Part shown: in pieces, positions 1 through 64,000 of the stretch
How positions within the stretch are numbered: position 1 is the first letter of the stretch
How the letters are laid out: the number at the start of each line of letters is the position of its first letter
Origin: Acidobacteriaceae bacterium
GTDB taxonomy: Bacteria; Acidobacteriota; Terriglobia; Terriglobales; Acidobacteriaceae
NCBI GenBank assembly: GCA_003138515.1
Contig: PLGG01000015.1
Coordinates: 187,344-251,343, forward strand
DNA length: 64,000 nucleotides
Reading direction: 5' to 3'
Position numbers and translations under genes: made by a program
Notes under the pieces: generated by a model
What the model was told of the DNA's origin: nothing
Seen by the model: the letters and a program-made list of their open reading frames with translations, nothing else
Database searches by the model: none

Positions 1-89
1 TCATCGGATTGGGAGTGTGGCTGATCGTGAGGCGCCTGAGTGAGACGAAGGGGAGTTCGCAGGAGAATTCCAAGGAAGGGCAACCATGA
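1..89 (+). CDS. C-terminal end of a membrane protein (partial)
   Basis: The third reading frame is open from the window edge to a TGA at 87-89. It encodes about 28 residues: a hydrophobic stretch (IGLGVWLIV), then a basic and polar tail. It overlaps the next gene by ATGA, so the two are probably translationally coupled. Together with the next gene's LiaI/LiaF-like hydrophobic pair, it is probably another small protein of that type. Too little is present to name it. Confidence 0.55.
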   Translation, partial: IGLGVWLIVRRLSETKGSSQENSKEGQP

Positions 90-400
90 ATCGCTACATT
101 CTAATTCGCCGATTGCGTGCGCCGGCATTCTTGCTGTTGGTTGGCGTGATTGCACTGCTGGACGAGGCCAATGTTTTGAGCTGGGGCCAGTGCTGGCCGC
201 TGTTCCTGATCCTGGCGGGCGTGCTGTTGCTGGCAGAGCGTGCGGCGCTGGCGACGGCGGGGAATTCTCCTTATGCGGGCGCTCCGTGGCAAGGCCCAAC
301 GCCAGGCGCGGGACAGGTCGCGCAGCCAACGCCGGGCACCGCGACCGTGCCGCAAGAACCGCATGACTTCGGGGATGAGATCCATGGAGGGCAGTCATGA
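86..400 (+). CDS. LiaI/LiaF-like small membrane protein (DUF5668 type)
   Basis: A 104-residue protein with two closely spaced hydrophobic segments, about residues 13-26 and 36-52, separated by a WGQCWPLF turn. This is the signature of the LiaI/LiaF-like transmembrane region found in envelope-stress proteins. The C-terminal half is a Pro/Gly-rich polar tail. The start is supported by the aaggaaggg Shine-Dalgarno (SD) sequence just upstream. The gene overlaps both neighbours by ATGA, so a three-gene operon is likely. The next protein carries the same WWPLLLI motif, so the two may interact in the membrane. No enzymatic motif is visible; the role in envelope-stress sensing is inferred. Confidence 0.7.
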   Translation: MNRYILIRRLRAPAFLLLVGVIALLDEANVLSWGQCWPLFLILAGVLLLAERAALATAGNSPYAGAPWQGPTPGAGQVAQPTPGTATVPQEPHDFGDEIHGGQS

Positions 401-2010
401 GCAGCGTACCTCCGCAAATGCCTCCGGACGGCGGAGCGCCCGGGCCTTACGATCCGAAAATGCAGTGGCGCGCGTATCGCGAGCAGCAGCGGGCCGCGTG
501 GCGCGCGCAACGCGACGCCTGGCGGGCACAACGCCACGCCTGGAAGGCGAACTACGTGGGCGTCTACGGACCGCGCGTGCCTTCCGTGGTGGGCCCGGTG
601 ATTCTGATTTGCGTGGGCGTGATTGCCCTGCTGATGGTGACCGGGCATATCGATTCCGGCTCGTTCTGGTCGTGGTACGGGCGGTGGTGGCCGCTGCTGC
701 TGATCGCGGCGGGACTGGCGCTGCTGGGCGAGTGGGCCCTGGACATGCGGCGGCCGACACCGGTGCACCGCAGCGGCAGCTTTGTCGGGATTCTCTTTCT
801 GGTTGCGTTCCTGGGCCTTTGCGCGGCGGGATTCCACCATTTGCGGCCATTCATGGGGCAGTGGAACGGAGATAACGACTTCTCCAATCTATTCGGGCAA
901 CCGGAGCACGACAGCGATCAGCCGGTGGACAGCAAGCCGATCCCCGCGAACGCGTCGATTCAAATTACCAATCCGCGCGGGGACGTGAGCATTACCGCGG
1001 GCGACCAGCCCAACCTTGAAGTGCAGGCGCACGAGATGGCCTACGCCGACTCCGACTCCGGGGCGAAAACAATCTTCGACGGCGAAGCCGCGCACGTGAC
1101 AGTAAGCGGAACGACGGTGCTGGTGCAGTCGAATGGCAACGATCACGGCCGCGTGAACCTGACCGTGACGGTGCCGCGGACTGCGACCGTGACGGTGAAT
1201 GCGGGCAAAGGGGATGTGACGGCTTCCGGGCTGGGCGCAGGAATCGATGTGGCCGCCGGGCACGGGGATACGCACCTTGATTCGATTACGGGCCCGGTCA
1301 CGATGCACTTCTCCAATGACAAACATGATTTCTCGGCTCACCAGATCAACGGCGATGTGATTGCCAACGGCAACTGCAACGACGTGACGCTTTCAGAGAT
1401 TCAGGGAAAGATCTCGCTGAACGGCGAGCTCTTCGGCGAGACACACATTGAAAACGCCGGGGCGCAGATCAGTCTTCATACGCCGTATACGGACATCCAG
1501 ATTGCGGGCCTTTCCGGAGACATGACGCTGGACTCAGACAACCTGCGCATAAGCGATGCCAAGGGGCCTGTGCATGTGGTCACGCGCTCCAAGGACATCG
1601 ACCTGAGTGAGATTTATGGCGACAGTTACGTTGAAAGCAATAACGGGACCATCAACGTGGAACCGGCCGGCGCTTACGGCGTGGAAGTGAGGAACAACAA
1701 GGGCGATGTGGAATTGACGCTGCCTCCGAATGCTTCGGCCACGGTGAGCGGGCAGGCGCACAACGGAGAGATTGTGACCGACTACGGGCTGACGGTAAGC
1801 GGCGATGAAGACAAGACCTTGAGCGGTAAGATCGGCGGAGGCGCCGCGCACATCGTGCTAAACACAAGTAACGGCGATCTGCGCATCAAGAAGGGGTCCG
1901 CGTTTCCGGCGGCGCCTGCCGCGCCGAATGCACCCAATGCGCCGGGCGCGCCCAAGGCTCCGCACCTGAAGAGCGATAAAGCGCTGCCACAGCAGCCGGT
2001 GGCGCAGTAG
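397..2010 (+). CDS. DUF4097-type beta-repeat protein with LiaF-like membrane anchor
   Basis: A 537-residue protein. The N-terminal 60 residues are Arg/Trp/Gln-rich and repetitive (WRAQRDAWRAQRHAW). Three hydrophobic segments follow at about 66-87, 97-115 and 127-148, the first two forming a LiaI/LiaF-like pair. From about residue 180 to 500 there are repeated beta-strand units rich in G-D-V/T-I motifs, typical of DUF4097 (putative adhesin, beta-helix-like). The C-terminus is a low-complexity Ala/Pro/Asn tail (about 505-528). The likely topology is a membrane anchor presenting a beta-solenoid outside the cytoplasm. It is last in a coupled set of three genes and is followed by a strong terminator. 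The family is common in Acidobacteria and its exact function is unknown. Confidence 0.75.
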   Translation: MSSVPPQMPPDGGAPGPYDPKMQWRAYREQQRAAWRAQRDAWRAQRHAWKANYVGVYGPRVPSVVGPVILICVGVIALLMVTGHIDSGSFWSWYGRWWPLLLIAAGLALLGEWALDMRRPTPVHRSGSFVGILFLVAFLGLCAAGFHHLRPFMGQWNGDNDFSNLFGQPEHDSDQPVDSKPIPANASIQITNPRGDVSITAGDQPNLEVQAHEMAYADSDSGAKTIFDGEAAHVTVSGTTVLVQSNGNDHGRVNLTVTVPRTATVTVNAGKGDVTASGLGAGIDVAAGHGDTHLDSITGPVTMHFSNDKHDFSAHQINGDVIANGNCNDVTLSEIQGKISLNGELFGETHIENAGAQISLHTPYTDIQIAGLSGDMTLDSDNLRISDAKGPVHVVTRSKDIDLSEIYGDSYVESNNGTINVEPAGAYGVEVRNNKGDVELTLPPNASATVSGQAHNGEIVTDYGLTVSGDEDKTLSGKIGGGAAHIVLNTSNGDLRIKKGSAFPAAPAAPNAPNAPGAPKAPHLKSDKALPQQPVAQ

Positions 2011-2041
2011 GGCAGAAAACGAAATATAGAGTCATCAAGCC

Positions 2042-2082
2042 GGCGCGGGAGGGTGATTCCTTTCGCGCCTGTTTTGTTTTTT
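2042..2082 (+). terminator. Rho-independent terminator of the DUF4097 operon
   Basis: GGCGCG pairs with CGCGCC, and the stem continues through GGAGGG/TTCCTT with G-U pairs to a TGAT tetraloop, giving about 12 bp. A T-rich tract (tgttttgtttttt) follows directly. It lies 31 bp after the stop codon. Confidence 0.85.
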
Positions 2083-2143
2083 GGGAGCTGTAGAGTTATG
2101 CTCCTCGGCAGGGGGTGTTTCCCCGGGGGGGTCAATCTCGGTG

Positions 2144-2797
2144 ATGGTGCATGCGCCGGTGAAGGTGATCACCGTGGAACGTGAGTTTGGCTCACGCGGC
2201 GGCGAGTTTGCGCATGATCTTGCCAAACACCTCGGCTGGCGGTTGCTGGACTCGGAGCTGGTGGAGAATGCGGCGCGCATGGCCGGCGTCGATCCGAAGC
2301 TGGCGGCCAGCCTCGATGAGCGGCTGGACCCGTGGTACTACCGTTACGGCAAGGTGTTCTGGCAGGATCCGGTGTACGCGCCTTCGCCCAGCGGCGAAGA
2401 GCACGTCGTCGATTCGCAGCGCATGCTGGAGCTGATCCAGGAGCAGATTTTGGACGCTGCCAAAGAGGGCAATTGCGTACTTGTAGGCCGCGGTTCGGCC
2501 TGCGCGCTCGCCGGAAAGCCGGGCTGCTTTCACATCTTTGTCTACGCCACGGCCAGCGCCCGGAAGGACTGGTTTGCGCACAAATTTCCAGAGCAGGCAC
2601 ATGTGGCGGAGCAGCAATTGGCGGTGTTCGACCGGCGCCGCGCCGCGGTCATCCGCAAGTTCTACCAGCAGGAGTGGTGCTCGCGCGGGCTTTATCACAT
2701 GCTTCTAAATTCCTGCATCGGGACCCGGGCAATGATCGACGCCGTGCAGTGCGCGGCGGGATTGTGCGCGGCGGCACCAGAATCGGTCGCGAGCTGA
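2144..2797 (+). CDS. Cytidylate kinase-like protein
   Basis: From the ATG at 2144 the protein is about 217 residues. It begins MVHAPVKVITVEREFGSRGG, the characteristic N-terminus of the cytidylate-kinase-like family (PF13189): an I-T-V/I-x-R-E-x-G-S-x-G nucleotide-binding loop. Further family-like stretches are WRLLDSELVENAA and CVLVGRGSAC. The ORF-track start at 2081 is a TTG inside the preceding terminator's T-tract, so GTG 2141 or ATG 2144 is preferred. The family is predicted to phosphorylate nucleotides, but the true substrate of these stand-alone members is not established. The gene is monocistronic and convergent with alr. Confidence 0.7.
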   Translation: MVHAPVKVITVEREFGSRGGEFAHDLAKHLGWRLLDSELVENAARMAGVDPKLAASLDERLDPWYYRYGKVFWQDPVYAPSPSGEEHVVDSQRMLELIQEQILDAAKEGNCVLVGRGSACALAGKPGCFHIFVYATASARKDWFAHKFPEQAHVAEQQLAVFDRRRAAVIRKFYQQEWCSRGLYHMLLNSCIGTRAMIDAVQCAAGLCAAAPESVAS

Positions 2798-2843
2798 TTT
2801 TCAAAAACTGAGTTCGGAACAGGATCGCTTAGACCCAGATCTC

Positions 2844-4076
2844 TCACACTTCGATGCGCGGAACGCGTGCGGCAATACGCGTGAAGACTTCCCAGGGGAT
2901 GGTGCCCGCGGCATCGGCGTGGTCGAAGGCCGTTATGGTTTCGTTGCCGGATTCGCTGCCTTGCGCGCCGAGAATCACCACCTCGTCGCCTGGCTCGACG
3001 CCTGGAATCTCCGTAACATCAAGGACAATTTGGTCCATGCTGACGCGGCCCACGAGCGGTGCGCGCTGGCCGCGCAGCAACAGATTGAAGCGGTTGCCGA
3101 GGGAGCGCGTGAGGCCATCGCCATATCCGGCGGAGACAAGCGCGAGGCGCATGGGCTCTGTGGCGACAAAGGTTGCGTTGTAACCGACGGTTGCGCCAGC
3201 GCCGACTGAGCGGACGCCGGCGACCGAGGCCTTCCATGTGAGCACGGGTTGGAGAGCGGCGCAGGCGGCGGCGAGCGAGGCTGGCTCGGCTGGAGTCGCC
3301 GGGGCGTCTGGCGTTCCGAAAGCGGGATCGAAGCGCGGGATGAGACCGTAGAGCGCGAGGCCGGGACGCAACATGGCCTTCATGCCGTGACGCGCGGCCA
3401 GATCTGCAACCACGCGCGCCTGGCCGGCGAGCAGCGTGGCGGAAGCGCCGACGTTGAGCCACTCGGCGAAGAGGCCTGCGGCGGAGATGCGGCTCATTGC
3501 TTCGTCGAGCCGCGCGAGCTGTTCCTGCGTTGCCTGGCCGTCGGCTTCGTCGGCGGCAAAGAGATGAGTCATCACGCCTTCAAGCCGAAGCGGCGAGCCG
3601 GGACCAAAGCGCGCGAGAACGGCGGCGAGGTCGTTGGGGCCTGCGCCCTGGCGGTTCATGCCGGTGTCGATTTCAAGATGGATGGGCAAGGTGCCCGGCT
3701 GCGCGCCCGCGGTGCGAGCGGCGGCGAGTAGCTCGTCGAGTTGCCAGAGTTCCCACGCGACGGGGGTAAGTTGAAATTGAATGGCGGCCGCGGCCTGGCC
3801 GGGAAAGACGCCGCCAATGATGAGAACGCGAGCCTCAGGGCACAACGCGCGGGCGACAATGCCTTCTTCCACGCTGGTGACTCCGAGCCACTTCGCGCCG
3901 GCGCGCGCGACGGCCGGAGCGCAGAGAGCAAGCGAGTGGCCGTAGGCGTTGGCTTTGACGATGGCGAGCAGTTCGGCGTGAGGCGCGGCAAGGCCGGCGA
4001 GAAAACGGAAGTTCGCTTCGAGAGCGTGGGTGCGAATCTCAACCCAGCAAGGGCGCGTTGTCATGGGGAACGGCAA
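2844..4076 (-). CDS. alr: Alanine racemase
   Basis: A PLP-dependent enzyme interconverting L- and D-alanine for peptidoglycan synthesis. The PLP-binding lysine lies in VKANAYGHS (Lys41), and the opposite catalytic tyrosine in VGYNATF (about Tyr299). GDEVVILG and the RVSMDQIVLDV strand of the C-terminal beta domain are also present. At 410 residues it is slightly longer than the usual 360-380, mainly through an Ala/Pro-rich stretch before the C-terminal domain (PDAPATPAEPASLA). The start may be Met1 or Met5. The YkgJ-type gene lies just upstream on the same strand (24 bp), so the two may be co-transcribed. Confidence 0.93.
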   Translation of the reverse strand: MPFPMTTRPCWVEIRTHALEANFRFLAGLAAPHAELLAIVKANAYGHSLALCAPAVARAGAKWLGVTSVEEGIVARALCPEARVLIIGGVFPGQAAAAIQFQLTPVAWELWQLDELLAAARTAGAQPGTLPIHLEIDTGMNRQGAGPNDLAAVLARFGPGSPLRLEGVMTHLFAADEADGQATQEQLARLDEAMSRISAAGLFAEWLNVGASATLLAGQARVVADLAARHGMKAMLRPGLALYGLIPRFDPAFGTPDAPATPAEPASLAAACAALQPVLTWKASVAGVRSVGAGATVGYNATFVATEPMRLALVSAGYGDGLTRSLGNRFNLLLRGQRAPLVGRVSMDQIVLDVTEIPGVEPGDEVVILGAQGSESGNETITAFDHADAAGTIPWEVFTRIAARVPRIEV

Positions 4077-4100
4077 AGATCAGTCTATCGCGGGGACGGC

Positions 4101-4727
4101 TCATTTGATGAGTGCGAACGCAACGACGGTCTCGTCTTTCGATCCGATCTCATCGAGGAGTTCGGCTTCGAGCGCATGCGGGACAGGCATCTCGCAGGCA
4201 GCGACCTGCTCTGGAGACGCTCCGATGAAGCAGAGTTCGCAATGGCCGAGGCCTTCGGCTCCGTTTTCACCTATCGCCCGAACAGGCGGGCCGAAGACGC
4301 GGCAGGTCATGGGACGCCACTCGTAGACGCCGCAACGGCCGGTCGCGGGGTCGAGCGCGGGGCAGGCGGCTTCGTTGGCGAAGTCTTCAAAGCGGGCCTG
4401 ATCGGCGGCGGATGTGCCGAGCGCGCCGGTCTCGGGATCGCCGGGAAAGTTCGGACCATGTTCGGCGAGCCAGGCGCGCGCGCGGAGTTCGATGTCCACG
4501 GCGAGCGCGGGATTTGTGGCGCGCAGAGCGGTCATTCCTTCGCGTAGCCGAGCGGCATCGAGGGCGTTGATGGCAAAGGCTCCGTGGCAGCACTGCGTGC
4601 ATCCGATGCGGCAGGCGAGGAGGTCCCCGGCGCGGCGGGCGGCATCGGCGAGCGAGGCGTCAATACTCTGGACAAGCTGGGCGTCGCGGATCTGGACGAG
4701 TCGGGCATCGCGCGCGAGAAGAGGCAT
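4101..4727 (-). CDS. YkgJ-family cysteine-cluster protein
   Basis: A 208-residue protein with the metal-binding cysteine cluster of the YkgJ/CxxCxxCC family. ACRIGCTQCCHGAF lies near residue 40, and a second cluster, CPALDPATGRCGVYEWRPMTC, in the middle. The family is thought to chelate zinc or an iron-sulfur centre; its biochemical role is unresolved. The N-terminal 35 residues form a charged helix. It lies directly upstream of alr on the same strand. Confidence 0.8.
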   Translation of the reverse strand: MPLLARDARLVQIRDAQLVQSIDASLADAARRAGDLLACRIGCTQCCHGAFAINALDAARLREGMTALRATNPALAVDIELRARAWLAEHGPNFPGDPETGALGTSAADQARFEDFANEAACPALDPATGRCGVYEWRPMTCRVFGPPVRAIGENGAEGLGHCELCFIGASPEQVAACEMPVPHALEAELLDEIGSKDETVVAFALIK

Positions 4728-4813
4728 GAAGGCAAGGATAGCGGAGCGGCCGGCGAAACAGAGCGGTTGCCTGCCTGTATCAGTCGGCGTTAGTCTAGCC
4801 GCGGAGGTTTCCC

Positions 4814-5236
4814 ATGGCTGAATCCCGCAGCACCGTGATGCCTGCGCTGCGCTACCGGAATGCCCCGGCGGCGATCGACTGGCTTTGCCAGGTGTTTGGC
4901 TTTGAGCGCCACGCGGTGCACCAAGGCCCTGACGGAACCATTGCCCACGCGGAGCTCAAGCTGGGCGGCGGGATGATCATGCTGGGCTCGGCCAGGGACG
5001 ATACGTACGGGCGGGGCTTCAAGGCTCCCGATGAGCTAGGCGGAGTGGAGACGCGCGCTGCATACATTGTTGTCGCGGATGCAGATGCGGCGTACGCGCG
5101 GGCGCAGGCTGCGGGAGCGACGGTGGTGCGGCCGTTGAAGGACACCGGCTATGGCAGCCGCGAGTTTACCTTGAAAGACCCCGAGGGACACTCGTGGAGC
5201 GCAGGCACGTACGATCCGTGGGCGCCGCAGGGCTAG
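4814..5236 (+). CDS. VOC-superfamily (glyoxalase/PhnB-like) protein
   Basis: A 140-residue protein with the paired beta-alpha-beta-beta-beta modules of the vicinal oxygen chelate fold. The N-terminal module is YRNAPAAIDWLCQVFGFER. Residues AHAELKLGGGMIMLG and the C-terminal YGSREFTLKDPEGHSWSAGTY carry likely metal-ligand positions. The form resembles PhnB/YdeI-type proteins rather than true glyoxalase I. The start is supported by gcggagg upstream. The substrate cannot be deduced; family members include antibiotic-resistance and dioxygenase-like proteins. It is divergent from the YkgJ-type gene. Confidence 0.8.
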   Translation: MAESRSTVMPALRYRNAPAAIDWLCQVFGFERHAVHQGPDGTIAHAELKLGGGMIMLGSARDDTYGRGFKAPDELGGVETRAAYIVVADADAAYARAQAAGATVVRPLKDTGYGSREFTLKDPEGHSWSAGTYDPWAPQG

Positions 5237-5306
5237 AGCGCGCGATGCTTGGCGGTGAGACGTTAGAGAATTAAAGTCTCGGGAATTCCCCAAATGGAGG
5301 TCGCAA

Positions 5307-5567
5307 ATGGCAGGGCAATGCACGCACGTCGCGACGATCAAGAAGGGTGTAAAGCCGAAAACCAAAGGCTGCGAGGGGTGCCTGAAGATGGGCGATACAT
5401 GGCTGCACCTGCGCATGTGCCTGGAGTGTGGGCATGTGGGTTGTTGCGACTCGTCGAAGAACCGGCACGCGCGCGCGCACTTCCATGAGACAAAGCATCC
5501 GCTGATCCAGTCGGCCGAGCGCGGCGAGGATTGGCGCTGGTGCTATGTGGATGACGTGTATCTGTAG
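5307..5567 (+). CDS. UBP-type zinc-finger protein
   Basis: An 86-residue protein that is a single ZnF-UBP domain. It has the Cys/His ligand pattern seen in CEGCLKMGDTWLHLRMC, ECGHVGCCD and RHARAHFHETKHP. In eukaryotes this domain binds ubiquitin C-termini. Stand-alone bacterial versions are common, and their ligand is unknown. The start at ATG 5307 is supported by tggagg nine bases upstream. It is convergent with rpsA and separated from it by an octamer repeat. Confidence 0.88.
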   Translation: MAGQCTHVATIKKGVKPKTKGCEGCLKMGDTWLHLRMCLECGHVGCCDSSKNRHARAHFHETKHPLIQSAERGEDWRWCYVDDVYL

Positions 5568-5572
5568 TAGCA

Positions 5573-5612
5573 AGTCAGCAAGTTGGCCGGTCAGCGAGTC
5601 GGCGGGTTCGCT
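5573..5612. repeat. Degenerate octamer tandem repeat (5 units)
   Basis: Five contiguous 8-mers, agtcagca, agttggcc, ggtcagcg, agtcggcg and ggttcgct, follow the consensus RGTYRGCN. They fill nearly all the space between the UBP zinc-finger gene and the rpsA stop (minus-strand TGA at 5612-5614). This resembles the short tandemly repeated repetitive (STRR) sequences known from cyanobacteria. Confidence 0.65.
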
Positions 5613-7603
5613 CAAGAGCCTGCCTTCGCCAGCTCCACTTCAATCTTCTTTGAATCTGGAATCAGCTTTGTGATTTTGAAGCTGCGGATCTGGCCTTCGG
5701 CGAGTGGGTCGGGCGTGGCCGATGGCGCGGGGGCATTGCCTTTCCAGCGAGCCTTCAACATCGAGGAGAGCTGCGAGAGGTCAGGCGCGGCGTTTTGCGT
5801 CGACGCTGCGGCTGGCGACGAAGGCGCGGCTCCTGCCCCACCGGTCTTCGTGCGCAATGTGGCTCGGATGCCTTCGCCGAGTTCGACGATTGCCCCGGAA
5901 GGCGTGAGTTCGACGACGCGGCCCGAAACAGAGTCGCCCACTTTATGCTCGGCGATGTATTCGTCGATGCTGGTGGGGATGAGCTGCTTCATCGAGAGCT
6001 TGATCTGGCGCTTCTCAGAGTCGATGGCGAGAATAACGGCCCTGACGACCTGACCTTCGCGCACCATGTCGCGAGGATGGTTGATGCGGCGGTCGGCGAC
6101 AATCTCACTGACGTGAACGAGACCCTCGATTCCACTAAATTCGGGGCCCTCGGCGATCTGAACGAAGGCGCCGAAGTTCATGATTTTGGTGATTGGGCCT
6201 TCGACTTGCGAACCGGCGGGGAATTTGCGCTCGACTTCAAGCCAGGGATCGGCGAGTGTCTGTTTGAGGCCGAGAGAGATGCGGCCTTGCTCCGTGCCCG
6301 CGGGCGGCTTGACGGAGAGAACGACGGCGTCGACTCGGTCGCCCTCGCGGAGCAAGTCGGATGGGTGGCGAACTTTTTTGGCCCACGACATCTCCGAGAT
6401 GTGAATGAGGCCCTCGAGGCCCGGCTCTAGCTCGACGAATGCGCCGAAGTCGGTGAGGCGCGTGACGGCGCCGTTGATGCGCTGGCCCGGCACGAAGCGA
6501 TCGGCTGCGGTCTCCCACGGCTCGGGCTGGAGCTGCTTTAGGCCAAGCGAAATCTTGTTGGTCTCGGGATCGATTTTGAGAATGCGCACCGTGAGTTGCT
6601 CGCCGACTGCGAGAACGTCTTCGGGTTTGGCGACGCGGGCGCGAGAGATGTCGGAGATGTGGAGCAGACCGTCGAGGCCACGCTCGATTTCAACAAACGC
6701 GCCGTAGGGCATGAGGGTGCGAACGGTGCCGTTGACAGTGTCGCCGGGTTTGAGCGCGGCGCGGCGGCCGGCGAGCTCGCCGCGAGCCTGCTCCTCAAGG
6801 ACGACGCGGCGATCGACCACCACATCCTCATCGGTGACGTCGAGCTTGGTGATGCGGCAGGTGATTTCAGTGCCGACGAGGGCTTCGAGCTCGGCGGCAT
6901 CGCGCGTGCCGCTGCGGCTGGCGGGCATGAAAGCGCGAACGCCAACGTCGACGCTCAAGCCGCCTTTGATGACCGCGGTGACGGTTCCGGCGACGGCGAT
7001 TTTCTCGGCGAAAGCGCGCTCGAGGGCCGACCAATCGCGCGGCTGCGCGACGCGATGGCGCGAGAGGTCGTAATAGCCCTCCTCATTGCGGCCGGTGATG
7101 GAGACGGGGAAGCTGTCGCCGGGATTGATGCCTTCGGCGTTGTCGGGGAAAGCCGAGCGGGGCAGAACGCCTTCCATCTTGTAGCCGACGTCGAGGACGA
7201 CCTGATCGGCGGTGAGCGAGACGACCGTACCTTGAAGCTGCTTGGTTTCGGCGCGATGCGTGTGCGAGCGCTCGAATGCGGAGAGCGCGTCGGCGAATGA
7301 CTCGGCAGGCTCTTCGACAGGAGCGGACTCGGCGTCCGCGCCTTGGTCTCCATCGGACGTGCTGAGTGCGGGTTCGTCGCGGAGTTTTTCAGAACGAACG
7401 GACTGGCTGTCTGATCCTTGCTCTTTTGCGTGCGTGGTGACGATCTCCGCAGCGGGCTCTGGCTGGGCGTCCAAAGGTTGATCTCGGTCAGGCTCAGTGG
7501 CGACTGCTTCGATTGACGAAACGATTTCGCCGGTCATGGCGGAGGACTGGCCGTCCTGGCCCTGGTTTTGGATTGGTTCAGTGGGAGTGGGTTCGTCGGT
7601 CAT
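5612..7603 (-). CDS. rpsA: 30S ribosomal protein S1 (six S1 domains)
   Basis: A 663-residue RNA-binding protein. An acidic Glu/Asp/Ser-rich N-terminal extension of about 115 residues precedes six S1-type OB folds. The first two are divergent (about 120-260). Three are canonical, each with GAFVEIE/GAFVELE/GAFVQIA cores followed by GLLHIS-like strands (about 285-360, 370-450, 455-540). The last is C-terminal (SGRVVELTPSGAIVELGEG). Six domains match S1 of Gram-negative bacteria, which loads mRNA onto the 30S subunit. The extension and the Ala/Pro-rich tail make it longer than E. coli S1 (557 residues). The N-terminus contains PIQNQGQDGQS, resembling an insert in ValS in this window. Confidence 0.88.
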   Translation of the reverse strand: MTDEPTPTEPIQNQGQDGQSSAMTGEIVSSIEAVATEPDRDQPLDAQPEPAAEIVTTHAKEQGSDSQSVRSEKLRDEPALSTSDGDQGADAESAPVEEPAESFADALSAFERSHTHRAETKQLQGTVVSLTADQVVLDVGYKMEGVLPRSAFPDNAEGINPGDSFPVSITGRNEEGYYDLSRHRVAQPRDWSALERAFAEKIAVAGTVTAVIKGGLSVDVGVRAFMPASRSGTRDAAELEALVGTEITCRITKLDVTDEDVVVDRRVVLEEQARGELAGRRAALKPGDTVNGTVRTLMPYGAFVEIERGLDGLLHISDISRARVAKPEDVLAVGEQLTVRILKIDPETNKISLGLKQLQPEPWETAADRFVPGQRINGAVTRLTDFGAFVELEPGLEGLIHISEMSWAKKVRHPSDLLREGDRVDAVVLSVKPPAGTEQGRISLGLKQTLADPWLEVERKFPAGSQVEGPITKIMNFGAFVQIAEGPEFSGIEGLVHVSEIVADRRINHPRDMVREGQVVRAVILAIDSEKRQIKLSMKQLIPTSIDEYIAEHKVGDSVSGRVVELTPSGAIVELGEGIRATLRTKTGGAGAAPSSPAAASTQNAAPDLSQLSSMLKARWKGNAPAPSATPDPLAEGQIRSFKITKLIPDSKKIEVELAKAGS
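7545..7578. repeat. Coding copy A of a short shared insert (rpsA N-terminus)
   Basis: The 34 bases starting gactggccgtcctggccc match the valS copy at 14558-14591 at 26 positions. Here they encode the PIQNQGQDGQS segment of S1, translated in the same frame as in ValS. The CCGTCC arm is intact and the opposing arm is degraded. Confidence 0.5.
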
Positions 7604-7680
7604 AGAGTTTAATGAATCATTGTTTCACGATCCGGTGGAGCGGCGGCGTGACGTGCGTCGGGTTAACCTGAGAGCAGACG

Positions 7681-9000
7681 ATGACGTCGGTTTCCCCACA
7701 ACCTCGCCGCGGCCTTGAGGCCTTTGCCTTCCGTGACTTCAGGCGGTACCAATTGGCGCGCGTGGCCGTGATCCTGGGCGCAGAGGCGCAGTCGGTTGCG
7801 GTAGCGTGGCAGGTTTACTCCATCACGCACCGCGCTCTTGACCTGGGCTACACGGGGCTGGCGCTGTTCTTGCCGGGCCTGATTTTTCTGCTGCCGGCTG
7901 GCCATGTGGCCGACCGCTTCGACCGGCGGCGCGTGATTCTCGCGTGCTACGCACTGCAGTTGCTCTGCACGGGTGCGCTGGTGGAGCTGGCGCGAGACAA
8001 CACGCAGAACATTCTGGCCATCTACACGGTTCTCTTCTTCGTCGGCACGGGGCGCGCGTTTTCATCGCCGGCGAGTTCGGCACTGATTCCGCATTTGGTT
8101 CCGGAGATTCATTTCGTCAATGCGGTGACGTGGGGCGGCGCGATCTTTCAGCTGGCCAACATCACCGGGCCGGCGCTGGGCGGCCTGCTGTTCACACTGC
8201 CGTTAACGGGCTTTGCGGCGAACTCGCGGCTTGAGGGCGCGGGGATTGTGTATGTGTTCACGCTCGGGACGTTGGTGTGGTTTCTGGCGCTCGTGGCGTC
8301 GTTGCATGTTCGGCCCGGACGCATGGAACACCGCGATCTGTCACTGAGGGTGGTGCTTGCGGGGTTCCAGTATGTGCGGCGGGCGCGGATTCTGCTGGGA
8401 TCGTTTTCGCTGGATCTCTTTGTGGTGCTGCTGGGCGGGGCAGTGGCGCTGATGCCGATTTTCGCGCATGAGATTCTGCACCAGGGGCCGCGCGGGCTGG
8501 GCATGCTGCGCGCGGCGCCGGCAGTGGGCGCGGTTACGATGTCGGTGATCATGGCGCGGTTTCCCCTGCGCCGGCGCGCGGGACGCTGGTTGTTTATCTG
8601 CGTCTCGATCTTCGGCGTAGCGACCATGATCTTCGGGCTGTCGCACTCACTGTGGCTCTCGCTGGCTTCGTTGTCTATCGCGGGCGCGGCAGACACCATC
8701 AGCGTGATCATTCGCGGATCGTTGCTGCAGCTGGCCACGCCGCCGGAGATGCGCGGTCGCGTGAGCGCAGTGAATTCGCTGTTCATCGGCGCGTCAAACG
8801 AACTGGGCGAATTTGAGAGCGGGTTCACGGCGCAGTGGTGGGGTGCGGTGCGAGCCACAGTGATTGGCGGGATCGGGTCGCTGATCGTGGCAGCTGCGTG
8901 GGCCGGCATCTTTCCCCAACTGCGCAATGCCGATGAACTCACGGCAGAGAGTTTGCGGGAACACGTGCCTGCGGCACAGGAAATTCTGTCTGGTCTGTAA
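7681..9000 (+). CDS. MFS transporter (EntS-like)
   Basis: A 439-residue protein with about 12 hydrophobic segments. It carries the MFS loop signature between TM2 and TM3 (GHVADRFDRRRVIL, about residues 78-92). The start of TM1 (FRDFRRYQLARVAVILGAEAQSVAVAWQVY) and the repeated half MRGRVSAVNSLFIGASNELGEFESG match the EntS/MdtG-like exporter group (DUF894 type). Its role is probably export of a small molecule; the substrate is unknown. It is divergent from rpsA and convergent with coaX, with only 11 bp between stops. Confidence 0.83.
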   Translation: MTSVSPQPRRGLEAFAFRDFRRYQLARVAVILGAEAQSVAVAWQVYSITHRALDLGYTGLALFLPGLIFLLPAGHVADRFDRRRVILACYALQLLCTGALVELARDNTQNILAIYTVLFFVGTGRAFSSPASSALIPHLVPEIHFVNAVTWGGAIFQLANITGPALGGLLFTLPLTGFAANSRLEGAGIVYVFTLGTLVWFLALVASLHVRPGRMEHRDLSLRVVLAGFQYVRRARILLGSFSLDLFVVLLGGAVALMPIFAHEILHQGPRGLGMLRAAPAVGAVTMSVIMARFPLRRRAGRWLFICVSIFGVATMIFGLSHSLWLSLASLSIAGAADTISVIIRGSLLQLATPPEMRGRVSAVNSLFIGASNELGEFESGFTAQWWGAVRATVIGGIGSLIVAAAWAGIFPQLRNADELTAESLREHVPAAQEILSGL

Positions 9001-9011
9001 AGAGCAAGCGC

Positions 9012-9833
9012 TCAGCGGCCGCGGGGGCGCGCGGTGCGATTGCGCTCGAAGAGGATGCGCAGGCCGTCGAGCGTGAGCAGGTCGTCGATCTCCTGGATGT
9101 AACGCGAGTCCGGGGCGATCATGCGCGCAAGGCCTCCGCTGGCGATGATGCGCAGCGGCTTGCCGGGGTCGATACCCTGCGAAGCGCTCAGTTCCGCGAT
9201 GATGCGCTCAATGATTCCGTCAACCAGTCCGATGTAGCCGAAGTAGAGTCCGCTCTGCAGGTGGCCGACGGTGTTGGTGCCGATGACTTTGGCGGGGCGC
9301 TTGATGTCGACGCGGCTCAGGCGCGCGGCACGGTTGAAGAGCGCATCTGCGCTCAGGCCGAGCCCGGGCGCAATGGCGCCGCCGAGATACTCGCCGCGGG
9401 CGGAAATGACTTCAAACTTGGTGGCCGTGCCGAAGTCGACCACGATGCACGGGCCGCCATAGCGCTCATATGCGGCGATGCAGTCGGCGATGCGGTCGGC
9501 GCCAAGCTCGCTGGGGTTATCGATGAGCAGCGTCATGCCGGTCTTGATGCCGGGCTCGACGAAGAGGGGTTCGATGTTGAAGTAGCTTTCGCAGACCTGG
9601 CGCAGAGTGGAGTCGACGGGCGGAACAACGGAGGCGATGATGATGTCCGTCACCTGGCTGGGCGCCATGCCGTGCATCTCGAAGAGGTTGACGAAAAAGA
9701 CTCCGTACTCGTCGACGGTTTGGGCACGATGCGTCGTGACGCGCCAGTTCGCAGCCAATTCCGGCTTCTCGCCGTCGAGCTTGTAGAGGCCCAGAGTCGT
9801 ATTCGTGTTGCCGACATCGAGAGCGAGCAGCAT
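9012..9833 (-). CDS. coaX: Type III pantothenate kinase
   Basis: A 273-residue ASKHA-fold kinase catalysing the first step of CoA synthesis. It has the N-terminal phosphate loop LLALDVGNTNTTLGLY, the central LGADRIADCIAAY, the VVDFGTATKFEVIS motif, and GGAIAPGLGLSADALF. Type III enzymes need a monovalent cation and are not CoA-inhibited (family knowledge). It lies downstream of birA on the same strand, a common pairing, but the two are separated by facing heptamer arrays that could fold into a hairpin. Confidence 0.95.
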   Translation of the reverse strand: MLLALDVGNTNTTLGLYKLDGEKPELAANWRVTTHRAQTVDEYGVFFVNLFEMHGMAPSQVTDIIIASVVPPVDSTLRQVCESYFNIEPLFVEPGIKTGMTLLIDNPSELGADRIADCIAAYERYGGPCIVVDFGTATKFEVISARGEYLGGAIAPGLGLSADALFNRAARLSRVDIKRPAKVIGTNTVGHLQSGLYFGYIGLVDGIIERIIAELSASQGIDPGKPLRIIASGGLARMIAPDSRYIQEIDDLLTLDGLRILFERNRTARPRGR

Positions 9834-9835
9834 TG

Positions 9836-9870
9836 TTCTTAGCTCCTAGCTTCTAGCCTCTAGCTTCTAG
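9836..9870. repeat. Heptamer array, CTTCTAG type (5 units)
   Basis: Five contiguous 7-mers, TTCTTAG, CTCCTAG, CTTCTAG, CCTCTAG and CTTCTAG, begin 3 bases upstream of the coaX ATG. The array is the inverse complement of the one at 9916-9943, so the coaX-birA spacer is flanked by arms able to pair. Confidence 0.75.
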
Positions 9871-9915
9871 CCGGATTCTCGTGACAGCCAAAACGAAGAA
9901 ATCGGCAAGCACGAG

Positions 9916-9943
9916 CTAGTAGCTAGAAGCTAGCGGCTAGAAG
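9916..9943. repeat. Heptamer array, CTAGAAG type (4 units)
   Basis: Four contiguous 7-mers, CTAGTAG, CTAGAAG, CTAGCGG and CTAGAAG, are the reverse complement of the array at 9836-9870. The array overlaps the 3' end of birA and supplies its last codons and its TAG stop. Confidence 0.75.
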
Positions 9944-10724
9944 CTGTATTCCCGCGCAGTCCGCCGGTTTGCACGGTCACGAGCCCGCTTGCGGTTGCCA
10001 CGCGCAGGAATCCGTGCTCGTCGAGGCCGGCCGTGACGCCTGTACACGATTGCGGACCGTGCACTTCTACTTTGCGGCCGCAAATCCAGGTGGAAGCCTT
10101 CTCCACACGCACGGAAATCTCTTTTGCCGCAGCCGGATCAGCGAGCGCGCACGCCTCACGCTCCAGCGATTTTAGCAGTTCGGCGAGGAGGGTTTGGCGC
10201 GAGTGGCGTTTGCCCGATTCCAGATCGAGCGAGGTTGCGGGTGTGGCCAGCCCGGGCGGAAAGGCGCGCTGGTGCACGTTGATTCCGATACCCACGACCA
10301 CTACGTGGGGTAGACCTTCGGATTCGGTCTTTGACTCAACAAGAATGCCGCCGGTCTTTCGCGGTCCGACGAGGAGATCGTTAGGCCAGCGCAGGTCGAC
10401 GATGAGGCCCGAGACGGCGCGAATAGCTTCGGCAGCGGCGAGGCCCGCGGCCAGCGGCAAAAGCGGCAGATGCGAGACGGGAATCTGCGGCCGGAGAAGA
10501 ACGCTGACGTAGAGCCCTTCGCCGGCGACGGAGACCCAGCCGTGATCGCCGCGGCCGCGACCGGCCAGTTGCTCATCGGCAAGGAAGACCGAGCCATGCG
10601 GCGCACCTTCGCGCGCGGCGGCGACGGCGTCGGCGTTGGTGGATCCCGTGACGGGGATAAAATGCAGCTTCCCGGCAAAGAGAGTGCCGGCGAGATCGGC
10701 TTCGAGAGCGGGGAGATCGAACAT
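9930..10724 (-). CDS. birA: Biotin-[acetyl-CoA-carboxylase] ligase, no DNA-binding domain
   Basis: From ATG 10724 the protein is about 264 residues. It transfers biotin to the carboxyl-carrier protein. Motifs are TGSTNADA, the biotinyl-AMP loop GRGRGDHGWVS, LRWPNDLLVGPRKTGGILVE and GIGINV; a small C-terminal SH3-like domain follows. The N-terminal helix-turn-helix of bifunctional BirA is absent, so it should be a pure ligase. The ORF-track start at 10790 is a TTG and would overlap nadC by 20 bp; the ATG at 10724 is preferred. The C-terminal codons come from a heptamer repeat (NTASSR). Confidence 0.9.
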   Translation of the reverse strand: MFDLPALEADLAGTLFAGKLHFIPVTGSTNADAVAAAREGAPHGSVFLADEQLAGRGRGDHGWVSVAGEGLYVSVLLRPQIPVSHLPLLPLAAGLAAAEAIRAVSGLIVDLRWPNDLLVGPRKTGGILVESKTESEGLPHVVVVGIGINVHQRAFPPGLATPATSLDLESGKRHSRQTLLAELLKSLEREACALADPAAAKEISVRVEKASTWICGRKVEVHGPQSCTGVTAGLDEHGFLRVATASGLVTVQTGGLRGNTASSR

Positions 10725-10770
10725 TAGTTCTCGGGCCGCGCGAATTTGCGCACTGAGTTCACTGCCGAAA

Positions 10771-11736
10771 TCAAAGCCCGTGCCCTTCAAAGACGCGGCC
10801 CATTCGAGGGCTGTCCTGGCCTGGCTCCGCGGCGATGGTCATGGAGATGTTGGCAGCGCGGGCGGAGTGGGTGAGCGCGCCGACGCTGATAAAGTCGACG
10901 CCGGTCTCGGCGTAGGCGCGAACGTTTTCGAGCACGATGCCGCCCGAGGCCTCGGTGGGAATCCAGCGGGCAGGCTCCGCAGCGGTCGCTGTCCCAGCCG
11001 TCACAGTTTTGATGCGCTCGACGGAGCGGCGGACTTCGGCGGGTGTCATATTGTCGAGCAGGATGGCCTCGGCGCCGTGTGCGAGGGCTTCGTCAAGCTC
11101 CTGCGCGGTGCGAACTTCGATTTGAACGCGCTGAGGCGGCCTGCGCCGAGCAAGCGCGCGGGAAAGGACCGCCTCGACGCCGCCACCGAGGGCGATGTGA
11201 TTATTCTTGATGAGAAAGCCGGACGCGAGATCGATGCGGTGATTGGTGCCGCCGCCGCAGAGCACAGCGTATTTCTCAAGGGCGCGCAGGCCAGGTACGG
11301 TCTTGCGCGTGTCGAGGATGCGGGCGGGCGTGCCCTGAATGGCGTCGGCGAACTGGCGCGTGAGCGTGGCGATGCCGCTCATGTGTTGGAGGAGGTTGAG
11401 AATCACGCGCTCGCAACTGAGCAGGACGCGCGCGTTGTGGCGAATAACGGCAAGCACCTGCCCGGCGTGAACGCGCACGCCGTCAAAGATTTCCGGATGG
11501 CTGATGACCTCAAAGCGGGTCTGCGCTTCGGGACTTTGGTCGAGGCGGGCGTAAATCTCAAAAAAGCGCGGGATGGCGCCCAAACCAGCGACGACCAGCT
11601 CTTCGCGGGCGATGATGGAGCCGGCGGCGAGGAGATTGGAATCGATGGTGATTTGGGTGGTGGCGTCGTGCGGAGCCTGGTCCTCAAGCAGGGCCTGCTC
11701 CAGCAACACGTCAACGCGGTGGCTCTTCCAATCCAT
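10771..11736 (-). CDS. nadC: Nicotinate-nucleotide pyrophosphorylase (carboxylating)
   Basis: A 321-residue quinolinate phosphoribosyltransferase of de novo NAD synthesis, converting quinolinate and PRPP to nicotinate mononucleotide. Family motifs in order are ERVILNLLQHMSGIAT, ILDTRKTVPGLRALEKYAV, GGGTNHRIDLASGFLIKNNHI, VQIEVRTAQELDEAL, ILLDNMTPAEVR, EASGGIVLENVRAYAETGVDFISVG and the C-terminal GALTHS. The start overlaps no other gene. The valS stop lies 18 bp upstream on the same strand, so valS-nadC-birA probably form one transcript. Confidence 0.96.
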   Translation of the reverse strand: MDWKSHRVDVLLEQALLEDQAPHDATTQITIDSNLLAAGSIIAREELVVAGLGAIPRFFEIYARLDQSPEAQTRFEVISHPEIFDGVRVHAGQVLAVIRHNARVLLSCERVILNLLQHMSGIATLTRQFADAIQGTPARILDTRKTVPGLRALEKYAVLCGGGTNHRIDLASGFLIKNNHIALGGGVEAVLSRALARRRPPQRVQIEVRTAQELDEALAHGAEAILLDNMTPAEVRRSVERIKTVTAGTATAAEPARWIPTEASGGIVLENVRAYAETGVDFISVGALTHSARAANISMTIAAEPGQDSPRMGRVFEGHGL

Positions 11737-11754
11737 TCTTCTATTGCCTTTGGA

Positions 11755-14694
11755 CTAGCTCTGCGGCAGCGAAGCGAGCGCGGCCTGGGCTTTTTCGAGT
11801 AGGAGGCGGGTTTCGGCTTCCTGCTTTTTGAGGCCTTCGACCACGTGCGATGGGGCCTTGGCCAAAAAGCCTTCATTGCCCAGTTGACGCTCTGCTGCTG
11901 CCAAGCCTTTTTCATACCTGGCGATGTCTTTTGTCAAGCGCTCGCGTTCGGCGGCGGCGTCGATCTTCTTCTCATAAGCGGTACCGAGATCAAACATCCC
12001 TTGGCGCCAGAACAGATCGGACAGCGTACCAAAGCGCTCTTGAGATCCAACAAGCCGGATCGGGTGCACTCGCGCGAGTCTTTCCACAATCTGGGCATTC
12101 CTCGATATGAGTCTTCCGGCGGATGCTATAGGTCCCCAAAGATTCTCTACGGGATTGTGACTTGCCCTCCCGATGTTGACGTCGAGAACATATCCCGGAA
12201 CAGCCTCCGAGTCTGGCACCGATAAATCCTTCCGGATGGAACGCAGTTCCGCTATCAGGTTCTGAAGTTGGCCCATTTCAAACAGAACCTCGTTGTCAAT
12301 GTTGTTCTTATCTCCAGCCGGATACCGCGTCAACGCGATCGACTTTGCCGGAGGGTTGCCATCGTAGACCGCGTACCAGAGCTCTTCAGTAATGAAGGGC
12401 ATGAGCGGGGATAGGAGACGAAGAGCAACTTCGAATACCTGCACTAGCGTGGTGAGTGCGGCTTTCGTGTTGGCTTGGTCCGCGGTTTCGGAGAAATCGA
12501 GGCGTAGCTTAACGATTTCCAGGTACCAATCGCAAAAACTGCCCCAGAAGAATTGATAGATCGTATTCGCCGCGTCGTCGAAGCGATAATTCTCGAGCGC
12601 CTGATTCACTTTCGCTGCGGTCGCGTGCAGTTCGGCCACGATCCAGCGCGCTTCGAGCGGGGCACCGGCTGGAACCGTCGGCATCCCGCCAAGCGTGGCA
12701 CGATCAACTGTAATGCCGGCTTCCGCAGCCCTGTCCACGTTCATGAAGATGAACCGCGCGGCGTTCCAGATTTTGTTCGCAAACGCGCGGTAGCCCTCGG
12801 TGCGGGCCACGTTGAATGCGATATCGGTGCCGGGCGAAGCCATGGACGCGAGCGTGAATCGGACCGCGTCGGTCCCGTACTGCTTGACGATCTCGATGGG
12901 ATCGACGACGTTGCCCTTGGTCTTGGACATCTTTTCGCGGTTGGCATCGCGGACGAGAGCGTGGATATAGACCTCGCGGTACGGAACTGACTCTGCGAGC
13001 GGGCGCGGGTTGCCGTCGGGGAGTGGCACGTCGCGCGAGAACCAGCAGCCGAACATGATCATGCGCGCGACCCAGAAAAAGAGAATGTCGAAACCAGTGA
13101 CGAGAAGGCTCGTGGGATAGAACGCGGCAAAATCGGCAAGTGTTTCGGCCGTAATGTTGGGCCAGCCGAAGACGGAGACAGGCAGCAGGCCCGACGAGAA
13201 CCACGTGTCGAGAACGTCTATCTCCTGCGTGAGCTTATCCGAACCGCAGTGCGCGCAGACCGTCGGGTCTTTTTGGTTGGGCTGGGGCACCGTGATCTTG
13301 TGGCAGGCGGCGCAGTGCCATGCGGGAATGCGATGGCCCCACCAGAGCTGGCGCGAGATGCACCAGTCGTGAATATTCGTCATCCACTCGAGGTAGATCT
13401 TTTCGTAGTTGTCCGGCGTGAAGCGGATGGCCTTCTTGCCGTCGGCGTCCGCCCCAACGGCAACGGGCCCGTCTTCGCGGGGCTTGACGGCGGCGATGGC
13501 CAGCTCGGCCATGGATGCACCGCCCGCGTCGGGCTTTTTGTTGACGGCGATGAACCACTGTGTGGAGAGGCGCGGCTCGATGACGCTTTTGCAGCGGTCG
13601 CAGTGGCCCACGTTGTTGGTGTAATCCTTTACGGCAACTAGCAGCCCCTGCTCTTCGAGATCGTGGACGATGTGCTTGCGGGCAACATAGCGGTCAAGGC
13701 CGGCATACGGTCCGCCTTCGGAATTGATTTGAGCGTGATCGTCCATTACGTTGATAGCCGGAAGATGATGCCGCTCGGCCAGCGCGAAGTCATTGAGATC
13801 GTGTGCGGGCGTAACCTTGACGGCGCCGGTGCCGAACTCGCGGCTCACCCACTCGTCGAGCACGATGGGAATTTCGCGATTCACGAGAGGCAGGCGCAGC
13901 TTTCTTCCGTGGAGATGCAGGTAACGCTCGTCCTCGGGATGAATGGCGACGGCTGTATCGCCGAGCATGGTCTCCGGACGCGTAGTCGCGACGGTCAAAA
14001 ACTCGCCGGAGTCTTTGCCATCGGCGCCGAGAACGGGGTACTTGATCTCCCACAGATGGCCCTTGTGCTCGGAGTGGATGACTTCGAGATCGCTGACCGC
14101 GGTTTGGCAGCCGGGGCACCAGTTGACGATGTACGCGCCGCGGTAGATGAGTCCCTGGTGGTAGAGGCGGACGAAGGCCTCCCTGACCGCGATCGACAGG
14201 CGCGCGTCCATGGTGAAGTACTCGCGGCTCCAGTCGACGGAGACGCCGAGGCGCTTCATCTGCTCGAGGATGGCTCCGCCGTAGTGTTGCTTCCACTGCC
14301 AAACGCGCTCCACGAAGGCCTCGCGGCCGAGCTGCTGGCGCGATGTGCCTTCCGAGACCAGTTGACGCTCGACGAGCATCTGAGTGGCAATGCCGGCGTG
14401 GTCGGTTCCCGGCACCCACAAAACACGATCGCCGCACATCCGCCGCCAGCGTACAAGAATGTCGATCTCGGTGTGCTCCAGCATGTGGCCCATGTGGAGG
14501 TAGCCGGTGACGTTGGGCGGAGGCAGCAGAACAACAAAAGCCGGCTGGGCGCTGGGGGACTTGCCGTCCGGGCTTTGGTTTTGGACGGGAGTTGTGGCAG
14601 TGGGTTGTTCGAAGAGTTTTTCCCGGACCCAGTATGCGGCCCAGTGATCTTCAATGGCGGTTGGGTCGTAGGCTTTTGGCAGGTCGTGAGGCAT
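11755..14694 (-). CDS. valS: Valine-tRNA ligase
   Basis: A class I aminoacyl-tRNA synthetase of about 979 residues from the preferred ATG ([11 protein letters not shown]). The HIGH motif appears as [15 protein letters not shown], the editing domain includes [17 protein letters not shown], and KMSKS appears as [14 protein letters not shown]. The anticodon-binding domain and a C-terminal coiled coil ([23 protein letters not shown]) follow. The ORF-track start at 14733 is GTG 13 codons upstream and less likely. An unusual insert, [15 protein letters not shown], lies between the first helix and the Rossmann strand; it matches a segment in S1. Confidence 0.95.
14558..14591. repeat. Coding copy B of a short shared palindromic insert (valS)
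   Basis: The 34 bases encode [11 protein letters not shown] in the reverse strand. CCGTCC (14564-14569) and GGACGG (14583-14588) form a perfect 6-bp inverted repeat with a 13-base loop. Of the 34 bases, 26 match the copy in rpsA at 7545-7578, and both are translated in the same frame. Confidence 0.5.
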
Positions 14695-14802
14695 TTTTTC
14701 TTTTGCGAGCCCCCGGTGATTTTGGGAAAACACCCGTGCAGAGAGGGGCTTTCAAAGCGTGGGGACTACCCCTCAGGTTAGCAGACGGCGGACCGGTGAA
14801 TT

Positions 14803-15201
14803 TCAGGGCGCGATGAGGGTCACGGTGGGGAAATACGTGGCGTAGCGGCTCGTATCGCGAGTGAGAATTGAGCAACCGAGAACTGTTGCGTGCGCTCCGA
14901 CGAAAAAATCGGGAAGGACGCTTATTTTCGCTCCTCCTCGCTGCCGATACAGAAAATGAGCTTTGCCGGCAAGAAAGGCCGCGGACCGCGGAATCTCCGC
15001 GAAATCTAGTTTCAATTCCCTCAGCAATTCATCGACCTTAGCTACGGATCGATATCTTGGCGAAATCTCCGCGTAGACAATCGCATTGACCGTCATCCGG
15101 TCGAGCTGCGCCCATCGCTGCAACTGAGCGCCCGACCAGGCGCACCATTGTGGATCGTTGTCGAGGAGATCGAAGATCACGTTCGAGTCAACGAGGATCA
15201 T
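14803..15201 (-). CDS. vapC: PIN-domain toxin VapC
   Basis: A 132-residue PIN-domain ribonuclease. Acidic active-site residues lie in ILVDSNVIFDLL (Asp4), YAEIS (Glu), VLPDFFVGAHA (Asp) and ILTRDTSRY (Asp). VapC toxins cleave tRNA or rRNA and are held inactive by the partner antitoxin. The gene overlaps the antitoxin by 14 bp (15188-15201), the normal coupled vapBC arrangement. Confidence 0.88.
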   Translation of the reverse strand: MILVDSNVIFDLLDNDPQWCAWSGAQLQRWAQLDRMTVNAIVYAEISPRYRSVAKVDELLRELKLDFAEIPRSAAFLAGKAHFLYRQRGGAKISVLPDFFVGAHATVLGCSILTRDTSRYATYFPTVTLIAP

Positions 15202-15445
15202 CGGAATATCCGCGAATCAACTCCATGTACTCGTCGGTCGTGCCCCCCCACTTGATCTGCGCAGAGCCAATCACTCGATCGAGGCGGATTGGTCCAGGAG
15301 GCGCGGGCCGTCCGGCAGGCCGAATAACAGTCTCTCCCGCATCGTTGATATCAAAGACCACCTTGGAACCCGGCTTAAATCCCTTTGCGTCCCGAATGCG
15401 CTTGGGGATCGTTACCTGGCCCTTTACCGTGACGGTCGTCGCCAT
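15188..15445 (-). CDS. vapB: AbrB/SpoVT-type antitoxin VapB
   Basis: An 85-residue protein from the ATG at 15445, chosen because gaggagaggg lies just upstream; the track start at 15466 would swallow that RBS. The N-terminal swapped-hairpin AbrB domain is clear (TVTVKGQVTIPKRIRDAKGF, then GSKVVFDINDAGETVIRPA). The C-terminal tail (DEYMELIRGYSDDPR) should wrap the PIN toxin. VapB normally represses its own promoter, and matching repeats lie at 15468-15498. Confidence 0.87.
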   Translation of the reverse strand: MATTVTVKGQVTIPKRIRDAKGFKPGSKVVFDINDAGETVIRPAGRPAPPGPIRLDRVIGSAQIKWGGTTDEYMELIRGYSDDPR

Positions 15446-15467
15446 AGCCCTCTCCTCTTGGTTCATC

Positions 15468-15498
15468 TTGTATTACCGCATCGTCCATTGTAATACCG
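15468..15498 (-). promoter_or_regulatory. Candidate vapBC operator (paired 11-mers)
   Basis: TTGTATTACCG (15468-15478) and TTGTAATACCG (15488-15498) are near-identical direct repeats exactly 20 bp apart, or two helical turns. Read another way, GTATTAC/GTAATAC form a perfect 7-bp inverted repeat. The site lies 23-53 bp upstream of the vapB start, where an autorepressing AbrB-type antitoxin would bind. Confidence 0.6.
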
Positions 15499-15526
15499 AA
15501 AGGGCGACCGACCAAATCTCACAAAG

Positions 15527-15550
15527 AAGGGCCGCCTTGAGGCGGCCCTT
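15527..15550 (-). terminator. Terminator of bamD
   Basis: AAGGGCCGCC-TTGA-GGCGGCCCTT is a perfect 10-bp stem with a tetraloop, 29 bp after the bamD stop on the minus strand. The sequence after it on that strand (ctttgtgagattt) is only moderately T-rich. Confidence 0.75.
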
Positions 15551-15579
15551 GACGGTTCGTAAATCATTGAATTTAAAAG

Positions 15580-17097
15580 CTAAAACGGGTTCAGCTTGCT
15601 CAGACCCTTCTTCTTTTTCTTCTTGCTTGAGGACTCGTCGCTCAGGTCGGCCTTGGGCTTTTTGGTCTTGCCGTTGGCTGCAGTCTGGGTGGGCTGAGCC
15701 GGATTCTCGCCGGGCTTGATGTCGTTCACCGGAATTGGAGCCGCTTCCGGCTTTTCAGCACTCGGGAGAACGGTGTTGGTTGGCCCGACTGCCGGGACCA
15801 CCGCGTTCGGATCGGCGGCTCCCGTGCCACTGGGCGCCGCTGCGGCGCTGTTCGGCGCGTTGACCACCTCGACGCCAACGCCGGTGCCTCCAGCAGGCGC
15901 CTCCATCTGCAAAGGAGCGGTGGACGGCTGATCGCTGCGCGGAGGCTCGTTGGGACCAGTGGGCGTGACCGCTGGCGCTGGCGCCGGCGGCTTGCCGGCA
16001 TTCACGGCCTCGGTAAACACGGCCTTGTTCTGGTTCGTAATCTCGGGAGCAAGAGTGCGTGTGGGATCGTCGAGGGTGGGCTCGCCCACATGCACAGCCT
16101 CAACCATCGTTGGCCCGCGCTTGATGATGCCAATCATAGTGTCGGTAAAGTGGAGGGGCTGGCGGCTGCGTTCCTCGGCGTCGCTTTCGGCAATGGCCGT
16201 CGGAGTCGGCTCGGGAACGTTTCGGTTCATGGCCACAAGGCGGTCGCGGGCATCCTCAACGTGCGGCGCCATGGGATATCGAGTGATCACCTTTGCGTAG
16301 GCTGCGGCGGCCTTGTCCGCATAGACGGAACGCATGCGCTCTTTGATGGCGCCCTGCAGGCCGGGAGCGATCTCAATGGCGTGCGCCTCACCGGCGTAGG
16401 CGTCGCCGATGCCGATGAGCACCTCGTCGCTCTTGGAATACAGAGGATAGGAGTCGGCCACGGTTTGAAGGCGGGCGATGGCGGCGATAAAGTCTTCGCG
16501 GCTCTCGTAGTAACTGCCGATCTGATACTCGCGCTCGGCCAGAACCTCCTGTACATCGCGCAGCCTCTGTTTGGCGCGCGGAATGAGGGTCGAATCCGGG
16601 AACATGTTGATCATCTCCCGGTACTCCTTCTCGGATTGCTGAGCATTGGTGAAATCGCGGTCGGGCTTCTCCATCTGCTGGTAGTAGATGTCGGCCACCT
16701 TCATCTTCGCTTCGGCGGCTTCGGGGACGTTGGGGAAGAAGGTGATGAAGTCCTCGTACTCGGCCTCGGCCTGAGTGAGCGCCGCGGAGCCGCCTTCCTT
16801 GAACCAGGTGTCGCCGACCGATAGCTTGGCTCTCATGCGGTATTCCGACTCGGGATAAGTGTTGAGCATGGTTTGCAGGTCGAGGCGGGCCACGTCGTAG
16901 CGGCCTTTCTTCATGGCCACCATGGCCTTGTCGTAGAGTTCCTTGTCAGGCTGCTTTGACTGCACGCCGGCCAGCGGGTTGGCGTTCAGGTCGTAGGCCT
17001 TCTTCGGCTTCTTCTTGGTTCTGGCATCGACCGAGCCCACGCCCAGAAACAGCGCGACAAGCGCCACAGCTACGATCTTCAAAGACAAACGGTTCAT
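15580..17097 (-). CDS. bamD: BamD-like outer-membrane assembly protein with long C-terminal tail
   Basis: The start at ATG 17097 (MNRLSLKIVAV) has gaggtgg upstream, giving about 505 residues. A signal peptide (about 1-25) is followed by basic residues. Tetratricopeptide-like repeats of the BamD/YfiO family follow: DKAMVAMKKGRYDVARLDL, YPESEYRMRAKLSVGDTWF, EAEYEDFITFFPNVPEAAEAKM, EKEYREMINMFPDSTLIP. In E. coli BamD (about 245 residues) a lipobox cysteine anchors the protein; none is present here. The last 200 residues are Pro/Ala-rich and end in a poly-Lys motif. It would sit in the periplasm with the BAM complex. Confidence 0.78.
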   Translation of the reverse strand: MNRLSLKIVAVALVALFLGVGSVDARTKKKPKKAYDLNANPLAGVQSKQPDKELYDKAMVAMKKGRYDVARLDLQTMLNTYPESEYRMRAKLSVGDTWFKEGGSAALTQAEAEYEDFITFFPNVPEAAEAKMKVADIYYQQMEKPDRDFTNAQQSEKEYREMINMFPDSTLIPRAKQRLRDVQEVLAEREYQIGSYYESREDFIAAIARLQTVADSYPLYSKSDEVLIGIGDAYAGEAHAIEIAPGLQGAIKERMRSVYADKAAAAYAKVITRYPMAPHVEDARDRLVAMNRNVPEPTPTAIAESDAEERSRQPLHFTDTMIGIIKRGPTMVEAVHVGEPTLDDPTRTLAPEITNQNKAVFTEAVNAGKPPAPAPAVTPTGPNEPPRSDQPSTAPLQMEAPAGGTGVGVEVVNAPNSAAAAPSGTGAADPNAVVPAVGPTNTVLPSAEKPEAAPIPVNDIKPGENPAQPTQTAANGKTKKPKADLSDESSSKKKKKKGLSKLNPF

Positions 17098-17154
17098 ACC
17101 ACCTCTTTGGGAGGAGGACCCGCGCACGGGCCATCCGCTGCTTGCATGTTCGTT

Positions 17155-17865
17155 TTAGTGGATTTTACTCTTTCCGGCCGCCACTTTGCTGGCAATGAAC
17201 TGATCGTCGGCCTCGCGGGCCGCAGCCAGCAGGGCGCGGGCATCGCGCTCCGGCTCGCCTGCGCCGAAGACGGCGTTGCCGGCGACGAGAAGCTCCGCAC
17301 CGGCTTGGACGATGGCAGCGACTGTCTCGTGAGCCACGCCGCCGTCCACCTCGATCCTGAAGTCGAGGTCGAGGTCGCTCCGGAGTTCGACGAGGCGGCG
17401 GATCTTGTTCAGAGAAAAGGGGATAAACTCCTGCCCGCCGAATCCGGGATTGACGCTCATGATCAGCACGTGGTGGACCATGGGCAAGATGTCAATAATG
17501 AGATCGACGCGCGTGGCCGGATTGAGCACCACGCCCGGCTTCATGCCGTGGTGGAGAATCATCTCCAGCGAGCGGTGAAGGTGTGTGCTGGCCTCGTAGT
17601 GAACGCTCAGCCAGTTGGCGCCCGCCTCGGCGAAGGCGGCGATGTACTCGTTCGGGTTCTCGATCATCAAGTGGCAGTCAAGGGGCAGGCGGGTACATTT
17701 GCGCAGGCTGGCGACCACGGGCGGACCAATGGTGATGTTCGGGACGAAGTGGCCATCCATGATGTCGACGTGGATGGTGGTGCCGCCGCCGCGCTCGGCC
17801 GCGGCAACCTGGTCGGCCAGGTGGGCAAAATCAGCGGACAAAATCGAAGGTAAAAGCTCAACCAT
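17155..17865 (-). CDS. rpe: Ribulose-phosphate 3-epimerase
   Basis: A 236-residue TIM-barrel enzyme of the pentose phosphate pathway interconverting ribulose-5-P and xylulose-5-P. Metal and catalytic motifs are LPSILSADFAHLADQV, IHVDIMDGHFVPNITIGP, LDCHLMIENP, VLIMSVNPGFGGQEF and FRIEVDGGVAHETV. Length is normal. A gggtggttagg sequence precedes the start. It lies upstream of bamD with a 57-bp gap. Confidence 0.96.
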   Translation of the reverse strand: MVELLPSILSADFAHLADQVAAAERGGGTTIHVDIMDGHFVPNITIGPPVVASLRKCTRLPLDCHLMIENPNEYIAAFAEAGANWLSVHYEASTHLHRSLEMILHHGMKPGVVLNPATRVDLIIDILPMVHHVLIMSVNPGFGGQEFIPFSLNKIRRLVELRSDLDLDFRIEVDGGVAHETVAAIVQAGAELLVAGNAVFGAGEPERDARALLAAAREADDQFIASKVAAGKSKIH

Positions 17866-17975
17866 CGCCTAACCACCCTTATGACTGACCGGCAGCAGCG
17901 CGACCATCAAATTCGCGCGCAACTCCTTGCGGGGACAGTGTATCAGGCGGTGAGGTGCTGCGGAGGTCGCGAAGA

Positions 17976-19889
17976 TTATACGGCTGCGGGCGTCGGCGCC
18001 AGCGACAGCGTGAGCACCGTGATGTCGTCCTGCTGCCCGAACTGGACAGCCGCGTCGGCGATCTGCTGCGCCGCGCGAGAGCTGAGTTGGCGGGTGCGTT
18101 CAAAGCCGAAGAGTTCGCCCAGCGCATTGCGTGCCTCCACGACGCCGTCGGATAAGAACGTGAGCTTATCGCCGGGCGCGAGCTGGAGGGACAATTCGGT
18201 GTACTCGGCGGCCGCGTCGACTCCGAGAGGAAGACCCACGGGAATCTCGATCTCCTGGCCGTTGCGATAGGGCGGCAACTGGCCGGCGTTGGCGATGAGC
18301 AGAACACCAGTGGCCGAGAGATCGGCGCAGAGGCAGGTGGTAAAACCCTCGATGCCGCTGTTGCGAAGGGCCGCATTTAGTTCGTGGAGCACAGCGGCAG
18401 GGCGGAGATCGTCGCAGCGATCGGCGGCGCCGAGAAGGAGCGCAGAGGTGAGCGCGGCCGCGACGCCTTTCCCGCTGACATCGCCGAGGAGCACGCGCTG
18501 TGACCCGTTGGCGAGAGCGCGGCAGAGGTAGGAATCTCCGCCGACTTCGCTGGCGGGCAGAAAAGCCGAACTGACGGTGACGCCGGGCGCGACCAGCATT
18601 TTGTCCGGAATAAGCAAATGCTGCACCTGGCGAGCGGCGGTGAGCTCTCCGCGCATCTCGGCGCGCTCGTCGGCGGTGATCCGCTGCTGATGGAATATAT
18701 AGCCGAACAGAACGATCAGCAAAGCGGCGATGGCCAGTGACATCCAGCTCTGCACCGCGCCCGACCAAGTGTTGCGGTCAAAGATGACTTGCTGCAACTG
18801 GAACCAGCCCTCGATGACCGCCCAGATAGCGGAGAGGGCAGCGACGATGCGCATGTGGCCGCGCAGGCGGTTCCAGGGCCAGAAGGCAACGAACGGAGCC
18901 GTGCATGCGAATCCCCAGATGCACCAGATGGGCTTGAAGCAGGTGACCTGCACAAAAAGCGAGAGCGGCAGAGCCCATGGCGCGGGCAGGAAGACCGGCA
19001 AGACCGAACCAAGGAAAATGAAGACCCACGCGGCGAAGACCAGCCAGTAGATGAACGGGACGCGCCGTTCGGCAAGAGCGAAGTTGACGCGAACCAGCGC
19101 CCACGACTCAATCATCGACAGGCCAAAAAGTACACTGTTAACCAAGATGGAGGAGCCGCCGCCGGAAAGGTAGGCAAGCATCACGTTCGATCGAGGCAGG
19201 CAGACGCAGCAACAGTAGATACCCAGCCAGAATGCAGCTTTTTGCGATCGATCAAAGAGGAAGAGCCCGAGCAGGAAGAGCCCGGCTGCTCCAATGACGA
19301 GATAACTCGAGTAGGCAGGGATGAATCCCTTCAGGGCTTCGCCACGATGCGCATCAATGAAATTCCGCGTGTATTCAGAGTCGCCGAAATAGAGATAAAC
19401 GGGGCGGCCCGGCATGTCGCCAGGCATAAGTAGTTTTTGAAAAACCCGTATGGCGATCGTGCGCGTAGAATGGCCGGGTTCCGGCGACGTGGGGTAAATC
19501 CAGATTGGCACGCCCTCCCAGTCAGATTCGCTCGCAGGTTGTCCCTCCACAAAGAGCTTGGCCTGTGAGTGGCCGTCCCGACCGACGGCCAACATGGGGT
19601 GCTGGATTCCATTCGTGTCGAAGGTCGCGCGGCAGCGCACCCAAAGTACCCAGGCGTCGCCGGTCATGCGGTAATCGGTGTAGGGCTTCCAGCCGCCGGG
19701 GTCGATATCCACAGCGGCCCAGGCCGGATTGTCACCGAGCCTGTAGACGCACTGGTTGTCGGGGACCTGGGTTAGCTGCGCGGAAAGAGCGCAGGGCACG
19801 GCCACGAATAAAGCAATCAGCGAACTTCGCACGTGGTGACTCTGCATGAGGATCGACGCGTCCTCCAAGATAGGGCTCGAACGAATCAT
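17976..19889 (-). CDS. Membrane SpoIIE-type serine phosphatase with extracytoplasmic domain
   Basis: A 637-residue protein. A signal sequence (about 15-38) is followed by an extracytoplasmic beta-rich domain (about 40-190) resembling 7TMR sensor modules. Six to seven hydrophobic segments span about 195-400. A coiled segment follows (ITADERAEMRGELTAARQVQHLLIPD), then a C-terminal PP2C/SpoIIE phosphatase domain with metal-binding acidic motifs EVGGDSYL, LLGDVSGKG and LTFLSDGVVEA. Such proteins usually dephosphorylate anti-sigma-factor antagonists. No partner gene is present here. Met15 (19847) is an alternative start. Confidence 0.8.
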   Translation of the reverse strand: MIRSSPILEDASILMQSHHVRSSLIALFVAVPCALSAQLTQVPDNQCVYRLGDNPAWAAVDIDPGGWKPYTDYRMTGDAWVLWVRCRATFDTNGIQHPMLAVGRDGHSQAKLFVEGQPASESDWEGVPIWIYPTSPEPGHSTRTIAIRVFQKLLMPGDMPGRPVYLYFGDSEYTRNFIDAHRGEALKGFIPAYSSYLVIGAAGLFLLGLFLFDRSQKAAFWLGIYCCCVCLPRSNVMLAYLSGGGSSILVNSVLFGLSMIESWALVRVNFALAERRVPFIYWLVFAAWVFIFLGSVLPVFLPAPWALPLSLFVQVTCFKPIWCIWGFACTAPFVAFWPWNRLRGHMRIVAALSAIWAVIEGWFQLQQVIFDRNTWSGAVQSWMSLAIAALLIVLFGYIFHQQRITADERAEMRGELTAARQVQHLLIPDKMLVAPGVTVSSAFLPASEVGGDSYLCRALANGSQRVLLGDVSGKGVAAALTSALLLGAADRCDDLRPAAVLHELNAALRNSGIEGFTTCLCADLSATGVLLIANAGQLPPYRNGQEIEIPVGLPLGVDAAAEYTELSLQLAPGDKLTFLSDGVVEARNALGELFGFERTRQLSSRAAQQIADAAVQFGQQDDITVLTLSLAPTPAAV

Positions 19890-19934
19890 AGTCCGTGAGG
19901 GCCAGTCGCAGCCACGGATTTTCCTACGCGTCGA

Positions 19935-21287
19935 TCAGGTCAACGGCGGAGGAAGAATTGTTTTTGCGGCCATTCGGCCCACGCCGCGAAGGATGGCCTT
20001 GATGGGCCAGCGATCTTCGGCGTCGGGGAAGAAAACCTCTCCTGTGCGCTTTGCTTCGGGGCGGTAGTACCAGCGCTTGAGCAGCGCCAGATGACCCTGC
20101 CGAATTGTGGCTGTCGGCGCGGCTTTGTCTTGCGTCAAAGCGCCGAGAGCGTCCTCGAGCCGGCTTTCGAGAACGCCGCGAGCGAGCTTTGGTGCGACTG
20201 GCGCCTGCGTTGCGGCCTGTGCTTCCGCTGCTCGGCTGCTGCTGATTCCCGATCCCTGTTCCCTGCTCCCTGTTCCCTGTTCTCCGTTCTCTGCTCTCTG
20301 ATCTTTGATCTCTGTCTGCTCCGGAATCGCTTCAATCGCCAGCGGCTGCGCGAACAGCGAGGTCGAGCCGGACTGCTCGTTCTGAATTCTCATGCCCAGA
20401 GTCGAGAAAGCCGCCGGGCCACGCAGGCGGCCGCTATCAAACAAGAACACGGCGACTTCGTCGGGATTCGCTGAGGCTTGAACAATCACAGCGCGAAGTT
20501 GGCTAAGTGGGCGGACGAGTTCGGCGGCCAGGGCGCGCACGGCCTCGACTTGCTGCACCTGTGCGTGGAGCGCGGCGGCGGACTCGAATGCGAGATCGGC
20601 CGATGCCTGGTCGCGCTCAGTGCGGAGGGTGACGAGCCGGCTTTCGCCGCGCGTCGCGAGAAAACGTTCGACGGCCACAGACTCTTCCCCATAGCGCTCG
20701 TCGCTGCAGCCCTTGAAACACGGCGCGAGACACATCTTCATCTCGGAGTAGACGCAGCCCGGATAGCTCGGATCGGGCGCGAGTTCGAAGGTGCAGCGGC
20801 GCAGCAGAAACAATTTGAGCATCTCTTCGGCGTAGCGCTCGGCGGCAGCGCGCGAGGGGAACGGTCCGTACGCCCAGTCGGCTTCGCGAAGGCTGGGCCG
20901 ATGCGTGACCGTAACACGCGGGTAAGGATTGCCGCCGAGAAAACGGACGAAGGCGGGATGGCGGAGGTGCATGCGCTCCAAAACTGTTGCGCCGAAGATC
21001 TCGTCTAAAAGAGAGAACTGCGCAAGCAGCGATTCGAACTCGGAGCCGGTGAGCTTCCAATCGATTCGGCGTACAAGTCCAGCGAGATGGAGGCGGCGCG
21101 GATGCTTCGCGGAGGGCTGCAGCAGCCGTTCAAGTCTCGAACGAAGGTTGGGCGTACGGCCGATGTAGGGCTCTGCGCGAGAGTCGCCGCCATAGAGCGC
21201 AAAGACCGCTGCCGACTGCGGCAGCTCGGCCAGCGTGGCTTTCGGAGCGGCCAGATCGAATGGCAGAGATTGGAACTCGTTCGGCAC
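19935..21287 (-). CDS. UvrC-like GIY-YIG protein lacking the C-terminal nuclease
   Basis: A 450-residue protein. The N-terminal GIY-YIG domain (AVFALYGGD, EPYIGRTPNLRSRLERLL) is followed by the UvrC-type cysteine segment YPGCVYSEMKMCLAPCFKGC. A UVR-type helical hairpin lies about 215-260 (ERDQASADLAFESAAALHAQ). The RNase H-like endonuclease and helix-hairpin-helix domains of full UvrC (about 600 residues) are absent. A single incision like that of Cho is plausible, but the C-terminus differs from Cho. Residues about 324-344 (EIKDQRAENGEQGTGSREQG) are encoded by a heptamer repeat. It is not safe to call it uvrC. Confidence 0.72.
   Translation of the reverse strand: MPNEFQSLPFDLAAPKATLAELPQSAAVFALYGGDSRAEPYIGRTPNLRSRLERLLQPSAKHPRRLHLAGLVRRIDWKLTGSEFESLLAQFSLLDEIFGATVLERMHLRHPAFVRFLGGNPYPRVTVTHRPSLREADWAYGPFPSRAAAERYAEEMLKLFLLRRCTFELAPDPSYPGCVYSEMKMCLAPCFKGCSDERYGEESVAVERFLATRGESRLVTLRTERDQASADLAFESAAALHAQVQQVEAVRALAAELVRPLSQLRAVIVQASANPDEVAVFLFDSGRLRGPAAFSTLGMRIQNEQSGSTSLFAQPLAIEAIPEQTEIKDQRAENGEQGTGSREQGSGISSSRAAEAQAATQAPVAPKLARGVLESRLEDALGALTQDKAAPTATIRQGHLALLKRWYYRPEAKRTGEVFFPDAEDRWPIKAILRGVGRMAAKTILPPPLT
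20254..20316. repeat. In-frame heptamer array inside the UvrC-like gene (9 units)
   Basis: Nine contiguous 7-mers run CCCTGTT, CCCTGCT, CCCTGTT, CCCTGTT, CTCCGTT, CTCTGCT, CTCTGAT, CTTTGAT and CTCTGTC. The total of 63 bp is exactly 21 codons, so the reading frame is preserved. It encodes the polar, low-complexity linker of the UvrC-like protein. Confidence 0.8.
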
Positions 21288-21448
21288 AGTCCGCGGTCAC
21301 CTCGTAACGTACATCACAAGTACACGTGTTCAAAGAGATTCTACGGCGAGCCGCGGAACAAAGAGCGTGATGCTCGCGGAAAGAGTACAACCAATCTCGG
21401 GGTTTCGCATCTGACGCAAGTGATACCGCAGTACGTGGAGGTGGTATC

Positions 21449-22351
21449 GTGAGACGCTTTGAAGTTGTATTGCTTTCGATTTCTCTCCTTGGTTTTCCGG
21501 TCAGCGATTCGGCGATCCAGAATCAGTCAACGCTGACGCAGCCCTCCCCAGCAAGCGCTCCCGCTTCCATCACCGTCCCTGCCGGTTCCAAAATCGAATT
21601 GGTTGTGACGCGCCCCGAGCGCGCGCAGTCCGCCAAGAACGGCGACACCGTCTACGCGCAAACTTCGTTTCCAACCGTCGCCGGCATCGGCATGGCAATT
21701 CCCGCGGGCACCTACGTGGAAGGGACGATTAAAAGCGTAACGCGTCCCACGCGCAAATTCGACCGCGCCGAGATTCAGGTGCTCTTCACCAAAATCGTTT
21801 TTGCCGATGGCTACATCGTGGAGCTTCCCGGCACAACAAACGCGATGCAGGCGCCGGCAGCCGGTCCCTCATCGGGCGATCCGCAACCCGCGTCCCGCGA
21901 GACGCTCATCGCGATCACGATTCAGGTGACGCCGGCGAACGATCTGCTGCTCGACAATGGCGCTGAAGTGGAGATGACGCTGGGCGCGCCGCTTCAGTTG
22001 AACGCAAAACAGGTTGCGCAGTCGATTCCCCTTTCGCGATTGCCGCAGCCGGGACAGCTTAAATCCGCCACAACTTGCCGCAACGTTCCCGGAAGCCCCG
22101 GTACGCAGGGGACGTCCGATACGGTGATTCCCGGATCGCCCGGCACGCCTGACACCGTGATTCCCAGAGGGCCCGGAATGCCCGATACTGTCATTCCTGG
22201 AACTCCAGCGACTCCGGATACCGTGATCCCCGGCTCGCCGGGCACATCGGGGACCCCTGACTATATTTGTCCGGCCACGCCGCTCGTGATTTCGTCGACT
22301 CCAGTCAACAACCAACCAACGCAAAGTTCTCAGCCGGTGGCGGCCCGTTAG
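21449..22351 (+). CDS. Secreted protein with collagen-like Pro-Thr repeats
   Basis: A 300-residue protein starting at GTG 21449, supported by gtggaggtgg upstream. A signal peptide (about 1-22) precedes a beta-rich domain (about 40-130, ITVPAGSKIELVV to ADGYIVELPG). The C-terminal third carries repeats of a ten-residue unit, SPGTPDTVIP-like (about residues 215-265). The beta domain is paralogous to that of the next gene, with IPAGTYVEG versus IPAGTFVDG. The domain recalls a TrbI/VirB10-like fold, but that is inference. Cell-surface location is likely; the function is unknown. Confidence 0.68.
   Translation: MRRFEVVLLSISLLGFPVSDSAIQNQSTLTQPSPASAPASITVPAGSKIELVVTRPERAQSAKNGDTVYAQTSFPTVAGIGMAIPAGTYVEGTIKSVTRPTRKFDRAEIQVLFTKIVFADGYIVELPGTTNAMQAPAAGPSSGDPQPASRETLIAITIQVTPANDLLLDNGAEVEMTLGAPLQLNAKQVAQSIPLSRLPQPGQLKSATTCRNVPGSPGTQGTSDTVIPGSPGTPDTVIPRGPGMPDTVIPGTPATPDTVIPGSPGTSGTPDYICPATPLVISSTPVNNQPTQSSQPVAAR
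22090..22262 (+). repeat. 30-bp coding repeat (SPGTPDTVIP units)
   Basis: About five degenerate copies of a unit encoding P-G-S/T-P-x-T-P-D-T-V-I-P run through the C-terminal region of the preceding gene. The periodicity is ten codons. Codon variation between units shows it is old, not a recent expansion. Confidence 0.7.
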
Positions 22352-22395
22352 CCCGCCACATTCTTTGGGTGACGCCCAGGAAGGAAGGGTGTTCC

Positions 22396-23190
22396 ATGTT
22401 CGTCCAATCCACTACCGCACTCATGATTGCTTCTCTTACGATCGTTCAAACTCCGATTCCCGCCCCGCAGATTGCACCGCCTCCCGCGCAAAGCTCTCAG
22501 GCCCCGGCGCCACAAACTGCTCCGGCGTCTGCCGGTCAGATTGCGCCCGCACCTTCGGCGCACGCGATCATCGTTCCCACAGGAACGGCAGTTCAGCTCA
22601 CGCTGATGAGCGCCGTTAAGAGTAAATCGACGAAAGCTGGAGACACGGTGCGCGCGGTGGTTGCGTTTCCCGTGACCATCGGGACCGCGCTCGCCATCCC
22701 CGCCGGGACTTTCGTGGACGGCGATGTACTACAGGTGACTGCGCGTCCCAGGGCGGGCCAGCAACCGTCGTTCCGCGTCCACTTCACGCGTCTCGTGTTT
22801 TCCAACGGATATTCGGTGGCCCTGAATGGCGAGAACACGCAGGCATTGGTTCTGCCGGCAGACGGTAGCGCACCCGCGAACGAACTGGCAGCACTCGCGC
22901 CGCTGCGGCTGCCGGGGTCACGCTTTGCTATGGGCGAAGGGCAGATACCGTCAACGGAGCCGCCGACGCTTCCGCGGGTCGGCCCCAACCCCGCGGTCAT
23001 CGGCGGAGTCATGGGAGGTGTATCGGCCCTCGTCATCATCGGGATCCTTGTCGGTGCGCATCACGGCGTGAACAACACAGATTTCTTGCTCTGCGACGCC
23101 GGCTGGCAATTTCAAATGATTCTCGATAGCCCGCTCACGCTCGATGCGGCGCAGGTTTCCGCCGCCGCTGCGACGCCGAGCGCCAACTAG
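22396..23190 (+). CDS. Secreted beta-domain protein, paralogue of the preceding gene
   Basis: About 264 residues from the ATG at 22396, which follows aaggaaggg. The track start at 22267 would overlap the upstream gene. After a signal sequence and a Pro/Ala/Gln-rich spacer (about 20-55), it repeats the same domain as its neighbour ([12 protein letters not shown] to [10 protein letters not shown]). One transmembrane helix lies near residue 205 ([21 protein letters not shown]), so it may be anchored. The C-terminus ([14 protein letters not shown]) resembles the neighbour's APLQLNAKQV. The two genes are likely a tandem duplication and one transcript. Confidence 0.65.
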
Positions 23191-23633
23191 TCCGCTGCGG
23201 TGACGAGAACGACGAGCGATTGTTTGCCGTCGAGCGAGAACTCGAGCGGAACGGCGCGATCGGTAGCCTCCCCAGCCTCGACGTCGCGTTCGAGCTTCCC
23301 GCCTGCCGCTCCTGTGATGACCACATGCAGCTTGGGTGCGGGCTGCGTTCCCGGTTTGGCAGCGGGAGAGAGCGTGCGGCTTGCCGCCGGCGTGGCGGCT
23401 GGAGAAGAGGGGGCAGGCGCGAACTCCAGCGTGTAGCTGCCTTTGGGCCAGACGCCGAAGTCGGCCTTGCCGCCGCCATCGGTGGTGCGCGCCGCGCAGC
23501 CGCCGCCCGGGTTCTTGCCCAGCTTTACGTCAATGCCTTTGAGCGGCGCGCCGGCGAAAGCGGCATGCGCGAGAAAGAGAAAGGCCACTGCGATGGCCAA
23601 CGATTGCGTTGCGATTCGATGGGAATTTGTCAT
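23187..23633 (-). CDS. Secreted hypothetical protein
   Basis: A 148-residue protein with a good signal peptide (about 1-27, ending AHAAFAG). A short domain follows ([42 protein letters not shown]) that resembles carboxypeptidase-regulatory-like or prealbumin-like beta modules. A Pro/Ala linker and a C-terminal beta segment complete it. The start has a strong ggaggt site. The stop overlaps that of the convergent paralogue gene by 4 bp. The function is unknown. Confidence 0.6.
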
Positions 23634-23799
23634 TGGACCTCCGGGGATACGGCAGCATCCTATTACGCCCCCGGCAGGGTTGTCAGGCCCCGAAGGTTGT
23701 AGAGAGCATCACCCTTCGAACCCTCCGTTGCCGTGGCGCTTCGAAGCTGCTATGCTGCGGGCGCTATAGAAAACCGATTTACGGCAGGGGTGAACGGTA

Positions 23800-25278
23800 A
23801 TGTGGTTTCTCGGCATGGACGTAGGAACTGGCGGGACACGGGCGCTGATTGTGGACGGCGCGGGAAAGCTGCTGGGGGCGGCGTCGAGCGAGCACGCTCC
23901 ATTTCGCGCCGAGCATCCTGGATGGGCGGAGCAGGATCCCGAGGATTGGTGGCGCGCGGCGCAGGACGCGATTCGCGGGGCGCTCGCTGCGACGCCCGAG
24001 CCACGCGAGCCGATTGCCGCGATTGCGCTCACCGGGCAGATGCACGGCGCCGTGATGCTGGACGAGGCGGGCGCGGTGCTGCGGCCGGCGCTCATCTGGT
24101 GCGACACGCGCACGCAACCTGAGTGCGACTGGCTGACCGAGAAAATCGGCTACGAGCGGCTGATCGAGTTGACCTGCAACCCCGCACTGCCCAATTTCAC
24201 GCTGACCAAGCTGCTATGGGTGAAGACGCATCAGCCGGAGATCTTCTCGAAGATCCGCCACGTAATGTGCCCCAAGGATTACGTGCGGTACCGGCTGACG
24301 GGCGAGTTCGCGATCGATGTCCAGGAGGCCAGCGGGACGCTGCTGCTCGACGTAGCACACCGGCGCTGGTCGCGCGAGATGGCTGAGGTGTCGGGAATCG
24401 ACATGAGCTGGCTTCCAAAGCTGTACGAGTCTCCGGAGATTTGCGCGCGAATCAGCGAAAAGGCCGCGGGGCTGACGGGACTGTCGGCGGGCACGCCGGT
24501 GGCTGCGGGCGCGGGCGACCAGGGCGCGGGCGCGGTGGGCATGGGGATTCTGCAGCCAGGAAGCGTGTCCGCGACCATCGGAACATCCGGAGTCGTTTTC
24601 GCCGCGACAGCGGCTCCAACAAAAGACCCGAAGGGCCGGCTGCACACGTTTTGCCATGCGGTGCCCGGCGAGTGGCACGTAATGGGCGTAACGCAGAGCG
24701 CGGGGTTGAGCCTGAACTGGCTGCGCGGCGCATTCTTTGCCGGCCAAAGCTACGACGCGCTGAGCGATGGCGCGGAAAAGGTTCCCGTGGGATGCGAGGG
24801 CCTGGAGTGGGCGCCCTATCTGCTGGGCGAGCGCACGCCGCATCTTGATCCCGAGGTGCGCGCGGCCTTTGCGGGCATCGGAGTGCAGCACACCGGTGCG
24901 CATTTTGTCCGCGCCGTGCAGGAAGGCGTGGCCTACTCGCTGCAGGACACCTTCACGCTCTTCCGCGAATTGGGAATTCCGGTGAGCGGCATTCGCCTTG
25001 GCGGCGGCGGAGCGCGCGGCTCGCTGTGGCGGAAGATTCAGGCCGGCATTTACGGACACGCGGTGGAGATTCTGGAGGCCGAGGAAGGCGGCGCGTTTGG
25101 CTGCGCGCTGATGGCCGGCGTGGGCGCGGGTCACTGGAAGAATCTGGATGAAGCCTGCGGGCAGGCGATCAAGGTGGCGCAGCGGATTGAGCCGGACGCA
25201 AAAGATGTGGCGGCGTACAAGGCCGGCTACGCGCGGTGGAGAAAGCTCTACCCGGCGCTGCGCGGGCTCCGAAACTAG
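23800..25278 (+). CDS. xylB: Xylulokinase
   Basis: A 492-residue FGGY-family sugar kinase phosphorylating D-xylulose. Motifs are the phosphate loop MDVGTGGTRALIVDG, ITGQMHG-like ALTGQMHGAVMLD, WCDTR, and GAGDQGAGAVGMG with the catalytic base Asp. IGTSGVVFA and the C-terminal GGGARGSLWRKIQA also match. Length and motif order fit xylulokinase better than glycerol kinase. The stop overlaps the convergent neighbour's stop. Rpe in this window would take the product further into the pentose phosphate pathway. Confidence 0.92.
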   Translation: MWFLGMDVGTGGTRALIVDGAGKLLGAASSEHAPFRAEHPGWAEQDPEDWWRAAQDAIRGALAATPEPREPIAAIALTGQMHGAVMLDEAGAVLRPALIWCDTRTQPECDWLTEKIGYERLIELTCNPALPNFTLTKLLWVKTHQPEIFSKIRHVMCPKDYVRYRLTGEFAIDVQEASGTLLLDVAHRRWSREMAEVSGIDMSWLPKLYESPEICARISEKAAGLTGLSAGTPVAAGAGDQGAGAVGMGILQPGSVSATIGTSGVVFAATAAPTKDPKGRLHTFCHAVPGEWHVMGVTQSAGLSLNWLRGAFFAGQSYDALSDGAEKVPVGCEGLEWAPYLLGERTPHLDPEVRAAFAGIGVQHTGAHFVRAVQEGVAYSLQDTFTLFRELGIPVSGIRLGGGGARGSLWRKIQAGIYGHAVEILEAEEGGAFGCALMAGVGAGHWKNLDEACGQAIKVAQRIEPDAKDVAAYKAGYARWRKLYPALRGLRN

Positions 25279-25958
25279 ACGAACGCGGCTTCGTTGGCCG
25301 GCATCGTAAAGTCGGCGAACGTGAAGCCGTCGCGGGTGACGACTTCTCCCGTCGTAACGGGCAGCGGAGCCGAGAACATGGGCCCGGCGTAGACGCAGGT
25401 GTGGAACTCGCCGCGCTCGCCGCAGGGATCTGCGCTGGGCGGCAAATCGCGCAACAACTCCAAATCAAACTCACGTCCGGCAAAACCGGCGGGGAGCCGC
25501 TTCGTATCGACACAGGAAACCCGTGCGCGCAGGCCACCGGCGATCATCTCGCGTGCCAGCGCATCGGTCGGAATCTGCCAGAGCGGAAACAGCGGCTGGA
25601 GTCCGGTGGGCGCGAGCTGGCGCACGCGATAGTCGCGGACGTCCTCCAGAAAAAGATCGCCGAAAGCGACCGCGTCGATTTTCTCGGCGACGGCGCGCTG
25701 GCAGGTCTCCGCCATGCGCTGCTCGTAGACTTCGTTGGGGCAGGGCCAGGGCAACGGGACGATCCAGAGCGGGAGCCCGGCGGCTGCTGCCTGGGCTTCG
25801 AGGACCGCGCGCCGCACTCCGTGCATCGCGACGCGATCGAACTCCGAGTTGAGCGTGGTGAGCAGCCCGCAGATTTCGATGGCCGGATCGCGGCGGAGGA
25901 CGTGAAGCGTCCACGCGCTGTCTTTGCCGCTGCTCCAGGAGAGAAGAACGCGCTTCAT
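25275..25958 (-). CDS. Dph6-like ATP pyrophosphatase
   Basis: About 227 residues from ATG 25958 (MKRVLLSWSSGKDSAW); the longer ORF runs into the spacer and is rejected. It carries the PP-loop SGGKDS-type motif as WSSGKDSAW, then MHGVRRAVLEAQA, GDLFLEDVRDYR and a C-terminal RVSCVDTKRLPAGFAG. It belongs to the diphthamide synthase-like/adenine hydrolase alpha superfamily. Bacteria do not make diphthamide, so the substrate is unknown. It is convergent with xylB. Confidence 0.8.
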   Translation of the reverse strand: MKRVLLSWSSGKDSAWTLHVLRRDPAIEICGLLTTLNSEFDRVAMHGVRRAVLEAQAAAAGLPLWIVPLPWPCPNEVYEQRMAETCQRAVAEKIDAVAFGDLFLEDVRDYRVRQLAPTGLQPLFPLWQIPTDALAREMIAGGLRARVSCVDTKRLPAGFAGREFDLELLRDLPPSADPCGERGEFHTCVYAGPMFSAPLPVTTGEVVTRDGFTFADFTMPANEAAFV

Positions 25959-26028
25959 AGGGTGATGATAGCGGTCCCGGCAAAGCTGGCGCGCGGAAAT
26001 CGTCCCGAGCGACGATGGTATATCGTTG

Positions 26029-26065
26029 TGTAATGCAACTTTGTCATTACATAATGTGCTACAAT
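26029..26065 (+). promoter_or_regulatory. MazEF operator and -10 box
   Basis: TGTAATG (26029-26035) and CATTACA (26045-26051) are a perfect 7-bp inverted repeat with a 9-base spacer. The candidate -10 TACAAT lies at 26060-26065, just downstream, and the site is 34-56 bp upstream of the antitoxin ATG. It is a plausible autorepression site. Confidence 0.55.
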
Positions 26066-26084
26066 TCTGTACGGAGTTGATGCG

Positions 26085-26357
26085 ATGCCAGTGACTGAAG
26101 ATCGCGGCAAGGAGGCCACGCTCAATCTGCGCGTGGATGCAGAGCTCAAGGCGGAATTCGCTTCCGCCGTAGAGGCCGAGGACCGGCCTGCTGCTGAGGT
26201 TTTGCGCGGCCTTATGCGGAGCTACATCGAGGAGTCGCGCCGCCGCCGCTTCGCCGCTGAAGCCCGCCGCCAATCGCAACTAATTGCCGCCTCAAAGGAC
26301 GAGGCGGAAGTGATGCGCTGGATTCAGGACGTGAGCTCGGCGAAAGGGCGGAAATGA
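26085..26357 (+). CDS. Ribbon-helix-helix antitoxin of a MazEF-type module
   Basis: A 90-residue protein. The N-terminal ribbon-helix-helix begins with ATLNLRVDAELKAEFASAVEAE, followed by a helix PAAEVLRGLMRSYIEE. The C-terminal half is charged and helical, as in antitoxins that wrap MazF. The start at 26085 is preceded by ggag. It overlaps the toxin by 4 bp. Upstream lies a 7-bp inverted repeat typical of RHH operators. Confidence 0.85.
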   Translation: MPVTEDRGKEATLNLRVDAELKAEFASAVEAEDRPAAEVLRGLMRSYIEESRRRRFAAEARRQSQLIAASKDEAEVMRWIQDVSSAKGRK

Positions 26358-26674
26358 AACGCGGCGATCTCGTGACCGTCGCGGTGTCAGGAGACTATGG
26401 CAAGCCGCGCCCGGCGCTGGTGGTGCAGGCTGACGCCTTTGGCCTGCATCCCTCCGTGATTGTGTTGCCGTTAACCAGCGAGTTGCACGATACGCCGCTG
26501 TTCAGAGTAATGGTGAATTCAAGCAGGGAGACTGGGTTGCGCGCCGCTTCGCAGATCATGGTGGACAAAGCAACGACCGTGCCGCGCGGCAAAATCGGTC
26601 CGCGCATCGGACGCGTGAATGCGCATACGATGCAAGCGGTCGACCAGGCGCTACGCGCCTTCCTCGATTTATAG
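26354..26674 (+). CDS. mazF: MazF/PemK-type endoribonuclease toxin
   Basis: A 106-residue toxin with the family signatures KRGDLVTVAVSGDYGKPRPALVVQ and VIVLPLTSE. ASQIMVDKATTVPRGKIGPRIG at the C-terminus contains the conserved D-K/R-T/A segment. MazF-type enzymes cut mRNA at short motifs; the sequence specificity cannot be read here. It starts within the antitoxin stop (ATGA) and is followed by the convergent GH3 gene. Confidence 0.9.
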   Translation: MKRGDLVTVAVSGDYGKPRPALVVQADAFGLHPSVIVLPLTSELHDTPLFRVMVNSSRETGLRAASQIMVDKATTVPRGKIGPRIGRVNAHTMQAVDQALRAFLDL

Positions 26675-26696
26675 GGTTAATCGCCTACTTGCCGAA

Positions 26697-28832
26697 TCAG
26701 TGCAGGTCAATGTCGGCCTGGAGCGGAGTGTTCTCGCTGGAATCGCCGACGCGAATGGTGAACTTGCCGGGATCGATGATCCACTTTTGCCCGGGTTCAT
26801 CCCAGTAGCTGAAGGCGCGCGCGTCGAGGCTGATCGTCACGGGGCGAGTTTCGCCGGGATCGAGGCGGACTTTCGCGAAGCCCTTCAGTTCGCGCTCGGG
26901 ACGGTCGACCTGTGCGGAAGGGTCGGAGACGTAAAGCTGGGCGACATCGGCTCCAGCGACGCTGCCTGCGTTGGTGACGTCGAAGCTGACGTTGACCGCG
27001 GAACCGGAAGCAGCCGAAGCGGGAACGTCGAGCTTTGAGAAGCTGAATGTGGTGTAGCTCAAACCGAAACCGAAGGGAAAGAGCGGGTGTTTGCCGGTAG
27101 TGGTCCAGTAGCGATAGCCGACCATCAGCTTGTCGCCGTACTTGATGTGCTCGATGGTGTAGTCCTTGGGCTGGCCGTCTGCGCCAATTGTGTGGAGAGT
27201 CGTATTGTCCTTTGGGTCGCCGTTGTACCACTTCGAGGAAGGGTTCTGGTCCCAACTGCGGTCGAAGCTGACAGGGAGTTTGGCCTCAGGGTCGTGCTGT
27301 CCGAAGAGAATCTGCGCTACGGCCGTGCCGCCTTCCTGGCCGGGATACCAGGTGTGGAGCAGTACGGGAACTTTATCGAGCCAGCGGCTGGTGTCAACTC
27401 CGCCGCCCGCAGTGATGGTCACGATGGTGCGCGGATTGATTGCCGCGACCGTCTCGATCAACGCGTCCTCACCCGGAGGCAGCGTGAAGGTGCGGTCGGC
27501 GCCCTCGCGCTCGGTGGCTGCGCTAAAGCCAACGGACAGGATGACGGCGTCTGCCTGCGCGACCAATTCTTTCTGACCGGGACCATCGGGAATTCCGGCG
27601 CTATAGAAGATATGAACGTCAGGCCCGAGGAGGTTGGCAATGCCGGTGACGATGCTGACCGGCTCAAACGCGTGGGCCTCCGACGATCCGCCGCCTCCGG
27701 TAACCGCGGGATAAGCATCGGGCCCGATGATGGCGATGGATTTCACTTTGTGAGGATCGAGCGGCAGCAGATTTCCCTCGTTCTTGAGGAGCGTGATGCT
27801 TTCGAGCGCGCCCTGAAGTGCAACCGACCGATCGCGGACGGAGTAAGTGGAGTCGGCGGGATCGAACTGCGGGCGATCGGTGAAGCCGTAGCGGAGCTCG
27901 GTGCGGAAGAGCCGCAGGAGATGTTCGTTGATGGTGGACTCTTTCACCTGGCCGCTCTGGACTGCCGGAACAAGATTCTTCGCGTTCATGAATTTCGGGC
28001 TGGGCATCTCGAGATCGAGGCCGTTGTTCACCGCCGCGACGCCGTCATACGTCGCGTCCCAGTCGGACATAAGAACGCCCTGAAAACCCCATTCGCCTCT
28101 GAGCAGCTTGAGGTTGAGGAAGTCGTTTTGCGTGGAGTGAACCCCGTTCACGAGGTTGTAGGAGTCCATCACCGCGTCCACGTGAGCTTTGGTGACGGCA
28201 GCTTCAAACGCGGGCAGATAAATCTCGCGCATGGTGCGCTCGTCAACGTCGGCGCTCGCGTTGTGGCGATTGAATTCCTGGTCGTTGAGTGCGAAGTGCT
28301 TCACCGTAGCGGCGACGCCCTGCGACTGCACCCCCTCAATGAATGGCACAACGAGAGCAGCGTTCAGGAAAGGGTCCTCGGAAAGATATTCGAAGTTGCG
28401 GCCGCTTAAGGGTGAGCGCGCGATGTTCACGCCGGGGCCAAGCAGGAAGTTGACGTTCCGCGCGCGGGCGTCGCGGCCAAGGCTCTCGCCGAGCTTGCGC
28501 GCAAAATCTGTGTCCCAGGTAGCAGCCAGCGCAACTCCGCCCGCGTAAGCCGTTGTGGGGCCCCAGGTACGCACGCCGACCGAGGCATCGGACATTTTGA
28601 ATTGAGGCAGGCTGATGGACGGCATGGGCCGCGTAAACATGTTGTCGACGCCGCCCAGAAGCTCGATTTTCTGCTCGAGCGTGAGCTTGGCGATCATGGC
28701 GTGGGCCTGAGCCTCAATGGCGGGCGAATCGGGCGCCGGAGCCTGGGCCGAAACAGACAGGCAGCCTGCCAGGAGAAGGGCGAGAAAAAGCGAAAAGGCA
28801 GAGAGGTTTGGGAGCGATTTGAAAGAATTCAT
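26697..28832 (-). CDS. bglX: Secreted GH3 beta-glucosidase
   Basis: About 711 residues from ATG 28832 (MNSFKSLPN). A signal peptide with a possible lipobox-like LLLAGCLS lies near residue 22. The N-terminal TIM barrel has the nucleophile in GVLMSDWDATYDG, with KHFALNDQEFNRH and ARSPLSGRNFEY before it. The alpha/beta C-domain (SIAIIGPDAYPAVTGGGGSSEA) and a fibronectin type III-like domain (VSFDVTNAGSVAGADVAQLYV) follow. It releases glucose or xylose from plant oligosaccharides in the periplasm or outside the cell. Whether the cysteine is lipidated is unclear. Confidence 0.92.
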   Translation of the reverse strand: MNSFKSLPNLSAFSLFLALLLAGCLSVSAQAPAPDSPAIEAQAHAMIAKLTLEQKIELLGGVDNMFTRPMPSISLPQFKMSDASVGVRTWGPTTAYAGGVALAATWDTDFARKLGESLGRDARARNVNFLLGPGVNIARSPLSGRNFEYLSEDPFLNAALVVPFIEGVQSQGVAATVKHFALNDQEFNRHNASADVDERTMREIYLPAFEAAVTKAHVDAVMDSYNLVNGVHSTQNDFLNLKLLRGEWGFQGVLMSDWDATYDGVAAVNNGLDLEMPSPKFMNAKNLVPAVQSGQVKESTINEHLLRLFRTELRYGFTDRPQFDPADSTYSVRDRSVALQGALESITLLKNEGNLLPLDPHKVKSIAIIGPDAYPAVTGGGGSSEAHAFEPVSIVTGIANLLGPDVHIFYSAGIPDGPGQKELVAQADAVILSVGFSAATEREGADRTFTLPPGEDALIETVAAINPRTIVTITAGGGVDTSRWLDKVPVLLHTWYPGQEGGTAVAQILFGQHDPEAKLPVSFDRSWDQNPSSKWYNGDPKDNTTLHTIGADGQPKDYTIEHIKYGDKLMVGYRYWTTTGKHPLFPFGFGLSYTTFSFSKLDVPASAASGSAVNVSFDVTNAGSVAGADVAQLYVSDPSAQVDRPERELKGFAKVRLDPGETRPVTISLDARAFSYWDEPGQKWIIDPGKFTIRVGDSSENTPLQADIDLH

Positions 28833-28960
28833 ATCGCGCCAACGGTATCGCATTTGGCCGCTGGATGTATACAGCCTGAAAGGGCCTTACCGGCAGCTGC
28901 CCGTAAAAGTTCGGCACGTATGGCATTTATCAGCATCAAATCAATTTGAGGTTGATTCCA

Positions 28961-29998
28961 ATGATGCGCATTCCCCGCGCATTCCTCCTGTTGATGGTAG
29001 GCCTGGTTTTCGCGGCGGCAGCTTTCCCGCGCGGGCATGCCCAGGGGGCACTGCTGTTGCAGGACTCCGATGGCTTATCTGCTGCGCTGAGTCCCACTGG
29101 CCACACCTCGGTCTATTTTGCGCGCATCTGCGCCGCGTCACTCACTCGACTACGTCGATGCGCGCCGGGCGAGCTGGGCATGGTGATCGCGCGCCACAGA
29201 CACATCGCAGGCTACGATTGGCTGGCCGTGCCATTGATTCCATATCTCTATTCGGTTGAGGCCGCCTCCGAGGTCCCGGCGAAAGTGAGTCGCGAAGCGG
29301 TGCAGGAACTGCGCCTGAAGTATCACGATGAGCATCTGATGAGCCTGGGCGAGGACGTGCCGGCGGGCGGCGAGTTGCTTGGCGGATTGAATGAGATAGT
29401 GGGCGCAGCCTACGAACGGCGCATCTACGCCCTCCGCTTTGAAACTTCCGAGGAGCAGGACGACGCATTCATCGCCAGAATGAATGCCGATGTGAACCAA
29501 TCTCATTTCAGTTACCTCTTCAGGAATTGCGCCGACTTTTCCGGCGCGGTTCTCGACTTCTACTTCCCGCACACCTTCAAGCGGCGCATTCTTCCCGATC
29601 TTGGCGTGGTGACGCCGCGCCAGGTTGCTTACGAGCTGGCCAGATACGCCCGTCAACACCCCGAGATTCGGTTGACTGTGATGGAGATTCCTTTGGTCCC
29701 CGGCTATCACCGCAGTAGCCGGTTGGGCAAAAGCGCCGCCGCGTCGCTGATCGTCAGCGGCCTTGTGATCCCCATTGCCATTGTGAGCCCATATACGGCC
29801 GGGGCCATCGTCGCCGACGGCCTGGTATGGGGCCGCTATCCTCTCGGACTTGACCATGCGCGGGTGCTTTCCCCGGAGACCATGGCCATCCTGGCGGGCT
29901 CGGCGAACCTGAATGTTGCCGGGCAAGATCAGGGCGGCGAATCTCTGGAGGCGAGTGCCGCAGCGGAAGTGCGACTCTCGGGACCGGCCGAACAGTAA
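28961..29998 (+). CDS. Secreted papain-fold-like hypothetical protein
   Basis: About 345 residues from ATG 28961, preceded by gaggt; the ORF-track start at 28946 is a TTG. A signal peptide ends near HAQ. The candidate fold elements are HTSVYFARIC (His) and YLFRNCADFSGAVLDFYFP (Asn-Cys), a His/Cys pattern seen in NlpC/P60-like and Lnb/DUF4105-like papain-fold hydrolases. Two further hydrophobic stretches lie near residues 255-285. I do not recognise the exact family; hydrolase activity is inferred. It lies downstream of the divergent GH3 gene. Confidence 0.5.
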   Translation: MMRIPRAFLLLMVGLVFAAAAFPRGHAQGALLLQDSDGLSAALSPTGHTSVYFARICAASLTRLRRCAPGELGMVIARHRHIAGYDWLAVPLIPYLYSVEAASEVPAKVSREAVQELRLKYHDEHLMSLGEDVPAGGELLGGLNEIVGAAYERRIYALRFETSEEQDDAFIARMNADVNQSHFSYLFRNCADFSGAVLDFYFPHTFKRRILPDLGVVTPRQVAYELARYARQHPEIRLTVMEIPLVPGYHRSSRLGKSAAASLIVSGLVIPIAIVSPYTAGAIVADGLVWGRYPLGLDHARVLSPETMAILAGSANLNVAGQDQGGESLEASAAAEVRLSGPAEQ

Positions 29999-30029
29999 CG
30001 TATTTCTCCCGCGAAATCAGGAATTTGCG

Positions 30030-30045
30030 TGTGACTCGAATCACA
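30030..30045 (+). promoter_or_regulatory. Perfect CRP-type operator upstream of the stress protein gene
   Basis: TGTGA-CTCGAA-TCACA (30030-30045) matches the full CRP consensus TGTGA-N6-TCACA. It lies 99 bp upstream of the universal stress protein start. The Crp/Fnr regulator 1.9 kb downstream has a CRP-type recognition helix (SRETVTR). Confidence 0.7.
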
Positions 30046-30143
30046 GGTGTGGGTGAATGGGGTCACTGCCCACCCTTGCGCTAGAAGCGCACACTCAGAG
30101 TCCAATGAGCGAGATAGCTATGATCCCCGGAGGAGAGTGAACC

Positions 30144-31082
30144 GTGAGCTTTGATCAAGGCTTGAAGACCATCGTGGTCGCGACTGACCTTGAGGGTCAG
30201 GCTGAGGCGGCATTGGAATACGCGCGCAAGCTGGCCACGAACTACGGGGCCCGAATCGTTCTGGCGCACGGGCTCGATCCGATGGAGTACGCAGCCGTGG
30301 AAGGGCTCCCCGGCGGTGTCGCAAGCCACCTGACCGAACAGGCTCGCAAAGTGCTGGACAAGCTGGCGGGCGACTTGCTCCGCGAGGGAATTCACAGCCA
30401 TTCCGAGGTCCGCCAAGGGACAGTTGCGGAGATGCTGGTGGATGTGGCGCGCCAGTACGAGGCCGGACTGATTGTGATTGGAACCAAGGGGATGGAGGGT
30501 GCCGGACCGGTAGTTGTGGGCTCCATCGCGGAGCAACTCGTCAGGTTGTCGCCTTGTCCGGTGCTGGCCGTTGCCGCGGACTGGAATGCAGGACCCAACC
30601 GGCCCAAGCCGGGCGGACCGGTTCTGCTCACAATGGAACAAAACGAATCTGCACCTGCTGCTGCCGCCACCGCCTACTCCCTGGCGAAGACCTTTGAGCG
30701 GCCATTGCTGGTGCTGCACGTTCGCACAGCCGCCGAGATTAGAGCCGGCAAGGATCCTTGCCTCGAGGCGGATTTTGGCGTCAAGCTTCCGCCGCGCAGT
30801 CACCATGCGCTCAGTGGGGGCTCAGGCTGGCTGCTCAACGAGGCTCCAGTGCATTGCCTCGTGAAGGACGGCGACCCTGCCGATGCCGTGGCAGAAGCGA
30901 TTGCCGAAAATCACCCCTGCATCCTTGTAGCCGGGGTAAAACGCTCGAGCGCCACGCCAGGGCCGCATGGCACGGCCTTTGCTTTGCTTTCGGCCTCGCG
31001 CGTGCCCGTTCTTTGCGTTCCGCCCGAACGGTCGCGCATTCAGTCGAAGTGGGAGATTGCGCTCCCCGTTGGGGCGCTGTAG
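30144..31082 (+). CDS. Universal stress protein with two Usp domains
   Basis: A 312-residue protein starting at GTG 30144, supported by ggaggagag. The first Usp domain (about 5-150) has the ATP loop G-x2-G-x9-G-S in IGTKGMEGAGPVVVGS. The second (about 155-300) is degenerate, with no complete loop. Usp proteins help survival under starvation or oxygen stress. It is first in a series with a cNMP-domain protein and a Crp/Fnr regulator, and is preceded by a perfect CRP-type site. Confidence 0.88.
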   Translation: MSFDQGLKTIVVATDLEGQAEAALEYARKLATNYGARIVLAHGLDPMEYAAVEGLPGGVASHLTEQARKVLDKLAGDLLREGIHSHSEVRQGTVAEMLVDVARQYEAGLIVIGTKGMEGAGPVVVGSIAEQLVRLSPCPVLAVAADWNAGPNRPKPGGPVLLTMEQNESAPAAAATAYSLAKTFERPLLVLHVRTAAEIRAGKDPCLEADFGVKLPPRSHHALSGGSGWLLNEAPVHCLVKDGDPADAVAEAIAENHPCILVAGVKRSSATPGPHGTAFALLSASRVPVLCVPPERSRIQSKWEIALPVGAL

Positions 31083-31134
31083 CTGCGGGACACGCACTTC
31101 GGCGCATGGTCCTGATTGTTTTTCAGGGAAAAAT

Positions 31135-31165
31135 GGGCGGGTGAAAGGAGAAACCGCCCCGTTTT
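31135..31165 (+). terminator. Terminator after the universal stress protein gene
   Basis: GGGCGG (31135-31140) pairs with CCGCCC (31154-31159) around a 13-base loop, followed by cgttttg. It lies 52 bp after the stop. The loop is larger than usual, so efficiency is uncertain. Confidence 0.6.
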
Positions 31166-31333
31166 GTCCAACCAAGAATCGAGCACAAATCCGGATAGTG
31201 AAAAGCTGGCGCAGCGGGATCGATGATCCATGCGACCGGTTTTGGCCCGCGTACATTCGAGCCGCACACCGGGAAGCGGAAAACAGTGGAAAGAGAAACC
31301 GAAACACCTTGGAACCGAAAGCAAAGCTGGGAA

Positions 31334-31840
31334 ATGGTTAACTTTCAACCAGATACGCGTTTGGAGCGCTTGGCCGCTGCATCGGCGCATCCGCTCGCGG
31401 AGTTGTTGGATTGCCCCCAGGATGCCGGTCGCCTGCTGAGCGGGGAGGCAAAATGCGTGGATTTTGAGCCCGGTGCGGTTGTCTTTCGCCAGCAAGGGCC
31501 GTGCAAAGGGCTCTACGTCGTGGTTTCGGGTGATTTTGTCCGCAAAGCGGAGCGCTTTGACATGCGCGTCACGCTGGGATCGGCGCGGCCGGGAGACCTG
31601 GTGGAGCTGGCCGCCGCGCTCGGAGACGGACATCATACCTATACCCTGAACGCAGTCACTTACGGATCGTTGCTGTTGTTGCCGATGGAAGCGCTGCACA
31701 GGTCGTTTGAAAGCTATCCACCGCTGCGGATGCGGCTCCTGGAGGAACTGGCGCGGGAGGTGTCGCGTGCCTATATCACCTGCTGCCTGACCCGCGTGAC
31801 GCCCGCCCGGCGCCACAGCAACGCGGCGGCGAGCGAATAG
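31334..31840 (+). CDS. Cyclic-nucleotide-binding-fold protein without DNA-binding domain
   Basis: About 168 residues from ATG 31334 (MVNFQPDTRLE); the longer ORF upstream looks non-coding. It has the cNMP-binding jelly roll (AKCVDFEPGAVVFRQQGPCKGLYVVVSGDFV) and a C-terminal helix region. No helix-turn-helix is visible. The phosphate-binding cassette GEL-x-A is not clear, so it may not bind cNMP. It may be a modulator of the adjacent regulator; this is inferred from position only. Confidence 0.62.
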   Translation: MVNFQPDTRLERLAAASAHPLAELLDCPQDAGRLLSGEAKCVDFEPGAVVFRQQGPCKGLYVVVSGDFVRKAERFDMRVTLGSARPGDLVELAAALGDGHHTYTLNAVTYGSLLLLPMEALHRSFESYPPLRMRLLEELAREVSRAYITCCLTRVTPARRHSNAAASE

Positions 31841-31961
31841 AACACTCGCGAGTCCCGGAGTTGGGGTCTGAAGCGGAATAGACAAACTGAGAGCGGCCCG
31901 CGTGCCGAAGGGGGATTTGCGCTATACTTCACTTAGCCTTCAGCCCCCCGACGGTACACGT

Positions 31962-32675
31962 ATGGCTACGCTCCACTCGCATCACCCTCCGGAAGATTGC
32001 CTGAATTGTGAGCACCGCCATCTGCGGATGTTCTGCAATCTCACGCCTGAGGCACTGGCGGACTACGACCAGATCGGCATCATGATGAGCCACGCTCGCG
32101 GGGCCAAGCTGTTCTCAGAGGGCGACCCTGCGCGCAATGTCTTTGTCATCTGCTTCGGACAAGTCAAGATCTCCTCCACCTCGCGCGACGGCAAGACGAT
32201 GATTCTGAAGATCGCTGGGCCGGGCGACGTGATGGGGCTGAGCGCCGTGCTGGCCAACGTGCCGCACGAGGTAACGGCCGAGGCGATCGAGCCCTGTCAG
32301 GTAAAGACCGTCCGCAAGCAGGAGTTCATTGAGTTCCTGGGCCGGCACGGGATCGCATCCATGCACGCGGCGCAGTCGCTCAGTGGCGAGTACCTGACCG
32401 TGTTCCACGATGCCAAGCGGTTAGCGCTTTCAGGTTCGGCGGCGGGGCGTCTGGCACGCCTGCTTCTTGATTGGGGACGCTCAACAGCCAACGGCAAGTC
32501 GGAGATTCGCTTTACCATGGCGCTGACGCATGAGGAGATCGCCAACATGGCAGGCACCTCGCGCGAAACGGTGACGCGCCTGCTGAACCAGTTCAGGCGC
32601 GACCAGTGGATCACCATTAAGGGCACCAGCCTGACAATCCTGAAGCCGGACCTGCTGGAGCGGTTGACGGCGTAG
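31962..32675 (+). CDS. Crp/Fnr-family regulator with N-terminal Cys cluster
   Basis: About 237 residues from ATG 31962 (MATLHSHHPPEDC). The N-terminus has C-x2-C-x8-C (Cys13, 16, 25), and a fourth cysteine lies in EAIEPCQVKTV, an arrangement like the [4Fe-4S] ligands of FNR but with different spacing. The effector domain (FVICFGQVKISSTSRDGKTM) and helix-turn-helix (LTHEEIANMAGTSRETVTRLL) follow. The recognition helix R-E-T-V-x-R equals that of CRP (CSRETVGR), which reads TGTGA. The likely role is redox or oxygen control of stress genes, including the USP upstream; the cluster is inferred. Confidence 0.82.
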   Translation: MATLHSHHPPEDCLNCEHRHLRMFCNLTPEALADYDQIGIMMSHARGAKLFSEGDPARNVFVICFGQVKISSTSRDGKTMILKIAGPGDVMGLSAVLANVPHEVTAEAIEPCQVKTVRKQEFIEFLGRHGIASMHAAQSLSGEYLTVFHDAKRLALSGSAAGRLARLLLDWGRSTANGKSEIRFTMALTHEEIANMAGTSRETVTRLLNQFRRDQWITIKGTSLTILKPDLLERLTA

Positions 32676-32738
32676 ACGCGTCCTCCCCCTCGAAATCTTG
32701 CGAATCACGGTAATCCTCGAGCAGATGTGCTCGTGCAC

Positions 32739-33116
32739 TCACGCGGCGCGTTCTTTCCTGACGATGGGCAGATCGAGTTCGATGCGGTCGTGCGCAACCT
32801 TCGGGGCAATGCGTCCTCGGGGGCCGCGTTCTAGCCGTACCAGGCCGTAGTTAGCCATGGTCTTTAGCGTGCGGGAGAGGTTCGGCTTCCTGCGCCCGGA
32901 GAGTTGAGTCAATTCCTCGATCGAGTTCGGCGCCTTTTCCGCAATGAGTCGAAGTAAGTCGCGATTGCCGGCCGACAGCACCCTGGCGAAGGACTCCGTA
33001 GAAGGAAACCAGATGCGCGGCTCACGCGGCGCGAGTTTGCGCTGCCCGCGCGCGATCGCGAGAGTCATGGCTTTCATTTCTTTGTAGCTTGCGATTCCAA
33101 CTCTCAAAGTCTTCAT
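32739..33116 (-). CDS. Winged-helix antitoxin, TumA/HVO_A0114 type
   Basis: A 125-residue protein. The C-terminal two thirds form a winged helix (NRDLLRLIAEKAPNSIEELTQLSG, RRKPNLSRTLKTMANYGLVRLERG), matching HVO_A0114-type DNA-binding proteins. The gene lies second in the pair and overlaps the toxin by ATGA. In the TumE-TumA group the antitoxin is a small HTH protein next to the DUF6516-like toxin; this assignment rests on that pairing. An ORF-specific RBS is not obvious, consistent with coupled translation. Confidence 0.7.
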   Translation of the reverse strand: MKTLRVGIASYKEMKAMTLAIARGQRKLAPREPRIWFPSTESFARVLSAGNRDLLRLIAEKAPNSIEELTQLSGRRKPNLSRTLKTMANYGLVRLERGPRGRIAPKVAHDRIELDLPIVRKERAA

Positions 33117-33466
33117 GGGAGCACTCCTCTCTCTTTCAGCACTGCGTCCACCTCCGCCCAGAAATCGGCAAGCAACGCGGCGGCATCGCTGTATTCATAA
33201 GGCCGAACGGCGCGGATACGGTGACGATGATCCTGCGGCTGGCCACGCTTTTGCCTCCCAACAGGATGAGCGTTGTCGAATCCAACCAGCCGCTGGCCAT
33301 CCCGTCCATGCAGAGTAAGCGAGTAATCCAGTCCGTGCGGCTTCTCCGGTGTGACCGGCACCTGATTGACCACGAAGCGGACCCAGTGCCCTCCTTCAGG
33401 GTCGACAACCAGCGTGAGGCCGTCCAGTTCGAGCAGCGTGTCAAGGGCGGGATCGTGCTTCCGCAT
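33113..33466 (-). CDS. TumE-family (DUF6516-like) toxin
   Basis: A 117-residue protein with the family pattern HGLDYSLTLHGRDGQRLVGFDNAHPV and a C-terminal YEYSDAAALLADFWAEVDAVL. Family members begin with a short strand, then W-V-R-F/W-V segments, as in GHWVRFVVNQVPV. It is encoded first, with the winged-helix antitoxin second. The molecular target is unknown from sequence. A weak inverted repeat lies upstream at 33478-33496. Confidence 0.68.
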   Translation of the reverse strand: MRKHDPALDTLLELDGLTLVVDPEGGHWVRFVVNQVPVTPEKPHGLDYSLTLHGRDGQRLVGFDNAHPVGRQKRGQPQDHRHRIRAVRPYEYSDAAALLADFWAEVDAVLKERGVLP

Positions 33467-33477
33467 ACTTGTTCAAT

Positions 33478-33496
33478 GTTATCAGTTCATCATAAC
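33478..33496 (-). promoter_or_regulatory. Weak inverted repeat upstream of the TumE-like gene
   Basis: GTTAT (33478-33482) and ATAAC (33492-33496) flank a 9-base spacer. Only 5 bp per arm, so it could be chance, but the geometry equals that of the other two modules. Confidence 0.35.
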
Positions 33497-33570
33497 TCAT
33501 GCAACTCGCCTTCCTCCTGCCCTTCAAGGAGTGACAGCCAGGGTGCATGGCGTTTTGTTACTGTTGAGCC

Positions 33571-34968
33571 ATGGTCCAAGCCACTGCCCAACCATCGAAC
33601 ACCGCAATCGATCTTGAGTCCCTCGTCTCCGATGTCGTCGCACAGGCCATGAAGGCCGGCGCCAGCGATGCCGAAGCCGTCGCTCGAGAAGGCGACGAAT
33701 TCAGCGTGAACGTGCGCATGGGCGAGGTGGAAACTCTGAAGGAGTCCGGCTCTCGCGGGCTTGGGTTGCGGGCGTTTCTCGGCAAGCGATCCGGCTCGGC
33801 TTCGACCAGCGACCTGACTCCGGATGGAATTCGGCAGCTTGTTGAGGGGGCGCTTGCGCTGGCAAAGGTCACCGAAGAGGATCCGTTTTCTGGCTTGCCG
33901 GACGCTGGCGAATTCGGCTCCGCCTCCGGCGACCTGCACCTTTACTTCGACGATGTGTACTCGCTGGATGGAGCGGAGCGCATCGAGTGGGCGCGGCGCG
34001 CCGAGGCCGCGGCGATGGCTCCCGACCCGCGCATCACCAACTCTGACGGCGGCAGCTTCGACGCTGCCACGGGCCGGAAGGCGTTTGCCAACTCGCGCGG
34101 ATTCGTGGGTAGCTATCGCACCAGCTATGCGGGGGTTTCCGCTGCGCCGCTGGCCATGGACGCCAATGGCAAAATGCAGCGCGATGGCTGGTGGTCGAGC
34201 GCGCGGCGTCTCAAACTTCTCGAATCTCCTGAAGCTGTTGGCGCCGAAGCGGCGCGCCGCACGCTACGGCGCCTCGGTGCGCGGCGCGTGCCGACTCAGC
34301 GCGTTCCAACTGTCTTTGCTCCTGAAACTGCGCGGACGTTCGTCGGCTCGGTCTTCGAGGCCGCATCCGGCGACGCCATCTGGCGCACCGCATCGTTCCT
34401 CGCGGGCAAGCTTGGCGAGACGATTGGCGCGGCGAATCTGACCATCGTGGACGACAACACAATGCTGCTGCCCTCCGGCGTGGGGGGATTTGGGTCTTCG
34501 CCCTTCGACGACGAGGGCTTGCCTTCGTTGCGGACCGTTGTCGTCGAGCGTGGAAAGCTGCGTAATTACCTGCTGAACACTTACACCGCGCGCAAGCTGG
34601 GCATGAAGTCCACGCACAATGCCGCGCGAGGATTGGCAGGCGCGCCGGGGATCGGCTGCGGCAATCTTTACCTTGAGCCGGGAAATCTGACTCCCGAGGA
34701 GATCATCGGCGATGTTTCGGCGGGACTGTACGTCACGGGCCTGATGGGCTTTGGCACAAATCTCGTTACGGGCGACTACTCGCGCGGCGCGACGGGCCTT
34801 TGGATTGAGAACGGCCAGCTCACGCATGCCGTGGAAGAAGTCACGATCGCCGGGAACCTGGCCGAGATGCTGCGCAACGTAACGGCCATCGGCAACGATC
34901 TGGTCTTTCGCGGATCGGTGGCCTCCCCGACCATTCGTGTCGATGGAATGACAATCGCGGGGACGTGA
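33571..34968 (+). CDS. pmbA: TldD/PmbA-family metalloprotease-like protein
   Basis: A 465-residue protein of the TldD/TldE family (PmbA-like). N-terminal signatures GASDAEAVAREGDEFSVNVRMGEVETLKESGSRGLGLRAF and mid-sequence SSPFDDEGLPSLRTVVVERGKLRNYLLNTYTARKLG fit PmbA/TldE. The C-terminal region has GLYVTGLMGFGTNLVTGDYSRGATG. The HExxxH metal motif of TldD is not seen, as expected for the TldE-like subunit. E. coli TldD/E process peptides such as microcin precursors. No tldD partner gene is in the window. Confidence 0.87.
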   Translation: MVQATAQPSNTAIDLESLVSDVVAQAMKAGASDAEAVAREGDEFSVNVRMGEVETLKESGSRGLGLRAFLGKRSGSASTSDLTPDGIRQLVEGALALAKVTEEDPFSGLPDAGEFGSASGDLHLYFDDVYSLDGAERIEWARRAEAAAMAPDPRITNSDGGSFDAATGRKAFANSRGFVGSYRTSYAGVSAAPLAMDANGKMQRDGWWSSARRLKLLESPEAVGAEAARRTLRRLGARRVPTQRVPTVFAPETARTFVGSVFEAASGDAIWRTASFLAGKLGETIGAANLTIVDDNTMLLPSGVGGFGSSPFDDEGLPSLRTVVVERGKLRNYLLNTYTARKLGMKSTHNAARGLAGAPGIGCGNLYLEPGNLTPEEIIGDVSAGLYVTGLMGFGTNLVTGDYSRGATGLWIENGQLTHAVEEVTIAGNLAEMLRNVTAIGNDLVFRGSVASPTIRVDGMTIAGT

Positions 34969-34991
34969 GCACCGGCGCGTATGAATCGATC

Positions 34992-35846
34992 TCAGGCCGA
35001 GCGGAGCGTCACGAGCGCAATCTCCGGCGGGCAGTTGAAGCGAATCGGGACGCCGACGGTGCCGAGGCCGCGATTCACGTAGAGTTGCAGGCTCCCAAAA
35101 CGAAACCAACCCTCGACATACTTGCGGCCCAACAGCGGAAGAGCCAGAGGGCCCACGAGTGGCACGCGGATCTGGCCGCCGTGGGTGTGACCCGCGAGGA
35201 CAAGAGAGAGCGCCCGACCCGCTGGACCCGTCAAAAGATCGTCGACGTAGTCGGGTGCGTGGCATAGGAGCACGATGGGTTCGTGCGGCAGATTGCGGAT
35301 GGATTCGGGAATCGCCAGCTCGGGGTCGGGCGCGCCCTCGAGAGGATCGTCAAGCCCGGCAAGCCAGAATCTTTCGCCCGCACGTTCGATGGGCGCGTGC
35401 GCGTTATCGAGAACGGTGATGCCATTTGCGGTGAGCGCCGCGGAGACGTGTTCCCTTCCAACTACAACGTCGTGGTTGCCGAGCACGGCATAACGGTGGG
35501 GGCATTGGATCTGGTTGAGGAGGTTGGTGCACTCCCACGCTGCACTGACTGCGAATCTATTGGGCAGAGGCCCGTATGACACAAAATCGCCGGTGAGGAA
35601 AACCGCGTCGGGGTTCAAGCGGTTGACGTGGCGCACGGTGTCGCGAAGGAAGAACGGCTCAGTGTATTCGTCCATATGGATGTCGCTGAGTTGCGCGATG
35701 CGGAATCCGTCGAATGTCTGCGCAAGGCCGGGATTGAACACGTCGCGGTGCGTGGTTTCGATCAAATGCCGCTCGATCTCGCCGCCGTAGAGCGCGAGGC
35801 AGCCTGCGGCGCACGCGCTTGAGACCCGAAACCGGCGGCGCGTCAT
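34992..35846 (-). CDS. Metallophosphoesterase (YkuE-like), possible Tat export
   Basis: About 284 residues from ATG 35846 (MTRRRFRVSSACAAGC). The N-terminal RRRF followed by a hydrophobic stretch resembles a Tat signal. All calcineurin-like motifs are present: AQLSDIHMDEYT, VFLTGDFVSYG, VLGNHDVVVG, LLCHAPDYVD and GHTHGGQIRVPL. YkuE-like members are membrane-associated phosphoesterases acting on phospholipid headgroups or UDP-sugars; the substrate here is not deducible. It is convergent with pmbA. Confidence 0.85.
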   Translation of the reverse strand: MTRRRFRVSSACAAGCLALYGGEIERHLIETTHRDVFNPGLAQTFDGFRIAQLSDIHMDEYTEPFFLRDTVRHVNRLNPDAVFLTGDFVSYGPLPNRFAVSAAWECTNLLNQIQCPHRYAVLGNHDVVVGREHVSAALTANGITVLDNAHAPIERAGERFWLAGLDDPLEGAPDPELAIPESIRNLPHEPIVLLCHAPDYVDDLLTGPAGRALSLVLAGHTHGGQIRVPLVGPLALPLLGRKYVEGWFRFGSLQLYVNRGLGTVGVPIRFNCPPEIALVTLRSA

Positions 35847-35959
35847 TGGCGCCTTAGAAATGGAGCGAGACACTGTCATTGTCCATGGTAGCGAAGTTCA
35901 GCGTGTGCAATCGCGTTCGAGCGGCCGAGTGGCTACGCTTGCCGGTTACCGCGCGGCGA

Positions 35960-36511
35960 TCAGGTGGCCGCCGGTTCGGACGGAACGCCGGCGAAATACT
36001 CGGCCACTTCGCGCCAATTGTTCACGCGGGCGAATCCAGTTGCGGCCAGGTTGTGCGGCGCGGTGTAAAGCAGTCCCTGACCCTCGAAGCGAACGAGATT
36101 CCTGGGCTGGTCGTCGATCAGGAAATCGGCGCGCAGGATGCTCTTGTTGCCGCAGAAGACGTAGTGCGTAGGCGGGATGAAGGGAAAGTGGCGCTGCAGC
36201 CAGCGGTATTTGGGACCGAGCGAGTTGGGCACAGCCATGGCCTGCGTGGCGATAAAGACCTCAAAGCGCTTGGAAAGATCTTCGAGCACAGTCTGGGAAT
36301 CGGGGATCACGTCCAGAACTTCGAAAAAATCTTCTGCGTCGAGAAAAGCGCGCAACTGAGCCTGGCGGTCGAGCGGAGTAATCTCCCAAAGGCCTTTGCC
36401 CGCGAGGTCTTCCGGCGTCACGTCTTCGTCGAAGGTCTGGTTGTAGCGGCGCAGGTGCTCGGCGAGGGTGTCCGCCATTACCTCGTCCATATCGACACAA
36501 ATGCGCTGCAC
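35960..36511 (-). CDS. 5'(3')-deoxyribonucleotidase-type HAD phosphatase
   Basis: A 183-residue HAD-superfamily protein. Motif I is ICVDMDEVMADT (DxD), motif II in FIATQAM, motif III/IV in GNKSILRADFLIDDQPRN. The N-terminal signature MDEV is typical of NT5C-like deoxyribonucleotidases, which dephosphorylate deoxynucleoside monophosphates. It lies downstream of the zinc-ribbon protein gene on the same strand with a gap of about 100 bp. Confidence 0.85.
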   Translation of the reverse strand: MQRICVDMDEVMADTLAEHLRRYNQTFDEDVTPEDLAGKGLWEITPLDRQAQLRAFLDAEDFFEVLDVIPDSQTVLEDLSKRFEVFIATQAMAVPNSLGPKYRWLQRHFPFIPPTHYVFCGNKSILRADFLIDDQPRNLVRFEGQGLLYTAPHNLAATGFARVNNWREVAEYFAGVPSEPAAT

Positions 36512-36615
36512 GGGGAGATTCTCCTGGAGTGTGTGCTCAAGAAAAGGTTAGCAGGGTGCGGAACGGGATGCAGCGGCGTGGTCGGGAGAAGAAGAATTCC
36601 GCAGAATAGATTCGG

Positions 36616-37401
36616 CTACGCGCCCGCCACGCGGGGTTTGCGCGGGGCGCGGCCAGCGCCGGGGATCAATTCCGGTTGCGGCGCTTTGGGAGCGGGCGCT
36701 AATGCGGGATCCCAGTAGAGCAGGCGGCTGCAACTATCGCAGCTGAGCAGTTCGCCTTCGCGGAGCTGGTTCCAGACTTGCGGGCGCACCCCCATTCTGC
36801 AGCCTGTGCATTGCTGATTCTCAGCGCGGGCGATCCCTGTGCCGCGACCGGACGCGATGCGGTCAAAGCGCGCCAGCCAGTCGGAATCGATGGCCGCTCG
36901 AACAGCCTCGCGCTCCGCGTCCAGGCCGGCCAGCTCCGACGCCATTGCCTGCTGGCGCGCGGCGACGCTCGTGCGAACAGCGTCCACCTCGGCGGCAAGC
37001 TGCTCAACCTGGGCGCGCGTCTCGGCCAGCGCGGTCTCGTGCGCCTCGGTGCGCTCCAGGCTTGCGTATTCGTCGGCTTCCAGGCGGTCGGCTTCTGCAG
37101 TCGCGAATTGAATCTCGTGCTCAATCGCAACGGCCTGCTCGGGTGTTGTGACGGAGTCGACCTGAACGCGGAAGCGCGCGGCCTTCTGGCGATGCCCGTC
37201 GATATCCCGTTCTAGGCGCGTACGCATCGAGTCTTCGCGGGCCAGCGCGGCGGATAGATCGGCGGACTGCCGCTGGGCGGCGGCCAGCGCAGCCGCGGCC
37301 TGAGCAATCTCGGCAGGCAGCGCGCGCATCTGTTGGTTCAGGCGGGCCCGGTTCAGTTCGATCGCCTGGAGCTTTACGAGGTTTTCAATCAGCGCTTGCA
37401 T
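36616..37401 (-). CDS. Coiled-coil C4-type zinc-ribbon protein
   Basis: About 261 residues from ATG 37401 (MQALIENLVKLQAIELNRAR); the longer 37728 start is not credible. The N-terminal 180 residues are a long coiled coil. The C-terminal zinc ribbon is CTGCRMG and SCDSCSRLLYW (two CxxC). This is the CT398/zf-RING_7 family, thought to act in flagellar or secretion-related or general RNA roles; the function is not settled. The tail is Pro/Arg-rich. Confidence 0.83.
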   Translation of the reverse strand: MQALIENLVKLQAIELNRARLNQQMRALPAEIAQAAAALAAAQRQSADLSAALAREDSMRTRLERDIDGHRQKAARFRVQVDSVTTPEQAVAIEHEIQFATAEADRLEADEYASLERTEAHETALAETRAQVEQLAAEVDAVRTSVAARQQAMASELAGLDAEREAVRAAIDSDWLARFDRIASGRGTGIARAENQQCTGCRMGVRPQVWNQLREGELLSCDSCSRLLYWDPALAPAPKAPQPELIPGAGRAPRKPRVAGA

Positions 37402-37585
37402 CCGTGAGAAGAAGTCTACGGCATGGGGGGGAGAGGCACCAAGCGAACGAGCGCGGCCGATGCGTCGGCGCGAATGCGAGTTCGGCCGCGGCGCGCGACC
37501 AATGAAGCGATGGATGCCATTCTGGCGTGAGCGTGCCCTGCGAGAATGGTCGCAGGCCGAGAACGGTCGCAATTGAGGATGAGCG

Positions 37586-39268
37586 GTGGCGGCGAGGCGA
37601 GCGAGAAAACAGGGCAAGCGCGGGTGGCTGAAGTGGGCCGCTGCCGCGGTCCTGCTCGCGTTTCTTCTGCTCGGCGTGGCGATCGCAATTGTGGTCCACC
37701 GCGCCGAGCCCATTTTGCGCGCCGCCATCGTCGAGAAACTCGAGGAGCACTTTCACGCCCGTGTTGAGCTCGACAGCTTTCACGTCTCGCTCATCAACGG
37801 ATTGTGGGCTGAGGGCAAGGGGCTGCGCATCTGGCCTCCGGTCGATGTGGCCGGAGTAGCTGTTCCAGGCCCGAACGGCGTCGTCGAAACCAAGCCGCTC
37901 ATCCGGCTGGATGAATTCCGGTTTCATGCGCCCCTGCGCTACAAGCCGGGCGAGCCGGTCAGAATTGCCGTCGTCGAGTTGATCGGCCTCGATGTAGACG
38001 TGCCGCCCAAGCCGCACTTCACGCACGCGTCAGCGCCAACCAATGGTGCTACGCCCGACGAGAGCCTCGAGCCCATGCTGCGCTTCGAGATAGAAAGCAT
38101 GGAATGCAAAGGCGCACGCCTGACGCTGGAGACCAGCAAACCCGGAAAGCTGCCGCTGGAGTTTGCCATTGCGCACATAAAACTGAGCCACGTGAGCGTG
38201 GGCAGGTCGATGCAATTCGATGCGCAGTTGACGAACCCGCGGCCAGTCGGAACCATCGTCACTTCGGGCAGCATAGGGCCGTGGGTGGTCGAGGATCCCG
38301 GAGAGACTCCGGTGATGGGCGGCTACCGTTTCGAACATGCCGACCTGAGCGTCTTCAAAGGGATCGCGGGAACGCTGAACTCGACCGGCAAGTACCAGGG
38401 CGTGTTGCGCAATCTAACAGTGGATGGGCAGGCCGATGTGCCGGATTTCAGGCTGACGCACTTCGGCACTTCAGTACCGCTCGAAACGGAGTTTCATGCC
38501 ACGGTGGACGGCACAAATGGCGACACGTGGCTGCAGCCGGTGCATGCGACGCTCGGCGAGTCGCGCTTTACTGCCGAGGGAAAGATTGTGCGTGTTCCGG
38601 CTGAAGCTTTGCCTAACGGATCCGCGCGGCCCGGCGGGCGCGAAATCGCGCTGAACGTGATTGTTGGCCGCGGGCGGATGGAGGACTTTCTGCGCCTGGT
38701 GAGCAAGAGCGGGACTCCGCTGATGACCGGCGTGCTGACACTGAGAACCACGCTTGAGATTCCGCCAGGCACGGAGCCGGTGCAGGAAAAGATGAAGCTC
38801 AACGGGAACTTCAACCTTGAAGACGCTGCGTTCACGAGCGCAAAAATTCAAAACGAAGTGCGCGAGCTGAGCCTGCGCGGGCAAGGCCAACCGAAGGAAG
38901 CGAAGAACGCCGGCGCGGACGTGCGCTCGGCGATCGAGAGCAATTTCACATTGGCCGGCGGCGTCGTTACGCTTCCCAATCTCAAGTACACTGTGCCCGG
39001 AGCGGAGATCGACTTAGCAGGCAAGTATGGCTTGGAGGGCAGCATGCTCAATTTCAAGGGCACAGCCAGGACTGATGCGACTGTGTCGCAGATGGTGGGT
39101 GGATGGAAGGGAGCGCTGCTGAAGCCCGCGGACCGTCTCTTCAAGACGGATCGAGCGGGGACAGACGTTCCCATTCATATCGATGGCACTGAGCAGGATC
39201 CGCACTTCGGGGTCGATTTCGGCAGGTTACGACACACGTCCCCTCAGATCCCCGGTCAAACGCAATAG
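37586..39268 (+). CDS. AsmA-like/DUF748-type inner-membrane protein
   Basis: A 560-residue protein with one N-terminal transmembrane helix (about 14-38) after a basic stretch. Long beta-rich repeats follow, as in AsmA/TamB/DUF748 bridge-like lipid transport proteins (RVELDSFHVSLINGLWAEGKGLRI and YTVPGAEIDLAGKYGLEGSMLNFKGTARTDA). The C-terminus contains VGGWKGALLKPADRLFK, typical of the AsmA C-terminal module. GTG start at 37586, with a weak gagg site. Members probably move phospholipids or assist outer-membrane biogenesis; this is family knowledge. Confidence 0.75.
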   Translation: MAARRARKQGKRGWLKWAAAAVLLAFLLLGVAIAIVVHRAEPILRAAIVEKLEEHFHARVELDSFHVSLINGLWAEGKGLRIWPPVDVAGVAVPGPNGVVETKPLIRLDEFRFHAPLRYKPGEPVRIAVVELIGLDVDVPPKPHFTHASAPTNGATPDESLEPMLRFEIESMECKGARLTLETSKPGKLPLEFAIAHIKLSHVSVGRSMQFDAQLTNPRPVGTIVTSGSIGPWVVEDPGETPVMGGYRFEHADLSVFKGIAGTLNSTGKYQGVLRNLTVDGQADVPDFRLTHFGTSVPLETEFHATVDGTNGDTWLQPVHATLGESRFTAEGKIVRVPAEALPNGSARPGGREIALNVIVGRGRMEDFLRLVSKSGTPLMTGVLTLRTTLEIPPGTEPVQEKMKLNGNFNLEDAAFTSAKIQNEVRELSLRGQGQPKEAKNAGADVRSAIESNFTLAGGVVTLPNLKYTVPGAEIDLAGKYGLEGSMLNFKGTARTDATVSQMVGGWKGALLKPADRLFKTDRAGTDVPIHIDGTEQDPHFGVDFGRLRHTSPQIPGQTQ

Positions 39269-39338
39269 GGTGGCGCAGTAAGCTGGCGCGGTGCGGTATT
39301 TCCGCACATCGAACGATTTTGAGAACCAGGAGACCGCC

Positions 39339-41153
39339 ATGATCGCGGCGAGTGAAATGTTGAGAAGGATTGCGAATTGCGCTGCCGGCTTCGCGCTGGT
39401 GGCCGCGGCAATCGCCGCAGGAGGGCAAACAGCGCCGGTGAAAAAGATGGGTACTGCGCAGAGCGCGGAGCAGGCAAATGAACTGGACTGGTGGAAGAAC
39501 GCCGTGATCTACGAGGTGTACCCGCGCAGCTTTCAGGATATGAATGGCGATGGGGTCGGCGACCTGAACGGGATCACGGCGCGGCTCGACTACCTGAAGG
39601 AACTGGGCGTGGACGCAATCTGGCTGACTCCGGTGTATCCATCGCCGCATCTGGACTTCGGCTACGACATTTCGAACTATATGGACATTGATCCGGAATA
39701 CGGCACGCTCGCTGATTTCGACCGCCTGGTGTCCGAGGCAAACAAACGCCACATCCGTGTGCTCATGGACATGGTGATGAACCACACCTCCGATCAGCAC
39801 GAGTGGTTCCTTCAGTCGCGATCGTCGCGCTCGAATCCCTATCGCGACTGGTATTGCTGGCACGACGGCAAAGGCCAGACCGCTACCGATAGGGGCCAGC
39901 CGCCGAACAACTGGCAGTCGCTCTTCGGCCACTCGGCCTGGCAGTGGGATGAGAAAACGCGCCAGTACTACTACCACAAGTTCTACGTCCAGCAGCCGGA
40001 CTTGAACTGGCGCAACCCCGCGGTTCACGACGCCTTCAAGGAGATCATCGCCTTCTGGCTCAAGCGCGGCGTGGGCGGGTTTCGCTTCGACGCAATTACG
40101 ACGCTCTTTGAAGACCCGAGCCTGGCCGATGAGGGAGTGGTGCTAGACAAGGACGGTAAGCCGGTGATCAACGCATTCGGCGATCCGCAGCTCGACGGCT
40201 CGAAGACCGACAACCAGCCTGGCCTGCACGAAGTGATGGAGGAGATGCGTCCGGAAGCAGACAAGTTTGATTCGAGCGAGTTTCCGGGCACGCGCGTGCT
40301 CATCGGCGAGACCTACCTGCCCAACATCGGCGAGCTGAAGAAGATGTACGGAACGCCGGACAAGCCGGAGTTTCACCTGCCGATGGACACGCAGGTGGGC
40401 ATGATCGACAAGCTGGACGTGGCGACGTTCCGCCAAAGGCTGATCGACGCGGGGACCCACCTCGGCGCGCACATTCCACTGCTGCTCTTCGACAATCACG
40501 ACAACCCCCGGATCGACGCGCGCTACGGCGACGGCGTACACGATGTGGACATTCAGCGCGTGATTGCGATGATCCTCCTGGCCAGCCGCGGCGTGGCCCT
40601 TGTCTACTACGGCGACGAGATCGGAATGACAACGACGCCACCCACGCGCAAGCAGGACGTGAAGGACCCGATCGGGATCATCGGTTGGCCGAAGGAGAAG
40701 GGCCGCGACGGCGAGCGCACGCCGATGCAGTGGGACGGAACCGCAAATGCCGGCTTTACCTCTGGCGCGCCGTGGCTGCCCGTGCCGCCGAGCGCCGCAG
40801 CAATCAACGTGCAGGCCGAATTGAGCGATCCCAATTCGCTGCTCGCGTGGTACAAGGCTCTCATCCGGCTCAAGAAGACGGTCCCGGCCTTCGACAGTGG
40901 CGCCAACATCATGCTCGACCCGGAAAACACAAAAGTGCTGAGTTGGATGCGCCAGGCGACAGGCGCGCCACAGGTGGTCGTCAGCGTCAACTTCACGGCC
41001 GACACGGTCACTACCGACCTGACCCTGGGCGAAGCCGGAATCCGGCCAAGAGAATTGAAAACCCTGCTGAAAACGCCTGGCGCACCGGACTCCGCAGTGC
41101 TGAATCGTATCGTGTTAGGCCCGTACGGCGTCTACATCGGCGAGGTGCAGTGA
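39339..41153 (+). CDS. GH13 alpha-glucosidase/trehalose-synthase-like enzyme
   Basis: About 604 residues from ATG 39339, with ccaggaga upstream. The N-terminus is a signal peptide (about 1-30). The four GH13 motifs are DMVMNHTSD, GGFRFDAIT (nucleophile Asp), RVLIGETYLP (acid/base Glu) and LFDNHDNPR (Asp). A C-terminal beta domain follows. The Q-x-P-DLNWRNP motif is of the oligo-1,6-glucosidase/alpha-glucosidase group. It acts outside the cytoplasm on alpha-glucans. Confidence 0.9.
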   Translation: MIAASEMLRRIANCAAGFALVAAAIAAGGQTAPVKKMGTAQSAEQANELDWWKNAVIYEVYPRSFQDMNGDGVGDLNGITARLDYLKELGVDAIWLTPVYPSPHLDFGYDISNYMDIDPEYGTLADFDRLVSEANKRHIRVLMDMVMNHTSDQHEWFLQSRSSRSNPYRDWYCWHDGKGQTATDRGQPPNNWQSLFGHSAWQWDEKTRQYYYHKFYVQQPDLNWRNPAVHDAFKEIIAFWLKRGVGGFRFDAITTLFEDPSLADEGVVLDKDGKPVINAFGDPQLDGSKTDNQPGLHEVMEEMRPEADKFDSSEFPGTRVLIGETYLPNIGELKKMYGTPDKPEFHLPMDTQVGMIDKLDVATFRQRLIDAGTHLGAHIPLLLFDNHDNPRIDARYGDGVHDVDIQRVIAMILLASRGVALVYYGDEIGMTTTPPTRKQDVKDPIGIIGWPKEKGRDGERTPMQWDGTANAGFTSGAPWLPVPPSAAAINVQAELSDPNSLLAWYKALIRLKKTVPAFDSGANIMLDPENTKVLSWMRQATGAPQVVVSVNFTADTVTTDLTLGEAGIRPRELKTLLKTPGAPDSAVLNRIVLGPYGVYIGEVQ

Positions 41154-41248
41154 CAGGCCATTCAATTCCACTGCCCCGCAGTACAAAGTTCGTCAACCGC
41201 GAGTAAACTGGTGGCAGAATCCAAGCGCCATCAATCGAAGGATCGGCG

Positions 41249-42202
41249 ATGAACGATCTGCCGAAATACGATTCCACCGATAAGCGCCGGCAATATCGCG
41301 ATGCTCGCTTCGCCATGCTCTTGTCGTTCATCGTGGGCGTGCTCATGCTCGCCGGAAAGATGACGGCTTACCTCTACACGGACTCCTCCGCAATTTTTTC
41401 TGACGCCGCGGAATCGGTGGTGCATGTGGTGGCCGTGGCTTTCGCCGTCTTCAGCCTTTGGCTAAGCGCCCGGCCTGCTGTCGCGCATTTTCACTACGGA
41501 TACGAACGGATCACCTTCTTCTCCGCGGGCTTTGAGGGCGCAATGATCGTGCTCGCCGCGGGAAGCATCATTTACACGACGACCGAGAAATGGAAAAGCG
41601 GTCTTGCGCTGGAGCACCTGGGCCGCGGCGTCATCCTCATCGTCGCCGCCGGCGTGCTCAACGCTGTTTTGGGGTGGTATCTACTACGCATCGGCCGGCG
41701 CAATCATTCGCTGATTCTCGAAGCCGACGGCAAGCACGTTCTCGCCGATAGCTGGACCAGTTTTGGCGTGGTTGCGGGCCTGGTATTGGTGATGGCGACG
41801 GGTTGGAAGCCCCTCGATCCGCTGGTTGCTTATGCCGTGGCGGCAAACATTCTCTGGACGGGCGGCCGCTTGCTTTGGCGATCCTTCAAAGGCCTGCTCG
41901 ACTACTCGGACCCCAAAGTCGGTCACCTGATTCGCGCAAGGCTAGACGCCCTCTGCGCGGAGCTTGGCCTCGAATACCACGGCGTGCGCTTCCGCACCAC
42001 TGGCTATCGGCAGATCATTGAAGTTCACCTTTTGTTTCCGGACAAGATGAGGCTGGGCGAAGCCCACCGCCTGGCAACCCAGGTGGAAGAGCAGTTGGCG
42101 CTCGACCTGGAGATGCCCGCGGAAGTGACAACCCATCTCGAGTCGCTGGAAGACCACTCCGAGGTTCATCACGTGGAACACTACACGGGCCGACCCGATT
42201 AA
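41249..42202 (+). CDS. Cation diffusion facilitator transporter
   Basis: A 317-residue protein with six transmembrane helices. The metal site of the second helix pair is HVLADSWTSFGVV (H-x3-D), and TM2 carries SSAIFSDAAESVVH. The cytoplasmic C-terminal domain (YHGVRFRTTGYRQIIEVHLLFPDKM) and a His-rich C-terminus (HHVEHYTGRPD) follow. CDF proteins export Zn2+, Fe2+, Co2+ or Cd2+ by proton exchange; the metal is not predictable. The start is at 41249; no strong RBS is visible. Confidence 0.9.
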   Translation: MNDLPKYDSTDKRRQYRDARFAMLLSFIVGVLMLAGKMTAYLYTDSSAIFSDAAESVVHVVAVAFAVFSLWLSARPAVAHFHYGYERITFFSAGFEGAMIVLAAGSIIYTTTEKWKSGLALEHLGRGVILIVAAGVLNAVLGWYLLRIGRRNHSLILEADGKHVLADSWTSFGVVAGLVLVMATGWKPLDPLVAYAVAANILWTGGRLLWRSFKGLLDYSDPKVGHLIRARLDALCAELGLEYHGVRFRTTGYRQIIEVHLLFPDKMRLGEAHRLATQVEEQLALDLEMPAEVTTHLESLEDHSEVHHVEHYTGRPD

Positions 42203-42277
42203 GGCGCGGAATGGAAATCCGTCGCGTGACGCCGCGAATTCCGAATTACGCTTCGGACGTCCCTTAAGCGGCAGCGC

Positions 42278-43369
42278 TCATCCCGCAATCGACTCCACCA
42301 GCCGATTCATTTCCTCTTCCTGCTGCTCGATCGATTCCACCAGCCGGAACTGCGTGCGGCAGCGATCCAGGTTGTGCCCATCGCGATGCACTTTGAAATA
42401 CGTGTCTCCGCCCAGGTAATCGGCGAGAAAACGAATCCCGATTTCAAACGTGATGAGTTTGCCTGAGAAGGCTAGAAATTCTCGTTCCGCGGCTGTCAGG
42501 AACGCGCCCGCCGTTTCAAGGTAGCCACGAACAAGCGCCTCGAACATCGGAAACTGCATGGTCACAAGGGACAGAACCTTCTCGTCTTCAGCCGCCGGGC
42601 TGGTGGTGGTGCGCACCATATCGCCAAAATCGTAAAGCGCCAAACCGGGCATCACGGTGTCGAGATCGATGACGCAGACGGCTTCGCCGGTTTTGTCGTC
42701 GAGCAGGACGTTGTTGAACTTGGTGTCGTTGTGGGTGATGCGCTCCGGCAATCCTGCGTCGAGCAGGTTGCCGGTAATTGCCTGGCGCGTGCGGGCGAAC
42801 TCGATCTCCAGCTTGGCAAGCGCGACGCGGCCGGCAACGTCCGCGGCGATTGCCTGCTCCAGCGCGACGAAGCGTTTGGGCGTGTTGTGAAAATCGGGAA
42901 TGGTCTCGTGCAGGCGCGGCGGGGGCAGGCTGGCAAGCTGCTGCTGGAAGCCGCCGAAGGCACGCGCCGCCTGGAACGCTTGCTCAGAAGACGTCGCGGT
43001 TTCATAGCTGCGCGCGTTTTCAATGAAGCAATAGGCTCGCCACGTTTCTCCTTGTGCATCCACATGCCATTTGCGCCCATCTCGCGCGGCAACCAGCCGA
43101 AGCGCGCGCCGTGCACCATCCGGTTGGCCTGCCGCCTGCGCCGCCAGATGCGCCGTCACGCGTTCGACATTTTGCATCACGGCAACGGGATCGCGGAAGA
43201 CGTGGCGATTAATGTGCTGCAAAATGTAGCGAACCGGCGCGCCCAGCGCCTCGCAGGTGACGAGGTAGGTGTCGTTGATGTGGCCGCCACCGTGGGGCGC
43301 CAAATCCAAAACCTCACCGCTGAATTCGAATTGGCTCGCTGCGGCTCGGGCGTCGGGCCGTCCGCTCAT
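42278..43369 (-). CDS. nahK: N-acetylhexosamine 1-kinase-like phosphotransferase
   Basis: A 363-residue aminoglycoside-phosphotransferase-fold kinase. The catalytic loop is ITHNDTKFNNVLLDDKTGEAVCVIDLDTVMPG, the NahK signature, and HGGGHINDTYLV lies at the N-terminus. NahK phosphorylates GlcNAc or GalNAc at C1. It overlaps the nucleotidyltransferase gene by ATGA, so the pair would convert an amino sugar to a nucleotide sugar. The substrate is assigned by context. Confidence 0.87.
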   Translation of the reverse strand: MSGRPDARAAASQFEFSGEVLDLAPHGGGHINDTYLVTCEALGAPVRYILQHINRHVFRDPVAVMQNVERVTAHLAAQAAGQPDGARRALRLVAARDGRKWHVDAQGETWRAYCFIENARSYETATSSEQAFQAARAFGGFQQQLASLPPPRLHETIPDFHNTPKRFVALEQAIAADVAGRVALAKLEIEFARTRQAITGNLLDAGLPERITHNDTKFNNVLLDDKTGEAVCVIDLDTVMPGLALYDFGDMVRTTTSPAAEDEKVLSLVTMQFPMFEALVRGYLETAGAFLTAAEREFLAFSGKLITFEIGIRFLADYLGGDTYFKVHRDGHNLDRCRTQFRLVESIEQQEEEMNRLVESIAG

Positions 43370-44289
43370 GACCCCAATCTTTCAGGCCAGAGCTTTTCAG
43401 GATAGACTCCATCGACAATCAGGCGGCGAATGCTTTCAACGACGCGCGGGCGGTCCTCGCGATAAGTAACGCCGAACCAGGAATCGCGCGAATGCAGCAC
43501 TTTGACACGGGCCTGCCCCGCTCGAACCAGCTCGCCAACAGTGTTGGGAATGTAGCACTCGGATTTCAGGTCGTGGGAGTTGGACTCAAGGAACTTTTCA
43601 AAGCGCTCGCGCAGTTGATCGAAGACCTGAGGCGTGAATCCCCACATGTTCATCGAGACCGGTTCGTCGCCCGTGAATTTCGTTACTGTGCCAGCGGCAT
43701 CGGTGTTGCGCGCTCCGTTTCCGTCGCGTTCGACCTTGGTGAGCTCGACGATGTGCTGGAGGTAGCCGTCATCGGAAACCTGGCACACCCCGCGCGCCAC
43801 CGAGCCGAAATCGGAGAGCGTGTTGCGCAGCACGAAGCCGACCATCGCATAGTCGGACGAGCCGGACGTCAGGTGCCCGGCCAGTGAGCGGTAGCCATCC
43901 GCGCCATAGAAGTCGTCGGCGTTGATGGCAGCAAAAGGCTCGTGGATCGCGCCGGCAGCAAGCAGGATGGCCTGCATGGTGCCCCACGGCTTGGTGCGCC
44001 CTTGAGGCACGGCAAAGCGCGGAGGAATGTCCTCGAGCGCCTGGAAGACGTATTCAACGGCAACGCGTTTCTCAAAGCGCGAGCCGACGATCTCGCGAAA
44101 TTGCTGCTCGATATCCTTGCGGATGACGAAAACCAGCTTGCCGAAGCCCGCGCGGAGAGCGTCGAAGATGGAGTAGTCGATGATGGTCTCGACCGCGGGG
44201 CCGACGGGGTCGATCTGCTTGAGTCCGCCGTAGCGGCTGCCCATTCCGGCAGCAAGAACCAGAAGCGTGGGAGAGGATGTGGGGGTCAT
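43366..44289 (-). CDS. Sugar-phosphate nucleotidyltransferase
   Basis: About 307 residues from ATG 44289 (MTPTSSPTLLVLAAGMG). The N-terminal signature LAAGMGSRYGG and the IDADD-type NADDFYGADGY motif indicate the NTP_transferase family. The later VSMNMWGF matches the same family that pairs with NahK. The aagg before the start is weak. It presumably uses the sugar-1-phosphate made by the coupled kinase. The track ORF start further upstream is not supported. Confidence 0.82.
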   Translation of the reverse strand: MTPTSSPTLLVLAAGMGSRYGGLKQIDPVGPAVETIIDYSIFDALRAGFGKLVFVIRKDIEQQFREIVGSRFEKRVAVEYVFQALEDIPPRFAVPQGRTKPWGTMQAILLAAGAIHEPFAAINADDFYGADGYRSLAGHLTSGSSDYAMVGFVLRNTLSDFGSVARGVCQVSDDGYLQHIVELTKVERDGNGARNTDAAGTVTKFTGDEPVSMNMWGFTPQVFDQLRERFEKFLESNSHDLKSECYIPNTVGELVRAGQARVKVLHSRDSWFGVTYREDRPRVVESIRRLIVDGVYPEKLWPERLGS

Positions 44290-44408
44290 CAATCGAAACC
44301 TTTTCGAGGGCGTTAATCCAATCGAATGGTACAACACGAGGGGCCGGGTAGCGGCAATGGAACAGGCCCATGGGCAGCGACGCAAGGGGTCTGCTAGAGT
44401 GGGTTGCC

Positions 44409-45248
44409 ATGAGAATTCATAACCTTTGCCGGCCGTTTTTTTCGACATCGCTTCTTCCTGCGCTGGCTGTTTCGAGCGCAACGCTGATGCTCCAGGCGCA
44501 GACGCCGCCTGCGCAGAATCCGTTGCCGCCCGTGCCGGAGTGGGCGCTACCCGGCTCGGCGACTCATCAACAGGTGGCGCCGCCCGCGGACTTTCACCGA
44601 CCGAGTACAAATTTCGATGCGCCAATCGGAATTTTCGACGGCCAATCGGACATTGGCAGTGCGCTTGTGCTGGGCAGCGCAGGTTACGATGCCGCGACGG
44701 GGCAGTACACCATCAACTCGGCGGGATACAACATCTGGTACACGCGCGACGAGTTCCGATTCCTGTGGAAACGCTTGTCGGACGACGTGTCGCTGGCGGC
44801 CGACATCAACTTCCACGATCCGAAGGGCTATGGTGATCGCAAGGTCGTGCTTATGGTCCGGCAAAGCCTCGACGACGATTCGAAGGCGGCGATGGTGGCC
44901 GAGCACGGCGCGGGCATGGTGCACCTGGCGTGGCGGCCGGAGAAAGATACGCGCGTGACCGACATGGAGTTTCGCATGGGCGGGCGCGGCCGGCCGGGTG
45001 GCGCGAGTCCTGACAGCCTTGTGACGATCAGCGCCAAACGGATAGGGATCGAGAAACGCGGCGACGAGTTTACGATCTGGTTGAGCCTCGATGGCGAGCC
45101 GATGCATCAGTTCGGGCCGCCGATCAAGCTGCATCTGGACGCACCGTTTTATGTGGGTATCGGGTTCTGCTCGCACCAGCCCGTCACGGTTGATACGGCA
45201 GTGCTGTCAAATGTGGTGCTCGAAAATGCAGCGGGGAAAGTGCGATAA
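44409..45248 (+). CDS. Secreted DUF1349-like beta-jelly-roll protein
   Basis: About 279 residues from ATG 44409 (MRIHNLCRPFFSTSLLP). Signal peptide (about 1-35). The body reads like a concanavalin-type beta sandwich (GSAGYDAATGQYTINSAGYNIWYTRDEFRFLWKRL; DDSKAAMVAEHGAGMVHLAWRP). DUF1349/TolB-associated proteins in Acidobacteria look similar. No catalytic motif is seen; carbohydrate binding is possible. Divergent from the nucleotidyltransferase gene. Confidence 0.65.
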   Translation: MRIHNLCRPFFSTSLLPALAVSSATLMLQAQTPPAQNPLPPVPEWALPGSATHQQVAPPADFHRPSTNFDAPIGIFDGQSDIGSALVLGSAGYDAATGQYTINSAGYNIWYTRDEFRFLWKRLSDDVSLAADINFHDPKGYGDRKVVLMVRQSLDDDSKAAMVAEHGAGMVHLAWRPEKDTRVTDMEFRMGGRGRPGGASPDSLVTISAKRIGIEKRGDEFTIWLSLDGEPMHQFGPPIKLHLDAPFYVGIGFCSHQPVTVDTAVLSNVVLENAAGKVR

Positions 45249-45276
45249 ACCCCACAAAGTAAAGCCTAAGCTAGAT

Positions 45277-45301
45277 AATTATAGCCATATCAACTATAAT
45301 T
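45277..45301 (+). promoter_or_regulatory. Phd-VapC operator overlapping the -10 box
   Basis: AATTATAG (45277-45284) and CTATAATT (45294-45301) form a perfect 8-bp inverted repeat, 9-base spacer. The right arm contains TATAAT (45295-45300), a consensus -10. Repressor binding here would block the promoter directly. Confidence 0.65.
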
Positions 45302-45328
45302 CTGGCCTGAATTGGGCGGAGGCTCCAA

Positions 45329-45574
45329 ATGGCTAGCTGGCAGGTGCAGGAGGCGAAGACGCGGCTGAGCGAGGTGATCGAAGAGGCGCACAGCAAGGGT
45401 CCGCAGATCATCACGCGGCATGGCGCCGAGCGCGCCGTGGTGCTGTCGATCGACGATTTCCGCGCCTTGACGGCGCACAAGCCCGGGCTAAAGGAGTACC
45501 TGTTGAGCGGGCCAAAGGTTGATAGTTTCGAGATTGAGCCGGACCGCGATACGGGCCGCGAAATCGCGCTGTGA
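45329..45574 (+). CDS. Phd/YefM-type antitoxin
   Basis: An 81-residue antitoxin with the Phd/YefM N-terminus WQVQEAKTRLSEVIEEAHSKGPQIITRHG and the ERAVVLSIDDFRAL core. The C-terminal tail (VDSFEIEPDRDTGREIAL) is charged, as needed to neutralise a PIN toxin. The ATG follows gcggagg at a good distance. It overlaps the toxin (GTGA). The operator upstream is a perfect 8-bp inverted repeat containing TATAAT. Confidence 0.9.
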   Translation: MASWQVQEAKTRLSEVIEEAHSKGPQIITRHGAERAVVLSIDDFRALTAHKPGLKEYLLSGPKVDSFEIEPDRDTGREIAL

Positions 45575-46008
45575 ATCCCACGGCCGCGTACCTGCTCGAC
45601 ACTAACGTCCTGAGCGAAACGCGCAGGAAAAGAGGCGATCCGGGAGTGATGGCTTTCCTTGAATCGGCCGACTCGGCATCGCTTTTTCTGAGCGTGCTGA
45701 CGATTGGCGAACTGCGCAAGGGCGTGGCTGCCAAAATGCGCACGGACCCGGCCACCGCGAAAAGCCTGGCGGCGTGGGTTGAGGGGCTGGAATTCGGCTT
45801 TGCCGACCGCATTCTGGGCATCGACGCGGCGACCGCGCGGCTGTGGGGCGACTGGTCGGGTGATCGCCCGCGACCGGTTGTCGATACATTGCTCGCCGCA
45901 ACTGCTGTCGAACACGGACTGATCTTTGTGACGCGAAATACGCGCGATGTAAGCGGGATTCAGGTGAAGCTGCACAACCCATGGACGAGTAGAATCCACA
46001 CGCCGTGA
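45571..46008 (+). CDS. vapC: PIN-domain toxin VapC (Phd-paired)
   Basis: A 145-residue PIN ribonuclease starting at GTG 45571 inside the antitoxin stop. Motifs are AYLLDTNVLSETRR, TIGELRKG, and the C-terminal PVVDTLLAATAVEHGLIFVTRNTRDV. A Phd-type antitoxin with a VapC-type toxin is a known mix. The gene ends 75 bp before glpK. Confidence 0.9.
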   Translation: MNPTAAYLLDTNVLSETRRKRGDPGVMAFLESADSASLFLSVLTIGELRKGVAAKMRTDPATAKSLAAWVEGLEFGFADRILGIDAATARLWGDWSGDRPRPVVDTLLAATAVEHGLIFVTRNTRDVSGIQVKLHNPWTSRIHTP

Positions 46009-46082
46009 ATCAGAAGTTCCCTCGCCTTGCCGCTTCCCCGCCCTGCGTGTTTGACTGGTTGCCGGAAAGGTGAGCGGCGCTT

Positions 46083-47582
46083 ATGGCATACGTTCTTGCG
46101 TTGGACCAGGGAACAACGAGCTCGCGCGCGATCCTGTTCGATGCCGCCGGCGCGATTGCTGCAGTCGCGCAAAAGGAATTCCAGCAGTTCTATCCGCAGG
46201 CGGGATGGGTCGAGCACGATCCGATGGAGATCCTGACCAGCCAGCTTTCCTGCGCCGTAGAAGCCCTCGGCAAAGTGGGAGCGCGGCCGCGCGACGTGGC
46301 GGCCATCGGCATTACCAACCAGCGCGAGACCGTGATTGTGTGGGAACGCGCAACGGGAAAAGCAATTCATCCGGCGATCGTGTGGCAGGATCGTCGCACT
46401 GCTGCACAGTGCAAGGCGCTCGAAGACGGCGGAGCCGGAGAGAGCGTCTCTTCGAAGACCGGCCTCGTGCTCGATCCGTATTTCTCCGCGACCAAGGTGA
46501 AGTGGATTCTGGATCACGTAGACGGCGCGCGGGCGCGTGCCGAGCGCGGCGAGCTTGCTTTCGGCACTGTAGACAGTTGGCTGGTCTGGCACCTTACCAG
46601 CGGGCACAAGCACGTTACAGACGTGACCAACGCCTCGCGCACGCTTCTTTTCAATGTTGTAAAGGGCGAGTGGGATCAGGACCTGTTGAAGCTCTTCGAG
46701 ATTCCCGAAAGCATGTTGCCTGAAGTTGTATGGTCCTGCGAGCGCGTGGGCGAGGTGACGACGACGCTGGGCCCCGTTCCGGGTCTCGGCGGCGTGGCGA
46801 TTGCGGGCATTGCCGGCGATCAGCAGGCAGCACTCTTCGGGCAGTTGTGCTGGACCGCGGGCGAGGCCAAAAACACCTACGGAACGGGATGCTTCTTGCT
46901 GCAGAACATCGGCACGGAGTTCATGCGGTCGAAGCACAAACTCATCACGACGATTGCAGCGAGCCCCCAGCAGCGGCTTGAATATGCGTTCGAAGGCAGC
47001 ATCTTCATTGGCGGCGCAGTGGTGCAGTGGCTGCGCGATAATTTGAAGCTGATTGCGACCTCGGCGGAAGTGGAGCCTTTGGCAGCGAGTGTCCCGGACA
47101 CAGGCGGTGTGGTCTTTGTGCCGGCCTTTGTGGGCTTGGGCGCACCGCACTGGGACGCGCACGCGGCAGGAATGCTGATCGGTTTGCGCCGCGACACCGG
47201 ACCGGGCCACATCGCGCGTGCCGCACTCGAAGCCATCGCATTCCAGGTGGCCGACGTCCTGGAGGCCGTCCACAGCGAAACCGGCGCGCCACTTCAGGCC
47301 CTCAGAGTCGACGGCGGCGCCGCAGTGAACGATCTGCTGATGCAGTTCCAGGCCGACATTCTCGGCGTTCCTGTCGTCCGGCCGCTCGTGACGGAGACGA
47401 CTGCGCTCGGTGCCGCGTATCTCGCCGGCCTCGCGACAAGCTTCTGGGCCAGTCCCGATGCGTTGCGCGCCGAACGCAAGGGTGACGTGCGCTTTGAGCC
47501 CAAAATGAGTGCAAATGACCGGGCCGACCGGCGCGGGCGTTGGCAGCGGGCCGTCGAGCGGGCCAAGGCCTGGACAGCGTAA
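46083..47582 (+). CDS. glpK: Glycerol kinase
   Basis: A 499-residue FGGY kinase converting glycerol to sn-glycerol-3-phosphate. Phosphate loop ALDQGTTSSRAILFD, NQRETVIVWERATG, WQDRRTA, GIAGDQQAALFGQ with catalytic Asp, YGTGCFLLQNIG and the ADP-binding DGGAAVNDLLMQFQAD. Length is exactly typical. No glpF or glpD neighbour is present; the downstream gene is a sulfate-type permease. Start ATG at 46083. Confidence 0.97.
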   Translation: MAYVLALDQGTTSSRAILFDAAGAIAAVAQKEFQQFYPQAGWVEHDPMEILTSQLSCAVEALGKVGARPRDVAAIGITNQRETVIVWERATGKAIHPAIVWQDRRTAAQCKALEDGGAGESVSSKTGLVLDPYFSATKVKWILDHVDGARARAERGELAFGTVDSWLVWHLTSGHKHVTDVTNASRTLLFNVVKGEWDQDLLKLFEIPESMLPEVVWSCERVGEVTTTLGPVPGLGGVAIAGIAGDQQAALFGQLCWTAGEAKNTYGTGCFLLQNIGTEFMRSKHKLITTIAASPQQRLEYAFEGSIFIGGAVVQWLRDNLKLIATSAEVEPLAASVPDTGGVVFVPAFVGLGAPHWDAHAAGMLIGLRRDTGPGHIARAALEAIAFQVADVLEAVHSETGAPLQALRVDGGAAVNDLLMQFQADILGVPVVRPLVTETTALGAAYLAGLATSFWASPDALRAERKGDVRFEPKMSANDRADRRGRWQRAVERAKAWTA

Positions 47583-47616
47583 AAGTCTCGACCGAGTAGT
47601 AGTCTCGATGGAACCG

Positions 47617-47679
47617 GCTGTGAATCTGTGTTGAAGGCTTAACAGGAGTCTTAGCGCTGTGAATCTGTTTCGAGGCTTA
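47617..47679 (+). repeat. Near-direct repeat spanning the sulP start
   Basis: gctgtgaatctgtgttgaaggctta (47617-47641) resembles gctgtgaatctgtttcgaggctta (47656-47679). The second copy is the sulP start region; the first is its mutated, out-of-frame duplicate 39 bp upstream. Confidence 0.6.
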
Positions 47680-49344
47680 CGGCCGCTGCACCGCGCCGCC
47701 GCTCTACGCGACGCGCTCGCCGGCGTTGTGATGGCGGCGATGGATATCCCGCAGGTGCTGGGGTACAGCAAGATTGCGGGAATGCCCGTGGTGACAGGGC
47801 TTTACTCGCTACTGTTGCCGCTGGTGGCGTTTGCGGCGTTCGGTTCCTCGCGCTACTTGGTGGTTGCGGCGGACTCCGCGACGGCTGCGATTTTTGCGGA
47901 TGGCGTCTCGGGCACGGCGACGCCGGCCGGGGCGCAATACGTAGCGCTGGCGGCCATCGTAGCAGTCCTGACGGCGATCATTCTTCTGCTGGCTCGGCTG
48001 CTGCGCCTCGGCTTTATCGCGGATTTTCTTTCGCGCACCGTGCTGGTGGGCTTTCTTACCGGCGTGGGGTTTCAAGTGGGAATCTCTGTGCTGAGCGAGA
48101 TGCTGGGTGTGGCAGTGGATTCGCACCGGCCGGTGGTCGAGCTTTGGGAGGTGCTTCGCGGATTGCCTCACGCGCATCCGCCCACAGTGACCTTGTCGCT
48201 GTCGGTGCTGGCTTTTGTTTTGTTGCTGCGTCGATTCGCTCCCAAGGTTCCTGGCGCGCTGGTGGCTGTTGTGGCCGCGATTGCAGCGAGCGCAGCGTGG
48301 AATTTTGCCGGACACGGCATTGCGACGATTGGGCCGGTGGCTGCCGGTTTGCCTCACCTGGGATTGATGGCGCTCGTCAGCCTGCGCGAAATGAACCGTA
48401 AGGAAGTAGAGTTGCTGCTTACAGTGTCGGCCTCGTGCGCCGTGATGATTCTTACGCAGAGTGCGGCGACCGCACGGATTTATGCGGCGAAACATTACGA
48501 GAAGGTGGACGAGAATCTCGATCTCTACGGGCTTTCGGCCGCGAATGCCGCGGCGGCTCTGAGCGGTGGGTTCGTGGTGAATGGCAGCCCCACGCAGACG
48601 GCGATGATGGAAGACGCCGGCGGGCATAGCCAGATGGCGCAGGTGACGACGGCGCTCGTGGTAGGCGTGGTGCTGCTGTTTCTCACCGGGCCGCTCCAGC
48701 ATCTGCCCACATGCGTCCTGGGCGCAATGGTGTTTCTGGTCGCGCTTCGGCTCATCGATTTAAGAGAACTGCGGAACATCCTGGCGGAGAGTCCGCAGGA
48801 ATACGGGCTGGCAGTGATGACAGCGGTGGTTGTGGTTGTGGTGGGAGTGGAAGAAGGAATCGTGCTGGCGATGGTGGTCTCGTTGGCGCGCGTCGTCCGG
48901 CACGACTATCACCCGCATAGCGGCGTGTTGCAGGCAAATCCGGACGGTAGCTGGAAGCTTGTGCCGGCCGCGCCAAATGTGGTCACCGAGCCTGGGCTGG
49001 TGCTCTACCGGTTTGGCGCCGAGCTCTTCTACGCCAATGCCGGACGGTTTATCGAAGAGGTTACGCAGGTCGTGCAGCCCATGCCTTCATCCGTGAAGTG
49101 GGTGGTTGTGGACGCTGAAGCCATGACGCACTTGGATTACACGGCGGCCCGCGTGCTGCAGAGCTTGAAAAAGAATCTCACTGAGGCAGGAGTAGAGCTG
49201 GCGTTTGCGCGCGTGCCCTGGGATCTCAAATCCGACTTTGATCGGCACCATATGACGGAAGCCATCGGGCCAGACCGGATGTTCAATCGGTTGCACGACG
49301 CGATCGCGGCGTTTGAAGAGTCGGCGAAGCCGCCGGAAGCCTGA
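47659..49344 (+). CDS. SulP-family anion permease with STAS domain
   Basis: A 561-residue transporter. About 10-14 hydrophobic segments precede a C-terminal STAS domain (about 440-555, LVLYRFGAELFYANAGRFIEEV and VVVDAEAMTHLDYTAARVLQSL). The N-terminal signature MDIPQVLGYSKIAGMPVVTGLYSLLLPLVAFAAFGSSRYLVVAADSAT matches SulP. Substrates include sulfate, bicarbonate or dicarboxylates; not determinable. The GTG start at 47659 is preceded by caggag. A near-duplicate of the start region lies upstream. Confidence 0.9.
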   Translation: MNLFRGLRPLHRAAALRDALAGVVMAAMDIPQVLGYSKIAGMPVVTGLYSLLLPLVAFAAFGSSRYLVVAADSATAAIFADGVSGTATPAGAQYVALAAIVAVLTAIILLLARLLRLGFIADFLSRTVLVGFLTGVGFQVGISVLSEMLGVAVDSHRPVVELWEVLRGLPHAHPPTVTLSLSVLAFVLLLRRFAPKVPGALVAVVAAIAASAAWNFAGHGIATIGPVAAGLPHLGLMALVSLREMNRKEVELLLTVSASCAVMILTQSAATARIYAAKHYEKVDENLDLYGLSAANAAAALSGGFVVNGSPTQTAMMEDAGGHSQMAQVTTALVVGVVLLFLTGPLQHLPTCVLGAMVFLVALRLIDLRELRNILAESPQEYGLAVMTAVVVVVVGVEEGIVLAMVVSLARVVRHDYHPHSGVLQANPDGSWKLVPAAPNVVTEPGLVLYRFGAELFYANAGRFIEEVTQVVQPMPSSVKWVVVDAEAMTHLDYTAARVLQSLKKNLTEAGVELAFARVPWDLKSDFDRHHMTEAIGPDRMFNRLHDAIAAFEESAKPPEA

Positions 49345-49413
49345 AGGCGCGATTGAGATGCTGCCTACGCGGCGCGATCCCACCCAATCCTGCGGGCTGT
49401 CGATCGCAGGCTT

Positions 49414-50742
49414 TCACCCGATCTCCTGATTCCAGCCCTCGAGCGTCTTCTTGAACTCCAGCATGAACTTGCCGCCGTCCGCGCCGTCGATGAGTCGATG
49501 ATCGAAGCCGAGGCAGAAGTACTGCATCGACCGAATCGCAATCGTATCGTTGCCTTCAGCGTCGGTCAGAACAGCCGGCTCCTTGCGCAGGCCGCCGACG
49601 GCGAGAATGGCCGACTCGGGCTGGTTGATGATGGGCATGCCGTACTCGCCGCCGAATGCGCCCGCATTGGTGAGAGTGAACGTTGATCCCCCGACCTCAT
49701 CGGGCGAGAGCTTCTTCGAGCGCGCGCGGAGGGCGAGATCGGCGATGGTGCGGGCAAGGTCGGAGAACGAACGCTGCTCCGCATGCCGAATGACGGGCAC
49801 GATGAGTCCCCAGTCGAGGGCCACTGCGATTCCTAAATCGATAGACCGGTGGTAACGGATGGCCAGTCCCTGGCCCGTGCTTTCAAGCGAAGCCCCGTTT
49901 TCAAGCGAGGCATTGACGATGGGGCAGCGGCGCAGCGCTGCGACCGCGGCGGCAGCAATGAAGGGCATGAAAGTGAGCTTCACGTGGTGGCGACGGTCGA
50001 AGTTTGCCTTGCGCTGCTCACGCAGGCGCGCAATGCGCGTCATGTCTACCTTGTAGACGGTGTAAACGTGAGGGCTGGTGCGCACGCTCTCGACCATGCG
50101 CTCGGCAATGATGGCCCTCATGCGGGTGAGCGGAACCGGGTCGGCCGGGAGCGTGGCGAGATGGGGTAGCGGAGCCACCTGCTGCACCGGTGGCAACTGC
50201 GTTGCGGCAGATCTCTGGCCTGACTGTTGTGCCGATCCAGAGCTCGCGGCGCGCAGAACATCGTCTTTCGTGATGCGGCCCTCGGAGCCCGAGCCAGCGA
50301 CCCGGCCGAGTTCGACGCCGTGCTCTTTCGCGATGCGGCGGGCGAGCGGCGAAGAGCGGATGCGGCGACCCGCCGCCACAGAAAGAGCGGGAACCTCGGG
50401 TGCGCCGGCTGCCGGAGCGGCAACCTGCGGCTTCGGCGCGATCTGCAGTAGGGCAGACTTTTGGACTGGCGACCGTGCGGTATTCGGGGTGGCAACTACT
50501 GAGCCCGCTTCACCAATGATGCCGACGACGGTGTTGACCTCGACTGTTGCGCCCTCGGGGAAGCGGATCTCAGCCAGCACGCCGGCGACGGACGATGGAA
50601 TCTCGGCGTCCACTTTGTCGGTGGAGATCTCGAAGAGCGGCTCGTCGATCGCGACCGTGTCGCCGACAGCCTTGAGCCATTTCGTGATCGTGCCCTCGAA
50701 GATCGACTCACCCATCTGGGGCATGATGATTTCCGTCGGCAT
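49414..50742 (-). CDS. Dihydrolipoamide acyltransferase (E2) of a 2-oxo acid dehydrogenase
   Basis: A 442-residue protein. The lipoyl domain (1-80) has the lipoylated lysine in EISTDKVDAEIPS (Lys43). A Pro/Ala linker and peripheral subunit-binding domain (SPLARRIAKEHGVELGRVAGSG, about 131-163) follow. The C-terminal catalytic domain has FTLTNAGAFGGEYGMPIIN and the active-site CLGFDHRLIDGADGGKF (DHRxxDG). One lipoyl domain is typical of branched-chain or 2-oxoglutarate E2s; the substrate is not assigned. lipB, which supplies the cofactor, lies just upstream on the same strand. Confidence 0.93.
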   Translation of the reverse strand: MPTEIIMPQMGESIFEGTITKWLKAVGDTVAIDEPLFEISTDKVDAEIPSSVAGVLAEIRFPEGATVEVNTVVGIIGEAGSVVATPNTARSPVQKSALLQIAPKPQVAAPAAGAPEVPALSVAAGRRIRSSPLARRIAKEHGVELGRVAGSGSEGRITKDDVLRAASSGSAQQSGQRSAATQLPPVQQVAPLPHLATLPADPVPLTRMRAIIAERMVESVRTSPHVYTVYKVDMTRIARLREQRKANFDRRHHVKLTFMPFIAAAAVAALRRCPIVNASLENGASLESTGQGLAIRYHRSIDLGIAVALDWGLIVPVIRHAEQRSFSDLARTIADLALRARSKKLSPDEVGGSTFTLTNAGAFGGEYGMPIINQPESAILAVGGLRKEPAVLTDAEGNDTIAIRSMQYFCLGFDHRLIDGADGGKFMLEFKKTLEGWNQEIG

Positions 50743-50823
50743 GCATTCCTCTTTCGCGATTCGGCTGCGTGAACGCTCCTGCCGGATTATAAATCGCGAG
50801 CGCTGTGAAGCCCGCGGCCGGGC

Positions 50824-51792
50824 TCAGGCCGAAACGGGCCGGTCCTTGCTGTGTTGCAGGCGCTCGATCTCAGGCGGAATCTGGAGCGGCGTGTCAATTG
50901 CAGGAAAAGCGGGAGCCGGAACTTCCTGAGTCGGAATTTCGGAAGTTGCAGAATCGGGCGCGGCGTCGGCCGAAGCGCGAAGTGCGGCAAGACTCTCGAC
51001 CCGCGCAACCGGCTCCTGGAAGACGAGGCCAAACTCGCGCGCGGCCATGGGTGCGAGCGATTCGAGGCTGGGCAGGTCCTTCCGGTCCGCGATTTCCCTT
51101 TCGAGGCTCGTGACGGGTCGGTCTGTGATGCCGCAGGGATTGATGAGTGCAAAGTCGCGCAGATCCGTGGTGACGTTGAAGGCGAATCCGTGCGAAGTCA
51201 CGCCACGAGCGACGTGAATGCCGATGGCGGCAATTTTGCGGCCGGCCGACGGTGTTGGCGTTGCGCACGGTCCCAAGGGCGGCAGCGTTTTGGATGAGAT
51301 TAATGCTTCGCAGTTGAGTTCGCCGGACGAAGGCTGCGACTTGGCAAGCCCGCACCACACCCCGGTCAATCTGCAGATGCGTCCGGCTTTCACACCAAAC
51401 TCGCCGCAGAGCCGGATGAGCGCCTCTTCCATCAGGCGAACGAAATCGACCGGCCCGAGCCGATTGCCCCGCTCCGGCGGGCAGGCGACGTTTGGATTGC
51501 GCAGGCTGCGCAGATCGAAGATCGGGTAGCCGATGAGCTGGCCGGGACCGTGATAGGTGGCGTCGCCGCCGCGGTTGATCTCGTGCAGCGTGACGCCGCG
51601 CGCAGCCAAAAGTTCGTCCGACGCCAGAATGTTTGCGCGCTTGGCATTGCGGCCCAGCGTGAGCACGGGCGGATGCTCGAGCAGCATGAGCACGTTGCCG
51701 ACCCGGCCCGCCGTGCGCAGCGCGACCAGTTCCTGCTGCAAGCGAAGCGCCTCGTCGTAGTCCACTCGCCCGAGATAAATGTACTGGATCAT
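50824..51792 (-). CDS. lipB: Octanoyltransferase
   Basis: Transfers octanoate from ACP to lipoyl domains, first step of lipoate attachment. Motifs are LEHPPVLTLGRNAK, NRGGDATYHGPGQLIGYPI, the GIHV strand, and the catalytic cysteine in LINPCGITDRPVTSL. At 322 residues it is far above the usual 210-230. The excess is an insert of about 33 residues before the KIAAIGIHV strand and a C-terminal Pro/Ala-rich tail of about 75. Neighbouring E2 is a plausible substrate. Confidence 0.92.
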   Translation of the reverse strand: MIQYIYLGRVDYDEALRLQQELVALRTAGRVGNVLMLLEHPPVLTLGRNAKRANILASDELLAARGVTLHEINRGGDATYHGPGQLIGYPIFDLRSLRNPNVACPPERGNRLGPVDFVRLMEEALIRLCGEFGVKAGRICRLTGVWCGLAKSQPSSGELNCEALISSKTLPPLGPCATPTPSAGRKIAAIGIHVARGVTSHGFAFNVTTDLRDFALINPCGITDRPVTSLEREIADRKDLPSLESLAPMAAREFGLVFQEPVARVESLAALRASADAAPDSATSEIPTQEVPAPAFPAIDTPLQIPPEIERLQHSKDRPVSA

Positions 51793-51849
51793 CCCTTAAT
51801 GAGATTGTAGCGATGCGATCACGACGAAAGCTAACCGCCGTATCCGGAG

Positions 51850-52236
51850 CTATTCCGCAACGCGCTGCTGCAACAAGGGCAAAAACGCCGTGCGAACGCG
51901 ATACGCCGCAAGGATCCAGAGGATGATGATGACGGCTGAGATGGGTAGCGCTTTGGACGCCATCAGAAGATTCACGATGAAGATGTTGACGATGACGGGG
52001 CCGAGCACCGCGAGGGCCAGCGGCACAAAGCGGTTGATGAGCAGAAGCAATCCCGGAAGAACCTCGAAAACGCCGATGGCATACATGTAGCCCGTGGCAA
52101 TCATCGCTCCGAGAAACTGCCCGGCCAGACCCGGGGGCATGGGCGCCTTGGGAAGGAAATTGAAGAGATGATTGGCGCCAGCGAAGACCATGAGTGCGCC
52201 AAGCAGCAGGCGGGCAATGAGGGAGACGATTTTCAT
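51850..52236 (-). CDS. DoxX-family membrane protein
   Basis: A 128-residue protein from ATG 52236, chosen for the perfect ctcaggag RBS upstream. Four hydrophobic segments; the N-terminal GALMVFAGANHLFNF and GVFEVLPGLLLLINRFVPLALAVLGPVIVNIF match DoxX. DoxX-like proteins join membrane redox complexes; the role here is unknown. It lies 57 bp after lipB's end of gene start on the same strand. Confidence 0.85.
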   Translation of the reverse strand: MKIVSLIARLLLGALMVFAGANHLFNFLPKAPMPPGLAGQFLGAMIATGYMYAIGVFEVLPGLLLLINRFVPLALAVLGPVIVNIFIVNLLMASKALPISAVIIILWILAAYRVRTAFLPLLQQRVAE

Positions 52237-52390
52237 GAGCTTCTCCTGAGTCTTGAAGTGAAGAAAGGAACGAAACCGCAAGGACGGATCTCGGCCCGGC
52301 GCGGAAGAAGTCGTCGCCCCGCACAGAGAGTGGATGCTGCGGGCTGCCGGGCGATGCAATTGTTTTTCCTTGCTGCGAGGTGCGGCAACT

Positions 52391-53758
52391 CTACTTTGAC
52401 GGATCAACCAGCGCCTGATTGACAAGCGCATGCACGCGGTAGAGCAGATCGTGATTGTAACGGCTGGTGCGGCGCTGGATCATGCCGACGAAGATGATGT
52501 CGTTCGTGGGGTCGGCCCAGAACCAGGTGCCCGCGGCGCCATCCCAGAAGAATGTGCCCTTGCCGTCGGAGAGATCGGCCAGCGGCGGATCGTAGATGAC
52601 CGCGCAGTTGTAGCCATAACCGAAACCGGGCCGCATGATGTGCTGGCCGATACCGAATTGGCCGGTGAGAAGCGCGGCAGGCAGGTGATTGGAGGTCATC
52701 AGCTTGACGGTAGCCGGCGCCAGAATACGTGTTTCGCCGCGCGTGCCGCCCAACTGGCCCCCCAACTCCCCATTGTCCAAGAGCATCTGCGCAAAGCGGT
52801 AATAATCTTCGGCAGTCGAAACGAGGCCGCCGCCGCCCGATGGATTGGTGGGCTGGGTAGCGTAGTCGTCTGGGATGCCGTTCGTCGTAGACTCGGCGGC
52901 CAGCTCGCCATTGGCCTCGTGGTAGCCGGCAGCAAAGCGCGCACGCTTGTCTGCGGGGACGAAGAATCCCGCGTCGCTCATGCCAAGCGGCGCGAAGATG
53001 TGGTCGCGCATGAAGTCGGGAAGCGACTGGCCTGAAAGTTTCTCGACGATGTAGCCCTGGATGTCCATCGACGGGCTGTATACCCAGCGTGTGCCGGGCT
53101 GATAGAGCAGCGGAGCCTGCGCCAGAAGGTTGATCCGCTCCTGAAGGTTCTTCGCATCGTTCTGCTTCAAATCGTGGACGATCTTGTCGACGGGCGTATC
53201 GGCGTTGCCGTAGGTGAAACCGGCAGTGTGCGTCATCAGCTCGTGCATCGTCGGCGCGTGGTCCGGGTCGGCCAGGAGCATTTTTCCGTTGGCGTCGAAG
53301 CCGTTGAAGACCTTCAAGTGCGCGAACTCGGGAATGTACTTCGAGATTGGGTCCGACGGCAGCCACTTGCCCTCTTCATAAAGAATCATCATCGCGACGC
53401 CGGTCACGGGCTTGGTCATGGAGTAGTCGCGGAAGATGGTGTCCTTGGTCATCGGCGTGGCCGCAGCCATGTCGCGCATGCCGTAGGTACGGTAGTCCAC
53501 GATCTTGCCGTGGCGCGCGAGCAATGTGATCGCGCCGGCCAGATGCTTCTGATCGATCTCCTCCTGGATGGCCGCGTGCAGGCGTTCCAGCCGTTCCGCG
53601 GAAAAGCCAACAGACTCCGGTTTGACGGGCGTCATGTCGATCGCGGCAGCTTGGACGGGAGCCGTCGCAGGCTGCTGGGCGCGCCCAGAAAATGAGCCGG
53701 CAACGAAAATGAGTGAGATAAGGGCGGAAGCGATGGGGAGTGATGCGGGCATCTTCAT
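52391..53758 (-). CDS. Secreted class C beta-lactamase-fold serine hydrolase
   Basis: A 455-residue protein with a signal peptide (about 1-27). The active-site SxxK is FRDYSMTKPVTGVAMM; the tyrosine motif is WVYSPSMDIQGY, and a late WDGAAGTWFWADP replaces KTG. Such serine hydrolases (esterase EstB-like or D-Ala-peptidase-like) are common in Acidobacteria and usually are not antibiotic beta-lactamases. The specificity is unknown. Divergent from the MntA-like gene. Confidence 0.88.
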   Translation of the reverse strand: MKMPASLPIASALISLIFVAGSFSGRAQQPATAPVQAAAIDMTPVKPESVGFSAERLERLHAAIQEEIDQKHLAGAITLLARHGKIVDYRTYGMRDMAAATPMTKDTIFRDYSMTKPVTGVAMMILYEEGKWLPSDPISKYIPEFAHLKVFNGFDANGKMLLADPDHAPTMHELMTHTAGFTYGNADTPVDKIVHDLKQNDAKNLQERINLLAQAPLLYQPGTRWVYSPSMDIQGYIVEKLSGQSLPDFMRDHIFAPLGMSDAGFFVPADKRARFAAGYHEANGELAAESTTNGIPDDYATQPTNPSGGGGLVSTAEDYYRFAQMLLDNGELGGQLGGTRGETRILAPATVKLMTSNHLPAALLTGQFGIGQHIMRPGFGYGYNCAVIYDPPLADLSDGKGTFFWDGAAGTWFWADPTNDIIFVGMIQRRTSRYNHDLLYRVHALVNQALVDPSK

Positions 53759-53862
53759 GGGAGTCCTTTTGGGCGATGGGTCTGTGAGGTGAATCGTCCG
53801 GCAATCTTTATAGCAGATGAGGCGAGAGCAGGGCGGCGAGGCGGAGGCGGTTTCGGGTTACC

Positions 53863-54162
53863 ATGAATTGTATGAAGCCGTCGGAGGCATTGCCGCAGTA
53901 CCGCGAGACGATCCGCCAGCTTGTGCACCAAGCCGGAATGGCGAACCCGCGTGTCTTCGGGAGCGTACTGCGTGGCGAAGACGGGGAAGATAGCGATCTC
54001 GACATCCTCGTCGATCCAGCGCCACGCGCCAGCCTCCTTGCGATGGAACGGCTCCAGGCGCAACTCGTCAAGGTGACTGGGGTCAAGATCGACCTTCGGA
54101 CGCCCGAGGAGATTCATCTTAAGTTCCGCGAGAAGGTTCTCTCTGAGGCCGCACGCCTGTGA
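53863..54162 (+). CDS. mntA: MntA-like nucleotidyltransferase antitoxin
   Basis: A 99-residue minimal nucleotidyltransferase. The active-site motif is RVFGSVLRGEDGEDSDLDILVD (G-S-x9-D-x-D), with VKIDLRTPEE as third acidic position. MntA AMPylates its HepT partner at the Tyr of the RX4HXY motif. The start is ATG 53863 or 53872, with ggaggcgg upstream. It overlaps hepT by GTGA. Confidence 0.9.
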   Translation: MNCMKPSEALPQYRETIRQLVHQAGMANPRVFGSVLRGEDGEDSDLDILVDPAPRASLLAMERLQAQLVKVTGVKIDLRTPEEIHLKFREKVLSEAARL

Positions 54163-54530
54163 GCAAGGAAGACCTGACAGCGAAGGATTTCATTGGCCAC
54201 ATCCTTGAGGCTGTCGAGCGCGTTCTCCACTACACGAAGAACATGAGTCGAGAACAATTCTTTGCCGACACTCTGACGCAGGATGCAGTGATCCGAAATA
54301 TTGAGATCATCGGAGAAGCTACGAATAATCTTCTTGAGGCCGATCCAACCATAACCGCCAAGCATCCTTCAATTCCATTCGCGGAGATTTACGGCATGAG
54401 AAATCGCGTGGCTCATGGCTATTTTGCCGTCAGCTTGGCAATGGTTTGGGATTCCGTTCAAGAGGATATCCCAGAGCTACGCCAGAAGATTTCATCGGTG
54501 CTCGAAGAACTTCGGGAAGGTGATCGGTAG
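54159..54530 (+). CDS. hepT: HEPN ribonuclease toxin HepT
   Basis: A 123-residue HEPN (DUF86) protein. The catalytic R-x4-H-x-Y motif is present as RNRVAHGY (about residues 81-88). Its partner modifies this Tyr to silence the RNase. The start is GTG 54159 within the mntA stop. The DUF2971 gene starts three bases after its stop, suggesting a three-gene cassette. Confidence 0.92.
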   Translation: MSKEDLTAKDFIGHILEAVERVLHYTKNMSREQFFADTLTQDAVIRNIEIIGEATNNLLEADPTITAKHPSIPFAEIYGMRNRVAHGYFAVSLAMVWDSVQEDIPELRQKISSVLEELREGDR

Positions 54531-54532
54531 GC

Positions 54533-55442
54533 ATGGAAGAGCAAGAACGCCAGGAAAATGCGGATCAGGCCGAGCCTGAGTTGCTCTATCACTACACCGA
54601 CCAGAAGGGTCTACTGGGAATCACCGAAAACAAGTGCCTTTGGGCGACCCATTCGCTATTTCTGAATGACTTAAGCGAGTATCGGATTGCTTTTGATGCA
54701 TTACAGAAGAAGATCAAAACCGAGAGGAACGATAACTGAGCATACTTGCAAAGTCGGTTCCTACAAGCTCGTCAAATGAAGGGCATTTTCGTCTCCTCGT
54801 TCTCAGACGAGCAGAAAAGTGATTCACTTTCGATGTGGCGAGGCTACGCTCCTATGGGAGGGTATTCAATAGGCTTTGATCCATTGGTGCTCAAGGACAT
54901 TGCAAACACGCTTTTCGCTTCCGGGGAGAGAGGTCGGGTGGAACTGGGCAAGTGCTCCTACATCGATCCAGAGGATTCGGGCCTTGCAGAGAGCTTTGAA
55001 AGGAGGGTCGAGACAGCTTGGAAAGAAAGCCGTGAAAGGATTGTCGAGTCTGCTTCGAATGATCTTCTCAAAAGTGCTTACAAGAGTTTACCGGTTGACA
55101 TCATGGAATATGTCAAACTTGCAGCTCTCGCAAAACATAAGGCTTTCGAAGAGGAAAAGGAGTGGCGAATCGTTATCTTCGACGATGGGGGGGTCGAAAT
55201 CAAGACGGACGAGATTTCGGCAAAGCAAGTCCATGATAGTTCCTTATTTAGAGGTTTCATGGAAAGATAAGGACCTCCCGGACCCTATCCGGCGGGTTTT
55301 TGTGGGCCCAACTCCAAACATGGATGAGGCCGCGAAAGCAGTCGAGATGCTATTGGAAAGAAACGGAATTCCCATCAAGAGTAAAGAATGCCCTGATGGC
55401 GTCGAAGTCGTCCCCTCCAAAATCCCGTATCGCAACTGGTAG
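54533..55442 (+). pseudogene. DUF2971-family protein, interrupted by a nonsense codon and a frameshift
   Basis: The frame from 54533 begins the DUF2971 hallmark LLYHYTDQKGLLGITENKCLWATHSLFLNDLSEYRIAF. An in-frame TGA at 54737-54739 interrupts it, and the same frame resumes as MKGIFVSSFSDEQKSDSLSMWRGYAPMGGYSIGFD. At the seven-G run (55187-55193) the frame must drop back one base to read RQSKSMIVPYLEVSW and FVGPTPNMDEAAKAVE to the stop at 55442. Assembled, this is one protein of about 300 residues. It follows hepT by two bases. If the sequence is correct it is a decaying gene. Confidence 0.8.
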
Positions 55443-55470
55443 ACCCCGTTTCGCGCTACACTAAAGCCTG

Positions 55471-55956
55471 GCAGGAGGACCGGGCGGTCGCTGCCGGAAG
55501 TCCTTGCGCAAGCAGGGGTTGCCGGGAGAGGAAAGTCCGAACTCCAGAGGGCAGTGTGCCGGATAACGTCCGGGACGCGGGCTTCAAATCCCGTGGACGG
55601 CTAGTGCCACAGAAAACATACCGCCTCGGCTACCCCTCTTTTGGAGGGCTTCCGGAAGGGCCCAGCAGGTTCGCCTGCGCGGCCAGTCCCGCCGGGGTAA
55701 GGGTGAAAAGGTGCGGTAAGAGCGCACCGCTCCGGCAGCAATGCCGAAGGCAGGGTAAACCCCACACGGAGCAAGACCAAATAGGGAGGGAAACCGGGGC
55801 CGAGAGCCTGGCGCCGGTTGCGCATCGGCCCGATGCGGCAAGGCGGCTCTGTAGATCGCCGAAACCTCCGGGTAGGTCGCTGATGAGTGTCCGCGGCAAC
55901 GCGGCGCCTAGAGGAATGACCGCATAAACAGAATTCGGCTTACGAGTCCTTTTGCC
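55471..55956 (+). ncRNA. rnpB: RNase P RNA, class A
   Basis: The catalytic RNA of the tRNA 5'-processing ribozyme. CR-I appears as gaggaaagtccgaactcc from 55529 and CR-V as gaggaatgacc from 55911, followed by acagaattcggctta. The P1 helix pairs GGCAGGAGGAC (55471-55481) with GTCCTTTTGCC (to 55956) using G-U pairs. The length of about 486 nt is slightly above typical 350-450. A terminator follows. Confidence 0.95.
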
Positions 55957-55965
55957 GAAAACGAC

Positions 55966-56005
55966 AGCCCCGACCGGAGGAAAACCGGCCGGGGCTGGCC
56001 ATTTT
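55966..56005 (+). terminator. Terminator of rnpB
   Basis: AGCCCCGACCGG pairs with CCGGCCGGGGCT (one mismatch) around AGGAAAA, then ggccatttt. It lies 10 bp after the RNase P RNA end. Confidence 0.75.
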
Positions 56006-56194
56006 GGGGCAGCGGAGTTGGCGGAGTCAGATGGACTTGCACACTACTCCGGCAATTCAGGCAAACTCGCCTGGTTCTCCGGCCCAGCCAGGCTGCCGCT
56101 TCGAAGTAAAGAGCGTGCAGCTGCAGATCAGACACGAGCTCCGCTAGCACCGCCAGTACCGCTAACTGCGCTGTCTTCCGTTACCATCAGACTC

Positions 56195-56629
56195 ATGCTG
56201 CGCGTAAAGCGTTTGGAAGCGGGTGCGCGGGCGCCAGTGGTGGCGCATCCGGGCGAGGATCTGGGCTATGACCTGTTCGCGCTGGAGGGCATCGTGCTCG
56301 CGCCCCGAGCCACGGCAAAGGTGCGGACGGGAATTGCCGTGGAGGCGCGCGACCCCCAGACGGGCGCTCCGCTGGGGCTGCTGGTGCGTGACCGCTCATC
56401 CATGGCGGCGCGCGGCATCGCTACGACGGGCGGCGTGATCGACTCGGGCTATCGTGGCGAAATCCTGGTGGTGATGACCAACCTGGGCGATGTGGCCGTC
56501 GAATTACGGGCGAGCGAGAAGATCGCGCAGATGATTCCGGTTCCCGTTCTCACGGGTCTCGTCCAAGAGGTAGAAAGCCTGGAAGGCTCTGTGCGGGCGG
56601 AGAAGGGGTTCGGCAGCTCGGGAAAGTGA
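56195..56629 (+). CDS. dut: dUTP diphosphatase
   Basis: A 144-residue trimeric dUTPase from ATG 56195; the longer ORF runs through the rnpB terminator. Motifs I (EDLGYDLFA), II (DRSSMAARG), III (GVIDSGYRGEI), IV (EKIAQMIPVPV) and V (RAEKGFGSSGK) are all present. It removes dUTP and makes dUMP for thymidylate synthesis. No strong RBS is visible. Confidence 0.95.
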   Translation: MLRVKRLEAGARAPVVAHPGEDLGYDLFALEGIVLAPRATAKVRTGIAVEARDPQTGAPLGLLVRDRSSMAARGIATTGGVIDSGYRGEILVVMTNLGDVAVELRASEKIAQMIPVPVLTGLVQEVESLEGSVRAEKGFGSSGK

Positions 56630-56685
56630 GCAGGGGTCAGAGGCTCCGCAAAACGGTAGCGGCCGGAACCGGGCATCGGGCGGGT

Positions 56686-56709
56686 GCGTATCATAAGCAA
56701 TAAGAAATC
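56686..56709 (+). promoter_or_regulatory. Leader copy 1 of the permease units
   Basis: GCGTATCATAAGCAATAAG precedes permease A1. The equivalent in front of A2 (59357-59376) begins GCGTATCATAAAAGCAGATC. A third similar sequence is at 62075-62093. No RBS is clear in either leader. Confidence 0.5.
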
Positions 56710-57936
56710 ATGCCACTTCGAGAGGGCTTCAAACTCGCGTTGCAATCGCTGTGGGGCAACAAGCTGCGCACCATCCTGACGCTGATCGGCGTGGTGATGG
56801 GCGTGGCCTCGGTGATCATGGTGATCACGCTGGTGAACGGCGCCAACCGCTACGTCGCCACCAAGCTCTCCGGCTACGGCGCCGACGTTTTCCAGGTATC
56901 GCGGCAAGCGAGCGTGATCTTCAGCGCCCAGGATTATTTCCGCTTCCAGAGGCGCAAGATCGTGCGCACCGAGGACTACGCGGTGGTGCGGGATAGCTGC
57001 ACCGATTGCAGCGACGTGGGCGCGGCGTTGAGCAAGACTACGAACGTTTTCTACAACGGCCACTCCAGCGACAACACCGATGTTCGCGGGTACACATGGA
57101 CGATGCTCACGCTGAACAACATCAATATCGCGATCGGGCGCGGGTTCACGCCGTCCGACGAGGAGCATGGCGCTCACGATGCAATCGTGGGATACGACAT
57201 TGTGGACAACATTCTTGGCACAGGCGATCCCATTGGCAAGGAGATTCGCGTGGACGGGATTCCCTACACGATTGTGGGCGTGGGCGAGCGCCAGGGCAAC
57301 ACGCTCGGTCAGTCGCAGGATAACTGGGTGGCCGTGCCCATCAGCACCTATCAGCAGACCTACGGCTACAACGATTCGGTGAATATTTTTGCGCGGGTGG
57401 CGGGCGGCGCGGACGCGATGGAGCGGGCCGAGGACCAGGTGCGCGTGCTGATGCGGACGCGGCGCCACGATGCGCCGGGATCGCCCGACGACTTTGAGAT
57501 CAACACCAACGACACTTTCCTCGACATCTGGAGGCAGATCAGCTCGCTCTTCGCCAGCGTGGCGCTGGGGCTGGCGTCGATCTCGCTCGTGGTCGGCGGC
57601 GTGGTGATCATGAACATCATGCTGGTGAGCGTAACCGAGCGGACGCGCGAGATCGGCGTGCGCAAGGCGCTGGGCGCCAGGCAGCGCGATGTGCTGATGC
57701 AGTTCCTTATCGAGAGCGGGACCATGGCAGTGACTGGAGGAGCCATCGGCGTGCTATGCGGGATTTTGGTGGGCAAACTCATCACGATTGTCATTGGGTT
57801 CCCGACCAGCGCGCCATTGTGGGCGGTTTTGCTGGGCCTGTTTCTGGCCGGCTCGGTGGGCATTTTCTTCGGCGTTTATCCCGCTAGCAAGGCAGCCAAG
57901 CTCGATCCGGTGGTTGCGCTGCGCTCGGAATTGTGA
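56710..57936 (+). CDS. MacB/FtsX-type ABC transporter permease A1
   Basis: A 408-residue permease with an N-terminal TM helix (LGNKLRTILTLIGVVMGVASV-type), a MacB-like periplasmic domain (about 50-270), and three C-terminal FtsX helices (LFASVALGLASISLVVGGVVIMNIMLVSV, MAVTGGAIGVLCGILVGKL, LFLAGSVGIFFGVYP). NIMLVSVTERTREIGVRKALGA is the family signature. It lacks an ATP-binding domain. It pairs with B1 at a 9-bp spacing. Confidence 0.92.
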   Translation: MPLREGFKLALQSLWGNKLRTILTLIGVVMGVASVIMVITLVNGANRYVATKLSGYGADVFQVSRQASVIFSAQDYFRFQRRKIVRTEDYAVVRDSCTDCSDVGAALSKTTNVFYNGHSSDNTDVRGYTWTMLTLNNINIAIGRGFTPSDEEHGAHDAIVGYDIVDNILGTGDPIGKEIRVDGIPYTIVGVGERQGNTLGQSQDNWVAVPISTYQQTYGYNDSVNIFARVAGGADAMERAEDQVRVLMRTRRHDAPGSPDDFEINTNDTFLDIWRQISSLFASVALGLASISLVVGGVVIMNIMLVSVTERTREIGVRKALGARQRDVLMQFLIESGTMAVTGGAIGVLCGILVGKLITIVIGFPTSAPLWAVLLGLFLAGSVGIFFGVYPASKAAKLDPVVALRSEL

Positions 57937-57945
57937 GACTGAACG

Positions 57946-59202
57946 ATGGCAAGCACAGGCCAAACCCGTGAATCCGTAAAGATGGCGCTGGACACTTTGC
58001 GAACCAACAAGCTGCGCTCGGGGCTGACGATCCTTGGCATCGTGATCGGGGTCTCCACCGTCATCGCGATTTCTTCAGTAGTCAATGGCATCGATAATCG
58101 TGTCTCGAGTTTTATCAACTCGCTGGGGTCCAACGTCTACTGGATCGGGCGCTTGCCGATTATTAATGTGCGGCCGACGGCTGAGATGCTGGCACGCAGG
58201 ATGCTGACCGTCGATGACGCCAGGGCGTTGCGCACACTGCCTCATGTGATCACCACGGACGCCGAGGACGCTTCCATCAAGAGCTTCCAGGTAGGCGACG
58301 TCAGCGCACGATACGAAGGCAAAAAAGTCGCCGGCTCGATCCTGGCAGGCGATTTTCCCGAAGTAATGGATGTGACCGAACTGGTGATGCAGCAAGGCCG
58401 CATGTTCACCGACGCCGAAGATACACGCGCCGCGCATGTCGTGGTGCTCGGCCACGACACCTGGCAGGAACTCTTCGGCGACGAGCCGGCAGTGGGCAAA
58501 GAGATCGCCATCGAGTCGGGGCTGTACACCGTGATTGGTGTGTTGGATAAGCGCAAGCAGCCCTTCGGCAGTGGCAAGAATCCGCGCGACAACATCATCC
58601 TGTTCCCGTTCGGAACCTTCCACAACCTGCACCCGGAGATCACGGATCTGACGATCATCGTGAAGTACGACAGCCCTCAGAACAAAGCTCTTGTCCAGGA
58701 GGAGATTCGGGAGCTGTTAAGAATCCGCCGCAAAGTGCGCGTGGACAAGGTGGACGACTTTGAGATTTTCGGTCCTGACTCTCTCACCAAGCTGTGGGGT
58801 CAGCTGACCGATGGGCTGGTCATCTTCATGATCGCCGTCTCCAGCGTGGGACTCATGGTAGGTGGCGTGGGCGTGATGAACATCATGCTGGTGAGCGTGA
58901 CCGAGCGGACCCGCGAGATCGGAGTGCGCAAGGCGATCGGCGCGACCAAGCGAACCATCCTTACGCAGTTCACGGTGGAAGCAGTGACATTGTGCTCGGT
59001 TGGCGGCGCCATGGGCATTTTGCTTGGCGCGATCATCACATGGATCGTGTACCTCCTGCCCATCGGCTTGCCGGCGACGGTTTCGACAATGTGGGTGCTG
59101 ATCGGCTTCGGCGCCTCGTGCTTAATTGGATTGGTCTTCGGCATCTACCCCGCCTGGAAGGCGGCGAATCTGGATCCAATCGAAGCGCTGAGATACGAGT
59201 GA
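57946..59202 (+). CDS. MacB/FtsX-type ABC transporter permease B1
   Basis: A 418-residue permease of the same family, but from a different subgroup than A1 (N-terminus ALDTLRTNKLRSGLTILGIVIGVSTVIAISSVVNG). The C-terminal signature NIMLVSVTERTREIGVRKAIGATKRTILTQF is intact. The two permeases probably form a heterodimer. Neither carries a Walker A motif. Efflux or signalling of a hydrophobic molecule or peptide is inferred. Confidence 0.92.
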   Translation: MASTGQTRESVKMALDTLRTNKLRSGLTILGIVIGVSTVIAISSVVNGIDNRVSSFINSLGSNVYWIGRLPIINVRPTAEMLARRMLTVDDARALRTLPHVITTDAEDASIKSFQVGDVSARYEGKKVAGSILAGDFPEVMDVTELVMQQGRMFTDAEDTRAAHVVVLGHDTWQELFGDEPAVGKEIAIESGLYTVIGVLDKRKQPFGSGKNPRDNIILFPFGTFHNLHPEITDLTIIVKYDSPQNKALVQEEIRELLRIRRKVRVDKVDDFEIFGPDSLTKLWGQLTDGLVIFMIAVSSVGLMVGGVGVMNIMLVSVTERTREIGVRKAIGATKRTILTQFTVEAVTLCSVGGAMGILLGAIITWIVYLLPIGLPATVSTMWVLIGFGASCLIGLVFGIYPAWKAANLDPIEALRYE

Positions 59203-59356
59203 AGATGGTTTTGGGCGCCAGGTTCATCCCAGTGCGGCCAAACCCGACCCCTGCAAACTGCTTTCGTGATGCCGCACGCACTGGCGCGGGCGATGGAGAT
59301 CGCGACGACGGCGCTGGCCGCTGAATCACCGCGCCGGAACCCCGAATCGGGCGTTT

Positions 59357-59376
59357 GCGTATCATAAAAGCAGATC
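59357..59376 (+). promoter_or_regulatory. Leader copy 2 of the permease units
   Basis: GCGTATCATAAAAGCAGATC immediately precedes the A2 ATG and is preceded by cgggcgttt, which matches the cgggcgggt before copy 1. Confidence 0.5.
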
Positions 59377-60603
59377 ATGCCATTCGGTGAGGCCTTCAAA
59401 CTCGCGCTGCAATCGCTGTGGGCAAGCAAGCTGCGCTCCATTCTTACGCTGATTGGAATGGTCCTCGCCGTATCTTCGGTGATCACAGTGGTCACGCTCA
59501 CCAACGGGGCCAAGCAGTTTGTCACATCGAAGATCAACACCTATGGCGCTGCCGTCATCACGGTCAGCAAGATGCCGCAGACCTTCATGACAATCGAGGA
59601 GTACGTCGAGTTTCAGAAGCGCAAGAATGTAACGTACGACGACTATCGCGCGATTCTCGACGAGTGCAAATCCTGCGTATCTGTAGGCGCGCAACGCGAT
59701 AGTACCGGCAAAGTTGTGCGCGGAACCCAGTCCACAACAGACACTGACATTCGCGGCTGGACCTGGACCATGCCGCCAATTTCGAATCTCAATATCGTCC
59801 TGGGCCGGTCGTATACCGAGATGGAAGACCAGCACTCGGCGCATGTGGCCATTGTGGGCTCTGACATTGTGGACAACGTGCTGGGCCCGGGCGACCCGCT
59901 CGGCAAAGAGATTCGCGTTGACGGCGCTCCGTATACCGTGATCGGCGTCGGCGAGAGCCAGGGCAAAATGTTCGGCCGCAGCATGGATAACTGGGTGGCG
60001 ATTCCCCTCACGACTTTTCTTCAGGCCTACGGGTCCAACCAAAGCCTGCAGATTCTCGTCAATTCCGGCGGCGGCGGTGCCGTGATGGAAGCGGTCAGCG
60101 ACGAGCTTCGCGTGATTCTTCGCACTCGTCGTCATCTTGCGCCAGGCGCGGCTGACGCATTCTCCATCGATTCCAGCGCAACCTTCGGGAATCTGCTGGT
60201 GACTATTCTGAACAATTTTGGCGCCGTCGTCGTGGCCATCGCCGCGGTCGCGCTGGTCGTCGGCGGCATTGTCATCATGAACATCATGCTGGTGAGCGTG
60301 ACGGAACGGACGCGGGAGATTGGCGTCCGCAAGGCGTTGGGAGCGCGCCGCCGCGACATCCTGCTCCAGTTCCTCATTGAATCGGCGTTGCTTGCTGCGC
60401 TCGGCGGGGTCATCGGCGTCGTGTTCGGTATCTCCGCCGCTAAGCTGATTACCGTGGCGGTCTCTTTTCCCTCGTCGGTGGCGCTCTGGTCCGTCCTGGT
60501 CGCGCTTTTTGTGGCCACCGCCGTGGGATTGTTCTTTGGAGTTTATCCCGCGCACAAAGCCAGCGCTCTCGACCCCATCACTGCGCTTCGTGCAGAAATG
60601 TGA
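59377..60603 (+). CDS. MacB/FtsX-type ABC transporter permease A2
   Basis: A 408-residue paralogue of A1 (same length). N-terminus MPFGEAFKLALQSLWASKLRS versus A1 MPLREGFKLALQSLWGNKLRT. The C-terminal NIMLVSVTERTREIGVRKALGARRRDILLQF is intact. Upstream lies the same leader as A1. The spacing to B2 (94 bp) is much longer than in unit 1 because of an inserted heptamer array. Confidence 0.92.
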   Translation: MPFGEAFKLALQSLWASKLRSILTLIGMVLAVSSVITVVTLTNGAKQFVTSKINTYGAAVITVSKMPQTFMTIEEYVEFQKRKNVTYDDYRAILDECKSCVSVGAQRDSTGKVVRGTQSTTDTDIRGWTWTMPPISNLNIVLGRSYTEMEDQHSAHVAIVGSDIVDNVLGPGDPLGKEIRVDGAPYTVIGVGESQGKMFGRSMDNWVAIPLTTFLQAYGSNQSLQILVNSGGGGAVMEAVSDELRVILRTRRHLAPGAADAFSIDSSATFGNLLVTILNNFGAVVVAIAAVALVVGGIVIMNIMLVSVTERTREIGVRKALGARRRDILLQFLIESALLAALGGVIGVVFGISAAKLITVAVSFPSSVALWSVLVALFVATAVGLFFGVYPAHKASALDPITALRAEM

Positions 60604-60634
60604 GTGCATTCTCTACTTGCTCAACACGCCGGAC

Positions 60635-60690
60635 AACGAATAACTGCGAACTAAGAGCTGTCAACTGACAATTGACAACTGACAACTAGA
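60635..60690. repeat. Heptamer array between A2 and B2 (8 units)
   Basis: Eight contiguous 7-mers run AACGAAT, AACTGCG, AACTAAG, AGCTGTC, AACTGAC, AATTGAC, AACTGAC and AACTAGA. Unit 1 has no equivalent between A1 and B1 (9 bp gap), so this array arrived after the duplication or was lost from unit 1. Confidence 0.8.
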
Positions 60691-60696
60691 GACCTT

Positions 60697-61956
60697 ATGC
60701 CCGCAATCGGCCAATCCGGAGAAGCAGTCAAACTCGCGCTGGACACGCTGCGCAAGAACAAGCTGCGCTCCGGCCTCACCATCCTCGGCATCTCCATCGG
60801 GATCGCGACTGTCATCCTGATCTCTTCTGCCATTAACGGACTCAATTCCAACATCGATCATTTTGTGAGCACGCTGGGCACCAACGATTTGTGGATCTTC
60901 CAATTCGAGCCCTTCGGCCATCGGCCCACCACCGAGGAGCTGAATCGCAAGAAGCTCACCTACGAAGACGGTGTGGCAATGCGCAGCCTGCCGCATGTGA
61001 TCGCTGTCGATCCGGAGCTGACCTACCAGAATTTCCAGACCGGCTTGGGCAGCGTTGCCATGAAGGCAGGCACGCACAAAATCCAAAATACGATCATCAA
61101 TGGCAGCACCGAGGCCGTGACGCAAGTGGTCGATGTGAACTTGAAGGAAGGCCGCATGTGGACGGAATCGGAGGCCGAGCACAGTGACAATGTAGTCGTT
61201 CTCGGTCACGATGCCGCTGAGGATCTCTTTCCGGATAAGTCACCACTGGGACAGGACGTGGATTGCGAAGGAGATATTTTTACCGTCATCGGCGTACTCG
61301 ATCCGCAGCCGCAACCGTTCGGCAGTGGACGCAACACGCAGGACAATTCAGCCTATTTCCCTCTGGGGACTTTCAGAAAGATTCACCCCGAGATCCTCGA
61401 CTACTGGATTGTGGCGCGATACGACAACCCTGCCAACAAAGCAGTGGTGACCGAGGAGATCCGCGAGCTGCTCCGCGTGCGGCGAAAGTTGCACGTGCAG
61501 CAGGACGACAACTTCGCCATCTTCAGTCCTGATTCGCTCACTCGGCTTTGGAATCAACTGACCATCGGGCTGTTTTCGTTCATGGTTGCCGTCTCTTCTG
61601 TCGGTCTGATGGTGGGCGGGGTGGGCGTGATGAACATCATGCTGGTCAGCGTGACGGAACGCACGCGAGAGATTGGCGTACGCAAAGCGATCGGCGCAAC
61701 CAGGAAAAACATCCTGCTGCAATTTACGCTCGAGGCGGTGACGCTCTGCATGATTGGCGGGCTGCTCGGCATTCTGGCTGGAGCGCTGTTCACGCTCATT
61801 CTGCACTTTGCCGTGTCCTTCCTTCACGCGGCACTATCGTTCACCTGGGTCATCGTCGCCTTTCTCGTTTCCTGCATCATTGGACTGGTCTTCGGCATCT
61901 ATCCCGCCTGGAAGGCGGCGAGCCTTGACCCGATTGAAGCGCTGCGATACGAGTGA
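60697..61956 (+). CDS. MacB/FtsX-type ABC transporter permease B2
   Basis: A 419-residue paralogue of B1 with the same N-terminal signature (ALDTLRKNKLRSGLTILGISIGIATVILISS). The C-terminal core NIMLVSVTERTREIGVRKAIGATRKNILLQF is intact. With A2 it repeats the two-gene unit. The downstream flank of B2 also resembles that of B1 (tcatcccggtgcgaccaaatctg versus tcatcccagtgcggccaaacccg). Confidence 0.92.
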   Translation: MPAIGQSGEAVKLALDTLRKNKLRSGLTILGISIGIATVILISSAINGLNSNIDHFVSTLGTNDLWIFQFEPFGHRPTTEELNRKKLTYEDGVAMRSLPHVIAVDPELTYQNFQTGLGSVAMKAGTHKIQNTIINGSTEAVTQVVDVNLKEGRMWTESEAEHSDNVVVLGHDAAEDLFPDKSPLGQDVDCEGDIFTVIGVLDPQPQPFGSGRNTQDNSAYFPLGTFRKIHPEILDYWIVARYDNPANKAVVTEEIRELLRVRRKLHVQQDDNFAIFSPDSLTRLWNQLTIGLFSFMVAVSSVGLMVGGVGVMNIMLVSVTERTREIGVRKAIGATRKNILLQFTLEAVTLCMIGGLLGILAGALFTLILHFAVSFLHAALSFTWVIVAFLVSCIIGLVFGIYPAWKAASLDPIEALRYE

Positions 61957-61980
61957 GGCAGGTGTCAGGTGTCAGCCTCA
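61954..61980 (+). repeat. Two-copy CAGGTGT heptamer within an inverted repeat after B2
   Basis: CAGGTGT occurs twice in tandem (61959-61972), flanked by TGAGGC and GCCTCA (61954-61959 and 61975-61980). The hairpin overlaps the B2 stop codon and might act as a weak terminator; no T-tract follows. Confidence 0.45.
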
Positions 61981-62074
61981 TCCCGGTGCGACCAAATCTG
62001 GGTACTGGGTCAGTTTCAATTTCCACAGTCTATGCATAGACCAGGTTGGCACTTTACGTGCTTCGCGGGTAGGC

Positions 62075-62093
62075 GCGTATGATTGCCAATAAG
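62075..62093 (+). promoter_or_regulatory. Third, diverged permease-leader-like sequence
   Basis: GCGTATGATTGCCAATAAG resembles leader 1 (GCGTATCATAAGCAATAAG), with 14 of 19 positions identical. No permease follows. It lies 119 bp after B2, similar to the 155 bp between B1 and leader 2. The 62-64 kb cassette begins here. Confidence 0.4.
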
Positions 62094-62183
62094 CCGCTAA
62101 AGCCTCCGATTCGACTCCAATCCCCCACATTATTCGCCAAGCCGAATTCAAATCTTCTAGCTTTCCGGCCCAAGAGGAAGCCT

Positions 62184-62975
62184 GTGACGATTGCGATTGG
62201 ATTCGTCCATGATGAAGGGTTATTGCTATGTGCCGACACAAAAGTGACGGGCATAATTAAGGCAAATCAGAGCAAGATTGAACACTGGCACAACAAAGAT
62301 AGAGACTGTAGCTTATCCTTCGCCATATCCAGCGAAGACCTGAATTTCCCTAAAACGGCGATCAAGAAATGCTGTGCTTTTGTTAAGAAAATGGACCCAA
62401 AAACTATCACATTGGAGTCAGTCCATGATGCTGCTGAGTTCTCATTGGCCGAGTTCTATCGGGAACACATTTACGCTCATCCAGACAGAACACCGGGTGC
62501 CGTCTTCCTTGAGTTACTGGTAGCAATATCCGTCCGTGGCGAGATGGGACTTTATGTATCCCATGAGACCGTTTTGAATCCCGTCGAGATTTTTGAATGC
62601 GTTGGTTCGGGTGCGTATCTGGCAAAATATCTGATTGGGAAGTATTCGAGTGCCAACCCAGGCAGGCTGACTCATGCGGATGCAGTTGTCATTAGCCGGT
62701 ACGCTGTACAATCCGCGATCGATTACGACCAAAATTGCGGAGGCACAATAGAAATACTGAATGTCGGAGTATCTGGCGTTCCTAAGCGAACAATTGGAAC
62801 GGATTGGTATCCAACACAGGATTTCGTTAGTGGTGCGCTAGATGCTGTTTTGCAAATGACACACGATTTAGCGAATATGTCGGCTGAGGACCACTGGGGC
62901 GAAGCGACTGACAAGCGTATAGATGAAGTCGCTAAACGGCTTCATGATCTCGATATGAATAAGTGGAATTGGTAG
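62184..62975 (+). CDS. Proteasome-fold Ntn hydrolase
   Basis: About 263 residues from the GTG at 62184, chosen because aagaggaag lies just upstream. It starts Met-Thr-Ile-Ala-Ile-Gly. Removal of Met would expose Thr1, and Asp17 then falls in LLLCADTKVTG, as in proteasome beta subunits. Lys30 in QSKIEHW is a candidate for Lys33. ECVGSGAYLAKYLIG matches the GSG motif, and AIDYDQNCGGTIEI the D-x-x-S/C-G motif. The track ATG (62079) would bury Thr1. Base composition is visibly lower in GC than neighbours. The substrate is unknown; a self-compartmentalised protease is inferred. Confidence 0.72.
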   Translation: MTIAIGFVHDEGLLLCADTKVTGIIKANQSKIEHWHNKDRDCSLSFAISSEDLNFPKTAIKKCCAFVKKMDPKTITLESVHDAAEFSLAEFYREHIYAHPDRTPGAVFLELLVAISVRGEMGLYVSHETVLNPVEIFECVGSGAYLAKYLIGKYSSANPGRLTHADAVVISRYAVQSAIDYDQNCGGTIEILNVGVSGVPKRTIGTDWYPTQDFVSGALDAVLQMTHDLANMSAEDHWGEATDKRIDEVAKRLHDLDMNKWNW

Positions 62976-62979
62976 AAGA

Positions 62980-63870
62980 TTAAGCAATCTCTCCAAGCGC
63001 CCTGCGCAGAATCTCACCGTCATACTTAGAGGTTTTCACTACTGTCTTGGGCAGGAGTGCAATCAAATCATCTATGGTCCACGCCCTATGAGCGAGTCCG
63101 ATTTCCATAGCTGGCGTCACTCTCAGGCTCGCGTGAATCCTGACAAAGTTGTAATGCATGTAGTGGATTGCGACCGCGTGCGCGTGATTCTCGGCTTTCT
63201 TGCTGTGCGCGTTGGTGAGCCGGGTAAAGCGGCGCTGCGACATCCTGAGCGTTAGATTCTGGCGTTCTACATAGGACGTGGAAACGTGCGCGGGATCGGG
63301 AAAGCCGATGACTGTTTTCATATCACAGCCGATGCACTTCGCAGGGGAATAACGGCGCTGTTCCTCATCTGTGGGAGCGCCGTAAATCTTGTGCAACTGC
63401 GCGTAATCCACTTCTAGGCCGAAAGCGCCTTCCACGGCCTTGAGGTATGGGGCGTGTGCGTCAGTCGTTACCTGTACACGGCTGGCGATGCGACTGGCAC
63501 AATCATCCATGAAGTCCATCGCCCAGTTGGTATCTCTGCCGCCGACGAGGTAGGAGACAACGAGTTTCGTATCCGCGTCGATTCCTATCCAAGTCCAAAT
63601 ATCGCCCCATCCCGCTGCTTTTTGGTCCGGTGTAGCGTTCTTCTGTTTCGTCCCACAGAAACTCCAAATCTCATCGCATTGCAAACGGCGAACCTTGAGG
63701 TTCCGCACATGCTTGTCGTGATACTCCGCGCACACTTTGCCTAAATCGACGAGTAGCTTGGTGACTGTATTCTTGGCCGCTCCCGTCATGCGGCAAGTCG
63801 CCCTAATCGAGCAGCCCTCGATGAGGCAACGGGCAATCTGTGCTCTGGTTTGGGAGTCCAAGCAGTTCAT
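62980..63870 (-). CDS. DDE transposase, IS1-family-like
   Basis: A 296-residue protein. An N-terminal HTH (RAQIARCLIEGCSIRATCRMTGAAKNTVTKLLVDLGK) precedes a DDE core: QCDEIWSFCG (Asp), TTDAHAPYL (Asp) and STSYVERQNLTLRM (Glu). The C-terminal HYMHYNFVRIHASLRVTPAMEIG is typical. No flanking inverted repeats are obvious and only 4 bp separate it from the convergent Ntn gene stop. A consensus promoter with a palindrome lies upstream. Confidence 0.88.
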   Translation of the reverse strand: MNCLDSQTRAQIARCLIEGCSIRATCRMTGAAKNTVTKLLVDLGKVCAEYHDKHVRNLKVRRLQCDEIWSFCGTKQKNATPDQKAAGWGDIWTWIGIDADTKLVVSYLVGGRDTNWAMDFMDDCASRIASRVQVTTDAHAPYLKAVEGAFGLEVDYAQLHKIYGAPTDEEQRRYSPAKCIGCDMKTVIGFPDPAHVSTSYVERQNLTLRMSQRRFTRLTNAHSKKAENHAHAVAIHYMHYNFVRIHASLRVTPAMEIGLAHRAWTIDDLIALLPKTVVKTSKYDGEILRRALGEIA

Positions 63871-63877
63871 ATTGACT

Positions 63878-63906
63878 ATTATGCTAAAGCGGCTTTAGAA
63901 TGTCAA
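63878..63906 (-). promoter_or_regulatory. Consensus sigma-70 promoter with palindromic operator, possibly leaderless
   Basis: On the minus strand TTGACA (63906-63901) and CATAAT (63883-63878) are spaced exactly 17 bp. The spacer contains the perfect palindrome CTAAAGC-C-GCTTTAG (63884-63898). Only 7 bases separate the -10 box from the transposase ATG, so transcription should begin at or near the start codon. Confidence 0.7.
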
Positions 63907-63959
63907 GAGAAAAGTTGGACTATGCGCCTATAATTGCGCAATCCGAGAGGAAGTAGTTT

Positions 63960-64000
63960 ATGGCTACGACGATTGGTTCGCAGGATTTTCTCGATTATGC
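63960..64000 (+). CDS. Start of an unidentified gene (partial)
   Basis: ATG 63960 follows gagaggaag and opens MATTIGSQDFLDYA before the window ends. Thirteen codons are too few to identify the protein. TATAAT at 63929-63934 may be its -10 box, but no good -35 is visible. Confidence 0.5.
   Translation, partial: MATTIGSQDFLDY

Follow-up and report, generated by a model that had tools for sequence, protein, structure and literature searches.

Heptamer arrays in the predicted disordered linker of a UvrC-like protein: probable copies of a dispersed, mostly intergenic repeat class in Acidobacteriaceae

How can a tandem array with a 7-bp period lie inside a protein-coding gene, and does its copy number obey the triplet code? 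The window analyzed here, a stretch of 64,000 nucleotides from an Acidobacteriaceae bacterium, contains such an array in a gene that a first-pass annotation of the letters had described as DNA-repair-like. This description is borne out by NCBIfam models, the Pfam UVR motif, and Foldseek, as the gene codes for a UvrC-like protein with the following organization.

19935..21287, minus strand: UvrC-like gene, 450 codons, GTG start (ORF list, NCBIfam, and orthologues).
20406..21236, minus strand: N-terminal UvrC-like region (GIY-YIG-like fold, Cys-rich stretch), residues 18-294 (NCBIfam and Foldseek).
20544..20642, minus strand: UVR (UvrB/UvrC) motif, residues 216-248 (Pfam PF02151, 19.8 bits against a cutoff of 21.5).
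20199..20372, minus strand: predicted disordered linker, residues 306-363 (AlphaFold2 pLDDT of <50 at 306-314 and 318-363).
20244..20314, minus strand: degenerate heptamer array CAGRGAN, about 10.1 units, residues 325-348 (period-7 run score of 34; TRF call at 20256-20315).
19959..20183, minus strand: conserved C-terminal region downstream of the linker, residues 369-443 (alignment; pLDDT of >88 over most of it).

The NCBIfam UvrC and DEDD-exonuclease-UvrC models match the 450-aa protein with E values down to 1e-36, all under their curated cutoffs, and the UvrC models align by their N-terminal part only. The score for TIGR00194, the UvrC equivalog, is 88.4 bits against a cutoff of 285.45, so the curated UvrC threshold is not passed. 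The best Foldseek matches are UvrC GIY-YIG domains (1yd6; TMt 0.66, probability 1.00, E 0.007). A PDB sequence search gave no useful relative. The protein resembles UvrC, and also the UvrC-like portion of fusions with a DEDD exonuclease, in a probable N-terminal GIY-YIG-like fold and a weak, possible UVR motif, but it differs from UvrC in scoring under the curated cutoffs and in that a separate, longer UvrC-like frame is found in the same genome (G000:C78). Orthologues of the gene are present in nearly all congeneric genomes. The AlphaFold2 model, run on 46 aligned proteins from the window and the orthologue loci, has confident folds at about residues 1-160, 195-305, and 369-443, with pLDDT of <50 at residues 163-171, 174-188, 306-314, and 318-363, the last of which contains the array.

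A period-7 array near the place given in the first-pass annotation is confirmed both by TRF (20256-20315, 8.6 copies, 81% matches) and by the period-7 run score, which reaches 34 over 71 bp and 10.1 copies. The highest score in 5,000 codon shuffles of the linker was 13, and two shuffles of 432 kb of the genome, scanned for periods 2 to 30, yielded nothing at a score of ≥15. The units are degenerate, reading on the coding strand in sevens CAGAGAT CAAAGAT CAGAGAG CAGAGAA CGGAGAA CAGGGAA CAGGGAG CAGGGAA CAGGGAT CGGGAAT C. The translation is TEIKDQRAENGEQGTGSREQGSGI, in which the peptide quoted earlier is contained. The count of nine units, 63 bp, and 21 codons is, in contrast, only one choice of edges. 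Lengths of 60, 63, and 71 bp are all defensible, and the multiple of three arises because the edges of an array of degenerate units were chosen that way.

We then looked at the array against the rest of its genome, in a 432-kb sample that was partly selected for containing TTCCCTG arrays and in which genes were called here by codon score rather than taken from a standard annotation. The sample contains 24 period-7 and 14 period-8 arrays at a score of ≥12. Arrays of period 7 or 14 are largely intergenic (27 of 31), while those of other periods are mostly within genes, so the array in the UvrC-like gene is an exception within its class. Placement in the gene gaps is not random either, as 16 of 39 arrays lie no more than 15 bp from a stop codon (7.0 expected from random placement in the same gap) and gaps between divergent genes hold a single one of the 39 (11 expected from their length). 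Three intergenic examples, detected by TRF and run score, are found in the window.

9837..9871, no strand assigned: heptamer array of the TAGCTTC family, 3 bp from a stop codon.
9914..9945, no strand assigned: heptamer array AGCTAGA, inverted partner of 9837-9871.
60658..60687, no strand assigned: heptamer array CTGACAA, intergenic.

The TAGCTTC and AGCTAGA arrays (9837-9945) are built on one word and face each other in inverted orientation within a single short gene gap, resembling the convergent pairs reported for Xanthomonas.

Different loci of the genome also have words in common. TGTTCCCTGTTCCCTGTTC has 19 exact matches (overlaps counted), against none for the reversed control, and we counted 99 pairs of loci sharing words where 10.5 are expected from composition. 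As some contigs had been picked for the AACAGGG word, the test was repeated on the window's own contig, C88, alone (9 against 1.25) and on all contigs after leaving out the AACAGGG family (23 against 3.2), with the same outcome. Beyond this genome, 44 of 59 congeneric genomes contain GGGANCA triplets; 14 genomes from a related family have none, and elsewhere in the class 3 of 26 genomes have them. Exact GGGAACA triplets were found in 9 of 297 Acidobacteriota genomes belonging to several families, while congeneric genomes are without them, and this patchiness is suggestive of transfer or of a word that has arisen more than once. Samples of 400 kb from two published complete or near-complete relatives (G002 and G091), and also G077, contained hardly any arrays of this kind or none at all, so the density of arrays differs greatly between genomes.

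The period itself has a consequence for coding. Neither 7 nor 8 has a factor in common with 3, and a pure array is therefore translated into one and the same peptide cycle whichever frame is used: GGGAACA is read as GNREQGT and GAGGGAAC as EGTRERGN in all three. The opposite strands are stop-free too, but they read CSLFPVP and VPSFPRSL, respectively.

The linker of the UvrC-like protein is a hot spot for these arrays. In a comparison set of 79 orthologues, with the threshold set at a score of ≥10.5, 30 linkers carry an array, of which 24 have a 7-bp and 6 an 8-bp period. At a score of ≥15, there are 20 period-7 or period-8 arrays in 9.5 kb of linker against 2 elsewhere in these genes (95.7 kb). 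The flanks on the same orthologue contigs, 406 kb in all, have 7, counting periods 7, 8, 14, and 16. The density in the linker is thus 100 to 120 times that of the rest of the gene or the flanks, the latter being one locus-wide set. Across 29 genomes, the array state of the linker was uncorrelated (rho 0.08, P = 0.67) with how heavily the genome is loaded with GGGANCA arrays, so an array in the linker is not predicted simply by exposure to the class. On a gene tree built without the linker, presence and absence of the array cannot be explained by fewer than 12 changes, whereas shuffled labels need 24 on average, which indicates both inheritance and turnover.

Arrays are not the only repeats in this position. 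The linker of L063 contains the palindromic repeats GGCACGACTTCAGTCGTGCC and GGGGCTTTAGCCCC in place of the array, as do its relatives, and palindromic REP-like repeats with GGGGCTTTAGCCCC-type stems are found in the linkers of L063, L045, L057, L092, and L078 and also of L079, L081, L038, L059, and L095. GGGGCTWWAGCCCC is itself dispersed in these genomes, with the stem motif at up to 62 places in one genome.

Other proteins of the genome also show repeats of this kind. TrmD (G000:C26:158405-159301; L129:18405-19301, minus strand) is a tRNA methyltransferase and usually essential. It has an in-frame array of 7- and 8-bp units, REQGTGNREQKDGQQGNEGTRE, in a loop reading REQGTGNREQ. This loop varies greatly in length among orthologues, 3 of the 26 readable cases have arrays, and several further orthologues contain what look like other dispersed repeats, so permissive loops seem to accept such repeats in general. 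The pattern in TrmD is weak, and the linker of the UvrC-like protein is the strongest case that we have seen.

Some further repeats deserve mention as side observations. An error-prone DnaE-type polymerase (G000:C26:93766-97338; L132:13766-17338, minus strand) contains an 8-bp array and another repeat-like stretch, TLRCAKDGAP, near residues 990-1020. In MiaA (G000:C88:144027-145094; L125:4027-5094), a heptamer array is read as an N-terminal extension, QGTVIRDQGS, although translation may in fact begin further downstream, past the array. An ORF of the window at 21449-22351 has four copies of a 33-bp tandem repeat at 22112-22245, with a collagen-like PGSPGTPDTVI motif.

What, then, maintains an array inside the UvrC-like gene? 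The in-frame length had been attributed to selection on copy number, according to which a length-tuned linker would gain and lose units by threes, in steps of 21 bp. The net length of the linker is indeed always a multiple of three, but so it must be in any open gene, and the arrays themselves do not follow the rule. Across the 30 linkers, 11 array spans are divisible by 3, 10 leave a remainder of 1, and 9 leave a remainder of 2. The edges of degenerate arrays are fuzzy and single spans may err by a few bases, but this even spread does not hinge on any single span. The alignment of the 79 orthologues therefore contains arrays of lengths other than multiples of three with an intact downstream frame, which stays open past the arrays into the conserved C-terminal region. 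The differences between close pairs are not steps of 21 bp either: the linkers of L049 and L072, with an 8-bp array, differ by 39 bp in genes that are 94.9% identical outside the linker, those of L009 and L099 differ by 15+15+9 bp, and L044/L046 and L076/L091 show gaps of 7 to 8 bp that compensate for each other. Linker length as a whole ranges widely, from 14 to 105 residues. On the evidence of the spans and of the close pairs, we rejected a rule of three, which we regard as highly improbable. That the frame is kept is shown by the conservation of the region that follows the linker, and it appears to be held by selection on net length and not on the number of units. Heptamer steps that shift the frame could in principle make the gene a contingency locus, in which gain or loss of units would turn the protein off and on by phase variation. 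We saw no off-phase orthologue, nor any internal stop among the orthologue matches listed; degenerate units slow slippage, and contingency genes are not usually of the repair-like housekeeping kind. With no off copies among the orthologues compared, phase variation was rejected as well, and we give it hardly any credence.

The remaining alternatives turn on the linker and on the strand. The linker might tolerate anything, so that the array would be a neutral passenger that persists by inheritance, with neither its polarity nor its presence under selection. This would agree with the strong phylogenetic signal of array presence and with the 49 of 79 orthologues that lack an array there, many of which have short Ala/Pro/Glu-rich linkers or palindrome-bearing ones. 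It does not account for the density of arrays in the linker, which the flanks do not share and genome load does not explain, and it has difficulty with the choice of strand. The purine-rich strand is the coding one in 29 of the 30 linker arrays, even though its complement could be read through as well. Among the intergenic arrays of the genome, oriented by the nearest stop codon, the figure is 17 of 38 (Fisher P of about 3e-6, uncorrected for relatedness; as the orthologues are related, the strand count overstates the number of independent events). This bias would be explained most simply by selection for a polar tether, and a neutral passenger seems unlikely to us. The G-rich strand could instead act as a putative G-quadruplex in the gene or its mRNA, regulating expression or marking a fragile site. 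The coding strand of the array has five GGG tracts separated by short loops, 14 of the 30 orthologous arrays have at least four, and related GGGNATC heptamers form G-quadruplexes in vitro (PMC4692102). The other 16 arrays do not have four tracts, the one in L036 is built on another word, CAGTTGT, and the polarity of the peptide explains the strand choice as well, so that a G-quadruplex function appears improbable.

We consider it probable that the array is one of a dispersed class of heptamer and octamer arrays, settled in a permissive disordered linker and kept, altered, and renewed there across species. According to this reading, the array in the UvrC-like linker would be one copy of a mostly intergenic class whose members spread by copying and lengthen and shorten, presumably through slippage or recombination. 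Whatever the phase in which it entered, a copy would remain open, as units of 7 or 8 bp give one peptide cycle, and it would be tolerated because it is open in every frame. Selection would act on the net length, with compensating small indels and partial units preserving the downstream frame, and would retain the purine-rich orientation, which gives a flexible polar tether rich in Gly, Glu, Gln, and Arg, while the opposite reading would be hydrophobic. The use of the array as a linker, proposed in the first-pass annotation, holds as a description, since the array lies between two confident folds in a region of predicted disorder and is coded from the polar strand in 29 of 30 cases. The array may not be required in that role, as about 60% of the orthologues have none there. 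The array thus seems to be tolerated as linker material and is possibly useful there, its exact length mattering little. A broader version is a good deal more speculative and, in our view, rather doubtful: that words of 7 and 8 bp make up a stock that is copied about the genome and repeatedly feeds polar linkers into disordered loops, such as those of the UvrC-like protein, TrmD, and DnaE2.

Similar repeats have been described in other bacteria. Rehm et al. (2015; PMC4692102) reported G-rich heptameric SSRs, GGGAATC in Xanthomonas and GGGGAYT in Nostoc, in 2 to over 10 copies, which are dispersed and mainly intergenic, near the ends of ORFs, seldom placed between divergent genes, and without an assigned role. 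The class found here matches them in its dispersed G-rich 7-base units and in its intergenic, near-stop, and nondivergent placement. It differs in its words (CAGRGAN and GGGANCA), in having several words together with 8-bp periods in one genome, and in a recurrent coding site in one protein linker. Only the last unit of the array in the UvrC-like gene reads GGGAATC, so the consensus CAGRGAN is a related word and not the same family as GGGNATC. The TAACTGA heptamers of Beggiatoaceae, Cyanobacteria, and Bacteroidetes (MacGregor 2015; PMC4679880) are also dispersed arrays of patchy distribution, with a minority inside ORFs, mostly at the edges of the proteins. They consist, however, of one fixed word that prefers positions just upstream of start codons, with a forward strand full of stops, whereas the arrays described here prefer sites after stop codons and the interior of a linker. 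The nearest precedent on the coding side is the Rickettsia palindromic elements (Ogata et al., reviewed in PMC2229807), dispersed short repeats that are inserted in frame, and tolerated, in conserved protein genes. These are palindromes of 105-146 bp with terminal inverted repeats, unlike the tandem array studied here, in which there is no palindrome (the longest stem found in the linker is 4 bp). A search of the available literature for heptamer arrays in Acidobacteria found nothing relevant. The present case differs from these systems in the recurrent coding site in a single protein linker.

Heptameric repeats are over-represented in many bacteria and have been described mainly as intergenic, with their origin and role still open (PMC4692102). 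One linker of a conserved protein, with arrays in 30 of 79 orthologues that are read almost always from the polar strand, provides a natural series in which slippage, insertion, and protein-level selection can be separated. If words of 7 and 8 bp do feed disordered loops repeatedly, repair and housekeeping proteins would gain sequence independently of the reading frame. The linker of the UvrC-like protein shows how noncoding repeats can turn into protein sequence regardless of frame.
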